A stretch of DNA of 64,000 nucleotides, from positions 54,315,880-54,379,879 of the forward strand of contig CP141132.1 of assembly GCA_035236585.1 (NCBI GenBank), read 5' to 3'. The translations under genes and the position numbers were made by a program. The notes below the pieces were generated by a model. It did not search any database, was not told the DNA's origin, and worked only from the letters and a program-made list of their open reading frames with translations. This stretch comes from Warburgia ugandensis. Its lineage: Eukaryota > Streptophyta > Magnoliopsida > Canellales > Canellaceae. Shown piece by piece: positions 1-64,000 of the stretch (position 1 is its first letter; every line of letters begins with the position of its first letter).

Positions 1-866
1 AAAATAAAACTAAGAGAATAGAAACTAGGAGGATGGAACTATTCTAAGGAAAAACAACATCAGCTAGTGTTAGAAGTAAGCAAAAAGAACATAAAAGGTG
101 AAGGGAACTCAAAAGAATTAAGCTATTGTTTCTCTTGGATGCTACTACTAAAGAATGAATAACTTATATTTTAAAGAATAATCGTAAAAAACTAAGGAGA
201 TGAAGCAAAGATTCAAAGGAAAAAAAGTGATAATAGGCGAGTAAGAGTAATGGGATTCGATGAATCTAAGGCACCCAAATCATTTGATCTAAAGACCACT
301 GAGATTAGTGATCATTAGGAACAAGGATCTAAGGTTGAAATCAAGTGATAAATAAATGTGGAAGATTAAGGAACAGGGTGAGGGCAACAAGCATGGAATC
401 AAAGAATAAAACAAAGACAACAAAACATGGAATTAAGAGGTTGTCCACAAGGGCCCATTTTAGTCACCCTTTCCTTCCTTAATTGCTTCATTTGATCCAT
501 GATGTTTCTTTCAAATGATCTAGGCCTTTGTTACACCTTATATTGATGACATTTAGTTCTTGGCTTCATTAATTTTCCTAGTTAGATTAGGAAACCTCTA
601 GAATGGCTTCAATTCCTTTCTCAGTCAGTCTCTATCATTGGATTATATTCCCATTACCTGCAAAAGGTCAAAAATTTAATTAAATACTAAACAATATGAT
701 TATTTACATACTTTGAATTAACCTCTGAACTTGCAAATTATCAAAGTTTTGAAGGATTAGGTTAGAAATGCATGTATTGTGAATTTTGGCTAAAAAACCC
801 TAAAATAACACTATAAGTTATAACACATGGGCAACTAATTGGGTGATTTTGATGAAAAATTTATCA
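1..866 (-). mobile_element. N: Athila-type LTR, cut by the window edge
   Basis: This is the 5' part of an Athila-like LTR on the minus strand. Its right edge ends in ttatca, the complement of the lineage's TGATAA LTR start, and the last 200 bases match the same part of the LTRs ending at 9048, 23069, 45278 and 51282. The stretch near 120-160 is closest to LTR J at 43720-43760. The sequence to the right (867 on) is the plus-strand leader of element A, not the 3' internal end of a minus-strand element, so N is probably a solo LTR inserted in A's leader. Its left end and target duplication lie outside the window. An old fossil. Confidence 0.75.
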
Positions 867-929
867 CTCATCAACTAGTTTCCTTGTAATTAGATTGCAC
901 ATTTAATGGCTTTATATCGGATGTTCACA

Positions 930-1330
930 TTGATAGTAGGTCCGCATAAGAACCCTCATAAGATAAGGACTAGATTTCATCACCAAATCCTTGGCTCACC
1001 TAGGGAATCAAATAAAATGCTTGTACATTTGCAATTCTATACCCTAAAGCATAATTTAAAATCAAGTAGTAAGAGAAATAGGATTTCGAGCTCGTTAGAT
1101 CCTTTTAGAATGAGGAGATATATTGTCACTCTAGTGGCTTTTAAGCATCGTGGTTATAATGGGTATCTAAAATCCAAGTATTTTTCGCATGCCTTTAGTT
1201 GATGTTTGTTAAAGTCTAAATGCCTCCTTGCGTAAGAATTGCATTAATCATTTAAGAGCAGAACCTAATTCTTAAGTTGTAGTCAAGCCTAGATAAAAGG
1301 AGGAGCTGTATAGATCTAGGTCTAAAAGTT
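930..1330 (+). mobile_element. A: conserved Athila leader module
   Basis: Untranslated leader between the missing primer-binding site and gag. It aligns by eye with the leader of B on the minus strand (12370-12760), sharing a block around 'accctcataagataagga', a 'cactctagtggc' block near 1125 and a closing 'aggaggagctgt' near 1300. Part of it also matches G (60500-60570) and solo LTR D (17219-17446). A 98-codon open frame here (906-1202) resembles nothing I know and is probably chance. The role of the module is unknown. Confidence 0.6.
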
Positions 1331-1529
1331 GTCACCTTATAGATTAACAAAGATTATCGAAATGGCTTGTTAGTGGACTATTAAGATTGATGTTGCATCA
1401 TATAGAGTGAGCAGTCACATTTAGAGTTAGGTTGTATCATTTAGATAGGTTTTCATTTTAGTGCATGGAAGGTCGTGGATCCAGAACACAAAATTAGCAC
1501 CATTTGATATTGAGATTGAACGAACCCAT

Positions 1530-2900
1530 AAGCAAGGGGTAAGAAGTCAAATTCCCAACCCCAAGGTATAGGATAAGGCCATCAGAGACTTCTATGCATC
1601 ATTCCAGTTGAATACTCCATCATGCATCACATTGCCACCCACCAATGCAAACCACTTTGAACTTAAACCTGGAGTTATACATTTACTCCCTTGCTTTTAT
1701 GGTTGATAAAGAGGGGATCCATATCTACATATTAAGCAATGCCTTGATATTTGTGTTATATTAAAATTCTAAAATGTTTCAAATGATTCTATTAGACTTA
1801 GATTGTTTCCCTTCTCATTGAGATAATAAGGCCAAAACATGGTTGAATTCTTTAGAGGTCAGTTCCATTGCCACATGGGACTAGTTGTCTAAAAAGTTTT
1901 TAGATAAATTCTTTCTTGTCTATAAGACTAATTCCCTTCGTGGGGAGATTATCAATTTCTAGCAAAAAGATGATGAGAAATATTATGAATGCTGGAAAAT
2001 GTGGAATGAATTCCTACGAAAGTTCCCTCACCATGGATCTGAAAAATGTAGCATGTTTAGTGCTTCTATGAGGCACTAACACCTCAAAATAGATAGATGG
2101 TAGAAGCAACTTGTGGAGGGGCCCTCATGTTGAAAAGTGAGATAGACGCTTGGGAATTTTTTGAGACCTTAGCTAAGAATTCCTATAATGAGATTATTCT
2201 AATAGGAGATGGGGAAATACTTAGCCTCAAAAGAAAGGAGGCATGTATAAAATAGGAGCGACCTCAGATATACCATATAAGCTCAACCCCATGGTTAAAT
2301 GATTGGGAAAGCTTGAAAATATTTTCCATGCCTTTATGGTTATCAATGCATCTATGAAACCTCTACATGAGTGTAGAGGTTTGTGCTATTTGTTCTAGCT
2401 TAGCACACTTAACCACAACTTGTCCATGTAATAAAGTGTACAATGAGTATCTTTTAGAAGAAGCGAATGCTCTAAACGCATATCACAACACAAGCAATAA
2501 TCCATACTCTAAGACCTATAATCCAAGATGGGCTAGGCATCCTAATTTTTCATGGTTTGAGAACAATTGCTAAGGAAGTACATCTATGAACTGCCCTACA
2601 CAAAACTTTCCTAGGACATCAGCTCCCAAGTAGCCACTTGGTTTTTAGTTTCCTCAACAACCAAAGAAATCACCAGTTGAGGAAACTTTGTAATTGTTTA
2701 TGGATAAAACTTTAAAAAAACTTGAGGAGAATATCAAGGCCTTATATAATTCCCAAAATGAGAGTAGGAAGGTCGCCAATGTTAGTTCCCAAGTGATTAC
2801 CAAATTAGAAATGCAAATGAGCTGGTTATCTGCTTCACTTAGTAATAGTGGAAAGGGACAATTTCCTAATCAACCAATTCCAAACCCTAGGGGCTAGTTT
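1530..2900 (+). mobile_element. A: gag fragment with CCHC zinc knuckle
   Basis: Athila-type Gag region. The first half (about 1560-2060) matches the Gag core that is better preserved in G at 61020-61556. A zinc knuckle CX2CX4HX4C is visible at 2382-2423 (Cys-Ala-Ile-Cys ... His ... Cys), followed by the lineage's typical Asn/Tyr-rich stretch with a YSKTYNP-like motif and HPNFSW near 2515-2560. This family's Gag packages element RNA into virus-like particles in the cytoplasm. The region has several breaks. Confidence 0.8.
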
Positions 2901-3339
2901 GAAATAGGGCCAAGTTCACATAGACCACATGAGAAAGCAAAGTCAATAACTACCCTTAGGAGAGGCCATCAAGGTTAAAATAAAGTGGGATAAATTAAGA
3001 AAAACTTAGAGTAGAATGAACCATCTAAAATTAAGGGAAAAGAGAAGAGACAAAAACCTCCTACTACATCTGAGCTTATAGTGGAGGCACCTTATGTTTT
3101 GGAAGCTCCATTCCCTCAATTATTAAATAAGGCTAAGAAAGGAACTAATTTCTATGAGATAATGGATGTGTTTAAGCATGTGCAAACCAATATCCTATTA
3201 CCCGATGCTATTAAAGACATTTATGCTTATGCCAAAATTCTGAAAGATCTCTCCACAAAAAATCACAAGCTTAGTGTGCAAAAGAAGGTCTTCCTCACCA
3301 AGCAAGTGAGCTTTTTTGATTCAGAACCAGATCCCTCCT

Positions 3340-3760
3340 AATTTTAGACATCTAGGTTGTTCTGCCATTTCTTGTGTTGTTAGAGATCATGTCGTTGATA
3401 GACACTACTGGATTTAGGGGCTAGTGTAAATTTGTTGTCGTATTCTGTCTATGACCAACTTGGGCTTGGTGACTTTAAGCTAACTAGTACCACTTTATAG
3501 TTAGTAGATAGATCAATAAAGACTCCACATTGTATGATTGAATATGTTTTAATATAGGTGGAACAATTTTACTTCCTGTAGATTTTATTATCCTATATAC
3601 CTAGCTTGTGTTAGACCTTGATAGTTAGATCCTAGTAATTCCTAGACATCCATTTTTGGCAATGTCCAATGCCATCATCAATGTAGAAATGGTGTGATGA
3701 AGTTGTTCTTCAGCAATATGAAAGTAAAGCTCAATGTCTTCAATGTTGATCATAAGCATC
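3340..3760 (+). mobile_element. A: aspartic protease region
   Basis: The translated pieces resemble the Athila protease: a 'leucine-leucine-aspartate-leucine-glycine-alanine-serine-valine' active-site region around 3405-3440, then the LADRS-like strand and an ILGRPF-like stretch near 3640. The same domain is seen in G at about 62800-63200. The enzyme normally matures the element's own polyprotein. Broken. Confidence 0.65.
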
Positions 3761-3959
3761 CAGACCTAGATGAATCATGTGTAGTGAATTTAATTGAAGG
3801 TCTAATTCAATAGGCTAATTCACCATCATTCATTCTAGACCCATTTGAGGTATGTCTAACACACTTTAATTGCAATTTCAATGTAGGAAAATCCATAGAT
3901 GAGGTAAATAATCTCCTAGATATTGCACCTATTATAGATACCTCCAAATGGTGACCTCT

Positions 3960-5400
3960 AATGGAACCTCTTCCTCCAAATTCTATCCATGTGCCTTCAA
4001 TAAAAAAACCACCTTCCTTAGTCATTAAGCCACTCCGAGAAAATCTAAAATATTCTTACTTAGGACCAAATGAATCATTCCTTGTAATTAAAGCTTCTGA
4101 TCTAGACCAAGAACAAGAAGGGAAGCTCCTTGATGTTTTGAGAAAACATAAGACATATTTAAGGTGGACCATAGAAGACATTAATGGGATTAGTTGTGTT
4201 GTGTGTATGCATAAAATTCACCTAGAAGAAAATGGTAGGCCATCTAAAGAAACATAGAGGAGGCTAAACCCGAATATGAAAGATGTAGTTAGAGACAAAG
4301 TGTTAAAACTCCTAGAAATTCAATGTCAAAGGAATCCATAATGAGGATAATGAGTTAGTACCCAATTGCATGACCAATGGGTGGAGAGTTTGTATAGATT
4401 ATCAAAAACTGAACTAAATATTGAGGAAAGACCACTTTCCTCTGTCCTCTATTGACCAAATGCTGGTCATAGTTATTACTACTTTCTTGATGGATACTCT
4501 AGCTATAACCAAATCTCCATAGCACCTAAAGACCAGGAGACTACTTTCACCTACCCATTTGGGACCTTCGCCTACAATCGTATGCCTTTTGGATTTTGTA
4601 ATACTTTAGCTACTTTTTGAAGGTGTATGTTGAGCATATTTTATGATATGGTGGAGAGGTTCTTATAAGGTTTATTGATGATTTTTAGTGTGTTCTTCTT
4701 CATTTGATGAATGCTTGCACCATTAAAACTTGTCCTTATGAGGTGTCAAGAATAGAATTTAAAGCTAAATTGAGAAAAATGTCATTTCATGGCTCAAAAT
4801 GGTATTGTTGTAGACCACATCATATCACATAATGGCATAGAAGTACACAAAGCCAAAGTGGATTTAATCACTACCCTCCTCCTCCAAGGATGGTGAAGGA
4901 AATCCACTCATTTTTAGGCCATGCTAGTTTTTATAGACGATTCATCAAAAACTTTGATAAAATTGCTAATTTCTTATGTAATTTACTTATGAAGGAGGCA
5001 ACTTTTGACTTTGATGATAATTGTATGAGAGCATTTGAGTGCTTAAAGGATGAATTAACTTCTATGCCTATTACTCAACCACCATAGTGGAGTGTACCAT
5101 TTGAAATAATGTGTGATGCTTCAGACTACAAGATCAGGGCTGTGTTGGGACAATGTATTGATAAGCTCCCCCATGTGATATATTATGCTAGCAAGACACT
5201 CAATAATGCTCAACTTAATTATTCCACTACAGAAAAAGAGTTGTTGGTAGTTGTTTTTGCCCTTTATTAGTTTAGATCTAAGATCATTGTATATTTTGAC
5301 CATGTAAGAGTTTGATTTAGAAATTAGGGATAAGAAAGGTTTCAAAAATATTGCAGCAAACTATTTATCCAAATTAGTTGTGGAGTCTACTAATGAGAAT
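3960..5400 (+). mobile_element. A: reverse transcriptase and RNase H fragments
   Basis: Athila-type Pol. The linker before RT is the 98-codon open frame at 3961-4257, with the lineage's 'YSYLGPNESFLVI' and 'HKIHLEEN' motifs. RT proper follows at about 4370-4750 with the 'DGYS-YNQI' strand, matching G's RT at 63900-64000. The RT connection and RNase H occupy about 4890-5400; the segment at 4890-5087 carries 'SFLGHASFYRRFIKNF', a standard gypsy RT/RNase H landmark. Several breaks. Confidence 0.8.
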
Positions 5401-5601
5401 GTGCCTATAATAGAAACATTTCTAAATGAATAACTTTTGCACATTGCTCAGTTGCCTTGGTATGCAAATATAGTCAGTTATCTTGTCTCAGATCAAATGC
5501 CTAATCATTGGTCTATACAAGATAGCAAAAGATTTATTTCCAAGGTCAAACACTTTACGTGGGCAATCCATACTTGTTTAAGTACTATCTTGATTAGGTT
5601 A

Positions 5602-5845
5602 TTAGGATATTCATACAAAATATGTCCCAGTAATATAGCCATCCCTACCCTCTCACATCAATCGTACGAGCCTCTTATCCATTGTCATTCAATCACAGTG
5701 AGGGAACAAGTCAAAATAGAAAAGCTCACATTGGGTTTAGGGATAATCAGGCTTGAATTGATGACTTCCACCACATCAAGGTGACACTCTACTGCTAAAT
5801 TATATCCCTACCTTGCATCCATTAAGAAATAGAAATGACTAACAT
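5602..5845 (-). other. Nuclear plastid DNA fragment (NUPT) carrying trnV-GAC
   Basis: About 245 bases match, from memory, the plastid inverted-repeat region around trnV-GAC near rrn16. They hold the complete tRNA-Val sequence plus flanking DNA (the 'catacaaaatatgt' block, a 'tcaatcacagtgagggaaca' block and a 'gaaatagaaatgacta' block). The gene reads on the minus strand. The fragment splits the integrase of A, whose motifs are recognisable on both sides. The left junction lies near an 'attaggatat' stretch that could serve either side; the right junction is next to a TA dinucleotide run. It probably entered as double-strand-break repair filler. Exact ends are uncertain by about 10 bases. Confidence 0.82.
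5738..5809 (-). pseudogene. trnV-GAC: Plastid-derived tRNA-Val(GAC) pseudogene
   Basis: Seventy-two positions align without gaps to the plastid tRNA-Val(GAC) sequence as I remember it. The acceptor, D, anticodon and T regions are all present, for example 'gtagagtgtcacctt' and 'ggtggaagtcatca' on the minus strand. The differences I can see are all C-to-T or G-to-A transitions, several at former CG sites, including one in the anticodon (GAC reads GAT). That is the expected decay of unexpressed methylated plastid DNA in the nucleus. It is not a working nuclear tRNA gene. Confidence 0.85.
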
Positions 5846-5849
5846 CACA

Positions 5850-5869
5850 ATATATATATATATATATAT
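5850..5869. repeat. (AT)n simple repeat
   Basis: A 20-base alternating AT run at the right border of the plastid fragment, just before the integrase sequence of A resumes. It may be a junction product or later slippage. Confidence 0.9.
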
Positions 5870-6594
5870 TTTGCCGTGACCATGCATGCAGGGGCTATTC
5901 CATTTCTAGAATGACAGCTGCAAAGATTTTATGGTGTGGTTTTTATTGGTTCACTATTTTTAGTGATTCACATGCTTACTGCATAGCATGCGTTAAATGT
6001 CAATAGTTAAGGAGCATAGGAAAAATAAATATAATGCCTCTGAACCCCATTCTTATCATTGAGCCTTTTGATGCTTGGGACATTAATTTTATGAGAGCTT
6101 TGCCTAACTCTTTTGGTTATGTGTATATCCTTGTGGGAGTGGACTACATGTTCTAATAGGTGGAATCCATATTATGCAAGACCATTGATCATAGGTTGGT
6201 GGTTAAGTTTTCAAAGGAAAATATATTTGCACGCTTGAGTATCCTAAGGGCCATAATTAGTGATGGGGGAAATACTTTTGCAATGGAGTGTTTGAGAATG
6301 AAGAAAATGTGATGTTGCCCATAGGAATTCTACCCCTTATCATTCTCAAAGTATTGGATAGGTAGAAGTGTCAAATAGGGAGATAAAGTGAATCTTAAAA
6401 AAAGACAATCAATCCAAATAGGAAAATCTAGACTTAGACTTAGTGATGCTTTATGGGCCTATTGCACTATATATAAGACCCCTATAGGCATGTCACCCTA
6501 TTGCTTAGTGTATGGAAAGCACTGCCATGTAACAATAGAACTAGAGCATAAAGCATATTGGGCCATTAAAAAGCTTAATTTTGACTTAGATAAT

Positions 6595-9048
6595 TGATAT
6601 ATGTTTTAATTTAACTTGTAAGTGCATGAATCACTATAGTAATTGCATGCGAGGGAGGTTGATCCCACGAGAAATCTCACAAAAATATATGTTGGATGGA
6701 TCTCATTTAAACTATTTAGCCCAGCTAAAAGAATTGGATTTAACGAGATTAAGTCTTCAAACTAACATGGCAACCACAATTGCATGAAATTAGAAACATC
6801 TCTAAATCTAAACATGGAAACTATCTTAAAATTAATCTAACATGCAATTTAACCTAGACAATGATAATCTAATGCTTATACATGACCTAATAAAAGCATG
6901 TAATGTAAACCTAGTATGATATCCATGATTTAAATAGGGAAAATGCATGAAATAAAGTAATCTAAAGTGCATGAATGAGAAACAACGTAAGCTAACATTA
7001 ACTACATGAATGGAACTAAAATTAAAGCATGGGAATCTAATCTAAATCACACAATCATCTAAGGGGAAACACTTCAAAACTATGCACATGAACCATGGGT
7101 TTGTGCACATGGTTCAAGAATGATGTTTATATGAAATTAAATTACAACTAAGTCTAGGATGGTGTACATGGTATCTAATCATGGAAAACTAAATTAAACA
7201 GCCCTAAAAATCTATCTGTAAAGCAAGAAGAACATCCATAAACGTTGCACACTTAATCATGAAACAAACATCCATTGATTTGAATTAAAACAATTACAAG
7301 TGTAGTGTCCACCATTCTTGGATTCCAAAAACAACTCAAAATGCTTCTCTAATCATCCGAATAACAATCAATGGCAAGCACACATGTCTTCCAAAAAAGA
7401 TCTAAGGAAAATAGGATGAAAACAATGGAAAAGAAATAAGAAATGGCAAGGAACTTAAGGAGTATTAACACTAGGAACTTGATCTAAGAACTATACTCTC
7501 TTGGCTATCACTACAAGAGACTTATAGTCCTTAACTTTAAGGATCTAAGGTGTGAAACAAAAGAAAATAATCAAAGTAAGCTAGGAACAAAGCATTAACT
7601 TGTGGATCAAAGTAAACAATGAAACAAAAGGCAACAAACAAAGACCTAAGAGGAGAACTAACCTTAACTTCAAGAACATCAAAGAGAGAATCAACCAAAG
7701 GGAAAGAGGTGTGGAATGCTGGAGAAGATGGCTTCCAAGGAGGAGAAACCACATTGAGGACTTGGGAAGAAGAGAAGGGTGGAGACGCCTCCTTCTTAGG
7801 AGGGTGTGGTCTCCCCTTTGCTCATATTTTTTTTTCATGATGAAGCCCTTATACTCTTTTATATGGGTTGAATGCCTACTAAAACAAACCTAATAGGAGT
7901 GGGGTATATGAGTTTAGATAGTATGTGGCATGAAGGATTGGGCAATCAAATTAGTAACATAGGATAACTAAGAATGGAATCTAAGAGTGAGCAAGGTGGG
8001 ACACGATGGGAGGTGCCACCATTTTAGGAGAGGACATCTCTCCCTTGTAAAAATCATGGAGGGCTTATGGAATTGGAAAGAGCTGGAGATAAGGATGGAG
8101 AGAGAGGGAAAGAGAGAAAGGGATAAGGGTGGGGTGAAAATAGAAGGTGACTTGTTAACTAGATTAGGATTCTTAGAAAGGTGGAAGCTGGGTGTGACTT
8201 AGGAAGGTGGGAGGTGCCATCTTCTTAGGATGGTGCATCGCCCCCTTAAGAAATCATGGTGTGGAGTATGGTGAGGTGGAGAGAGAGAGAACAAGATGGG
8301 GAAAATGGGAAAAAAGAAAATAAAGTGGGTTCTTTCTATTGGTCCACATGCATGCTTACCCATTTTGATTTTTCACCCAAATATCCTCCAATTATCCTCT
8401 TAAAAAATCTCTTTTAGCTTAGAATAATTAAGTGAAATTATCCTCTAATAGTGGCTCTCTGTGTAGCATTGGCTTAAGTGGCTTGAATGGCTCTCTTTAA
8501 GGGCTCATGCCCTTAGCTTTAATAGCTTGGCTTGACTTCCTTATCTTGTCACCTTTTCTCATAGCTTATATGGCTAAGGTGTGGCTTGAATGGATCTTAT
8601 GCAATGGTGGTGGAAATACATGGCTTGTGCATGGGCCCATTTTAATCACCTTTAGCTTTTCCAAATGGATCCTTTGCTTGCCCTAGAGAGAATCTTGGAC
8701 CTTGATCTCCCCTTAGATTGATGATATTTAGACCTTGGCTTCCTCTGGTTTCCAAGTTAGCTTAGGAAACCTCATGAATGGCTTCAATTCTTATCTTTAT
8801 TAATCTCAGTCATTGGATCATCATCTTGATATCCTACAAAAGGTCAAAATCTCTAATTAAATCCTTAAAATTTAATTATCTAATATTAGCTCTGGATTAA
8901 CCTCTGAACCTATAAATTATCAAACTTTTGAATTATTAGGTCAGAAATGCATGTGTTATAAAAAATCCAGAAAAATAAAATATTATGCCTACCTTTTATA
9001 ACACATAGGTACTAATTGGGGGATTTTATACAAAATTAACAAAAATCA
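6595..9048 (-). mobile_element. B: 3' LTR
   Basis: Minus-strand Athila LTR of 2454 bases. Its LTR end is at 6595 (tgatatatg on the plus strand) and its LTR start at about 9048. It matches B's 5' LTR along its whole length. A likely TATA box lies at 7859-7866 on the minus strand (tataaaag). To the right it borders the element's own 3' noncoding DNA, which also matches the region left of A's 3' LTR (25080-25241). Open frames at 7537-7893 are chance frames in the LTR. Confidence 0.85.
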
Positions 9049-11512
9049 CAACCCCTAACCAATAACTTGCTAGTCTTGAGCAAAACATGCAAAAAATCAG
9101 TATTCAAAATTTATACAATTTGCCACTTTTGTAGGTACTCATGATTACATTTAGTAAATACAATAATTTATTAAACCCCTCAATTACTCCTAGTAGACGA
9201 GTTAGGCCTCGTGAGGGTTTGTAGTGAATACACTTACAAAATTCTCAAAATTTTTAGGAAAACCCTTTAATCATCTGAGAATTTTTTTTACTATTTTGGT
9301 CATATTAAATACCCAACTTTACCCTGCTACTATATATGAATAAAAAGGTTCAAAATCTTACCATTATGCTAAAAATATCACATTATTTCATTAAATTTTG
9401 GAAGGTTGGTGTGTGCTATAGAAAATACATATAATTAACAGTTTTCAAGTCAAATATAACCTAAATTGCCTTCCAAATATATGCTTTGACTTCAATTCTA
9501 ACAAGATATACTTGTCACTCAAAAATGGGTACAAATATCTCATTACTATGTGAGTACAAATATCTCATTAATATACTTGTCACTCTAAAATAATAATAAT
9601 TTAAAAAGAATGATAATTGTCTCATGAAAGTATATAAACTACTAAGAATGTTACACTCTATCAAATTCCCTACTCATTAATAACCATATCCAAGTCATAC
9701 TTCTCCTAAGATCAAGCTAGGACTTTTATTAGGATGAAACATTAGCTTAGGTAGGGTTTACCAAAAGAACAGGTATAAAGGTAAACAAAGGTTGTCTAGA
9801 AAATATGTAAAGTCTTCTATCAGCGTATTCATAATTTTTCTATTTTCCCTTACACGAGTGAACATTCTTATTTTTCATTGGCTATCTTTTTATTTTTATT
9901 TTTCTTTCTTTTACTGGACTTTATATATAATATTTTTTACTTTAACTCTTTTTAACCTTTTTGATGTTCATCTCTTGAATTGTATTGTTCATTTTTTTCG
10001 AAACATGTTCTTCAATCTTCTTGTGGATATATTATGGGGGTTCAATATAGGTAAAGGTTGTTTAGTTAACAAAGAAAAGGCTACTATTTTAAAAGTCCAA
10101 TTAGCTAACTAGTAGAAATAACATAGAGAAGGCTAAAGGCTCTCAGTTAAACAAGGATGGTATCTATCATTTTCCTAGGTTTCATATGACTTAAACATGA
10201 TCATAAAATTAAGAAGTATATGGTGTAATATTTCATAATTTCTCAATAGTTGACCAAGATGAAAAATAATGAGACAAACTAAGAAATAATGTTTGTTGAA
10301 GAAAATTTGTAATTTATGTATAACCCTCAAAAAAGGAAGAAAGGCACAAAATGCACTTGTGTTATAAGTTTCCACAAATCTTCTTCAAGATTTCTAATTT
10401 ATATTTTCTATTCAACTTAAATTATATATACATAGCTATTTTGTGCAATTAATATTTTGATTTTAATTTTTCATGAAACATTTTAGAAAATGAGAAAAAT
10501 AGTGAAATAATTATATACTCTATCAATAAGCTAAACTTCAAAAGATAGTTGAATATTCAAGCAATTTTTTTGAACTCTAATCTTTATAAAGGAACTTAAT
10601 AAAAAAATTAAGACAAGAAAAACTTAGAAATCTCATCCATATTCCCACCCCCCAACCTGAACTAAACATTGTTCTCAATGTGTTGAAATATTGGACACCT
10701 ATATGATGAATGGGTAATGCAGAATACTTAGACTCTAAAAGCCATTGGCTACCTCCCAGTGAGAGCGAAGATTTACGTCTTTAGCTAGATGTATCCTATA
10801 AATACTATACTCTACTCTAGTCCTATACCTAGCTAGTTAACCTAATTTTCCCTAACTCTTATATTGAAATGGGCAAATTTTTCCTGGCACTTCAGAATGT
10901 CACAGTAATCTATATACATTCTCCATGTTGAAATTTGTTATGGTGGTGACAACATGACATAGCAGACGATCGTAATTTTAGATTTGGTGGGACCACATTT
11001 AAATTGATGATCCCTCATTTTCAGAATTTTATAATAGTCAGTAAATATTGTCTACCTCAAAATTTGAGGCGATGGGAACAATATTGCATAAAAGATGACT
11101 GCGAAATTTGATGGACCATATTGAAATGAATGGTCTCCTTTTTCAACAAATTGAGGTATAAAGGGTCCAGTAGCAATCAGTACATGTTTTTCCTCCTCCC
11201 TTACATTTTTCTAAAATTGGGTATAAGTGGACTTTGCACTTCCACAAAAGGTTGGTCTTGATCCAATGGAGACAGGATGGGGCTTAAAGCCTCAGTGTCT
11301 TGTAATATGTACCCTAAAGTTGGTTGATGCATGCTCAGTACATCAATGGACTCATTTTCTTCCTATTCTTTAGACATGGGTAAGGTTTCAAATGGACTTA
11401 TGTTGCTATCTAGAGTTTGATCAAATAACTTTTGTAGGTCCCAATTGAGTACATCTTCCACATTGCATGGCTCAAATTGAAATTTAAGATATGTAGGGGG
11501 TTCTACTCATTC
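9049..11512 (-). mobile_element. B: 3' noncoding internal DNA
   Basis: About 2.5 kb of AT-rich DNA with no protein motif on either strand. On the minus strand the part at 10600-10780 matches the post-integrase region of A (23560-23720), including a shared 'tactgggaggyaacc'-like block and an 'acaatgtt...ttcaggttg' block that is typical of Athila 3' regions. The part at 9049-9250 matches 25080-25241 of A just before its 3' LTR. The 106-codon frame at 9792-10112 is T-rich, plus-strand and judged to be chance. Confidence 0.75.
10903..11177. repeat. Two imperfect copies of a 136-139 bp repeat in B
   Basis: Two tandem, diverged copies begin near 10903 and 11039. Both carry a 'cagtaa' start, a 'gatggaccatatt / ggtgggaccacattt' block and an 'aaattgatga / aaatgaatgg' block. 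A partial third start lies at 11178. They sit in noncoding DNA of B; function unknown. Confidence 0.5.
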
Positions 11513-12190
11513 TTACCATTGATAAGTGTCTATTAAAAGCTCAATGCATAAATATTCATGTTCTTCATCAACAGATGTCTCTTCATCTTGAAAAGGAACA
11601 TGACATTCCTTAAATAGGTAGACATGAGAGGTTTTCGAAGATAGTTGTGGAGTTTGTGGCTCAAAATGGTCATAATATATGTCCATCCTAGTCTCAGTAT
11701 AAATGGGGCAATGATGGGGAAAAACTTTGAGGCTGAGCAGGAATAGATGGTAGTTCTCACCATGAAATTCTTTCAAGTGTTTTTTCACTCGCCTCCCTCA
11801 TTTGTTTCATTTCCTTAGCTTAAATTTTAAATGTAGCAAGATTTTGATCCCTTATTTCACAAAGTCATTTCATACTTTCTAGATTTTGAATCTCTGCTAA
11901 TAATTGTCCCTCCTATTGTATAGGAAATGACTCATAAGGCTAGTATTGTTGTGGCAATTGGGTATTGAAAAAGGGCTGAACAAGTTGAACCCGTGATGGT
12001 TATTCCTGATATGCTTGATAATCATGGTAGGGTTGATCAGGGTGGAATCATGATGGTTCTTCATGATATGGTTGATAATCATGAGACCGTGCTTAATCAT
12101 GACACCTAGCCCATCCATTGTAGTGAAATAGTAATATAGTGGTTTCTGATCCCTTTCTTGATAGGCCATTGTACTCAACTTTATATACAA
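11513..12190 (-). mobile_element. B: coding-like remnant, unrecognised
   Basis: Two minus-strand open stretches (12190-11897, 97 codons, and 11788-11513, 91 codons). The first contains imperfect 30-40 base repeats built on 'catgattatcaaccatat' (about 12005-12100), and the second is acidic near its end. I see no zinc knuckle, protease or pol motif. Position after the leader fits the gag slot, so it may be a strongly altered gag or a lineage-specific protein of a non-autonomous element. Broken; function not assigned. Confidence 0.4.
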
Positions 12191-12369
12191 CGAAACAAAT
12201 TGTTGTGTACAACAAATGAGTTCACTTTTTTTATGTGGAATCTAATTAGAACCCTAACTATATGATGAAACCTAAATGCTACTTCTAACTCTATATGATG
12301 CATACTCAATCCCCAATAGTTCACTAATGAGAAGATTTGATGATCTTTGTTAATCTGTGAGGTTGTAGC

Positions 12370-12760
12370 CTTTAAACCTATGCTAGACAGCTCCTCTTCC
12401 AATCCAGACTTGACTACAACCTATCAATTAGGTCCTATTTAAGGTGGTTAATACAATTGTCATGGTAGAAGGCATTTAGACATAAACAACTATCATTAAA
12501 AAGCATGGGAAATCCTTGGATTTTCGATATCCATTATAACTACAAAGTTCAAGAGCCACTGGAGTGATAATATATCACCTCTTTCAAAAAGGTTCCTATG
12601 AGCTCAAAACCCTAGGTCTCTTGTTACTTGATTTTAGATTAAGATTAACGACTAGGATCACAAGTATACAATGATCAACTTAATTACCTAGGTGGCTAAG
12701 GACTTGGTGATGAAATCAATTCCTTATCTTATGAGGGTTCCTATGGGGACCTTACTATTA
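12370..12760 (-). mobile_element. B: conserved Athila leader module
   Basis: On the minus strand this aligns with the leader of A (930-1330): the 'ccctcataagataagga' block, 'gagctcataggaacc' (12605-12591), 'cactccagtggctc' and the closing 'ggaagaggagctgtcta' (near 12390). It lies between the primer-binding site and the coding-like region, as in A. Confidence 0.65.
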
Positions 12761-13404
12761 GTGTTCCATTCCACCACAAAGCTCTTAAACATGCAATACA
12801 AGACAAGAAAGCAAACTAATGCCTACCTATATGGTATCTAACAAAGGGTCAAACATCTCAACACACAAGGCACTATAACTAAATAGCCCCTGCCTTGATT
12901 AGGGTCAAGCTTAGGCTAACCTTTTCTAAATAGGTGTGCAACTAATGAAACAACCTTAAATAAAATGCAACAATTATAATGAGTGATCCTAGTCTATATG
13001 TGTAACATTTCCATCAAGGTTGAAAATTATACTAAATGCAATTGTAAGGAAAAAGTGAGTGAAAGATGCTTAGGGTGGGGTTTTTGATGAAGATCAAGTG
13101 TGAGCCACCATACCCCGCACTTGCCTATTAATATAACCCATTTAAAAATTGAATAAAATACAAATTACAATGGGCATCACTTCAAGTTTCACTCAAGACC
13201 CTAATCTAATGTGATGAAGCTTTGGTCCAAAGGATGACCGCTGCTCCTTTGCCAATTTCCCCTCCCATAAAATTAAACAAAATATGGTCAATTTGTGAGG
13301 AATTAGCAATATATGAAAAAAAAATGATGAAAAATCCTAATCTAATGCAATATAAACCTAGACTAGAGGTAAATATTCAAAATTAAGAACCACAACAAAT
13401 TCGT

Positions 13405-13431
13405 TGTGACTCTCCAACAGTGGCATCATAA
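13405..13431 (-). mobile_element. B: primer-binding site, tRNA-Asp type
   Basis: Directly inside the 5' LTR, the minus strand reads 'tgatgccactgttggagagtc'. It resembles the Athila site complementary to the 3' end of tRNA-Asp (TGGCGCCGTTGCCGGGGA), with decay. It fixes B's orientation and 5' LTR edge. Confidence 0.7.
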
Positions 13432-14959
13432 AACTTAATGCATGTTTTCATTTAACTCATAAGCGCATGAATTATTGTAGTAATTGCACGTGAGTGAAGT
13501 TGATCCCATAAGGAATCTCATGGAAATGTATATTGTATGGATCTCATTTAAACTATTTAGTCTAGCTAAAAGGATTGGATTTAACCTAGACTAAGGCTTT
13601 AAACTAACATGGAAACTAAAAAAGCATGAAATTAGAAACTTTCTAAATCTAAACATGGAAGCTATATTTAAATTAATTTAATGTGTAATTTAACCTAGAC
13701 AATGATAAACTAATACCTAAACATGTCCTAATAAAATCATGTAATATAACCTAACTTGATGTGCATGATTTAAACATGGAAAGTGCATGAAATAAAGTAA
13801 CCTAAGGTGCATGAATGAAATATGGATTTATTTCTAAACTCGGAAACAACCTAAGATAACATGAACTACATGAATTGAACTAGACTTAAAAGCATGGAGA
13901 TCTAGTCTAAATCAAGCAATCAGCTAAAGGGGAAACACTTCAAAATCATGCACATGAACCATGGGTTTGTTGGCTTAGTTCAAGAATGATGTGTATATGA
14001 AATTCAATTGAAACTAAGTCTAGGATTGTGTACATGGAACATAATCATGGAAAACTAACTTAAACAACCATGAAAAACTAATTTTAAATCAAGAAGAACA
14101 TCCATAGACATTGCACGCTTAATCATGAAACAAACTTCCATTGATTTGAATTAAAACAATTACAAATGTGTTGTGTACCCTTCTTGGATTCCAAAAACAA
14201 CTCAATACTCTTTTTAATCATCCAAACAATAATCAATGTAAGCACGCATGTATTCCAAAAGATATTTAAGGGAAATAAGATGAAAACAATGAAAAAGAAA
14301 TAAGAAATGTGTGACAACCCGGGTTTTATATGATGCAAATTTGATAAAAAGGCGAGATCTCTTGTTTTATAAATATGAAATGCATGAAAATCTGTTTGTC
14401 TTGGAAAACAATCTTTTGTATACGACCCCGTGTGTCAAAACACATTTTCCAATTATCTAGCCATGGAAAATTTTTAAATCAACATTAATCCCAAGAAAGT
14501 GTTAGTCACAGCCTCAGCTATAGAAAGTAACTACAATCAAGTAACACTGAAAGATAAGGTAGGGGTTTACTTACTTGCACTTACTCTGGGTGTCTTCTAT
14601 CATGAGCGTTCTTTGTCCTTAAGTGTTTACTTTGTGTGTGAAAAATGTTGAGAATTGGGTGAGTATATACTATACTCAGTAGGAGTCTATCACTACTAGT
14701 TTTAGAATGCATGAGATGTTTAAAATCATGTGCATGTCTGAACACTCAAGTTCAATATTGAGATTAAAAGCCATTGTTAAATTGAAATACTAAAGACTTA
14801 AAGAATCACACAAACCAAGTCGAAAGTGTAATGACCCTGAATTTTTGTAACTTATTAAGGCAAATTAATAAAGTTTGAATATTTAGAAGTGCAATTTTAG
14901 AATATTAGGTTATTGAAAATTTTCTTTTTATGAAAATTATATCATGAATTAAAACATAT

Positions 14960-15235
14960 ATATTATGGATGTACTTGGAAAACTGATCGAAACAACATTA
15001 AGTACGTTCAATTCTGAGTTAAAATGAACATTCCTTAATTTTCTCCATTTAGGGGCAAAATGGTAATTTTACCAATATTCCATATCTAAGAAATAAGACC
15101 TCAATATTCATGAAGTACATAGAAATACGATTCCAACGCCACTAAGTACGCTCAATTCCGAGTTCGGACAAATAATGCCTATTTTTCTCCAATTTTAGAG
15201 TTATAAGGGCAAAAACGTCTTTTTACATAAAAGTG
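14960..15235 (+). repeat. D: duplicated U3 block
   Basis: Two diverged copies, about 145 bases apart, each with 'taagtacg(t/c)tcaatt(c)', 'ttttctcca' and 'gggcaaaa' blocks followed by a 'ttttac' end. They lie 180-450 bases upstream of the TATA box, where LTR enhancers usually sit. An enhancer role is inferred only. Confidence 0.55.
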
Positions 15236-15412
15236 GGGCCCACAAAGTGGGCCAATGTTCTAGAAGCAACAATAATTGCTCAGTGCATTATTTCTGGTAG
15301 TGGAGAATGTAGTGGAGATTGTAGTGGAGAATGGAGAATGCACTTGTAATAAAAAAAATCTAAAGTAATAAAATATCTTATTAAAAGAAATGATAAAAAA
15401 TTCAAATTTGGC

Positions 15413-15420
15413 TATAAATA
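15413..15420 (+). promoter_or_regulatory. D: putative TATA box
   Basis: tataaata about 590 bases from the LTR start, downstream of the duplicated U3 block. Its position fits an LTR promoter; it is used here mainly to orient D. Confidence 0.5.
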
Positions 15421-17218
15421 TGTCCCAAAATTTTCCAAAAATTTTCACAACCTTAACCACGAAATTTCCAAATCTTCCTTGGAGTTTCAGCCCCAAATTC
15501 TCATTCATCCCTCCCCAATCTCTATTTTCTTATTTCTCTCTCCTCTTTCTAAGTGGAACAAGAGACTTAAATACAATTTGGCACTCCGTTCCAGGAAGAA
15601 TCTGATCAATTTCACCGTCCATAACCTCTTACACTACATTATACACAAAAGCCCCAAATCAATTTCAAGATCAACGGTTCCAACAGAAAACTACAAAAAG
15701 GTAGACAATCGGGCTATATTATCATCAACCGGTAATTCTCTCAAATTGAGCATCAAATATATGTTTTTTCTCCAATCAGGTAGGTGGAACTACTTCCCAT
15801 TCATATTTATTATGTTTTAGTGTAATTTTTATTTTTCTGTAATTTAATTTGAATGAAAAATGGTAAAAATAAAGTAAATACCAGCCCCTTCAATTTATGG
15901 TGATAGAGAGCTCAAATGGAAATTCTGAGTTTCCAATCAATCCAGAAGGGTCAAAAACCCTTAGTATACAATTTTCAAGAAAATCTAACAAGGTTTGGAC
16001 CCTCAATTGAGAGAGATTAATTCTGGTGGGCCCATATCAAATCTGGACCCTAGGAACGGTTGAAAACTTCAATTTAAGATTGTGGAGTCATATGAACTCC
16101 AAATTGAGATCAGAAAGAAGCTATGGAAAGCTTGTAATGTCTAGTTTCTAATGAAGTCATAATATTTCTAAAAATTATATCTGTATTTTTCTGTATTTTT
16201 TTAAATAAGTGTCCAATTTCTAAGATCTTCAAGATCTGAGGTGATCAGATCTTGGAAATTTATTTTAGTGATGATATAATAATGTAATAAAGTAATATCT
16301 ATGGTTAATTTGGACAGATCTTGGATAAAATAGGGGATCTACCCTTTATGGTAGAAAAACCGTAAAATAAAAAATAAAAAAATTACAAAAGGACCCACTT
16401 GATCAATGAGATCAAGTATGATCGAATCCTTGGGATGGATTAAAGGGATGATATTATGATGGAATCCAGTTAGATCATGGATGAAATGTGACAAAATCAA
16501 GTGGATATGATTTTTGGATCTTAATGGATTAAAAGCCCTAAAGGTAATTAAAACCCTTAATCTAAAGGAAAACACCTAAGATCTAATGGTTGGATCATAT
16601 TTAAAGGTTTATAATAATCTTAATAAAATTAGTTTAAATTGTCTTTTATTGGATATAGAAGTGTAAATGTGATTTATGTTCTAAGTTAGAAAGCATGATA
16701 GTGTAATCTTTAAATTTTAGTATGATATGCCCTAAACGAGTAATTTGTTAGTAGATTTGATTATCTTAGGATCATGTTAGTGTAAATTAGGATTTAAACA
16801 TGATTTCATTACGATAAAAGATGTGTTTCATAACTTAGGATCATGTTAGTTTTATTTCACTAGCTTAAGTTACATTCATAGGAAGAATGTTAGTATATAG
16901 TTGTTAAACTTATATTTGATTTATGCTTTCAAGTTGATGAATTACTTATTGTCTAAATTTATTCAATTGTTAAGTAATTGTTAAGATATAAGGAGCATAA
17001 ATCACCAAAAATGTAAACTAATGAAATATAGAAATTCATGGACAACTAAGATGAATGAATGATTGTGACTTAATAAGGGCTATAGTTAGTAGGACAATAT
17101 AAGGAATGATTTATCATTTCCTTGGCCCAAAAATAGGAAAATAATGAACATCCATGGATGACATTGTGCATATCCATGGAAATTAATTAAAATCAATTAG
17201 AGAAGGGACTTAAGGTAA

Positions 17219-17446
17219 AGAGCTCATAGGAACCTTGTCAAAGGTTGAGCTAGTACCACTCAGTGGACTCACGAACATTGTGGTTATAGGGGTATACAAG
17301 AGCCAAGTGCTTTTCCTCACCTCCCATTGGCGTAAGAGAGGTCTAAACGCCTCCTTACATGAGGGTTGTATTAACCACTTTTGAGCGGAACTTTAAGCGG
17401 TAATCTTGGTCATCCCTGAAATAAGGAGGAGTTGTCTAGTGATAGG
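17219..17446 (+). other. D: segment resembling the Athila leader
   Basis: 'gagctcataggaacctt' is identical to the leader of B on its minus strand. It is followed in the same order by a 'cactcagtgga' block, 'gtggttata', 'gtctaaacgcctccttac', 'ttgtattaaccacttt' and a closing 'aaggaggagttgtctag', all with counterparts in A (1088-1314) and B (12605-12380). D is otherwise a chromovirus-type LTR, so the shared segment is unexpected. Confidence 0.6.
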
Positions 17447-18802
17447 AAGAAATAAATTATCTTCAACCAAGTAAGACACTAACGGTTGAATAATAATAAG
17501 AACATAAAAAGATAGCAAATTATCTAACCCTAATAAAAATAGTAAGTGAGATAAGGATGATCAAACAAGATGAGATCTTGTATGATCAAAAACATTAAGG
17601 AAAAAGAAACATCTATGTAAATTAGATTGTTATGTATGATATAGATAGTATTTGTATAGATGATATTAAACCCATGGATATAGGATATTCAAGGAAGAAA
17701 GATTCGATCATCCTACATAAGGATGATCAAAAGACCATGTAGTATGCACCCTTGATTAGAAAAATGACATTATACATATGATTGTGAGATATATGTTGAT
17801 CGAGACTATGGCAGATTTCAAGGAGTAAGAATACCTTATTGAGGTAGGTGGATTATTAAGAATGCCTTTACATGAAGATACATGTCTAATACATGATCTT
17901 ATGTTTTGAAAGTATTGACATGTATGATACCAATATATTAAGGTAAATACCTCAAATTGAAATATGATCCAACCAAATGATGAGGAAAATAAGTATTAAA
18001 TAAGTTGAGAATTGAGAACAACCCTAAGTGAATAGGAAAGTAGAAAATATTCCAGCCCTAGTTAAACGAATGAGATAGTCGATATGTATAAGTATTATTT
18101 TACATACAAGCTTGGAGGCTTGTGGTTTTGTTTTAAACGGGGCATAAGCACAGGGATGCTATGCTAAGAGAGTTAAGAGGGTTTGGCCACCCACTCTACG
18201 AAACTTGATGATGTTGAATACCAAGCCTAAGAAAGGCTAAAAGTCGGGTGGGGCAATTATGGGAAGGCCACCCCTTTGTGACAGACCATGGTCCTCCCAT
18301 AAGGACATGGATATTGTAATTTCCACAAGGAATGGTATAAGTGGATTATTGAACGAGTTATCCAGGCCTGTATTTGTACGGATCGGTACATGAAAGCATA
18401 GTAGTCCTTGATTATTTTTACATTATGATGCATATGAAATTGGCATAGTGAAATGCCTTAAGGGATGGCATGATGAAATGCCGAGGTAATTGTATATTAC
18501 CAATATTTTTTCCCAAGAAGGAAAATCCCGGTATAATGGCCGGCTGAAATACAAATCTCCTATAATGAAAGGAGTTGATCGGTTTTGTATGGAAATGATT
18601 ATTATTTTTACAATTTTATGATTTGTTCTTATATACTATGTATGTATAAAAGGTGAACACAAATGATAAGGAAATGAGATGTTTATATAAATAATAGTGG
18701 TCTGTGAATGTGTTTATGATAGAATGAATTATGGGATAGTTGAATATTGAGATTTTCTTGTCAATAACTTACATTCTTATCCCCTACCAAGCATAGCTTC
18801 TT

Positions 18803-18838
18803 GAGATATTGTAAATGTTCAAATGTTTACAATATCTC
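18803..18838 (+). other. D: LTR hairpin
   Basis: Perfect 13-bp inverted repeat (gagatattgtaaa and its complement) around a 10-base loop. It occupies the place of the gaggcattgc hairpins in LTRs I and M and of the related hairpin in L. It may act in the RNA, for example near the 3' end or in termination; this is inference. Confidence 0.65.
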
Positions 18839-20349
18839 GGTCTGAAAGAAGGAGACTTAGGAGCTCAAGACTTGAAGAACTAGTGAAGAATAAGTAAAAA
18901 GGAGTATATTCCTTGAAACATTGTATAGAGCATGTATTGTATTTAGAACTTTGTAATTTGACATGTGTATTTGGACAAGTATTGTAAGGATACAATGGGT
19001 TGTGTCTTGTGAACCCTTTGGATGGATCCTGGAAGTTTAATAAAATCATATTCCTTCAATGGAATTTTATTTTGTACACAAATTGTACTTATGTTATGTA
19101 TGAAGTGGTGACTTGGGTTTTCAAAACAAGTTTTAAAATAAAAGAATTTTCGTTGCTTTGTTTTGCAAAAAAAAAATTTACTAAGGGGACGCCCTTGTCT
19201 TTGAAAAAATATATTATAAAATGTGTTTAAAAAAACCCGGGTCGTCATAGAAAGTATCATATATATCATCACATAATGATATGCATAAGATGCTTCATTT
19301 AATCCAACTCATGGATATCTAGTATGGTATGGTCAACCAACCTCATATCATATCATATCATATGCAATGCAAATAAGTCCACGAAACCATAGGGTCCAAC
19401 TATGCCCACGACCTCGCCGTCGTGTGGTCCCCAGGTACCGAGGACACTCGGTCATAGCCTCAACGGGGCCTATGACACGTCGACCCAGTGCTGTGACACC
19501 AGTGGTAGCCCCTTGTACCACATGCAGTCGACGTAGGGACGTTGCCCTTTTTGGGCGTGGTACCCATCCACCTAATAGTGGTAGAGGCTGGAGGCCAACC
19601 CAAACCTCTCGGCATAGCACCCACGAGCTTATCAGCCCAAATCATAATTAGATCAAACAAGCGAAAACCTCTTTTTCAAAACCTGTTCTGTTTGGGTCCC
19701 TCACAACTGCCTAGCCCTCACAACTGCCTACCCAGCGTCTTTTGGGCACTCTAGCGTCTTTTGGTAACCCTCAAGGACATGTAGTCTTTCAAAAACTCAA
19801 TGCTTCACAAATCATACAATGTATGCAATTGTTTGCAAAACATATCTATGCATAATGTATATGCAATTATTTACAAAACATATCTATGCATAAAGCATTT
19901 ATCATATGTATGCTGAATTAAGTCATGCTAAACAAGTCATATACTTAAAACATGTATTCTCAAAACAATCATGGATCTTTTATAAGATTAAGTTATGCTA
20001 ATCAAATCATATAACTTATACTTAAAACATGCATTCAAAACAATCATGGCTCTATTTAAAAGTCTAGTAGCGATAGAGCAGCTACCTGGCTATGTCGCGC
20101 TAACCCCTTTGTCCTCGTATGCTCCTGAATATGGTTTGGGGAATCAAGGTTAGTTTGGCCTATCTTTTATAGGTTTTAGAGTGGTTGGTCTTATTACTTA
20201 GGCATTAAGGGTTCATCCCCATGCCTATGGGTGTCCTAAGGTCCTAATTGGGCCTTGGTATCATCAGTTTTCCAAAGGTCTAGCAGCCACGCGACACTAT
20301 CCTATTCTAAGGGTCATGCCTACCTTTGATTGCACCTTGATTAGGGATT

Positions 20350-21130
20350 TTATAGTTTAGATGTGTCCGCGTCATTGACACGGACACAACGCATTTCACG
20401 GCACCTCAATCAGAGCTCTAGATCTCAAGTTATAAGCTTTTTAGTATCACATGTACATAAGGGCCTTTAAGAGGTGGAAATCCCAAAATGCTAGTGTGTT
20501 GCGCGTTAGCGGCATGCGCCCCAGCGGGACTTTAAGAGGTGGAAATCCCAGAATGCTAGTGCATTGTGTGTTAGCAGCATGTGCCCCATCGAGTGCGTCT
20601 GCAGACACACTGGATTTCCCACCCAGTTTTTTTCATTTTGCGGGCGCGTCCACAGACGCGCCCGTTTGGTTCTCTTGAATGCGGACGACGCATTTCGTCC
20701 AGGGGGGATGTTCTGTTCGTTGGGGCACCGGGGCATCCTTGGGATGCCCTGGTTTGACCCTGTCAAACCAGTGCGGCCCAGGGATTGTCCTTGGGTCCTT
20801 GATGAGTCTCCAGGGCCCGTTTTTGCATGATTTTTCATGCAAAAACTTAGGGAAACTGAGCCTAGGACTAATGTGAAGACGGGTTTTGAGAGATCTTGGG
20901 CATACCTGGCTCGTTGCTGGGTTTTCTCCACGTTTCTCCTCTTGGTTGCTTCTCCAAAAAGGGTTTTTTTCCCAAGCTTTTGGGCTGCCATTAGAGGCGC
21001 CCAAGAGCTCTATTTATAGAGCTATAAGAGGGTTCTGGAGGGGGCTCTCACTGCCCTTAAATGGCGGTGGAGAAACCTCCAGAATGACGGTGATTTCTCC
21101 TCCAATCACCGCCGTTCTAGAACCCTCTAG
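20350..21130 (-). other. C: GC- and CG-rich LTR block
   Basis: A block rich in CG dinucleotides and far richer in GC than the window average, immediately downstream of the TATA box on the transcribed (minus) side and around it. The matching block of F is 28240-28990. Retained CG sites suggest a comparatively recent insertion or a GC-rich LTR leader of this family. Confidence 0.6.
21011..21019 (-). promoter_or_regulatory. C: putative TATA box
   Basis: ctataaata on the minus strand, at the position equivalent to the TATA box of F (28392-28399) and with the same 'agagctc' flanks. Confidence 0.55.
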
Positions 21131-23074
21131 GAGGTTGAAGATGAAAGGTGCCCATATCAAAACGGGCTCCTGTGTTTTGCAGGCTAAATCCGTTTTTTAG
21201 TAAAAATTACATTTTTGCTCTTGAACTTCAAAGGGCCATAACTTGCTCATTTTAACTTCGTTTTGGGTGATTTTGGTCTTGTTGGATTCCTTTTTCCGAG
21301 ACACACCTAATGGTACCATTTTAAGGACCAAATTTATGGGTTCATTCAAGGTGAATAGTGAAATGACCAAAATACCCTTATCTTCAAAAACTGAACTTTT
21401 CATCGCTAACTTGGGATTTTAATGTTACAAAATTGGAGTCATTACAAAATGGCAAGGAAATTAAGGAGTTTTAAGGCTAGGAACTTGATCTAAGAGTTAT
21501 ACTCTCTTAGCTATCACTATAAGAGAGGTATAGTCCTTAGATTCAAGGTTCTATAGTGTGAAACCAAAGATAGTAATCAAAGGAAACTAGGAACAAACCA
21601 AAAGATACAAAGCATAAACTTAAGGATCAAAGTAAAACAATGAAACAAAAGGCATAAAACAAAGAACTAAGAGGAGAAATAACCTTAACTTCAAGAACAT
21701 CAAAGAGAGAATCAACCAAAGGGAAAGTGACATGAAATGCTGGAGAGGATGGCTTCCAAGGAAGAGAAACCACATTGAGGATTTGGGAAGAAGAGAAGGT
21801 TGGAGATGCCTCCTTCTTAGGATGGCACATTCTCCCCTTCTCCCATATATTTTTTTTTCACATGGAAGCCCTTAGACTCTTTTATATGGGTTGGATGCTT
21901 TTTAAAAGAAACCTAATAGGAGTGGGGTCTATGAGTTTAGAAAGAGGTTATGTGGCAAGGAAGGATTGGGTAATCAAATTAGAAACATATGACAACTAAG
22001 AATGGAATCTAAGACGGATCTAGGTGGGACAAGGTGGGTGGTGCCACCTTTTTAGGAGAGGAGGTCTACCCCTTGTAAAAATTGTGGAGGGCTTATGGAA
22101 TTGGGAAGAGATGGATATAAGGATGGAAAGAGAGGGAAAGAGAGAAAGAGATAAGAGTGAGGTGGAAATAGAAGGTGAGTGGTTAACTTGATTAGAACTC
22201 TTAGAAAGGTGGAAGCTTGATGTGAGATTGGAAGGTGGGAGGCTCCACCTTCCTAGGAAGGTCATCTTCCCCTTGAGAAATAATGGGATGAAGGATGGGG
22301 AAAAAATGGGAAAAAAGAAAATAAAGTGGTTTCTTCCTATTGGTCCACATGCATGCTTATCCATTGTAAAATTTCACCCAAATATTCTCTAATTATCCTC
22401 TTAAAAACCCACTTTTAGCTTAAGATAATTGAGTGAAATTCTCCTCCAATAGTGGCACTCTACGTGGCATTGGCTTAAGTAGCTTGAATGGCTCTCTTTA
22501 AGGGATCATTTGTCTTAGCGTCATGGCTCATAGCCTGGGCTTTAATGGCTTTTCTTGACTTCCTCATCTTGTCACCTTCTCTCATGGCTTATATGGCTAA
22601 GGTGGCCTGAATGGATCCCATGCAAAGGTGGTGGAAATGCATGGCTTGTGCACAAGCCTATTTTAATCACCTTTAACTCTTCCAAATGCATCCTTATCTT
22701 CCCCTAGAGATAATCTCATGTCTCGATCTCCCCTTGGATTGATGATATTTGGACCTTGGCTTTTTGAGGTTTCCTACTTAGACTAGGAAATTTCATGAAT
22801 GGCTTCAATTCTTATCTAGATCAATCTCAGCCATTAGATCATCATCTTGATACCTACAAAAGGTAAAAAACTCTCATTAAATCCTAAATAATATGATTAT
22901 TTACATACTACAAATTAGCCTCTGAACCTTCAAAATACCAAGCTTTTGAATTATTAGGATAGAAATGAACATGTCACAAAAATTCCAGAAAAACCCTAAA
23001 ATTATGCCTATCTTTTATAACACATAGATACTAATTTGGTACTTTTTATATAAAATTGAACACTTATCAATAAT

Positions 23075-23470
23075 ACTCAGACCCATAGGAAGCTTAACTC
23101 AATGAGGTGGATGAACTGAGGAATGATTCATATAAGTCTACTAAGATATACAAAGACCACATGAAAAGCAATAATGATAGACACATCCTGCATAAGTCCT
23201 TCACCCTAGAGCAAAAGGTCCTTTTGTATAATTCTAGATTGCGTCTATTTCCTAAAAAACTTCATTCTTGATCGACGGGACCATACATAGTACAACATGT
23301 CTATCCTCATGGTAGTACAACATGTCTATCCTCACGAGGTCATCAAAATAGAAAAGGATGAAGTGATTTCAGAAGTCAATGGACAAAGGTTGAAACCCTA
23401 CCTAGAGTTGGTAAACCTTGAAGTAGAAGAAATTTGTTTAGAGGAACAAGTCTACCACTACTTGCCTTAG
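23075..23470 (+). mobile_element. A: integrase C-terminal part
   Basis: Continues A after the insertion of B. It shows the Athila integrase tail: a 'KLN' block near 23090, 'YKSTKIYKDHMK'-like and 'RLRLFP' motifs (23125-23255), a 'GPYIVQHVYPHG' block (23280-23315) and a final 'VNGQRLKPYLE' block (23378-23410). A short 'acaacatgtctatcctca' duplication lies at 23301-23333. Broken. Confidence 0.78.
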
Positions 23471-25241
23471 CATGTCCCATGATACATACATCAATCATAA
23501 GACCTACTATCATCATTGCATTTTATCATAACATTGTACACCTCATTGAAGGTGTTAAACTTAGCACATACTGGGAGGCAACCCAAGGGTTTCTTTAGAG
23601 TCTCATTGTTCTACATTACCCATTTATCATATAAGATCCTATGTTGCAAAACATTGGGGACAATGTTCCGTTCAGGTTGATGGTGTAGATATGCATGAGA
23701 TTTTTGAGTTTTCTTGTATTTTTAAAAAAAGAAGAAGTGTTTTTGAGTTTTTAAGGTCCAGTTCCTTTACTATGATGAGAAGTAGATTTTTTGAAGCATA
23801 GTATCTCTCCTACTTTAACTTCTTAATAAAAATGCATATGGTTAATTCTACATCTTATTCATGTTGTAAAGTATTTTATAAGTTAAATCTTGGAATATAC
23901 TTACACACTATGCATAGTCTAGGTTGATAGATAGTTATGACTTAGAGACCCTAAGGAAAAACAGTGGAGACCTATATACTCAGTGACTATTAAATAGTAT
24001 CATCTTTCTGAGGGTTATATATAATTCCATATTTCCTTTAACAACCATAAAAGATCCCAGTATTTTTGTTTTATTCAATTGCCAAGAATAAAAAAATGAG
24101 TACTAACTTTCTTTTCTAAATATTTATTGAATCTCATAGGGTTTTAATAAACCTAGGAAATGATATAGGCCATCATTGTTTTAGCCCAAAGGCATAAAGT
24201 TTACCCAGTATATTGTACTACTAATTAGACCCCTTTGAGCCTCTTAGCAAGCCTTTTTCTTTTCAAAACCCCATTTATCTTAACCAAGAGACCCAGTTAA
24301 ATATCCATTACCTATGTTTCAAAAATGAGTAGATATGGTAAGAAAAAAGTTTGAAGAAGACAAAAGTAAAAGAAGTGAAAAATATCAAAGTGCTTACAAA
24401 GAAAAATCCTTTCATCAAAGAAAAAGAAATAATAGAAAAGAGAAAAGATAGGTTATGAAGAGGAAAAGGAAAAATAGAAAAAATATTCAGTTTAGTGTAA
24501 TCAAAAGTTGTCCAACAACAATGGAAGATCTCTACTTAGATTTGAAACATTGAATCCTTTTTACCCTTTCTTTTAGAACCATTTCCAAGCCTACATTTCA
24601 TCTTACCTAAAGACCTAGTAATCATAAGGTGGACAATAGCTTTAGTGATGATATAAATGGGAAAGAATTAAGTTGAACTATTTATAATGGTCTTAGTAAT
24701 GGTATCCATTCTTAGGGATCATATTCCTTTGTCTCATTAGTGCTTGTAAAATGATGTGAACCATCAGTGTCTTTGGATTCAATAACATAGTAAGAAAATT
24801 CTGTTTGACTCCATTTCATTGAGAGCCTTAATTCTCAATGTATAACAATGAGAATTTAAGATTAAGGCATCTTTTCAAGGAATATAAGCATATTTATTTA
24901 GAAGTCTTGACTTATGTAGCCCATACACACACTGCACTTTGAGATATAACTATAATAAAATAACATTGTTATGTGGGTAACTTGTAGAATTTATCAGCAT
25001 ATTTATTAAGTTTCCAATAGAGTATTGATGGAAGAAAATTCTTTGTCATAAATAAAGGACTTAGCTTACTAAATTTTGTGCACTGCAAATCCTTACGAGG
25101 CCTAACTCGTCCACTAGGGGTTTAAGGGAATATATCGCATGTTAAATGCAATCATGAGTACCTATGAAAATGGAAATCATTTTTGTTTTTATGATTTTTT
25201 TCATATTTTTCCTAAGACTAGCAAAATGATAGTTGAGAATG
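23471..25241 (+). mobile_element. A: 3' noncoding DNA
   Basis: About 1.8 kb between integrase and 3' LTR. It carries the lineage's 'tactgggaggcaaccc' block (23568-23583) and 'ggggacaatgtt...ttcaggttg' block (23657-23680), both also in B. The rest is AT-rich with no protein motif. The last 160 bases match B's DNA next to its 3' LTR. Confidence 0.7.
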
Positions 25242-26148
25242 TGATAAGTACCATATTTCGTGCAAAAAGTACCCAATTAGTAATCCATGTGTTATAAATC
25301 ATAAGCACAATTCTAGGGTTTTTCCAAAAATTCATGACACATGCATTTCTGAGCTAATGATCCAAAAGTTTAATATTTCTTAGGTTCATAAGATAATTCG
25401 AAGTAAGTATCTTAAATATCACAATTTTTTAAAATTTAATTAGGGTTTTTACTCTTTTTTGGGTGTTGAGATGATAATCCAATGGTTAAGATTGGTCAAG
25501 ATGTGAATTGAGGATCAAGATCAACCAAGGGAGCTAGGACTAATTTTACATCAATTCCAAAGTTCAAGTAAGGACTAGGATAATGACAAGGAAAATAAAT
25601 GAAACCAAGGATGCAAGCCACCTTAGCCATACAAGCCTTAATGAAAAGGAGCCAAGCCACTCAAGCTACCAAGCAATGAACCATCAAAGTGAGCCATGAA
25701 GCCATATAAGCCATGGCACATTGATCCACATGATTGGAGGAGAAATTTAAAGCATATATCTTATGAAAATATTGGATTTTCAAGAGAATAATTAGATGGA
25801 AGTTGGATGATTATCAAATATGATAAGATAGCATGCAAGGTGGACCAATAGGAGAAGAGACCTTTATTGTAATCTTTCCTTTCATTTTTCCCTTTTTCCC
25901 ATCTCTTTTTAACCATCCACCTAAGTAATCCCATGTATGGAACATAGGTGGGGGCAACTCCTTGAAAAGTGGTGCCTCACACCTTGTAGTTCCTAGGTTT
26001 CCACCTCTTCCCTTCACTTTCCTAATTCATATTCCCTCCACCTTCCACTCACCATCCTGATTCCACTTCTTATCTTAACAAAAATATTTCCCAACCTTTA
26101 TCTTATCTTCCATTCCTTGTTATAACTCTTTTAGAGGTGCCCAACATC

Positions 26149-26156
26149 TATAAATA
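26149..26156 (+). promoter_or_regulatory. A 3' LTR: putative TATA box
   Basis: tataaata about 900 bases into the LTR, preceded by a C/T-rich stretch. Placement fits the U3/R boundary of an Athila LTR of about 2.3 kb. Confidence 0.45.
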
Positions 26157-26744
26157 GTAAAGAAATTCCATGCTTAGAACATTGAATGGGAGAGGCAGTA
26201 CTTTCTCCTTGAAAAGTGGTGCCTTCTTCCTCTTACTTGCAAGGACTTTTAGTGCTTCATCTTGGTTGTTTCTTTCAGTGATCCTACGCCTCCTTCAAGC
26301 ATTTTTTTTTCCTTTTGTTTCTAAGCTTTTTCTGGGTTAGTTCATTCCTTGTTTCATTTCTTTCATTGCTTTTTGCCTTTACTTTCATGTGCATAATCCA
26401 ACTTAGTTCTCCATTGAATTTTTCATCCAACTTGCTTAGTTTTCTTTCTTAGATTTACTTGATCCAAGTTATCTTCTCTCTTGTAGTGATAGCCATGAGA
26501 AAAGTGATTCAATCTTGTTTCCCCTTCATTACTCTCATTGGTTTTTTACTTTATTAAGATCTATAATTGATCTTGTTAATTTCCATCTTCTTGCTCTTGT
26601 TCTATTATTTTATCTATAACACCCTGGGTTTTACACATCATATAAACACAATATTTTTCAAAACTTGGGATCCCTAATTAAAATTTTCATTTTTAAAATC
26701 AATTAAAAACAAACATTTCAAATGAAAAAACACTCATTTCAGAA

Positions 26745-27959
26745 CTGAGAGTCATACGACCCACAAAACTATTTGCATCCTCCATCTCTGCCTGTAAAAT
26801 CCTATTAATGAATCTTGATTTGAAAAATAAGTTGGCGATCACTACCCTTGACTTCCTACTCAAGGCATTAGCTATAATGTTTACCTTCCTAGGGTGGTAC
26901 TAAATGGTGAAATCAAAATCCTTGATATATTTCCTCCATCTGAGCTACCTCTTATTGAAATCACTCTAAATAAAGAAATACTTGCGGCTCTTATGATTAG
27001 TAAATACTCAAACCTCTCACTGTACATGTAGTGTCACCATGACTTTAGTGCAAATACCACCATTGCTAACTCAAAGTCATGGGTGGGGTAATTTACCTCA
27101 TGCATCTTTAGTTTCCTAGATGCATAGGATATCACCTGCCCATGCTGCATCAATATAGCTCCCAGACCCTTACTCGAGGCATGACAATAAACCATAAAAC
27201 CACTAGATCCTGAGGGCAGCATCAATGCCAGTGTGGAGGTAAGTCTCCTCTTGAGTTCTTAAAAGCTCTCCTCATAGGCATCACTCCAAAAAAACTTGGT
27301 CTTTCCTTGTTAGGGTGGTTAAAGGCAATGCAATCTTCTAGAATCCCTCAATAAACATATGCTAGTGTCTCAATAATCTGAGAAAACTACAAATCTCAAT
27401 CACCATCATAGGTCTCTCTCATCTCAGCACTGCCTCCACTTTAGCTGGGTCTATAGCCACTCCATCCTTCTATGCCATGTAACTAAGGAAATATACCTAC
27501 TCCAGCCAAAAATCACATTTACTGAACTTAGCAAGCAAATAGTGGCAATGGAGGTTTTCTAACACAATACTAAGATGCACCCTATTCACTGGACGGCTAG
27601 GTGAGTAGACCAGTATATCATCAACAAAAATAACGATGAACTTATCCAAATAATCTTGAAAGACCTAGTCCATCAAGTCCATAAACACTGTTGGCTTATT
27701 GGTCAAACCAAAAAGCATCAACAAGAACTCGTAATGACCATAGCAAGTTCTAAAAGCAATCTTGGAGATGTCCTACGTAATCATTAACTGTTGGTACCCC
27801 AATCTCAAATCTATCTTCTAGGATACCAATGCTAACTGAAGCTAATCAAATAAATCATCTATGGGAGGCAAGGGATATTAGTTCTTCAACCTGACATTAT
27901 TCAACAACTGAAGGTCTGTACATAATCATAATGATCCATCATTCTTCTACACAAGAAGT
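26745..27959 (-). mobile_element. E: reverse transcriptase and RNase H fragments
   Basis: Minus-strand chromovirus pol. RT pieces lie at about 27959-27500, including a 'YGHYEFL' block near 27740. RNase H lies at about 27240-26800; the clearest open stretch (27225-27034) has '[20 protein letters not shown]' and '[16 protein letters not shown]', and the end of RNase H has 'NALSRK' near 26870. The RT start is separated from this block by F. Several breaks. Confidence 0.8.
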
Positions 27960-28239
27960 ACTGGTGTAATGACTCCAATTTTGTAATATTGAAATTCCAA
28001 GTTTAGCAATGAAAAGTTCAATTTTAAAGAAAAGGGCATTTTGGTCATTTCACTAGTCACCATAACTAAATCCAGGAATTTGGTACCAAAAGTGGTTCCA
28101 TTAAATGTGTCTCAGAAAAAGGAATCCAACGAGACCAAAATCACCCAAAACGGAGTTAAAATGAGCAAGATATGGCCCTTTGAAGTTTAGGGGCAAAACT
28201 GTAAATTTTCCAAAAACGATTTAACCTGAAAAACACAGG

Positions 28240-28990
28240 TGCCCGTTTTGATACGGGCACCCCGTCGTCTTTAACCTCCTAGAGGTTTCTAGAACGTCGG
28301 TGTTTCAAGAAGAAACCACTGCCATTCCAGAGGGTTCCCCACCGCCATTCAAAGGCGGTTAGAAACCCTCCAGAACCCTCTGTAAAAGCTCTATAAATAG
28401 AGCTCTTGGGTGCCTCTAATGGAAGCCCAAAAGCCTTGGAGAAAACCAGTCATGAAGCAGTGACCAAGGAGGGAAAACATGGAGAGAAAACCACCCACGA
28501 AGCAGGTATGCTCCAAAACTCCCCAAACCCATCTCACCCATAGTCCTAGGCTCAGTTTCCCTAGGTTTTTCCATGAAAAACCATGGAGAATAGGCCTCCA
28601 GGGGAGCCACAAAGACCCCTGGGACGTCCCCAGGTCGCACTGGCTCGACAGGGTCGAACCAGGGTGACCTGAGGACGACCTAGGTCACTAACAGGCGGGA
28701 CGATCCAATAGGACCATCCCACGTCGACGCCGTTTGAAAAAAAAAACCAAACAGAGACGCGCCCGCTAAAGAGATGACGAGTGGCTTTGTCTCGCGCATC
28801 TGCAGACGCGCAGCACACTAGTGAGGCGTCATTTTTTTTGGTTCTTAAGAATGCTGGGCGCACGTCGCAGACGCGTAGCACCCTAGCATTCCTCTTTTTT
28901 TGTCTTTAAGACTATATGTACATGCAATGTTAAAACGCTTATAACTTGAGATCTAGAGCTCCGATTGAGGCGCCGCAAAAGGTGTTGTGC
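28240..28990 (+). other. F: GC- and CG-rich LTR block
   Basis: Counterpart of the C block at 20350-21130, surrounding and downstream of the TATA box and rich in CG dinucleotides. Open frames here (28391-28881) are chance frames that follow from the base composition. Confidence 0.6.
28392..28399 (+). promoter_or_regulatory. F: putative TATA box
   Basis: tataaata inside 'gctctataaatagagctc', about 430 bases from the LTR start. The flanks are identical in the family partner C. Confidence 0.6.
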
Positions 28991-31839
28991 CCGTATCGAC
29001 GAAGCGGACACATCCAAATTATAAAATCTCTAATCAAAGCCCAATCAAAGTAGGGCATGACCCTTAGAATAGGATGGTGGCGCGTGACCGCTAGGACTCT
29101 GGAAAACTGAGAATACCAAGGCCTAATTAGGACCTTAGGACACCCATAGGCATAGGGATGGACCCCTAATGCCTAAGTAATGAGACCCAAATGCTCTAAA
29201 CCCATCAAAGATAGGTTAAACTAACCTTAAGTCTCCAAACCATGTTCAGGAGTGTACGAGGACAAGAGGGTGAACGCGACCTAGTCAGGTAGGTGCTCTA
29301 TCACTATCAAATTCTTTTAAAAGAACTATTGTTATTTGAGAACATATGTTTTAGATATATGATTTGATTTGCATGTGATTTGTATGAATAAATTCAGCAT
29401 GCATGATAAATGCTTTATACATAGCCATGTTTTGGAATGACTGCATATACATTATGCACATACATGTGTTGCAAACAAGTGCATGCATTGCATGATTTAC
29501 GTACTTGCAAAGATTGCATGTCCTTGAGGGTTGCCAAAAGACGCTGGAGTGCTGAGGGCCAAGCAGTTGTGAGAGACCCAAAAGAGGACAAGTTTTAACA
29601 AAAGGTTTTGACTTATCTTATGTGATTTGGGCAAGTAAGCCCGTGGGTGCTATGCCGAGGGGTCTGGGTTGGCCACCCGGCCTCTACCACTAATAGGTGG
29701 ATGGGTACCACGCCCAAAAAGAGGCAAGTCCCTACGTCGACTGCATGTGGTACAGGGGGCTACCACAGGTGTCACGGCACTGGGTCGGCGTGTCATAGGC
29801 CCCGTGGAGGATATGACCAAGTGTCCTCAGGAACTCGGGGACCACACGGCGAGGAGGTCGTGGGCATAGTGGACCCTATGGTTTGATGTGCATTTCATGT
29901 AGCATGATATGAGGTTGGTCGACCATACCATACTAGGGGTCCATGAGTTGGACTCCATGAGGCATCTATTGCATATCATGATGTCATCAGATATATGATA
30001 CTTTCACTTTTGGAATTATGTGATCTTTTAAGTTATGAGAATTTCAGTTGATTATGGATTCTTATACTGATATCGAACTCGAGTATTCAAACATACGCAT
30101 ATTTTGAAATTGATTATGGATTCTTATACTAATATTGAACTCGAGTATTCAAACATACGCATGTTTTGAATGAATGAGCACATGATTTTAAAACATCTCA
30201 TGCATTTATAAAACTAGTAGTGATAGGCCCTACTGAGTATATTATATACTCACCCAATTCCCAACATTTTTCAGATACAAAGTAAATACCTAAGGTCAAG
30301 GGACATTTGCACTAGGAGGCACAGGCCAAGCACAAGTAAGTAGACCCATATCTTATCTTTCAATGTTACTTGATTGTAGTTACTCTTTAATAGCTGGGGC
30401 TGTGACTAACACTTTCTTGGGAACATTATTGATTTAAAACTTTGCCATGACTAAATAGATTGAGAATGTGTTTTCACACTCGGGGTTTTTATGAAAGGTT
30501 GTTTTCCAAATGAAAAAGAATTTCATGCATTTCATATTTATAAAACAAGAGATCTCTCCTTTTTATCAACATTGCATCATATAAAAAACCCAGGTCGTGA
30601 CAACTGGTGCTCTCCATGGAGATCTACTAGGTCTGAAGAAACCTCTGTCAAGTAGCTCTTGTAACTAGACCTTGAGCTCCCTTAGTTTAGCCCAAACCAA
30701 TGACTTCGGTCTAATGTAGGAAGAGTATCGCTGGTTCTTGTGTTATTTCTGCCATGAAGGCAGCATAGTACTATTCCCGAGGGTGACGAGCCTTTCCTTA
30801 TGTGATAGTGGAGCACTATAAAATTGAAATTTAAATCAAGGATCCCACCTATTTTATATTTGTTATGTATGTGTTTTGTTCTTGCTAAACTTGGGGTGTC
30901 ACATTATCTCTTGAGTACGACACGCATGATATCTTGAAATAGTTGATGATCTTTGGATTATGTTAAAGAAGTTTTGAGCAATTATTTGGGTTGAATTTTT
31001 TTTAACTTTGAAAATTACGCACTCTTTTGTTTCTAATTCCATGTATATGTGCCACTTTTTTACGTAATTTTTTTGTTTTAATGAATCTACTTATTTGATG
31101 AGCAATGTTCTTGTTTGATTCCATTGATAAAGTTCTTTTAATTTTGATTATTATTCTCCTAGAATAGTGGGCACCATGTCTCTTTCCATGCTTCAAGTTC
31201 ACATCACATCATGCACACCATTTTAAGTATAGATTCATCCCAAAGTTATTGCACAATTTCCCTATGTGCATGCACCTTATTTGCTTAATTTCTTAGAACC
31301 CATCTAGTTTTTTAGTTATTTTAGTTAATTGTTTGATTAGATTTCATGAATACAAGCTTTTGATTCATGCAAAATAGCCTTCTTTCCAACTCTATGAACC
31401 ATGCAGACAACTTTGTGGGCCATGCACATGGTGATTGAGTGTATTCCCTTAATTGGTTGATTGCTCCTTTATTTCATTATGGTTTAGAATTCTTTGCTTA
31501 ATTGTTTTCATCTTAGTTAGATTTAGATAATTTCTAAGTTTAGTTTTTAGAAAGTTTTATTTTTAGAAAGTTCTAGGATTGGGAAAGTGTTAGTTTAGGA
31601 AAGTCTTATTTTTAGAAAATTTCTTTAGTTTAGTTTCTAAATTCATGCATGTTTCCTTTATCATATTGTTTAACTTCCTACTTTAATCAAAACAATTTTC
31701 TTTGGCTAAGAATAAGTAATTTAATCAAGATCTAATTAGTATACAAAACCATTAGATTCTTCATGGGATCGACCTCACTCACGTACATCTAGTACAATTG
31801 ATTTGTGTGCTTGTGAGTAATTTTAAAGTTACACCAGCA

Positions 31840-33195
31840 AGCCATGATGCAACGGCCATCCTCGCAAGGGTATGGATCATATGGATCTTTGTGGCTTGAA
31901 GTAGCACACCACTCTACTGAGACTGGATAGTGCTATGTGTATAATAAATAGATATTTTGATAGACTTTTAGTATGTTTTGTATTACGCCGAGATTTGACA
32001 ATACTAGTATGTATGACAGTTTGATGTTTTATACATCTTTTAGTATGTTTTGTGTTTCTCATTGAATTGATAATTTGACATCGACTGATATTTTGTGATT
32101 TAAATGAAATGTATTAGTATTTTTATGTTGAAGTTTTATACCTTCACTTTACATACTAAAATTCAATCTTGGATTTGGATACTATTATACGAATATGTTT
32201 CATAAGTTTATGATTATTTGAGATTAATTTATGAGCATATGAATATCTAAAAGATAGTATATTTTATACATGCATTTGTGATTTCTCAACATTACGTTGC
32301 AAATTTATATTATGATCGTATGAGATTGAGTTTGATTCTTATTGAACATATGATTTAAGAATTGAACAGTTTTAACATAAATGCATGATTTGTAAACTAA
32401 TGAAATTGAAATGAATATCATGTTTTAGGATATAATGATTTTAATCAAATATGAATTATTGTTAAAAGCATTGATTTTAGTAAATCATAAATTATGTTTT
32501 ATAATTTATGCATCTTGTTCCACCTACACAAGCACTAGATTGTTGAGAGATTGTATTTTTTATTTTTTTTTACAATATCTCATATTTGATGAAATAGTAT
32601 AGAAGGAAGAAGGTAGAAGATAGAATAAGGAGAATGAAAAAGAGATCAGCAGTAGTGTCATGAAAGTAAGTATAAGAACATATGAATTTTAAATCTAGAA
32701 TTGAGGTATCATATTGTTATTGTATGAGTTATATTCTTTTGGACATCTAGACAAACATTATAAGTGTATTGATTGATTATTGTGATTGGATAGATTCTGG
32801 CTATAATAAAATTGGTTTTCTAACTATCTTCTTTAAAAGTAAAAATGTTTCTTTGTCAAACTTATTATAGATTTGGATAGAATGGAATGGAGACATAGTC
32901 TCCTTTATTATGTAAATGTATGTTTAATGTCTATCAAGGATATTGCATTGCATGCAAAAAATGCATAACATCTAAGAAATAGAGGAAACTCTATTGGATT
33001 TTTGATAAAAATGAAGGGATCATTTTATTCTTAGATCCATATTTGTATAGTGGAAATGACCCTTGGGGTTTTTGTAAAAATATTTTCATAAAAAAAGGGA
33101 TCCAATGTTTGTCTTGATATAGGAATTTTAAACAAAGGCCTTGCTTTTCAAAAAGAATTAAGAAAAAAAGTCATTTAAATACTTCGGTCATCACA
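31840..33195 (+). mobile_element. L: chromovirus LTR remnant, 5' part missing
   Basis: AT-rich DNA between A's 3' LTR and the pol of H. It ends 'tcggtcatcaca' (33184-33195) and carries the LTR hairpin (32544-32582) after a 'cacctacacaag' block, as in LTRs I, M and D. The left part of the LTR is absent here, which fits A having inserted into it, with the missing part lying left of the window. It runs directly into mid-pol of H without primer site or gag, so it is either an LTR inserted in H or the product of a deletion. The 5' part of the region (31840-32500) is only weakly recognisable. Confidence 0.55.
32544..32582 (+). other. L: LTR hairpin
   Basis: Arms tgagagattgta and tacaatatctca pair in 11 of 12 positions around a T-rich loop. 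Same placement after a 'ctacaca' block as the hairpins in I, M and D. Confidence 0.6.
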
Positions 33196-33229
33196 ATAGT
33201 AGACGTGGAAAAAACTAGGCTGGAAGAGG

Positions 33230-34117
33230 TGGTAGTGGTTCTAAAATATTTGAATGTATTTCTTAAGGATTACCACCCAAAAGAAAGATAAATTTTATCA
33301 TCAAGCTAATACCTAGATCAACTCCTATCTCTAGGGCACCATACAAAATTGCTCGAGCAGAACTGAAAGAATCGAAGAGTTAAAGAGTTAATGGCAGAAA
33401 CTTTTAAATAAAGGCTTCATCAAACCTAGTGTATTACCGTGGGAAGCACTGGTTCTCTTTGTGAGGAAGAAGAATGGGTCGACCAGACTTTACATTGACA
33501 ACTAGATGTTTAATAGGGTTACAATAAAGAGCAAGTATTGTCTACCCCAAATAGGTGACCTATTCAATCAGCTTCAAAAAGTCAAATTATATTCTAAGAT
33601 TGACTTAAGGTCAAGGTACCATCAATTGATAATCAAGGAGGAAGATACCTCGAATATCACATTTTGGACTAGATATGGACATTATGAATTCAAGGTGATG
33701 TCAATTAGGTTGACCAACGCTCCAGATGCATTTTTGGATCTCATAAACAAGGTGTTCAAAACATATCTTGCTAAATTCATGATTGCATTTTTGATGACAT
33801 CCTACTTTACCTAAAGAGTCTAGAGGAGAATCAAGAGTGAGTGGTGCTAGATACACTTAGTTGTATGCCAAATTTATCAAGTGTGATTTTTAGTTGGAGG
33901 AAGTCAATTTCTTTGGCCATGTTATTTTGAAACATGGCGTGGTAATAGATCTAGCTAAGGTTGAGCAGGAGAGAAGTAGGAGACACCCAAGATGATTATT
34001 TACGTATGGAATTTACTAGATATTGCAAGATATTACTGTAGATTCATTGAGGGATTCTCACACATTGCATTACCATTGACTAAGCTGATAAGGAAAGATG
34101 CAAGATTCATCTGGGAT
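33230..34117 (+). mobile_element. H: reverse transcriptase fragment
   Basis: Chromovirus RT. The best open stretch (33506-33814) reads 'LPQIGDLFNQLQKVKLYSKI', 'YHQLIIKEED' and 'RYGHYEF', all standard RT blocks of Tekay/Del elements. Just upstream is the 'APYKIARAELKE' entry block (33335-33370). At 34090-34117 the RT/RNase H linker ('LIRKDARF') is cut by element I. Broken. Confidence 0.85.
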
Positions 34118-34122
34118 GATAT

Positions 34123-35065
34123 TGTAACATCCCACACAAAAAAAAATAAAAAATAAAACATATTATTAAAGGAGGGGGCCAAATTGATATCGACACCCCC
34201 CCCCCCCCCCCCCCCACCCCCACTTAATTGAATGAATCTCATAACTCAATAGAAACCCGACGAAGGGGAGAGAGGAGAAGGAGAGAAGAGAAGAGAAGAG
34301 AGAAGGGAAGAGAGGAGAAGAGGAAAGGAGAGAAGAGAGTGGGAGCAGGGTTTTCACTCTTGGAAATCCCATCTTATTGGAGAAGATGAGGGAAGCTAGG
34401 GTTTTGCGGTTGCCAGAGATTCAGGAGTCGCTGGACATGACACCAACTCGGATCGATGATCCAAGCTGGTCATTTAGTTTAGCTAAGAGAGATGACCAAA
34501 CCCCTTAAGCCTAAGGGGAAATCCTAGGTGTTTTGGACTGCAAATCAAAGAGGAGATCAACAAACGATAAAGGTGGAGGGTTTCTCGACTGATCTGAGCC
34601 AATCCAGCTCTTTCCAGAAGAGAAAACTTATGGAAATGCATCCAATGGGTGAGATCTACGAAACCCAACTTTTGATTTGATGAATTTTGTAAAATCCATG
34701 ACTAATGCTAGTCTACATTTAGGGATGATCTAACCATCCATTCCTTAATCTATACCTAGGATTAGGTAAGTACTTGATAAAGACTAAAATTGATTGAGAT
34801 CATTGATCTAGGCTTAAAACCGATCGGACAATTCAACCGTTTGATTGGGTACATTCATACAACAACTTTGCTATGTCTGATCGACAATCAAACACCACAG
34901 ATGGGTTTTAAAGCATTGAAATTGCTAGGATATAACACAAATTGAAGAATCTAAATTGAAATTAAGTGGAAAAACCTAAACCGTTCGATTAGGCAGTAGA
35001 GTAATAGGGACCTGACACTTATGATGGCTGATCAGACGCCACCATTGTGTACCCTGAACTTTATT
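34123..35065 (+). mobile_element. I: 5' LTR, start only
   Basis: Opens 'tgtaacatcccacac' and follows the 3' LTR (39149 to about 40110) until about 35065, where similarity stops. It includes a 20-C run and a purine-rich stretch of about 90 bases (34261-34350) that the 3' LTR shares at 39290-39375. Confidence 0.8.
34196..34215 (+). repeat. Poly-C run in the 5' LTR of I
   Basis: Twenty consecutive C residues, followed by A and four more C. The 3' LTR has only five C at the same place (39211-39220 region), so the run expanded after insertion. Open frames rich in Gly or Pro here are artefacts. Confidence 0.95.
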
Positions 35066-36239
35066 AAGTTAAGATACTTGGAAAATTGAGTGGAAAAGAA
35101 TTAGAAATGGTTACAATTAATGAGAACTCGAGAAAGTGGACAAGAGTATTGTATACATTTAAACTTGAAATGTAATTATTTGACTAATAAATTGTAATAT
35201 AGTGAAAACTATTGAAAAAAATTGATGAGGTAAGATCCTAATGTTCTATGGATGAATATGAAATGTGAAGTGAAACTTAATGAGTTCTTATGAAAATAGA
35301 AAATTTGATAACCAATCATCAATCCAAATTCAATGCTTATGAATTATTCTAAGGATTTTACTATGATTTGCAAATGCATAGCACTTTGAGGAAATAGCAA
35401 CTAATTTACAATAATGGTTAGTAGCAATGATGTTAATCAAGCAATGAGTAAGAAATGATATTAAACAATCTCCTAGTTAGGGAATGAGATGCCAGAAAAG
35501 GTTAAATTAAATATCATACCATATATATGTGTGTGTGATTGACAAGATTGATTACTTGATTCCAAATCAAAGGTGTCTATCATATGAATGGAATGAGGTA
35601 AGATGAAATTGGTTCTAAATAATTTACATCCAATGTGGATAGAAATGATGATGTGATCCTCTATGGCTAAGAAAGTTATTATGAAAGATCAATTACATTA
35701 GGTATGAGATTAACATTTATAAATTATTTTGATTGATATGACCATGAAATAATTCATTGGTTAAAGGAAATGAAATGATGGAGGTGAGGACATTGAAAAT
35801 GAAATTATGAGAATTCTAATGACAATCATTTGAGAGGATGTGTTTCCCTATTTTCAAGATTTTTATCTAGAAGGCTCTTGAGAAGACCTGTAATGATCAG
35901 TATTTTATCATATGAGTAATTAGTGATATGATGAGAGTTTGTCATTGTAGAACAGAGGAATTTGATGGTTTAATGGTATTAAGCATATTTGCACTGTTAA
36001 AGATAATTTCCTTAAACCCATCATGAATGAGAGGCTTTAGATAGAATTGTTGATGTGTTGATGCCTGAATTATGGAGATAGTTGATCTTAGTGCATTGCA
36101 TATTAGTGATAAAGGCAACATACATAGCTTTTATATTGAGGAAAATTCTCTTGGGGCTAGGGGGCCGACTGCAGAGGTGCGGACATGGATAATTCAAGCC
36201 AGCCCAGTAAGGGAAAGAGACTCTTTTATAGATATAGTT
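35066..36239 (+). mobile_element. I: internal DNA of unclear type
   Basis: About 1.2 kb, AT-rich, with no recognisable protein motif on either strand. It is where the rest of the 5' LTR, the leader and the start of gag should be, but does not resemble the 3' LTR. Confidence 0.4.
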
Positions 36240-36900
36240 ATATATGCCATGGAGCCAATGTAATCTGAATGGGCAGTGTTGGAATGTGGATGTGAGAAGG
36301 TGCACTAGTTGTATGGACAAGCACCTAGACAGTATTGTACAAGAGTGATAGACCACTACAGTAGTGGTAATAACATCAATAGCCATCATTACAATGGTAA
36401 TGCTTAAGATACTGTGATTGTGGAGAGTCAAGACATTTCCTTAGAGACTATGCCATAGGACAATGGGCAGACAGGTTAACATTGAATATAAAATAGAAAT
36501 GGAAGCACCTTGGTAATGATGAGTATTGCCATTACTGGAAGAAAGTACAAACCTCAACCAACATTATGAAAGGTACTCTTTTGATTGTGGATAGAGACGC
36601 TAGGATCCTCCTAGATGTAGGATCCAGTCATCCTAGTAGTTTGAGTATTGGCACTCTGATAAATGTGCCTGTATATATCTATATATATTTAACAATCCTT
36701 GGGTTGGAGGTTATGACACTGATTGACAAATTATTGGAACTTGTAAGTACTTCTAGGGAGTACTGGTTGAAATGATGATGGGTGAGAGGATAGATATTGA
36801 CTTTATTCTCCTTGATTTGATGGATTATGATATCATCCTTGGGATGGGTTCTATTTGTTGGAGGACAGTTGATTACAGTGAAATCATGTAAAATTAACTT
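36240..36900 (+). mobile_element. I: gag zinc-knuckle and protease remnant
   Basis: Near 36414-36456 lies a decayed zinc knuckle (Cys-Asp-Cys-Gly ... His ... Asp). An aspartic protease remnant follows: 'GTLLIVDRDARILLDVGSSH' (36569-36628) matches the active-site region of chromovirus proteases, and a 'DYDIILGMG' block (36824-36850) matches its C-terminal part. Broken. Confidence 0.65.
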
Positions 36901-38492
36901 TTAATAAAATAAGTGATTTGGATTTGTGCTTGATTTTGAGAAAGATCCTCGAATTATTTATTTTGAAAGATCAGATCTGATATTTGAATTGCATCTGATT
37001 TTGAGACATTCCATCTATTAATTGATTAATGGATTCCTAGTTTATTCCATTAGCTTTTGATCAACACTGTGAATTTGTTTATATATCTGAGGTTAGGTGA
37101 TATAAACCTTATTTGGTAAACAAAGTGAGAGAATTCATTTAAATCATATGCCAGTAGAGAATATTTTAAGCATTTGTATTGGTATGTAGTGATGAAAGCC
37201 TTTTTACTATCATTGTTTAGAGTGAGATGATACAATAGAGATAATTGTGAACATTAGTGGCGTTATTTAAGTATTCGAATGTGATTGCATAGTGCAATTG
37301 CAGTTGTTCAATTAATGCTATTAGTTTTATATATGCAGTTGAGAAACACTACATGTATTATTTCTATATTCAAATTTGAATACACCTAAGGGTGTAAGTT
37401 CAAATATTAGTTTTGAATCATATGTGTTATCTCTAATATTTGTAATTGAATGTTTGTATCTATACTTGAGTATTGTTTCCAATTATCTCAATGTAATGTA
37501 GTAAATATTATTACAGTAAATTGAAATTTGAGAATGTCAAAGATGTTCTTTGAATTAAATGTTGATATTTTGGATTCATATGTGAAACTTGGATGAACGA
37601 GTTGAAAAAATTTGTTCATGATTATAATTGAAATTTTAGAATATAAATTAATACTTATATGAAATGATTATTTGAAGAAATGAAAGAGTTATCTGTCTGA
37701 ACATATGTTGAAATAATGGAAAGATACTTGATAAGGTTATGATGTAGAGTTAAAATATGATTCATGATAGTAAAGGATTTTGGATTGGTGATTAGAAATG
37801 TGAATAATTGTATAACTCAATCAGTACAATCCAGGATGTATTTTTGATAAAAGATTGTGAGATGATATGAAAATCTCCCATTATATATGTGGTTGTGATA
37901 GTGATGCAGGTGTAGTTAAACAATTATCAATTGATGATTTTCTAATAACTTACACTACTATTAAAGGATTTGAATGTGATGTTTGAAGTTGTGAAGATGA
38001 GTAAGTTGTACTGGATTACAATTATCATGTGAAGGTGTAATAATTACTTCCATAGTAATGAATGTTGGAATCAAGTGAGATAGTCTTTGAAATGTATTTT
38101 GTATGAATGTATGATTATCAGGTGTATTGCAATCGCATGCATTAAATGTGGAAGTCTAAAAAACAAAGGAGACTTTGCCGAAATTTTGTTAGAAATGTGA
38201 TACTTGAATATTTAAAGAAAGGTAGTTTATCATGACTGTGATGGCTAAGATTAGCCAAACCGGTGACTAAAGTTCATAGTTCCTTAGTCTTATGAATTGC
38301 TAGTGTCGAGTAATTGAGTTTTACCAGGATAACAGTGATGTATAATATTATATGAGATTAGTTCTTAAGGGAAATAAGAATTCAATTTATAATCAGTCCT
38401 TATGAGTAGCCAATGAGGGCGGCTGATAAGGTGGGTGCTAGAGGCATTAGCAGGCTTCTGGGTACTCACAGTATGATTGTGCTGTGGACTAG
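36901..38492 (+). mobile_element. I: internal DNA without recognisable genes
   Basis: AT-rich, no pol motif seen on either strand where RT and integrase would normally lie. It may be replaced or very decayed DNA. Nothing else identified. Confidence 0.35.
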
Positions 38493-38815
38493 ATTTTTAT
38501 TGGCATATGATTGCCTGTTAGTGAGCTGGTATGCTCTCATTTCTATTGGCATGTGATTGTCTATTAGTGAGCTAGTACACTCTGCTTTTGGTTGGTATAT
38601 GATTGCTTGTTAGTGAGTTGGTAGGCTCTGATTTTGATCGGCATGCGATTTCCTGGTAGTGAGCTATAATGCTTTGATTTTAATTGGCATGTATTGCCTA
38701 TTTAGGAGTTGAGGTGATATGGGTTGATTGATATACATTGCCCATTAGTAAGATCATGAGCTCTGAAATAGATGCGGCATAGAATTGCCTATATGTGAGT
38801 AATGGCACTTCAAAT
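38493..38815 (+). repeat. 46-bp tandem repeat, about seven diverged units
   Basis: Units with a 46-base period start near 38501, 38547, 38593, 38639, 38685, 38731 and 38777. The core is 'ttggcatatgattgcctgtt' followed by 'agtgagctggtatgctctg'; the first four are the clearest and the last ones decayed. They lie in the 3' internal region of I, a place where plant gypsy elements often carry minisatellites. Confidence 0.8.
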
Positions 38816-39136
38816 TTTATTGATTGGTGAATTACTTATGCTAAAGGTGTAAACAAATGATTGACTCTTGGATGAGAGTGTCATTTATGCTAATTGCATT
38901 ATGTGTGGTTATGACACATTCTAACCATAAAATGAATTACTTAATCTGTGGTGGCTTGAGATATACATTCTTTTATGCATATGAGTTTCTATCTGAGGGG
39001 ATGACAGGACATGAAATTGTTATTGGCATTGACTTTGGAAATTTTTGGTATGATCTATTGGATCTTAGGATTTGGGGATGTTTTGGAATTATTTGAAGAA
39101 TAACATGGAAAGAATTTTGAGGAGAAAATTCCTATA

Positions 39137-39148
39137 AGGAGGGAAGAA
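39137..39148 (+). mobile_element. I: polypurine tract
   Basis: aggagggaagaa directly before the 3' LTR start 'tgtaacatccc'. This is the expected plus-strand primer. Confidence 0.7.
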
Positions 39149-41708
39149 TGTAACATCCCACAAAAAAAAAGTAAAACATATTACTAAAGGAGGGGGCCAA
39201 ATTGATATCGGCACCCCCTTCCCACTTAATAGAATGAACAAACCATTTGGTTTGTTCTCAAAACTGGATAGAAACCTGACAAAGGGTAGAGGGAATGAGA
39301 GAGGAGAAGAAGAGAAAAGAAGGAGAGAAGAGAGAAGGGAAGAGGGGAGAAGAGGAAATGAGAGAAGAGAGTGGGAGCCGGGTTTTCACGCCTAGAAAAA
39401 CCACCTTGCTGGTGAAGATGAGGGAAGCTAGGGTTTTGTGGTTGTTAGAGATTCAGGCGTCGTTGAAGACAACACTGGCTTGGATCGATGATTTGAGCCA
39501 GTCATTCAATTCAGCTTAGAGAGGTGACCAAAACCCCTAAGCCTAAGGGAAAATCTGAGGTGTTTTGGACTGCAAATTGAAGAGGAGATCAATGTACAAT
39601 AAAGCAAAAGGGTTTCTTGATCAATTTGAGCCAATCCAGCTCATTCCAGAGGAGAAAACACACATAAATGTATCCAATAGGTGAGATCTACAAAACCCAA
39701 CTTTTGATTTGATGAATTTTGTTAAATCCATGCGTTTTTATGCTAGATCTAAATTTAGGGATGATCTAATCGCCCATTCCTTAATCTAAACCTAGGATTA
39801 GGAAAGTACATGATAAAGACTAAAATTGACCAAGATCATCGATCTAGGCTGAAAATCGATCAAACAATCTCAGTCGTCCGATCAGGTACTGTTCATACAA
39901 CAACTTTGCAATGTCTGATCAACAATCAAACACCATAGATGGATTCTAAAGCATTGAAATTGCTAGGATATGGCACAAATTGAAGAATCTAAATTGAAAT
40001 TGAGTGGAAAAATGTAAACTATCCAATTGGACAATAGAGTAATAAGGACCTAGCACTTGTGATGGGTGATTAGACACCACCATTGTGTACCTTGACCTTT
40101 ATTAAGTTAATATGCTAAAAAAATTTAAGATAGAGCCACTAAACAATGAAAGCAACTTACAATCACTTAAGATGAATGGTGGATAGCTAAGGGCGTGGAT
40201 TAAAAATTCAGTAATCATTGGTCATTCAATTAACTACCAACCAATAGCTAATTAAACACCCTTAGCATAGAAATAAGCACTGTCACTTCTCCTTGTGGCA
40301 ATTGGTGCTAGGGACTAACTTAAAAGGAGCTTTCATACTAGAAAAGTTAAGAGAATTCCTAGAATTCGATATCTAAATATGTTTTGTACTTTACAGAGGC
40401 GTGATTGATTGGGAGCACATACGCAAACTAAATGAAGTATTCATGTCAATGAACTAGAAGAGCACCATTTGAGGTAGGTGATCACATTTGGGGTTTCTCT
40501 TTGATTTCATCGATCATGACTTGTTATCTAAAATTCTTGAGGCATGTGTTTTATGCACTATTGTGTTTTATTGTACATGTTTAGACTCCATGTTTGATAT
40601 CGTGACATTTGATTACATGACCATCCATGTTTTGATATGTGATGGATTACACCTTAACATGGATCTTGATTTAGATCATTGGGTGAAGCAGGGTAAGGCA
40701 GGTCTTGTTCTGATCTAAGAACAGGGTAGGTGATGGCTAACAGGCTTCCATTAGGAAATGGACTGATGCGTCCTACAAGTGAGGGACCCATGGTTGGAAT
40801 GAGTACACATTACCATCACCGTGAGTGTAGTTAAGGTACTCATAGGGCTTGATTGTGCATGACATTCTATGATCATAACATGCATTATATTATTCTATGG
40901 ACATGGACTTTTGTTTATCGTGATGGTTGTGTATCCATGTGTTTTATGCCTTGCATACTATGACACTCAGATTTGATGACAAATTTTTTAGCTCATGATT
41001 TCCTAATATATCCATTATGGATGTCTAAGGTTTCACATGCTTGGTGTACATTCATCTTATGAGATTTTCCATGATTATGATACTTCGTGTCATATGATTT
41101 TATTGTATTTATTATTAAATGTGAATCACCTACACAGGCAATAGCTAGCTGAGGCATTGCTTTGTTTTGCAATGCCTCAGATTTGGAGCGCAATAGAGCT
41201 AAGAGAAAGCAGGTGGAGCAGTGTTGCTTAGAGTGAGGACCACAAGGATTATCTACATTTTGGTATTTAGAGATTGATTTAATGTATGACTCTTAGACTT
41301 GTGATTTGAGACTTTTGGGCTGTACTTGGATGTTTATATTTTGGATAAATTGTGCCCACACTATTGAATATTGTACATTTATTTGAATTTGTATATGATG
41401 TGGTGATAATGGATGAAACCCTGGGCTTTTGTATTTATTATTATTACTATCTTTTCGTGGCTGTTGTTGATTTTTTGCGGTTTTGAATTGAGCATGCTTA
41501 GAATATTGTAGATTTGATTTTGTTTGTAGTTCGTGATTTTGAATGTTGTATGACCCTCGAGGTTTTCTTTTTAGTATTTCTTTTGAACATTGCATTATTT
41601 ATGTAAATTAAGAGTTTTCATTTTTAGGGATCCCACCTATTTTATAAAATAAATTATTTCTATTATTATGTGTATTGGAAAAAGGTTTAAAAAACCTGAG
41701 GTGTCACA
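39149..41708 (+). mobile_element. I: 3' LTR
   Basis: 2560 bases, 'tgtaacatccc...gaggtgtcaca'. It contains the purine-rich stretch (39290-39375), the 'gggccaaattgatatcggca' block (a related form is in M near 55160), the hairpin at 41150-41179 and the tail 'gggatcccacctattttata' (41629-41648), which recurs at the right end of E and, diverged, in M. Confidence 0.85.
41150..41179 (+). other. I: LTR hairpin
   Basis: Perfect 11-bp stem tgaggcattgc with its complement, loop tttgtttt. Preceded by 'acctacacagg'. The hairpin of M at 57197-57226 has the same loop and nearly the same stem. Confidence 0.75.
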
Positions 41709-41713
41709 GATAT

Positions 41714-42620
41714 ATGTGAAGCAATCTTTTAGGAACTAAAGAGGAAGCTAACCACTGCACCAGTCCTCACTTTACCATTAGGTAGTAGAGGTTTAGTGGT
41801 GTATAGTGACACCTCAAGCAAAGGTTGAGGATGTGTAGTGATGCAAAATGGAAAGGTGATTCCCTATGCTTCATGACAATCGAAGAAGCATGAGGGCAAT
41901 TACCCTACCCATCATCCCAAGTTAGCAGTAGTGGTATTTACCTTAATGATTTAGAGGCATTACCTCTATGGAGAGAAATTTCAGCTATCGACTGATCACA
42001 AGAGCCTCAAGTATATTTTCTCTCAACAGGATCTAAAAAAGAGGCTAAGAAGGTGGATAAAGTACTTGAAGGATTGTGATTTCTCCATTCATTATCATCC
42101 AAAAGAGGCATGTAGCTGTAGATGCCTTAAGTAGCAAAACACAAAGTATGTGTGTGAGTATGCTTTGCAAGAGATGAAAGTTAATGTAGGAAGTAATTGT
42201 ACCTAAACCAAAAATGCAATACATGGGTAACGAGTCATTCATAACAAACTAGGTTGTAAGGTCGGCTATTATAGAGAAAGTTCTTCATACGTAGAAGGAC
42301 AATAGGGAGACATATTCACTAGTTGGGAAACCAGGCTTCACTAGAGAGGTGGATGATAGTGTTAAGATGTAAGGAAAACTAGTAGTTCCATCGAGTACCA
42401 ATCTAAGGCAAGAAATTCTCAAAGAGGCACAGTAGTCATAGTATATCATTTGTCCTAGTATATCATTTGTCCCAAAGGGATGAAGATGTACCAAGATCTT
42501 GAAATACAATTTTGGTGAAGTGGTATGAAAAAGAATGTGGGTGAGTTCATGGGGCGATGTTTAACATGTCATCAGGTCAAAGACGAGCATCAGAGGCTGG
42601 CAAGACTTACACAACCCTCA
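41714..42620 (+). mobile_element. H: RNase H and integrase zinc region
   Basis: RNase H resumes after I: 'LVVYSDTSSKG' near 41790-41825, a 'NYPTHH' block near 41898-41915, 'DHKSLKYIFSQQDLKKR' (41995-42045) and the 'DFSIHYHPKEA' block (42078-42110). The integrase zinc region follows to 42620 with 'GRCLTCHQVKDEHQRLA' (42552-42602). The block is cut at 42620 by LTR J. Several breaks. Confidence 0.8.
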
Positions 42621-45278
42621 TGTAGCTTTAAAATTACTTGCAAGTGCGCTAATCAAAGTACTAATTTCAGGTGAGTCAAGTCAATCCCACAAAAAATCTC
42701 ACAAAATTTTCAATTGATTCGATCTTTTTAAGTTGCTTATCTTAGCTAAAGGAAGAGGGTTTTGATTAAACTAGGAATTTAAACAACATATATCAAATTA
42801 TAAATTACTACTAAAGAAAACTTTCTTTAAATAAATATATTCAAAGAAATTAGAAACTTTCCTAACTAACATGCCTTCATTAAAAGAAACTAATGTAAAA
42901 CTAGAATCAACCAATCTAAGAAACTTAGAGTAAGGAGACTTGCTAAAAGTGAACTTTCCAAAACTAACACTTTCCTAAAACTAAAACTTTCTAAAACTAA
43001 ATTAGAAAAATGTTAGATGCAAAACAAGTAACTATTGAAATCTAAACTTAACCTAAGCAAAGAATCAACCAACAATTTAAACATGAACTTCATTCACCAC
43101 GCACATGACCACGAAAGTATGTGCATGAATCATGGAGTGAAAGATGGCCAGAAATTATAAATTAAAACTTAACCAATATACAAACTAATCAAAGCATTCA
43201 CTAAACTAACTAAAAAGCTAAATGGGTTCCCAATATTTCAAACAAATAGTGTATGGACTACTGGACATTGCACATGAAACATGACATGAAAAATTCTAGC
43301 AACATTATGTATATGAAACTCAAATCAAGTAAGGCAAGTAAAGAAAATTAGCAAGCACTTTTCATGAAATATAAAACTCAAGAATCGAAGTATATTACAA
43401 CTGGGATTAAAAAATAAAAATGTTCTTGACACATGTTCATTCATTGACTTGAAATTACATAAAAAAGTAGTGTATATCTACATGGAGAACAATGCTCAAA
43501 TTGCATGCTTTTCTAAAGAAAGATCTTAATTTCAAATCAAACATTAATCATACTCCAATGATCCCAATCTAAACTCAGATATCATGTGTATGAATTCATG
43601 GGAGAAAATCAAAGAGAAGGATGTAGAAAAGAATTGAAGAATAAGCAAATAGACATGGAAAAAAATGAGATGATTAAAGTAAGAAACAAGATTACATTAA
43701 GGGGGGAAAAAAGAGATTCAAGCTATTGTTTCTCTTGGATGTCACTACCACAAAAAGGGTAACTTGGATCTTGAAGAATTAAGCAAGAGAAACAATAGAA
43801 GAAGAAGTAAGGGTGAAAGGATATCAAAGAGCAATTATATTATGGAACTTAAGCAGCAAGGAAAGCAATTAAACAACAATAAAATCAAGGAAACTAAAGC
43901 AAGATACTAGCTTGACATAGATTAAACAAAATCAAATAAATAACATAAAGAAAAGGTTGTGGAAGACGATGAAGCACATAAAAAAGAAGTCTAAAGTCTA
44001 GAGCTCTAAAATATCCCCAAATTGAAGTGCTTCTTTCAAGGAGTTAGAATAATCCCCTACTTGAAAATTGCATTGAATTTCATGCCGTATACATAGAGAA
44101 TTTGGTTTTCAATTTTATGAGGTTCTATTCAAGGAAGAAGAAGAATGATTAGAACTCAATGGTGATTGGAAATAGAAGATTGGAAAGTTAGGTGTGGGGG
44201 TAAGTTGGACTTTCTAATTATGAATAAAGGAAAGTGGAGAGGCATTAAATTCTAAGAGATTAGGTGTGGATTCCCTTTCCTTTGGGTATCTTGCATGTTG
44301 GGATGGAAAGAAGGTGGAAAAAGTTAAGAGAAATGGAGGAAAGATGCAGGAAATTGAGGTAGTTGAGTAGGAAATGGATTTAGAAAGTGTAGTAGTGGAG
44401 TGGTTGGAATTGGAGGGATGAAGGTGTCACCTTTCAATGGATGTGGCATGGAATTCCTCCCATCTAATTATGGGATGTGGTGAGTAGGAAAGTGAGAGAA
44501 AATAAGGGGGAAAAGAAAGAGAAAAATAAGGAAACTAGAGTTGGTTTCTCTCTTGATTAGTCTAGCTACGCATGCATATCTTACCATGTTGATTATCACC
44601 CAAATTACCTTCTAATTATCACTTGAATATTCCAATTTTAGCATGGATAATTGCTTGAAAAGTCTCCTCCAATAGCATGACTCTATGTGGCATGGCTCTC
44701 CTGTGGTTTGGTGGCTCACTTTGATGGCTTAATACTTGATGGCTTCAGTGGCTAAGTCCTTTGGCTTCTAAGCTCGAATGGCTTAGCTTACTTAGGTTTC
44801 CTTGTTATACTAGGAAACCTCTTTCATGGCTCCACTTCTCATGCAAAGGTGGTGGAATTGCATGGCTTTTTGCATGGACCCTTTTAGTCACCTTAGATGC
44901 TTCCAATTTCTTCCTTGGTTTTCATTTGCTTGCATTAAAATGATCTTAACCCTTGATTTAGCTTTGGAATGATGAAATCTATGACTTTAGTCTTCTTTTG
45001 ATCTTGATCTTCAGATCTTATCTTTCTTGATCTTGACCGTTAGATTATCATCTCAACACCTACAGAAGAGTAAAAAATCATAATTAAATCTTAGAAAATT
45101 ATGAAAATTCACATACTCTAGATTAGCTTTTGAACTTGTAAAATATCAAAATTTTGAATTATTAGCTTAGAAATGCATGTATTATCAAATTTCAAAGAAA
45201 ACCATAGAATAAGGCTTGTAATTTATAATAGATGGACCACTAATTGGGTACTTTATATACAAAATTGAGCACTTATTA
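42621..45278 (-). mobile_element. J: Athila-type solo LTR in the integrase of H
   Basis: About 2.66 kb, minus strand. On the plus strand it starts near 'tgtagctttaaaatt' and ends 'gagcacttatta', the decayed complement of TGATAAGTGC. H's integrase zinc region lies to the left and its core to the right, so it is an insertion. I could not find a matching 5-bp duplication, and the exact edges are uncertain by a few bases. The most similar LTR in the window is N. Confidence 0.82.
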
Positions 45279-46320
45279 ATTTCTTGAGCTTCTTGAGTGG
45301 AGGATGGATCATATCACCATAGACTTTATTGTGGATTTACCCAAGACATCGAATGGACATGACATGATATGGGTGGCAGTTGATTGACTGATAAAATCTA
45401 TACACTTTCTCCCAATTAACAAGAGTACTGATAATTTGGCATAAGATGTATCCAAGAAATTTTGAGTGTACATGGTATAATTGTCACCATTACCTCTTAT
45501 AGATATAGTCGATTTACAATAGTTTTGGAGGTGTGCATAGGAGTCATTGGGTTCAACTCTGAGTTTCACATTTCATCCATAGATGGATGGTCAGTCTAAC
45601 AGGACTATTTAGGCAATAGAAGACATGATGAAAGCGTAATTGGGATGAGACTTTACCATTGATTGAATTTTAGTACAATAATAGTTTTCATTCAAGTATT
45701 AGAATGGCTTCATGTGAAGCTTTGTATGGGAAACCTAATTGATCACTTGTTGGAGTGATGTAGGAGTGAATAAAATTAAATAGTCTAAATTGGTAGAGAA
45801 GTGTGCTAATGAGTTGAAGCTTATTTGAAACTCCTTGCTGCTTAGAGAACACCAAAGAACGATGCTGATAAGTGGTGTAGGGATTTGGAGTTTGAAGCTA
45901 GAGGCCATGTGTTTCTAAAAGTTTCCTTGACTAAAAGGGGTCATGAGATTTGGTGTAAACAAAAGATGAGTCCTCGATATATTAGTCCTTTTGGGATTTT
46001 GGAGAGAATAAGCACTGTAGCATATGGGTTAGCCTTACCACCATAGTTATCGAAAGTTCATAATGTACTTCATATCTCCATGCTGTAGAAATACATACCA
46101 AACCCTCCCATATGCTTCATCAAATGCTAATTGAATTGCAACCATATTGACTTTTGGGATGAAACCAGTTTGCATCTTGGATAGGAAAGAACAACAATTG
46201 AGGAACAAGGAGATTCCTTTGGTTATAGTCCTCTAGCAATAACTTACAATTGAAGAGGCAACATGGGAATTGGAATATCAAATGAGAGAGAAATATCTTG
46301 AATTATTTCTAACTAATCAT
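45279..46320 (+). mobile_element. H: integrase core, C-terminal and chromodomain-like tail
   Basis: Core start with 'DFIVDLPKTSNGHD'-like spacing (45320-45365) and a 'FLPINKST' block (45408-45430). The C-terminal part has 'FLKVSLTKRGHEI' (45914-45950), 'SPRYISPFGILERIS' (45970-46014), and 'LSKVHNVLHISML' (46047-46085). The final block (46195-46310) ends 'EEATWELEYQMREKYLELF', typical of the C-terminal chromodomain region of Tekay/Del chromoviruses. That domain normally guides integration to heterochromatin. Several breaks. Confidence 0.82.
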
Positions 46321-46348
46321 TAGTAGAATTGCAAGGACAAAATTCTTT

Positions 46349-46362
46349 GAAAGAGGAGGTAA
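46349..46362 (+). mobile_element. H: polypurine tract
   Basis: gaaagaggaggtaa directly before the LTR start 'tgtaatacctcc'. Expected plus-strand primer. Confidence 0.65.
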
Positions 46363-48708
46363 TGTAATACCTCCAAAATTTCAATCATTTATGCTAGTGA
46401 ATCTGAAATTTCATTTTGAAATATAGAATCTAAATTTGATAATAATAGATAAACTCACATGAGTGTAATAGGCATATCATATGTGATAGACACCTATGGT
46501 TGAAATTCACTTAAAATAAAATTCTTAAGAGCTTAAGGCCCAAAATAGTGTGGAACACTTATTATTTTAAAATTTGGTTTGTAATTAGACCCAGTCCATG
46601 ATGCAATATGGTTTGGGGACATTTTCAAGCAAGGGCACATGTATTTTAGATAAGACTTGGCTCCCATGAAACTATGTAACTAAAAATTAGAAAGTGGTAT
46701 AAGAAAAGGAGTGGCATGGTTTTGGCTCAGAAATTAATTAGAAACCAAATTGGGAAAATATTGCATGATAAAAAGATAGATTAGCTAGGACTTTAAGAAG
46801 GGAAGAGAAAGAATTCTAATAGGAAAGAACTATTTCAGGCAACAAGGAAACAAGCAAGAAAATATACAAGAGAAGACTCCTGGCCTTAGCTATTTTGTAG
46901 AAGGACATTAGCTAGCCATAATAGGCCATACCAGAGTAGAAAACTACCTAGAAGCATGTGGAAAAGCTCAAGGGAAAAATCATTAGATTTCATCGCTGTA
47001 ACTTTTTCACCAAGGTGACTCTAAACTTTTTTAGAGGTTTATGAAAGCTATTTCATTAGAGTATGCTTATGAGGATGGATATGTAATTTGGCTAAAATCC
47101 ACCACGGAAATCCATGTAAAATGGATGTTTATTTTCAATTGTATGTGCATTGTTTTATATTAAAAGTGTGAATTGTAACCTACTATGTTAGAGGTGTCTA
47201 ATACATTATATCTTAAGATTGAGTATCATACAGATCTAATGCCCTATTTTAAGATTTTGGAATTGGTGTTTTGAAAATTAATCATAACATCATGTTTTAT
47301 CAATATGTATGATCACATTTTTTCAGCATGACTTATAACTAACTTTTAAACAAAAGTTATTAAATTTTCCAGGACTATGAGTGTTGATTTAAAGCATGAT
47401 TATATGGGTGGATTAATATTTTTCTAGCATGAAAAACATGGATAATAAAAACATTCAATGGTCAATGTTTTATAGGTGAATTCTTAGCCTAATCATTCAT
47501 TTCATAGTGCACTATTCTCTACAAGTTCTTAAAAGAGAAACCAAATTATTTTAAAAATTGCTTTAAAAAATTGGTCAAAATGAGGTTTGCAAAAGACATT
47601 TTTATGAGTAAGATTGTAGTACAAAAAAACCAAATTTTAAACTATCTTGCACTTTTTAATCATGATCTTAGATTGGGTATTCATCTTACCATTTTAACTT
47701 GTGAAACATCCATCTTGTGGTTTGGTTTTGCTTAAGTTGAAATTCTAGCAATTATTTTTTTGTCAAAGGTCTTATACCCATGAAAGTAGCAATTTAAGCA
47801 TGAGTTTTTTGAAAGGAAGAAAATGTTTTATTTGGAATATTTTTTAATGGAAATCCTATCATGTTGTTTAATGATTTGGGGTTGAGAAGGATGACTAGGA
47901 ATCAGATTTTTTAGAATCTAAAGTTGAGTCATGAAAATTGGATAGTTAGCAAGTTTGGTAAGTTATTAAAAACATAATTTTTAATAATCTACGCTGAGCT
48001 AATTTTGAGCATGCTTTTAAGCTTGAAAAATGGCAAAGTTTAGAGTATGGTTTAAGATTATATCATGTATGATTATAGTATATGAATATGCTTGAGAATT
48101 GATGTTTTCAATATAGTTTTCAAAATAATACTTTGATGAATTATCTATTTGAGAACAAGTTGTTAATGTGATATTATTTTGCACTTTAAATTTGGTTGTA
48201 AAAAAAAAAAAAAAACTATCATATTATTATGAATGTATTGAAAAGTGTATGAATGAGTTTTTTTATTTTACAAAAAGGTATGTTGGTATAGTGATGCCTA
48301 GTATTTTAGATTTGAGACAAGGTAGAGAGCTTGGTGGGAGTTATGCTAGAAGATTCGTACATGTTGGCCACCTAGCCTTTAACCACAAGATAGCATTTTA
48401 TCAAATAATGGAGGATTCCATTATAGTTAACACGGCACCCGTTGGAGATAGTCATAGGTCTCGTGAGGATATGATGGAAGTCCTTCTTGGTGTATCAAAT
48501 GACACATGTTGTAGTAGGGCTATGCATTACCATAGTTGCATCCCACAAGATTCTTCATTTTTGTTGCTCTTGGTGAGCAAGATGAATGGTTCAATAGATG
48601 AACTTGAATTATAGATGAGTAATCATGACCATATTGGAAGATGTGTCAATGAGAGGGTTTGAAATCTTACAAGCATGAGAGTTTGCTAGATTTTGATTAG
48701 TTTGATAT
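46363..48708 (+). mobile_element. H: 3' LTR, left piece
   Basis: Starts 'tgtaatacctcc' after the purine tract. It is AT-rich and shows no protein motif. The 148-codon open frame at 48168-48614 is the longest in this region but overlaps an LTR block ('gtctcgtgaggatatgatgg') that resembles blocks in other LTRs here, and it matches no protein I know. The LTR continues at 51283 after K. Confidence 0.7.
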
Positions 48709-51282
48709 TGTTGTGATTTTAAAGTTAAACTCACATGAATTAGTTATAGTATTCTCATGTGACGAGGTCAATCCTATGAGGAGTCGAACGAATGTGATAC
48801 TAGTGGTCCTTACTAATTATTCAACCTAGCCAAATCAAGGAGATCTTTAACCTAAACTATGAATAGAAATTAACACATAGAAATGGAAATTATGCAAAAA
48901 CTAAAAAAATATACTAAATTGAAAATTTTCCTAAACATGCTTTCTAAAAATTAAACTTTCTACAAAATGCAATTGTAACAACTTTCCTAAATCAAATTTC
49001 CTCAGAACAAAATTTAACAATTAACCTAAGGAAATATATACTAATGAACTACTTTCCTAATCTTGCAATTCCTAAAGAATGCAATGGAAATTATGAGAAT
49101 GATACTTCAACAACTAACAACTAATCAAAAAAAGACTAACAACATAATCAATATCAACAATTAACTACTTTTCCTATCAGGAATGAATGCACTAACTTGG
49201 AATTCAATTAATCACCAAATTACTCAACATTGTGCATTCCAACTTTGGATTGTATGCATGGTTTCAACATGATTTTGGGAAGGATCCTTTGTACTTGTTC
49301 ATATGAGTAATTAAACTATTGATCTACAATAAGGCAACACATTAACAAGAATACTCAACTTCAGCCCTAAAGGCCTTTTGGATTGGGTGCATGGTTTTAA
49401 TTCCTCATTCGTATGGAATGGCTGGAACAATAACTTTAAGTTAACTACTAAACCATGAGATAAACATGTAAATCAATCTCCATCATCAATCAACCAAAGA
49501 GATTCCATTAAATATCAAATTGTATTTCCTTAAAAATAGTTACATGAATCGTGCATTACACTTTTGGAGAGCATGCACCATGCTTTCACCCAAAGTAAAC
49601 CCAAAATCAAATCTTAATAATGATTCCTCCTCCAACAAGCTTGAGATTTAAGGGAAAATTTATTAGAATATAAAGGAAACACTCTAAGAAAATTAAGAAA
49701 AATAAGCTAGAGATCAAGGAAACTAAAAGAGATCTAAATGGCAATGAAAAGTAAAGATAAAGATTAGATTCAAGGTGACTTCCCTTGGTTGTCACGTCAA
49801 GGGAAAAAGCAACTTTGGATCTTAATCAATAGGCAAAGAATAAAACAACGGAATTGAAAATCATTAACTAGCACAATGGAAATATGATCAAACAAGGAGA
49901 AGAAGCAAAGAGGACTATCCAACCTCTCAAGGAAGAATCAAGCACTCAAGGCCTAGGCGTGAAACACTTGAAGAAGTACTAGTCCCACCTTGGAAGTTAA
50001 AACAATACCCAAAAGAGAAGAAAGTCCAACAAGAAAGTGAGAGGAGATTGGTGGAGGAAGAGGAGGTCCCTTTCAAAGTGAAGGATGCATGTTTTTCTTC
50101 CTAGGAAGAGATGCCTTAAACTTTGGTTTTTTATGTCTTATATATTTTTTCTCCTATATGTTCTAGGATGGGTGGGTAGCTAGGGTTTTACAATAGATGG
50201 AAAGTGGAATAGGTGGCTGCCTTTGGTGTGCAAATAGGTGGGGAGATGCCTTACTTTTAGGAGGAGCCATCTCCCCCTCTTCAAAAATCATTGTGGCCTC
50301 CTTAGAATATGGAAAGTGGGTGATAAAGTGAGGTAAGAGAGAGAAAAAAAGGTGAGAGGAAAGAGATGGGTGGGAAAAAGACAAGAGAGAGAGGTGAGGT
50401 GGTGAAAAAGGATTGGCTAGATGATTTTTTAAGAAGTGGGGACTGGTTATGTGGTTTAGATGGGAGTTTAGGAAGGTCGAGAAGTCATAGAAAAGTGGGA
50501 CTCTTAAATAGAAAGTGAAATTCGTAGTGCATCTTAGTGGTGAGGTGGAAAGGGTGAAAAAACTAGGAAAAACATCAAAAAACATAAAAAAAGAAAGGGT
50601 GACTTCCTATTGGTCCACATGCAACCTTATCCTAGAGAATTTTCCTTTAATTCTCTTCAAAATATCCCCATAACTTTGAATTCTACACTAATCATGGCCT
50701 TTCATTTAGCTTAGCTCATGTGGCTTTGATGTCTAATTTTGAGGGCTTCATTGGCTTGGCTTTATGGATGGCTTAGATGGATCTCTTGGTTTAGTTGAAT
50801 GGTTCAATTCCTTAGCATTGTTGGTTGGCATGACTCCTTAGCTTGTCCTTTTGTTCATGGCTTGAATATGGCTATGTGGCTTAAGTGAAACCTATGCAAA
50901 AGTAGTGGAGTTTGCATGGCTTATGCATGGGCCCACTTTAGCCATCTTTAGCTCCTTTACTTGAATCCATTGCTGGATCTTGAACTTTCTCTCAAGTTGG
51001 ATTGATGACTTTTAGGCTTGGACTTGATCTTTTGATCTTGATCTTCTAGTTTCATCTTAATCAATCTCAACTGCTAGATCACCATCTCGTTTCCTACAAA
51101 AAAGTAAAAAACTTTGATTAAATCCTAAAAAATATGATTAATCACTTACTTACCTTGGATTAGACTCTATACCTACCAGATATCAAAATTTTGAGTCATT
51201 AGGTCAAAAATGCTTATGTCATAAGTCATAACATATGGACAAGTAATTCGATGATTTTTATGCAAAATTTAGACATTTATCA
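48709..51282 (-). mobile_element. K: Athila-type solo LTR in the 3' LTR of H
   Basis: 2574 bases with a perfect target duplication gatat (48704-48708, 51283-51287). On the plus strand it runs 'tgttgtgatttt...catttatca', so it reads on the minus strand. No internal sequence. It shares the LTR layout of J, N and B but is clearly diverged. The 140-codon frame at 50163-50585 is a chance frame in the LTR. Confidence 0.88.
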
Positions 51283-51973
51283 GATATCACTACTTTAATT
51301 GATTTGTTATGCATCTAGGTTCTACTTTCAATGGCAAGTTATTATTCATTCTATATAGATAAAGAGAAGTAGAGATGCATGCATGTGATCGGAATGCGTT
51401 ATGATCCATTGCATGAACAATTAATAAGAATTTAATTATATGATTTATTGCATAGAAAAGTGATTTCAAAGCATGTCAATACTTGTGTGACATAGTGCCA
51501 CAATTTTCAATTTTGTAGTTTTGGTTTTGTTTACTAAGTATATCCCCATATACTCAACCTACCAAAAACCGTGCAAATCAGCATGAAAAAGTAAGGAGTG
51601 AGACTTGAGAAGTTCTTGGAGCAAATTCTTTAGTGAAAATTTGAGGACCAGTTGATGATTGGACATCAAATGCTTATTTATTTATTGATTATTGATGTAA
51701 AAAATCATAACATACTAGCTTTTTATTTTGAAAAACTTTTCATTTATGATGGGTTTTTAATGACAAGACTCTAGGAATCTATATTTTTGAACTAAATAAT
51801 GTCTTATGTTTTCAATGTGGGTTTTGTTTTGAAAATAATAGTGCTCTAGTATTTTTGAAAACTATTTTTATGAAAATAGGATTGATTCTGAAAAGAAATT
51901 TCAAAATAGGAATCTCAACTTTCAAAATGAGTTTAAATTTAATAAAATTATGTTTCAAAAACCTAGGTGTTAT
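51283..51973 (+). mobile_element. H: 3' LTR, right piece
   Basis: Continues H's LTR after K and ends near 51973 with 'aaaacctaggtgttat', comparable to the 'aacctgaggtgtcaca' and 'atctgaggtgttaca' ends of I and M. With 46363-48708 the LTR is about 3.0 kb. The end is decayed, so the boundary is approximate. Confidence 0.55.
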
Positions 51974-54282
51974 CTTTGTGAGTTTTAAAAGAGTTCTTTG
52001 AGGAAGAATGTGAGAGTTCTCTTAAAGTGATTCTCTCTCCATTTTCTCTTATTTTCCTTTCTTTCATTTTCCTTCTAGCATTCATTTCCTCCCATCTCCT
52101 CTTCTATTGCATCCTTCAACTTCTCTTCCTCCCTTGTTATTAATCTTCCTGTATAAGTGATCCCACTTCTCTTCTCCTTGTAGTCTTCTAGCAGAGGTGC
52201 TTGTTGTCTACATGGAGTGGGATGCTAAGCTTCCCTTAAGTTTTTTTCTATTATTTTCACTACTTTATATTTCTTTTTCATTTTTATTTTTCTTAACCTT
52301 TCTTCTTAGGAAGACATCACCGTGCAAATGAAACCCCACTTCTTATCTCCCTATAACTTCTATTAGAGGTCCTCATTATCTATATGGAGTAAGATGCTCA
52401 AAAATTTTAAACATTTTGGCCAATGGGATACTTATCCTAAGCCTCGGTGATCTCTAGCCTATAGAAGGAAGAGGTGGGTTGAAGGGTGGGGTTATGTCTC
52501 GGAGAGAAGAAGGTCCTCTAAACCCATTGTGAGTTTATTTGAATAAGAATAGCCATCCAAGGATGAGAGCACTAGTTTCTTGAAGAGTGCTTGCTAGGAT
52601 GGTCCATGAGTCTCATTATTTTACTTGTTTTAACATTTTACATGAAAGTACACATCTAAAGATAGGGGAATTTCCTTCCAAAATTTTTCCCTAGAAAAAA
52701 ATGTTCCAAAATTAAAAGTTCTAAGAGCAATAATCCTAGCATGGTCCGTTGATGGATCATTCCAAAAGAAACACTTCCTTTTACAATTTTTAAAGTTTTA
52801 AGAACAAAGCTTAGGGAAGGAAAATATTCTCTCATCAACATTGGATGGTTTAGGAATATCTCTTAAGAAGCCAACCATGAGAATCCTATGATTGGGAACC
52901 TTTTTCATCAGGATCACATTTTTTTATTCTCTCTCCTTTTTTTAAGCATCCTAATCTAAAAATTTGCTTATAAGTGGTAAATATGCATTTCTAGTTTTTA
53001 TATTTTAGTTTCATGCCTCGATTTCTAGTTTAGGATTTCATCTTTTAATCATTACTTACATGTTTTATCTTTATGCTTTTTTTTAAAAAAAAGGAAAAAA
53101 ATAGTTTTCTAGTCTCATCACTTCTTTTATAGCATGTTTTCCAAACATTGTCTTAAGTTCTTGATTTAGAAATTTTTTTGGAATCTTTGGTGTAAAGATG
53201 TTTGTTTCTTTAGGTAAAAAAAATGTTAAAAAAGAAACAATATGTTTTCTTGTATTTTCAATGACTCCCTAGCTTCATAGCATTTTTTTATTTCTAGTTG
53301 TTATTAGAATCACCCTTTTCTAACATGATTTTGGTACATAGCCCTTAGTTTTATGATCCATGACTTTGTCCTAAGTCTTTGGTCAAAAAGCATCTTTTTA
53401 GTTGAAGGATTTTATCATAACTTTCCAACTTCTATTTTTGTTTTATATCATGTGTTTTTTTTTTCTAGGTCTCGATTCCATTTTTCTTGTGTTACTATTT
53501 CTCTATTTCTAAAAAATATGTGTTCAAAGCATATATCCAACTTTTAATAAGTTTCTAGCTTCTAGTTTATAAGAAAGAGCATGTTTCCACTTTTCCAATT
53601 GTGAAATTCCTAAAATGTTCACGGCTACTTTTGTTAAGAACAAGTTTTTGGCCTTTATAGCATTGATTCCATTCTTCATTTCATGTTCCATGCTTCATTT
53701 ATGTTTACTATAGTTCTAGTTTCTACATATTTTCTATGCTATTTCTAGTTCCTAGATAAATGTCATGTTTTATTTCCTAGTTCCTATTATGATCCATACC
53801 TACGTAGTGTCAATTTCCATGTGTAATTACTTTCTGTCATGTTCATTATTCAATGCATGTTTCTAGTTTTGCTTCTTGTCTTATATTTTAAGCTCTTAGT
53901 CATATTTAATAAATTTATTCCATGTTTGTAAAATTGTAGTTTAAGTGTTTGTTAAAGTACATGAATTATTGTGAGATGACATTACTTACTTTCTTTCATG
54001 ATTAAATTTGTGATTTCCTAACTTTAGAAATCATGACTCAACAATGGCTAAACCCTAAGTAGTTAGAGTACTAACAAAGAAAGCCAATGGAGCCTAGCTT
54101 TCTTACATTCTTGTCCATCTTTGATCTTGGAAATGTCAGGACTTTAGAATCTTTGGTTTAATAGACCTATTTGGGTTATTAGGGACCAAGGCCCTCCCTA
54201 CCTTAGGTAGTGACTCCACTCTCATAATCTACTTAGGTTCACATGAGCTTAGGATAGAAACTTACTGGAAATTATTAAAATA
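51974..54282. other. Unassigned repeat-like DNA
   Basis: About 2.3 kb with no coding motif. The T/C-rich start (52000-52140) and T-rich middle with many 'tttctagtt' repeats (52990-53930) resemble the U5 side of Athila LTRs. There is an internal diverged duplication: 52150-52236 and 52324-52410, both with 'ccccacttct', 'ctag(c/a)agaggt' and 'tggagt(g/a)(g/a)gatgct' blocks. 54000-54280 looks less repetitive. It may be an old LTR fragment plus flanking DNA; not resolved. Confidence 0.3.
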
Positions 54283-55050
54283 GATCAATTCAATCATAGT
54301 AACTTCTCCACAAGCTAGAAGCCTATTTCAAATCTCAATAAAATACCCATCCTTAAAAAAAATACATAATAATCATTCCAACATACAATAATCTTTCAAA
54401 CCTAGGGTAAGATAAGATTTTCTATAATATCCTCAATTTTTAACCCTAAATTAGTAATAAAACAAATTAATTAAATTAAAATTTTTATGCATATAATTTG
54501 GTTTTGAAACCACTAAATTTAGATAGTACACGTCGATAGATCAATTCAATCATAGTAACTTCTCCACAAGCTAGAAGCCTATTTCAAATCTCAATAAAAT
54601 ACCCATCCTTAAAAAAAATACACAATAATCATTCCAACATACAATAATCATTCAAACCTAGGGTAAGATAAGATTTTCTATAATATCCTCAATTTTTAAC
54701 CCTAAATTAGTAATAAAACAAATTAATTAAATTAAAAATTTTATACATAGAATTTGGTTTTGAAACCACTAAATTTAGAAAGTACACGTCGATAGATCAA
54801 TTCAATCATAGTAACTTCTCCACAACCTAGAAGCCTATTTCAAATCTCAATAAAATACCCATCCTTAAAAAAAATACATAATAATCATTCCAACATACAA
54901 TAATCTTTCAAACCTAGGGTAAGATAAGATTTTTTGTAATATCCTCAATTTTTAACCCTAAATTAGTAATAAAAAAAATTAATTAAATTAAAATTTTTAT
55001 GCATAGAATTTGGTTTTGAAACCACTAAAATTAGAAAGTACACATTGATA
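54283..55050. repeat. Three tandem copies of a 256-bp unit across an LTR edge
   Basis: Copies 54283-54538, 54539-54794 and 54795-55050 are nearly identical, each starting 'gatcaattcaatcatag' and ending 'tacacgtcgata' or a close variant. In the third copy the last 116 bases are the start of LTR M ('tgtaatatcctc' at 54935). The first two copies contain the same LTR start as 'tataatatcctc'. So the unit is 140 bases of flank plus 116 bases of LTR, tripled after M inserted. Confidence 0.92.
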
Positions 55051-57732
55051 GGAATTGAATGGTATAAATAAAGTAAAAAACAGGGTTTGGATGAGAGAGA
55101 TATGAACATTTTAAGATTAGAGGGCAATTTGGTAGTTTGGCAGGGACACGAATTAGTGGGGGTCATTTTGATAATGGCACCCCCTTTCCATCCCTAACCC
55201 ATAGTAGGTGGAGAGAGAGCAGTGATTTGCCTTGCCCTCCAAAGAAATCGGATCTACCAGTACATAAGCTTGTTTCCTTTCCATTCCCAGGCCAAACAAC
55301 CAGAGAAAAACCTTAGCCTTTCCCTTTGCATGTTGCTAAAACGAACAAAACTTTAAGCGCACTAGAGGACCCCGATCTCCCATCTGCAGCTCTAATCAGG
55401 TAAGCCCCACACTCTAACTTATTTTTCACTTTGTTTTTCAACTTTCCCCTCACAGATCCAGGCTAGATCTGAGCTGAATGACTGTTGGATGGCCTAGGAA
55501 GTCCAAACTGTGGAGCACGGTTAGACCCACATTAAGGACACCTCTAAGCCATTAAATGTGATCTTTGGACCCGAAAACCCTAGGAAAGGCAAAAATAGAT
55601 AGGAAATCAGAGCATCTAGGGCTCCGATCAAGCCAAAAGAAATTGGACGGCTTAGGCTTATCATTCCCCATGGACAATGCACCCAAGATGCACACAGTAC
55701 AAACCCCCTCCGGTGGTGCAAACAGGTGTAAAATCAGGTTTTGATTTTATTTTGATCTGAAATGGTTTTTCTAAGATTCTGGAGGGTACAGAAGCCCGAT
55801 CTTTGATTCGAAAGGTCTATTGGAATCATATCAATGTTTAGACTTGCTTTTAGCATTAGAATCTTGATCTAATCACTTGATCTAAGGATGATCTGACTGT
55901 CAGATCAACGTATAAACTTTAGATGCACACAAAAATGAGTAGATGAGCATGGGATAGAATTGATTAATAAAAATTAAGGTTGGGATTAAAGATCTAATCA
56001 TAAATAGAGATCTTAGAGGATTACATAGATTCTATTGAGATCGCTATAGATTCTATTGAGATAAAATAAATAACATAGAATAGTACTGTGATACTGACAA
56101 GTGCATCTGAGCATGCTAGCTAAGAGGATTACATGCTTGAGTTGGGTTATCTCTCATGAGGTAGGTGACTACATTTAATGTATATTTTGATTTCTAAAAC
56201 CTTACATTATCCTAGCATCATGGTAGATTGTGATTGATTGTCACTTATTTATTTAGTTTGAGATTTCGTAAGATTTAAGGTTTTATGCTATGATCAATAT
56301 GAGATTTCGATAGTGTATTGAATGGGTTTTCATGATTGACTGTTTTTATGGTATTGGTACCGCATATCTTATGTATTAGTAGTAATTACTTTCTTTATGG
56401 CATCACTGAGATTGGTGGGTTTTCATAAAATTGATGGTGGAGGCTTGGTGGCTAGTCCTTTGAGAGGCTAACCTTAGGATAAGGGGCATGCCTTGGGGAT
56501 TGTAGCCATGAATGCTCCTAGTTTTACAAGATATGCTATTTTTGTGTTTTGCAATTTATGACAGGTGCTCTCACCTGATGGATGTCATGTTAAGAAGGAG
56601 TAGGGCCGACCACCCAGCCTCTGAATTTGTGATGTGATTTATGATGTGATAGACATCTACCCATAGATGGATTTTGGTAGGGGTTTAGTAACATGGATAG
56701 TCCACACTACCGGTTCGGGCCTTTCCATGGGGACAGATGTTAAGTCTCCTATTATGGTGTTGACAGGGAGCAGCGGTGATTAATACCCTGGAGGAAATCC
56801 ATACTATTGTTTTGTATGCTTGCATGATGAGCATAGAGATGTTATTGTATAACTGGGTGTGACGACACTTAGAGGATTGATGTGAGTACTCATGATCTAT
56901 TATACTAGTGTATGGGATACTCATGGGACCCACATACGTTGGGGTGCCCTGTTTGTTATTGTATGCTCATTTACAATGGATCATATTCTATTTTACATCC
57001 ATGAGATCATCATGTTTTAAATCCATGAGGTGCATGTTTCATCACATATGATATTTTAAGACTATATTGTCATTACTTATGATACTTATATTTTCATGGA
57101 TAATTGGCCTACACATTATATCCACATTGTTATTCGTTTTTGTTTTCCCTTGTTATTACATTAAATGTTTATGTACCTACACAAGGAATAACTTGCTGAG
57201 GCATTGCTTTGTTTTGCAATGCCTTAGATATCAAGCGTGATAGTAGGAAGGGCAAGGTCGTGGAGGGACAGTGATAGCAGTGGTGACCACTTGATTTGGC
57301 TGATAGATAGCTCCACGTGAGTGATTAGATGGACTATAACTTGAACCTATTTTATGGACTATATATCTTCATTAGATGGATTTGATTATGACATTATATA
57401 TATTATAGACATGTCTTTAAGTATGGTGGAATATTATGATGGATAGACCTTGGGCCAGATTATTATACTTTTTGGATATTATTGTTTTAAAAATAAAGGC
57501 ATCGTGGATTTTGACATTGGATTTGATATGGGTATTGTCTTAAATTTATTACTGCGTACTTATATTTATCTTTTAATCGTGGTCGTGATGTTTTTGGAAA
57601 AAGGAGATAGCACTCGAAGGTTTTTTTTGTAAATGTTTTAATACAATAATTAGTAGAATCTTTTGATTTTGGGATCCCAATTATAATTATAATTATTATA
57701 AAAAAAAGTCATTAAAAATCTGAGGTGTTACA
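54935..57732 (+). mobile_element. M: chromovirus-type solo LTR
   Basis: 2798 bases, 'tgtaatatcctc' to 'gaggtgttaca'. It shares with I the 'gtcattttgataatggcacc' block near 55165-55185, the hairpin (57197-57226) and the 'tttgggatcccaattat' tail (57666-57682). It also holds the 'ggccgaccacccagcctc' block (56604-56621) seen in C, F and D. The flanks are ttttt on the left and ttttg on the right, a near but imperfect target duplication. No internal sequence. Confidence 0.78.
57197..57226 (+). other. M: LTR hairpin
   Basis: tgaggcattgc and gcaatgcctta around a tttgtttt loop, with one G-T pair. Preceded by 'acctacacaagga'. Counterpart of 41150-41179 in I. Confidence 0.75.
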
Positions 57733-59763
57733 TTTTGCTTCTACCCTTCTAATGGGTATATTAAATGCATATCCCTATATTTAGAAGGTTTTAACCCCAA
57801 AAATTACTTAATTATAACTAATTGGGGTTAACTCTATTGTTTTGTAGGTCCAGGGTACATATGTAAAAAATACACAAAATACCAATTTTACCTCAGAAGG
57901 ACCAGTTTAACATTTTAAGTAGCATGACAGATCACACACGCTATAAATGAAATCCTAGAGATTCAAAAGGATCATTGGGTGTCATTGTGGAAGTTAGAAT
58001 AGCCAAAAATCCTATATACAACTCCAACTCAAATGAGAGTGAGAAGGTGGCAATTTTCAAATTCAAGCACAATTTCACACATGTCAACACCTTTGCAAGG
58101 TTATAGAGGAAGCTTAATTCACAAACATCAAAATCATATACAATGAAAGTTTCTTAGGAAAAAAAAGAAGAATGGTATCACATGAAGACTTTTCACTTAT
58201 TTTCTCTCTCATACTCAACCAAAAGGATGAAGAATTAACCGATAAGAAGATGCCTTATCAAAACAAGATATTGAAGCACATTTGGTCCATAAGAGCATAT
58301 GAAGATCTACAAGAATCAAGTTAATTCATCTCAGGGCAATCCAATCCAACATTTGAGAAGTGAAGTATAAAGAAGGTTTACATGCCATAAATGGATCCCA
58401 TCCATTCAAGTAAGGGTAAGTATGATCCAAGTGTTAAGAATGAAGTATTAACAAGATCAAAGCCATGACCCATAAGCTACCAAGGTCCCTAGCTAAGGCA
58501 TTCATGTTGGAGGGTAGAGATACACCATGTGCCTATTTCTTGCTTCATCTCCAAAGGCTAGGAATGGGTGAGTCCTAATCAAGGGCCACTATATGGATTT
58601 TCTTTTTCTTTTTTTCTTCTATTTCATATTTAAGCAAGGAAGACTCATCTAAGGTTAAACTTCCTTAAAAATGAATAACCTCTAGTCACCTCTTTATCTA
58701 AACTCTTTAAAGTTGCTCTCTTTCTTTCAAGACTTTTTTGCTTAGGCAAAATGCAGTAACCTTTTATATTTCCTTTTTCATCCTTCTTCTTTATTTCTTG
58801 CGCGGTGATTAGGACTCTAGTTTTTTTGGTTGCACTAATACTTCATTCCTAAGGATCATTGGATGGGATTTGCCAATTTGTGGCATGTTGGGATACAGAG
58901 GATGAAAAGCTAAGTGGTAATTTAATGTATTTCGAGTTGAAGAGAAGTGTACATGCTCCTATTGAGTGACACAACATGTAGGCCCTACAGTGGAATTAAA
59001 GCCTGGATTTGGAGGACCTTTTTTATTTACATGTTTTCTTAACCTTGCTTATGTAACAATTCCTTATAATTTGGTCATTAATGAAATAGTTCCTTTTTCT
59101 TTGTTAATTTGTTCCTCACTTTAATTTCTTGTTTGTGTAGTTTTAGAAAGTTACTCTAATGTGTAGTTAGTTGTAGTTTAAATATTTTCCATAATTCTTA
59201 GCTTGCAAAGGCTATGAACTTAGATGTGGAGAGAAAATTGAAGAAATGACCTTAAATCTTTGTCTACTGACTTCTAATTAATAATTGTAGTTTTAAATAA
59301 TTTTCATTTCTATTTAATGGTAATTTTCAAAAATTTTCCTTTTTCTAGTTAGTTATAAATTTAGAAAATTTCATAGTTTAGTTCCTTACTTATCTAGATA
59401 GTTACCTAGTTTCTTTAATTACTTAATTTTTAATTTAGAGTTACTTTCTGATTTCGTTTACTTAAAAATTACCCTTCTCCTGAATGGTTTGGCTAGGTTT
59501 AATTAAGTTGATTTATGGGATCAACTATATTCTCCAATTCTATACTCCAATAGAGCTTTGCACTTATGGTATTATTTAAGACACATTAAGATTTTTGCCA
59601 TCATTGCCATGGGTCAAGCCAAGGTCTCCCACATGACAGGGAAGAATACTTACCATTATACTACAATGACCCATATAAAAGAATCTTCGTGGGATCGACC
59701 AATATTTGTTGATTCTCTACTCCAATAGAGATATGCACTTGCAATATTATTTAAGACACATCA
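57733..59763 (+). mobile_element. G: 5' LTR with a repeated 3' end
   Basis: About 2 kb, directly following LTR M; its first base is not certain. The LTR end occurs twice: a first end at about 59588 (acacatta) and a second at 59763 (acacatca). Both are preceded by 'tactccaatagag', 'gcactt' and 'tattatttaagacaca'. Between them lies the tRNA-Asp copy (59596-59670). Only the last 93 or so LTR bases are repeated (about 59671-59763). The block 'cgtgggatcgacc' (59688-59700) corresponds to the end of A's LTR. Confidence 0.75.
59596..59670 (-). pseudogene. Full-length tRNA-Asp(GTC) copy at the primer site of G
   Basis: Seventy-five minus-strand positions align without gaps to plant tRNA-Asp(GTC) plus CCA, as remembered: 'gtagtataatggtaagtatt' covers the D arm, the anticodon GTC lies at 59637-59635, and the 3' end falls exactly in the primer-binding site. 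I count about 19 differences, many C/T or G/A. All seven acceptor-stem pairs are kept, counting one G-T. Position 4-68 is A-T where the remembered tRNA has G-C. The last three bases read gca where mature tRNA has CCA, a tail not encoded in plant nuclear tRNA genes. The normal site contains only about 18 bases of tRNA complement, so the whole primer was probably reverse-transcribed into the element. T and anticodon stems are damaged; not a working tRNA gene. Confidence 0.85.
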
Positions 59764-59770
59764 ACTTTTT

Positions 59771-59788
59771 GCCACTATTGTAGGGGAC
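59771..59788 (+). mobile_element. G: second (outer) primer-binding site, tRNA-Asp type
   Basis: 'tgccactattgtagggga' (59770-59787) after the second LTR end and a short T-rich spacer. It resembles the Athila site TGGCGCCGTTGCCGGGGA with decay. The first site is the start of the tRNA copy at 59596, 'tgccatcattgccatggg'. Both share the unusual tgcca start. Confidence 0.7.
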
Positions 59789-59789
59789 T

Positions 59790-61019
59790 CCTAATGGAGA
59801 TTAATTAGATTTGGTTTGTAATGCTTTACCACTAGTCATAGATTTAGCATTGCATAGAGGATATTTTCTATTTTAGCAAACTTTCCTTATTCCTAATGAA
59901 GTTGATACCTTCCTTTTCTTTTTATATAGGAATTTGGATGTGAATAAAGCTTTGGAGGAAGACATTAGGATAGTTTCTAATTATATTTTTATTTGAGTGA
60001 ATTAGAGTGAGGATGAAGTTGTATATATATTTTTGTGCAATTCATTCATTTAAATTAAGGATAGTAATAATACAAGTCAAGGGTGGGCCATCCCAACTTG
60101 GAAGAGGAGGTGGCCTATAAATCGACCCACTCTCATAAGAGAAGACTATTTCCAAGATCTCTCTGCAAGACTATTCTTCCCTTCTTTCCAATTCCTAGAT
60201 TAAGTTGCATTGTTAACTTAGTTGCATTTGAATGGCAGTGTAGACGCATAGGAAGCATTTCCTTAATTGTTGCATTCTAGGGTTTGTATTAGATTTACTA
60301 TTTTTCTTCCATCATAGGGCACGTTCTTATATTTTCATCAAACTACATGGGATTGTGAGAAACTTTAGCAAGGGCATTTTATCCTCATAAGATCAAAGGT
60401 GACTTTCATCACCATTCCTAGGCCCACTTAAGTTAAATAGCACCTGATGTACCCCAACCTTCTAGCTTTTTATTTAAAAATGAATCTAGAAGAGACCTTA
60501 GTAGCCATTCATGCTCATAGGACCCTCTTGGAAGAAAGCAGCCTATTGCCACTCTAGTGGCCCCTATCTACTTGACTTCACTAGTACTTAAATGACTAGC
60601 TTTGCTAACACATACTATGACTTAGATCAATTATGGCTGACTGAGGAAGGTGTTAAGTGGTTAGTTTAAATTAGGATCTAACTAGTAAGCAGCAGGGTTA
60701 ATCCAAAATTGAGGAGGATCTACTTAGGGTTAGAAATAATGTAAAGACTTCTCCTAAAAAGAAATTCATGAAAACAAGCCTTTCAAATTATTACTTATGA
60801 TTAGGAATATTAGTTGTCCTCATTGTTTGTTGTTTGTTTCAACATTTAGGTCGCATATTCCAGTTTAGGTATCCCCTAGTCTAGAAAGAAAAAAAGAAGA
60901 AGAGTGTTTCATTGTCTACAACAACTTAGTTTCATTGTATACTAGTACACCATCTCTTAGCGTATGCGAGGTCATCAATCACTTAATCATCATCTAGTAC
61001 CTTTAGATATAGATATTGA
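59790..61019 (+). mobile_element. G: leader
   Basis: About 1.2 kb between primer site and gag with no protein motif. The part at 60500-60570 ('catgctcataggaccc', 'cactctagtggc') matches the leader module of A and B. The 65-codon frame at 60083-60280 is probably chance. Confidence 0.6.
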
Positions 61020-62600
61020 ATGATCTATATGAGGCAAGGCCAATGTACTCTAGTAGATCAAGAGATCCTTGCCATTGAAATGGCCAACGAGAAAGTAGAA
61101 GTAAAACTATTGAAGGATTACTCTACACGGGATCAATTCAACTCATCTTCATGCATAGGATTACCTCCTACAATTGCATATCGCTTTGAGTTGAAACCAA
61201 GGGTTATTCAGCTCCTACCTACATTTTATGGATTGGACAAGGAAGACCCATATCATCATGTAAAGGAATTTCTTGACATTGTGCAACTTTCAAATTCTTC
61301 AAATTCTCTAATGACTCTATTAGGTTGGCTATTTCAATTTTCTCTTAAGGACAAAGCCAAGGTATGGCTCAACTCTTTAGAAGTAGGGTCCATCACCACA
61401 TGGGATCAATTATCGAGAAAATTCCTAAACAAAATTTTCCCAGTCCATAAAACTAATGCCCTCAAGTGTGAAATTATAAATTTCCACCAAAAAGAAGGAG
61501 AGTGCTTCTATGAATGCTGGAAACATTGCAAGGACTTGCTTTTGAAATTTCCCTAGCATGGTTTTGAGAAGTGGCAGCAGGTTCGATATTTTTACAAAGG
61601 TTTGATATTGTAGAGCCAATGTATGATAGATGCCACTAGTATAAGGGTTTTCATGATTACAAGTGATGTGGAAGCCTAGAATTTCTTTGGAATACTTGCT
61701 AATAATTTCCAAAAATGGGATTACTCTACCCGCATGGAAAGAAGTTCATAACCACAAAGAAAAGGTGGAATATATGAAGTAGGGGTCATTCTAGATTTGC
61801 ATAACAAAATTTATATATGGACCCAAAAAGTTGAAAAAATAGATGATCTAACACAATAGTTTGATGCCTTCATGATGAGTAGACCACCTATGCAATTTCA
61901 AACTAAGGTTTGTACAAGCTATTCTAGTCCTAATCACTATGCTCCTTCATGTCCTATTCACTATGCTATGAACACATATCACTAACCTAGTAACAATAAC
62001 TATATTTTGAGACCCATAACCCTAGATGGACTAGCCATCCCAACTTTTCTTGGTCAAAGAATAATTACCAAGGGGTTCCATTGGGGAATCCACCTTAACA
62101 ACCTTTTATTAGGAACAATATGCCTTCACAAAAACTACCTCTAAAATTTCCACCCCAACCAAGGAAACAATCACTAGAGGAAACTCTGAACATCTTTATG
62201 TAAGAGAATGTTAAGTTTCAAAACAAGACAATTCACTTTCAGAATCAAACAGAGTAGACCTTGTAAGCCAACTCACAATCAATTGTGAAGTAGGAGTATC
62301 AAATGGGTTAGTACTCTGCTACTCTCCAACAGGGAAAAAAGGTAAGTTAAACAAGTTCTAAATCCCAAGGGCCAGTGTAAGAATTAGTTCCACACTATTT
62401 GATCAAGTCAAATCCATCAAAACCTTTAAGAATGGAAAACAAGTAGATAAGTAGGTAGATCATACTAAGCATACGCCACAACCTAAGGAGAAAGAAAAGC
62501 CTACCCAACCTCACAAAGGGAAAGAAAAAGTACAACCTACGTCTCTTCATTTGAACCCTTCCTGATATAGTTTGTCCTAAAGGCTCCATTTCCTCATAGA
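61020..62600 (+). mobile_element. G: gag
   Basis: The open stretch 61020-61556 (178 codons) holds the retrotransposon Gag core: 'GLDKEDPYHHVKEFLDI' (61231-61281), 'LKDKAKVWLNSLEVGSITTW' (61347-61406) and 'FHQKEGECFYECWKHCKDLL' (61483-61542). The end of gag follows to about 62600, with the zinc-knuckle region near 61915-61960 and Asn/Tyr-rich and Pro/Gln-rich stretches. It matches gag of A. Broken beyond 61556. Confidence 0.85.
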
Positions 62601-62799
62601 CTAAATAATGCTAAGAGGGAGAACACTTACAATGAGGGAATGGAGATATTCAAATAAGTTAATATTAATATTCCATTACTCAATGACATTAAAAAAATTT
62701 GTCCTTATACTAAGTTCCTAAAGGACCTGTGCACATGGAAGCATAAGCTCAATGTACATAAAAGGGCCTTTCTCACTAGTCAATCTAGTTCTATTCTGC

Positions 62800-63200
62800 A
62801 ATACCAGATCTCTCCAAAATACAAAGAACTTGGATGCCTTGCAATCACATGTGTTATTGAGGAACCCCAATTTGACAAGGTGCTCTTAGATTTTGGGGCT
62901 ATTGTCAACTTGTTGCCCAATTCAATCTATGAGAAACTAGGTCTAGGCAAGCTGAATCTACTGTTACCCCCCTACAATTAGTAAATTGACCTATTAAATT
63001 TCCTAGAGAGGTAGTAGAATATGTCCTAATATAGGTCGACTAGTTTCTCTTTCTAGTGAACTTTTTAATCCTAGACTTATAACATATATTGAATCCAAAT
63101 GTTGAAATCTCTATCATCTTGGACTATCCATTTTTAGCCACATCTAATACAATAATAAAATATAGGAATGGTAATATGAAATCCGAGTTTGACATTTTTA
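62800..63200 (+). mobile_element. G: aspartic protease region
   Basis: Athila protease landmarks: a 'CLAITCVIEEPQFDKVLLD' block (62838-62894) with a degenerate active-site region, 'NLLPNSIYEKLGLGKL' (62908-62955), and 'PFLATSNTIIKYRNG' (63128-63172). The corresponding region of A is 3340-3760. Broken. Confidence 0.75.
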
Positions 63201-63419
63201 TGGACTTTAAAGATTCTTTTGTTGTGAATGTTGTAGAAAGCATAGTTCATGACACTTTCCTTTCATCCTCTAAATCTAATCAAGTCAGCATTGTTCAAGA
63301 AGTAGACCCATTACTTGAAGCTATAGTGGTAGTGGAATCCTCTAAATGGAGACCAAAAATAGAACCCCTGATACCACCTTTAGCTCAAGAAAAAATACCA
63401 AAAGAAACACCCACGCTAA

Positions 63420-64000
63420 ACCTAAACCCATTACAAGAATGCTCAAGGTATTCATTTTTAGGTCCCTTTGAAACTTTGCCTATTATTATAGCCTCAGATC
63501 TAAATCAAGAATAGGAAGGTAAGCTGCTTAATGTACTCCAAGGACATGAGATAGCTATAGGGTGGCCCATCTTAGACATTAAAAGAATTAGCCCCACCAT
63601 TTGCATGCACCAGATTCATTTAGAGGAGAATGTTAAAACATTTTAGGAATCATAATGGTGGCTAAACTTTCACATGAAGAAGGTAGGTAGGGAAGAGGTC
63701 CTTAAGTTGTTAAGTGTAGGCATCATTTACCCCATCAGTGATAGTGCATGGGTTAGTCATGTTCAGGTTGTCCTTAAAGGTCTAGAGTAATGGTAGTTCA
63801 TAATGATGACAATGAATTAGTCTCTACTCATGTGACCACTGGATGGAGAGTTTGTATCGACTATCATAAGCTGAACTCGTTCATGAGGAAATACCATGTA
63901 ACTGGTCATGAATATTACTATTTCTTAGATGGATATTTTAGCTACAACCAAATTCCAATAGTATCAAAGGATCAAGAGAAGACTACTTTCACTTGTCGTT
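63420..64000 (+). mobile_element. G: RT linker and reverse transcriptase start
   Basis: The linker carries 'YSFLGPFETLPIIIASDLNQ' (63450-63509) and a 'HQIHLEEN' block (63609-63632), both matching A at 4045-4230. RT begins with a 'TGWRVCIDYHKLNS' block (63838-63880), then 'YYFLDGYFSYNQIPIVSKDQ' (63914-63973). The window ends inside RT. Broken. Confidence 0.85.

Follow-up and report, generated by a model that had tools for sequence, protein, structure and literature searches.

An old plant retrotransposon in the genome of Warburgia ugandensis carries a copy of a whole tRNA-Asp(GTC), wedged between two copies of the element's own LTR end. Its origin is best explained, by a wide margin, as reverse transcription of the primer, and the arrangement is most likely the fossil of an accident of reverse transcription. 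The DNA analysed (the window) comprises 64,000 nt of contig CP141132.1, positions 54,315,880-54,379,879 of the forward strand, and all positions given here are those of the window. The LTR-tRNA-LTR arrangement is known from one locus. Read along the plus strand, the locus consists of an LTR end, seven bases, the tRNA complement, the LTR end again, six bases, a second primer-binding site (PBS2), leader and gag, with the following features:

59516..59588, plus strand: first LTR end (U5 side; L1), from the local alignment of 59516-59606 with 59690-59780 and a CATTA/CATCA end
59589..59595, plus strand: 7-base spacer, read from the sequence, its LTR border being placed by the CATTA/CATCA ends
59596..59670, minus strand: whole tRNA-Asp(GTC) copy, 57/75 identical to the presumed plant cytosolic tRNA with CCA
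59596-59613: first primer-binding site (PBS1), within the tRNA copy
59671..59679, plus strand: junction stretch, U5 start or filler (the tRNA match ends at 59670 and the U5 model starts at 59680)
59680..59763, plus strand: second, partial LTR end (L2), weak at 59680-59689 and clear from 59690 onward
59764..59769, plus strand: 6-base spacer, read from the sequence
59770..59787, plus strand: second primer-binding site (PBS2), 12/18 to the tRNA-Asp complement
61020..61556, plus strand: gag fragment (PF03732, Retrotrans_gag; Pfam E 7.9e-10)
63778..63999, plus strand: presumed reverse transcriptase-like fragment, from its translation and a motif in it (0 Pfam families)

An earlier sequence-only reading had described an LTR end, a 7-base spacer, a 75-position complement of tRNA-Asp, the LTR end again and a second PBS, and these coordinates hold. 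Its figure of about 93 bases for the repeated LTR end is correct if the count runs from 59671 to 59763, but homology is weak at 59680 and clear only from 59690. The tRNA copy is, as that reading had it, colinear with the PBS and on the minus strand: it lies antisense behind an LTR end and a spacer, and its 75 positions align ungapped.

The reference for identifying the copy was the presumed sequence of plant cytosolic tRNA-Asp(GTC) with CCA. The minus strand of 59596-59670 aligns to it ungapped, with 57 of 75 positions identical, and the anticodon is GTC. The local alignment scores 64 (53/67 in the local part), as against a maximum of 20 for mononucleotide shuffles of the 106-base stretch around the copy (n=200) and 24 for the next best tRNA-Asp place in the window (300-base tiles, both strands). 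Twelve tRNAs were compared, two versions of plant cytosolic tRNA-Asp scoring 64 and 59 and human tRNA-Asp 42. Nine others, including chloroplast and E. coli tRNA-Asp, were rejected as source with scores of only 11-17. A better match to some other tRNA, the outcome that could have undone the original identification, was found nowhere among these twelve tRNAs, where the plant cytosolic tRNA-Asp is best at 64.

The Rfam tRNA model (positions 1-71) aligns to 59599-59670(-) with 23.7 bits (E 0.014 in a 501-base search; gathering score 29). The copy is absent from the matches of two whole-window Rfam searches, and ARAGORN reports 0 tRNAs. It is too worn for gene finders; the isoacceptor is nevertheless clear. 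The stems keep 4/4 pairs in the D, 4/5 in the anticodon, 3/5 in the T and 7/7 in the acceptor arm, and the fold is preserved no better than in shuffles (z -0.88; 42/200 at least as good). A 21-base core pattern in which the two known variant bases were set to N has one match in the window, with 0 mismatches, where 0.01 matches are expected with up to 3 mismatches.

No second tRNA copy follows PBS2 or the PBS of a neighbouring element at 13.4 kb, which speaks against ordinary leader sequence, a possibility that the first reading had itself raised. The tRNA body compared with the LTR upstream (57500-59595) scores 23, within the range of shuffles (null median 21, 95% 27). The tRNA match terminates exactly at the mature 5′ base (tRNA base 1), and the next 9-19 bases are ambiguous. 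With a PBS at one end and the mature 5′ base at the other, the copy has limits that would hardly be left by a tRNA gene, a SINE or a random insertion; the plus strand therefore most likely copied the entire primer, and the view of the copy as a record of the actual primer is upheld by the same colinearity and the same end point.

Of the reference's nine CpGs none is unaltered in the copy. CpG positions account for 11 of the 18 mismatches, 14 mismatches being transitions, and 7 of the 57 non-CpG sites differ (12%). The acceptor pair A4-T68 had been read as a hint of a variant tRNA; we have dropped this idea because both bases lie within a CpG of the reference and every one of these (9/9) has changed. 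By reasoning rather than computation, some half of the ways in which these two CpGs can decay leave a pair.

The CCA position, described before as decayed, does keep two of its three bases, but the change recurs elsewhere: a transversion at the first C (third base from the tRNA 3′ end) is found alike in PBS1, in PBS2 and in the PBS at 13.4 kb. Conversion from PBS2, or mismatch repair, may have given PBS1 element-derived first bases, and the CCA is therefore unusable as a sign of a mature tRNA. PBS1 has also diverged further than the tRNA body: at non-CpG sites 4/12 versus 3/45 (Fisher p 0.03), the excess being less clear over all sites (7/18 versus 11/57, p 0.12). This excess, together with the common CCA change, would be unexpected in a fresh copy of the primer unless there had been conversion from PBS2 or parallel mutation.

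In primer tRNAs the methylated adenine is A58 (standard numbering). The only T-to-C changes in the copy, at 59618 (linear position 53 in the tRNA) and 59613 (linear position 58), flank the place of this methylated adenine; they could be read-through errors, and two changes prove nothing.

The duplication of the LTR end is seen between 59537-59606 and 59712-59780, which are 82.9% identical over 70 bases (E 2e-14). The local alignment pairs 59516-59606 with 59690-59780, with poorer agreement at the upstream end. Counted from TGGGATC up to the spacer, 79 pairs are aligned, 63 alike and 16 different, with two gap columns. L1 and L2 are direct repeats 175 bases apart, and the LTR boundaries are based on the CATTA/CATCA-type ends, which are alike in L1, L2, E13 and E6. 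If L1 and L2 were initially identical, each copy has diverged by about 10%. This is roughly similar to the non-CpG divergence of the tRNA (12%) and compatible with a single event, the small numbers making for a weak test.

A U5 model built from four other LTR ends in the window (6.6, 13.4, 31.7 and 42.6 kb), with L1 and L2 left out, matches L2 from 59680 at 8.9 bits (E 0.082, under the inclusion threshold); L1 is absent from its matches. A model made from L1 and L2 finds the four other ends at E 0.0028 to 0.76, and once the 13.4 kb end is added the remaining three are found at 9e-12 to 1.3e-4. Bases of PBS2 that depart from the tRNA recur in the 13.4 kb element's PBS (at 13425), a comparison of two elements only; this would be expected if the PBS is inherited from the RNA, not from the tRNA. 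The 13.4 kb PBS itself agrees with the tRNA-Asp complement at 10/18 positions ungapped, and a gapped alignment with three extra bases is possible by eye.

The gag fragment, about 1.2 kb after PBS2, is the sole Pfam match among five pieces searched. Pfam assigns 0 families to the 74-aa piece at the window end, which is putatively reverse transcriptase-like by its motif; the DNA of 63799-63992 is 69.7% identical to 4337-4550. The latter belongs to a related copy at approximately 1.6-4.6 kb, which has four matching stretches (66-70%) and is followed by an RNase H domain at 5088-5267 (Pfam RT_RNaseH, the sole match among six pieces). A retrotransposon gag domain downstream of the PBS fits a presumed Ty3/gypsy LTR retrotransposon, and a tRNA-Asp PBS, which would suit the Athila lineage, is present as a full tRNA-Asp copy, with PBS2 alone agreeing at 12/18 positions. 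By analogy, the tRNA-Asp primer and short spacer would fit the Calypso/Diaspora lineage.

Several other features of the window were observed. Segments 6601-7445 and 13442-14309 (minus strand) are 82.8% alike and resemble the LTR pair of one element, and this minus-strand element (~6.6-14.3 kb) seems to have landed in pol of the element that begins near 1.6 kb. A search for the target-site duplication of the 6.6-13.4 kb element with five short strings (14300-15500) gave only one chance-like 5-base match after CA, and so established no duplication by which the LTR end could be fixed. Rfam snoR71 matches 61458-61564(-) with 42.0 bits (gathering score 40) and 1933-2039(-) with 26.4 bits, below that score. 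Both matches are antisense and correspond in position between two related elements, whose segments 61149-61583 and 1620-2057 align at 68%, and the first lies inside the gag piece; they look like retrotransposon gag, not snoRNA genes. A tRNA match at 5738-5809(-) (47.7 bits), behind the RNase H piece of another element, is presumably plastid trnV-GAC with plastid flanks (~5640-5850), and is probably inserted plastid DNA. A tandem repeat at 54280-55051, with a period of about 256 bases, is 97% alike and less diverged than the retrotransposon repeats around it.

We think it rather probable that the 75-base stretch is the reverse transcript of the element's own primer, formed when a plus strand extended through the tRNA was joined to an overrun minus strand. 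Plus-strand strong-stop DNA, begun at the polypurine tract, would have copied U3-R-U5 and continued through the entire tRNA, still attached to the minus strand, as far as the tRNA 5′ end. On its way it would have had to pass m1A58, the base that normally stops plus-strand copying. The minus strand, for its part, would have been continued beyond the PBS to copy U5 of the genomic RNA and possibly R as well, an overrun of which L2 would be the trace. The two overrun ends may then have been connected, whether through a template jump or end joining, rather than by pairing via R/U5 or the PBS, and the product, LTR - PBS - tRNA body - U5 end - PBS - leader - gag, would have been integrated. Judged by analogy, such whole-tRNA copying could have taken place in a Ty1/Ty3-like cycle. 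Of the two routes offered in the sequence-only reading, read-through followed by a switch into U5 and end joining, both remain, and it is the joining to an overrun minus strand that we favour.

Against this reading stand the single locus, the extra divergence of PBS1 with its shared CCA change, the poorer upstream agreement of L1 and L2, the stretch 59671-59679, which is doubtful as U5, and the LTR-end model, which finds L2 weakly and does not list L1. A more specific version is tentative and, in our estimate, rather unlikely: the junction would be a fossil of a Ty1/Ty3-style plus-strand cycle, in which a dead-end plus strand that included the complete primer was linked end to end with a minus strand extended up to the 5′ terminus of the genomic RNA. 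Transcription of the family would then begin at 59671, giving an R-U5 of about 93 bases, and both PBSs would have been usable. No conserved TATA box that would put the RNA start at 59671 was seen by eye in the LTR alignment.

The same order would result from a misplaced plus-strand transfer alone, in which the tRNA-extended strand jumped via microhomology into the U5 of an ordinary minus-strand template. Any minus strand reaching U5 would serve, and CCAT occurs near this place in two of the four other LTR ends (13.4 and 31.7 kb). The overlap at the junction is, however, at most 1-2 bases by eye, and the position of the switch is left without explanation; we give this account perhaps one chance in several. 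Less plausible is a history in two steps, with a tRNA-extended PBS arising first and a later duplication, unequal exchange or deletion placing the second LTR end beside it. Direct repeats 175 bases apart can be made by slippage or unequal exchange, but L2 begins only about 10-20 bases from the tRNA 5′ base, where a random breakpoint would rarely fall, and the upstream copy would still require full read-through of the tRNA.

It is very improbable that a tRNA-Asp gene, a pseudogene or a tRNA-derived SINE was inserted or recombined at the PBS. The whole tRNA is indeed present and the shared PBS bases could serve recombination, but the copy is exactly colinear with the PBS, is antisense as a primer copy must be, and ends at the mature 5′ base, leaving at most 9-19 bases for the flank of a tRNA gene or the tail of a SINE. 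No tRNA-unrelated SINE body or tail lies behind the tRNA part, LTR homology being back by 59680 (weak) or 59690 (clear). Chance resemblance or ordinary leader has a negligible probability and is considered refuted: the copy does fall below the Rfam gathering score and is missed by ARAGORN, but it scores 64 against a shuffle maximum of 20 (n=200) and a window runner-up of 24, its 21-base core pattern is unique in the window, and the sequences after PBS2 and the 13.4 kb PBS hold no tRNA copy.

Which tRNA primes a plant retrotransposon is generally deduced from some dozen complementary bases. With the entire tRNA copied, the isoacceptor itself can be named and is seen to be the cytosolic form. 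The copy under the favoured reading, that of a reverse-transcribed primer, further suggests that reverse transcriptase can pass modified bases which normally stop copying, and that such read-through products can reach the chromosome. If the same junction exists at other sites, the form with two PBSs was propagated.

Among the titles and abstract beginnings listed there is no report of a whole primer tRNA in a plant element, most subscription papers being outside this coverage. The tRNA-Asp patterns had 0 matches in viral and genome contig collections, which hold no plant genomes and have no bearing on sister copies; a gag search of the viral contigs, a collection likewise without plant genomes, gave 4 pattern matches and 0 relatives.

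The soybean elements Calypso and Diaspora have a tRNA-Asp PBS 5 bp after the LTR, and Diaspora has 873 bp before gag, a stretch said not to be shared by related elements (PMC1142308). The element described here resembles both in the identity of the primer and the short spacer, and Diaspora also in its long pre-gag stretch. It differs in that the soybean elements are described with a single PBS matching 18 bases, the tRNA body being unmentioned in the available part of that paper (PMC1142308).

In HIV-1, hairpin-induced tRNA-mediated recombination captured 63 nt of tRNA-Asp (Konstantinova 2006, via PMC12220202). There, as is presumed here, reverse transcriptase took up most of a tRNA at a template switch; the HIV-1 capture, however, lay in the nef region and replaced an engineered hairpin, rather than representing the primer at the PBS (PMC12220202).

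In Ty1 and Ty3 the first plus strand extends into the tRNA, dead-end plus strands are formed, the 3′ terminus of the minus strand holds R and U5, and the PBS is inherited from the RNA, not from the tRNA (PMC5371799). The earlier statement that only about 18 bases of the primer are copied fits HIV-1, but agrees less well with this description of the Ty1/Ty3 PBS. The tRNA copy of Ty1 and Ty3 is not inherited, whereas it has been retained here; whole-tRNA copying by Ty3 is not stated in the available part of that source (PMC5371799).

The HIV-1 plus-strand product P1 reaches the tRNA 5′ end with an unmodified primer, and is thus like the Warburgia product in the length of its read-through, the entire primer (PMC13191261). 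P1 is not among the products called active templates in the accessible text of that work, whereas here such a product would have been integrated.

In M-MuLV, a circular DNA clone carried a tRNA flanked by the terminal repeats (Colicelli and Goff 1986, via PMC12220202), explained there by a primer that remained attached and served as template. Both cases have a reverse-transcribed tRNA between retroviral ends. The M-MuLV molecule was circular and held tRNA-Gly, a spurious primer, with four 5′ bases missing (PMC12220202), whereas the Warburgia locus is an old chromosomal copy in which the primer expected from the PBS is complete to its 5′ base and is succeeded by part of U5 and another PBS. A tRNA between retroviral ends is already known from M-MuLV; what the present locus adds is the expected primer, 5′-complete and chromosomal, with a second U5-PBS.
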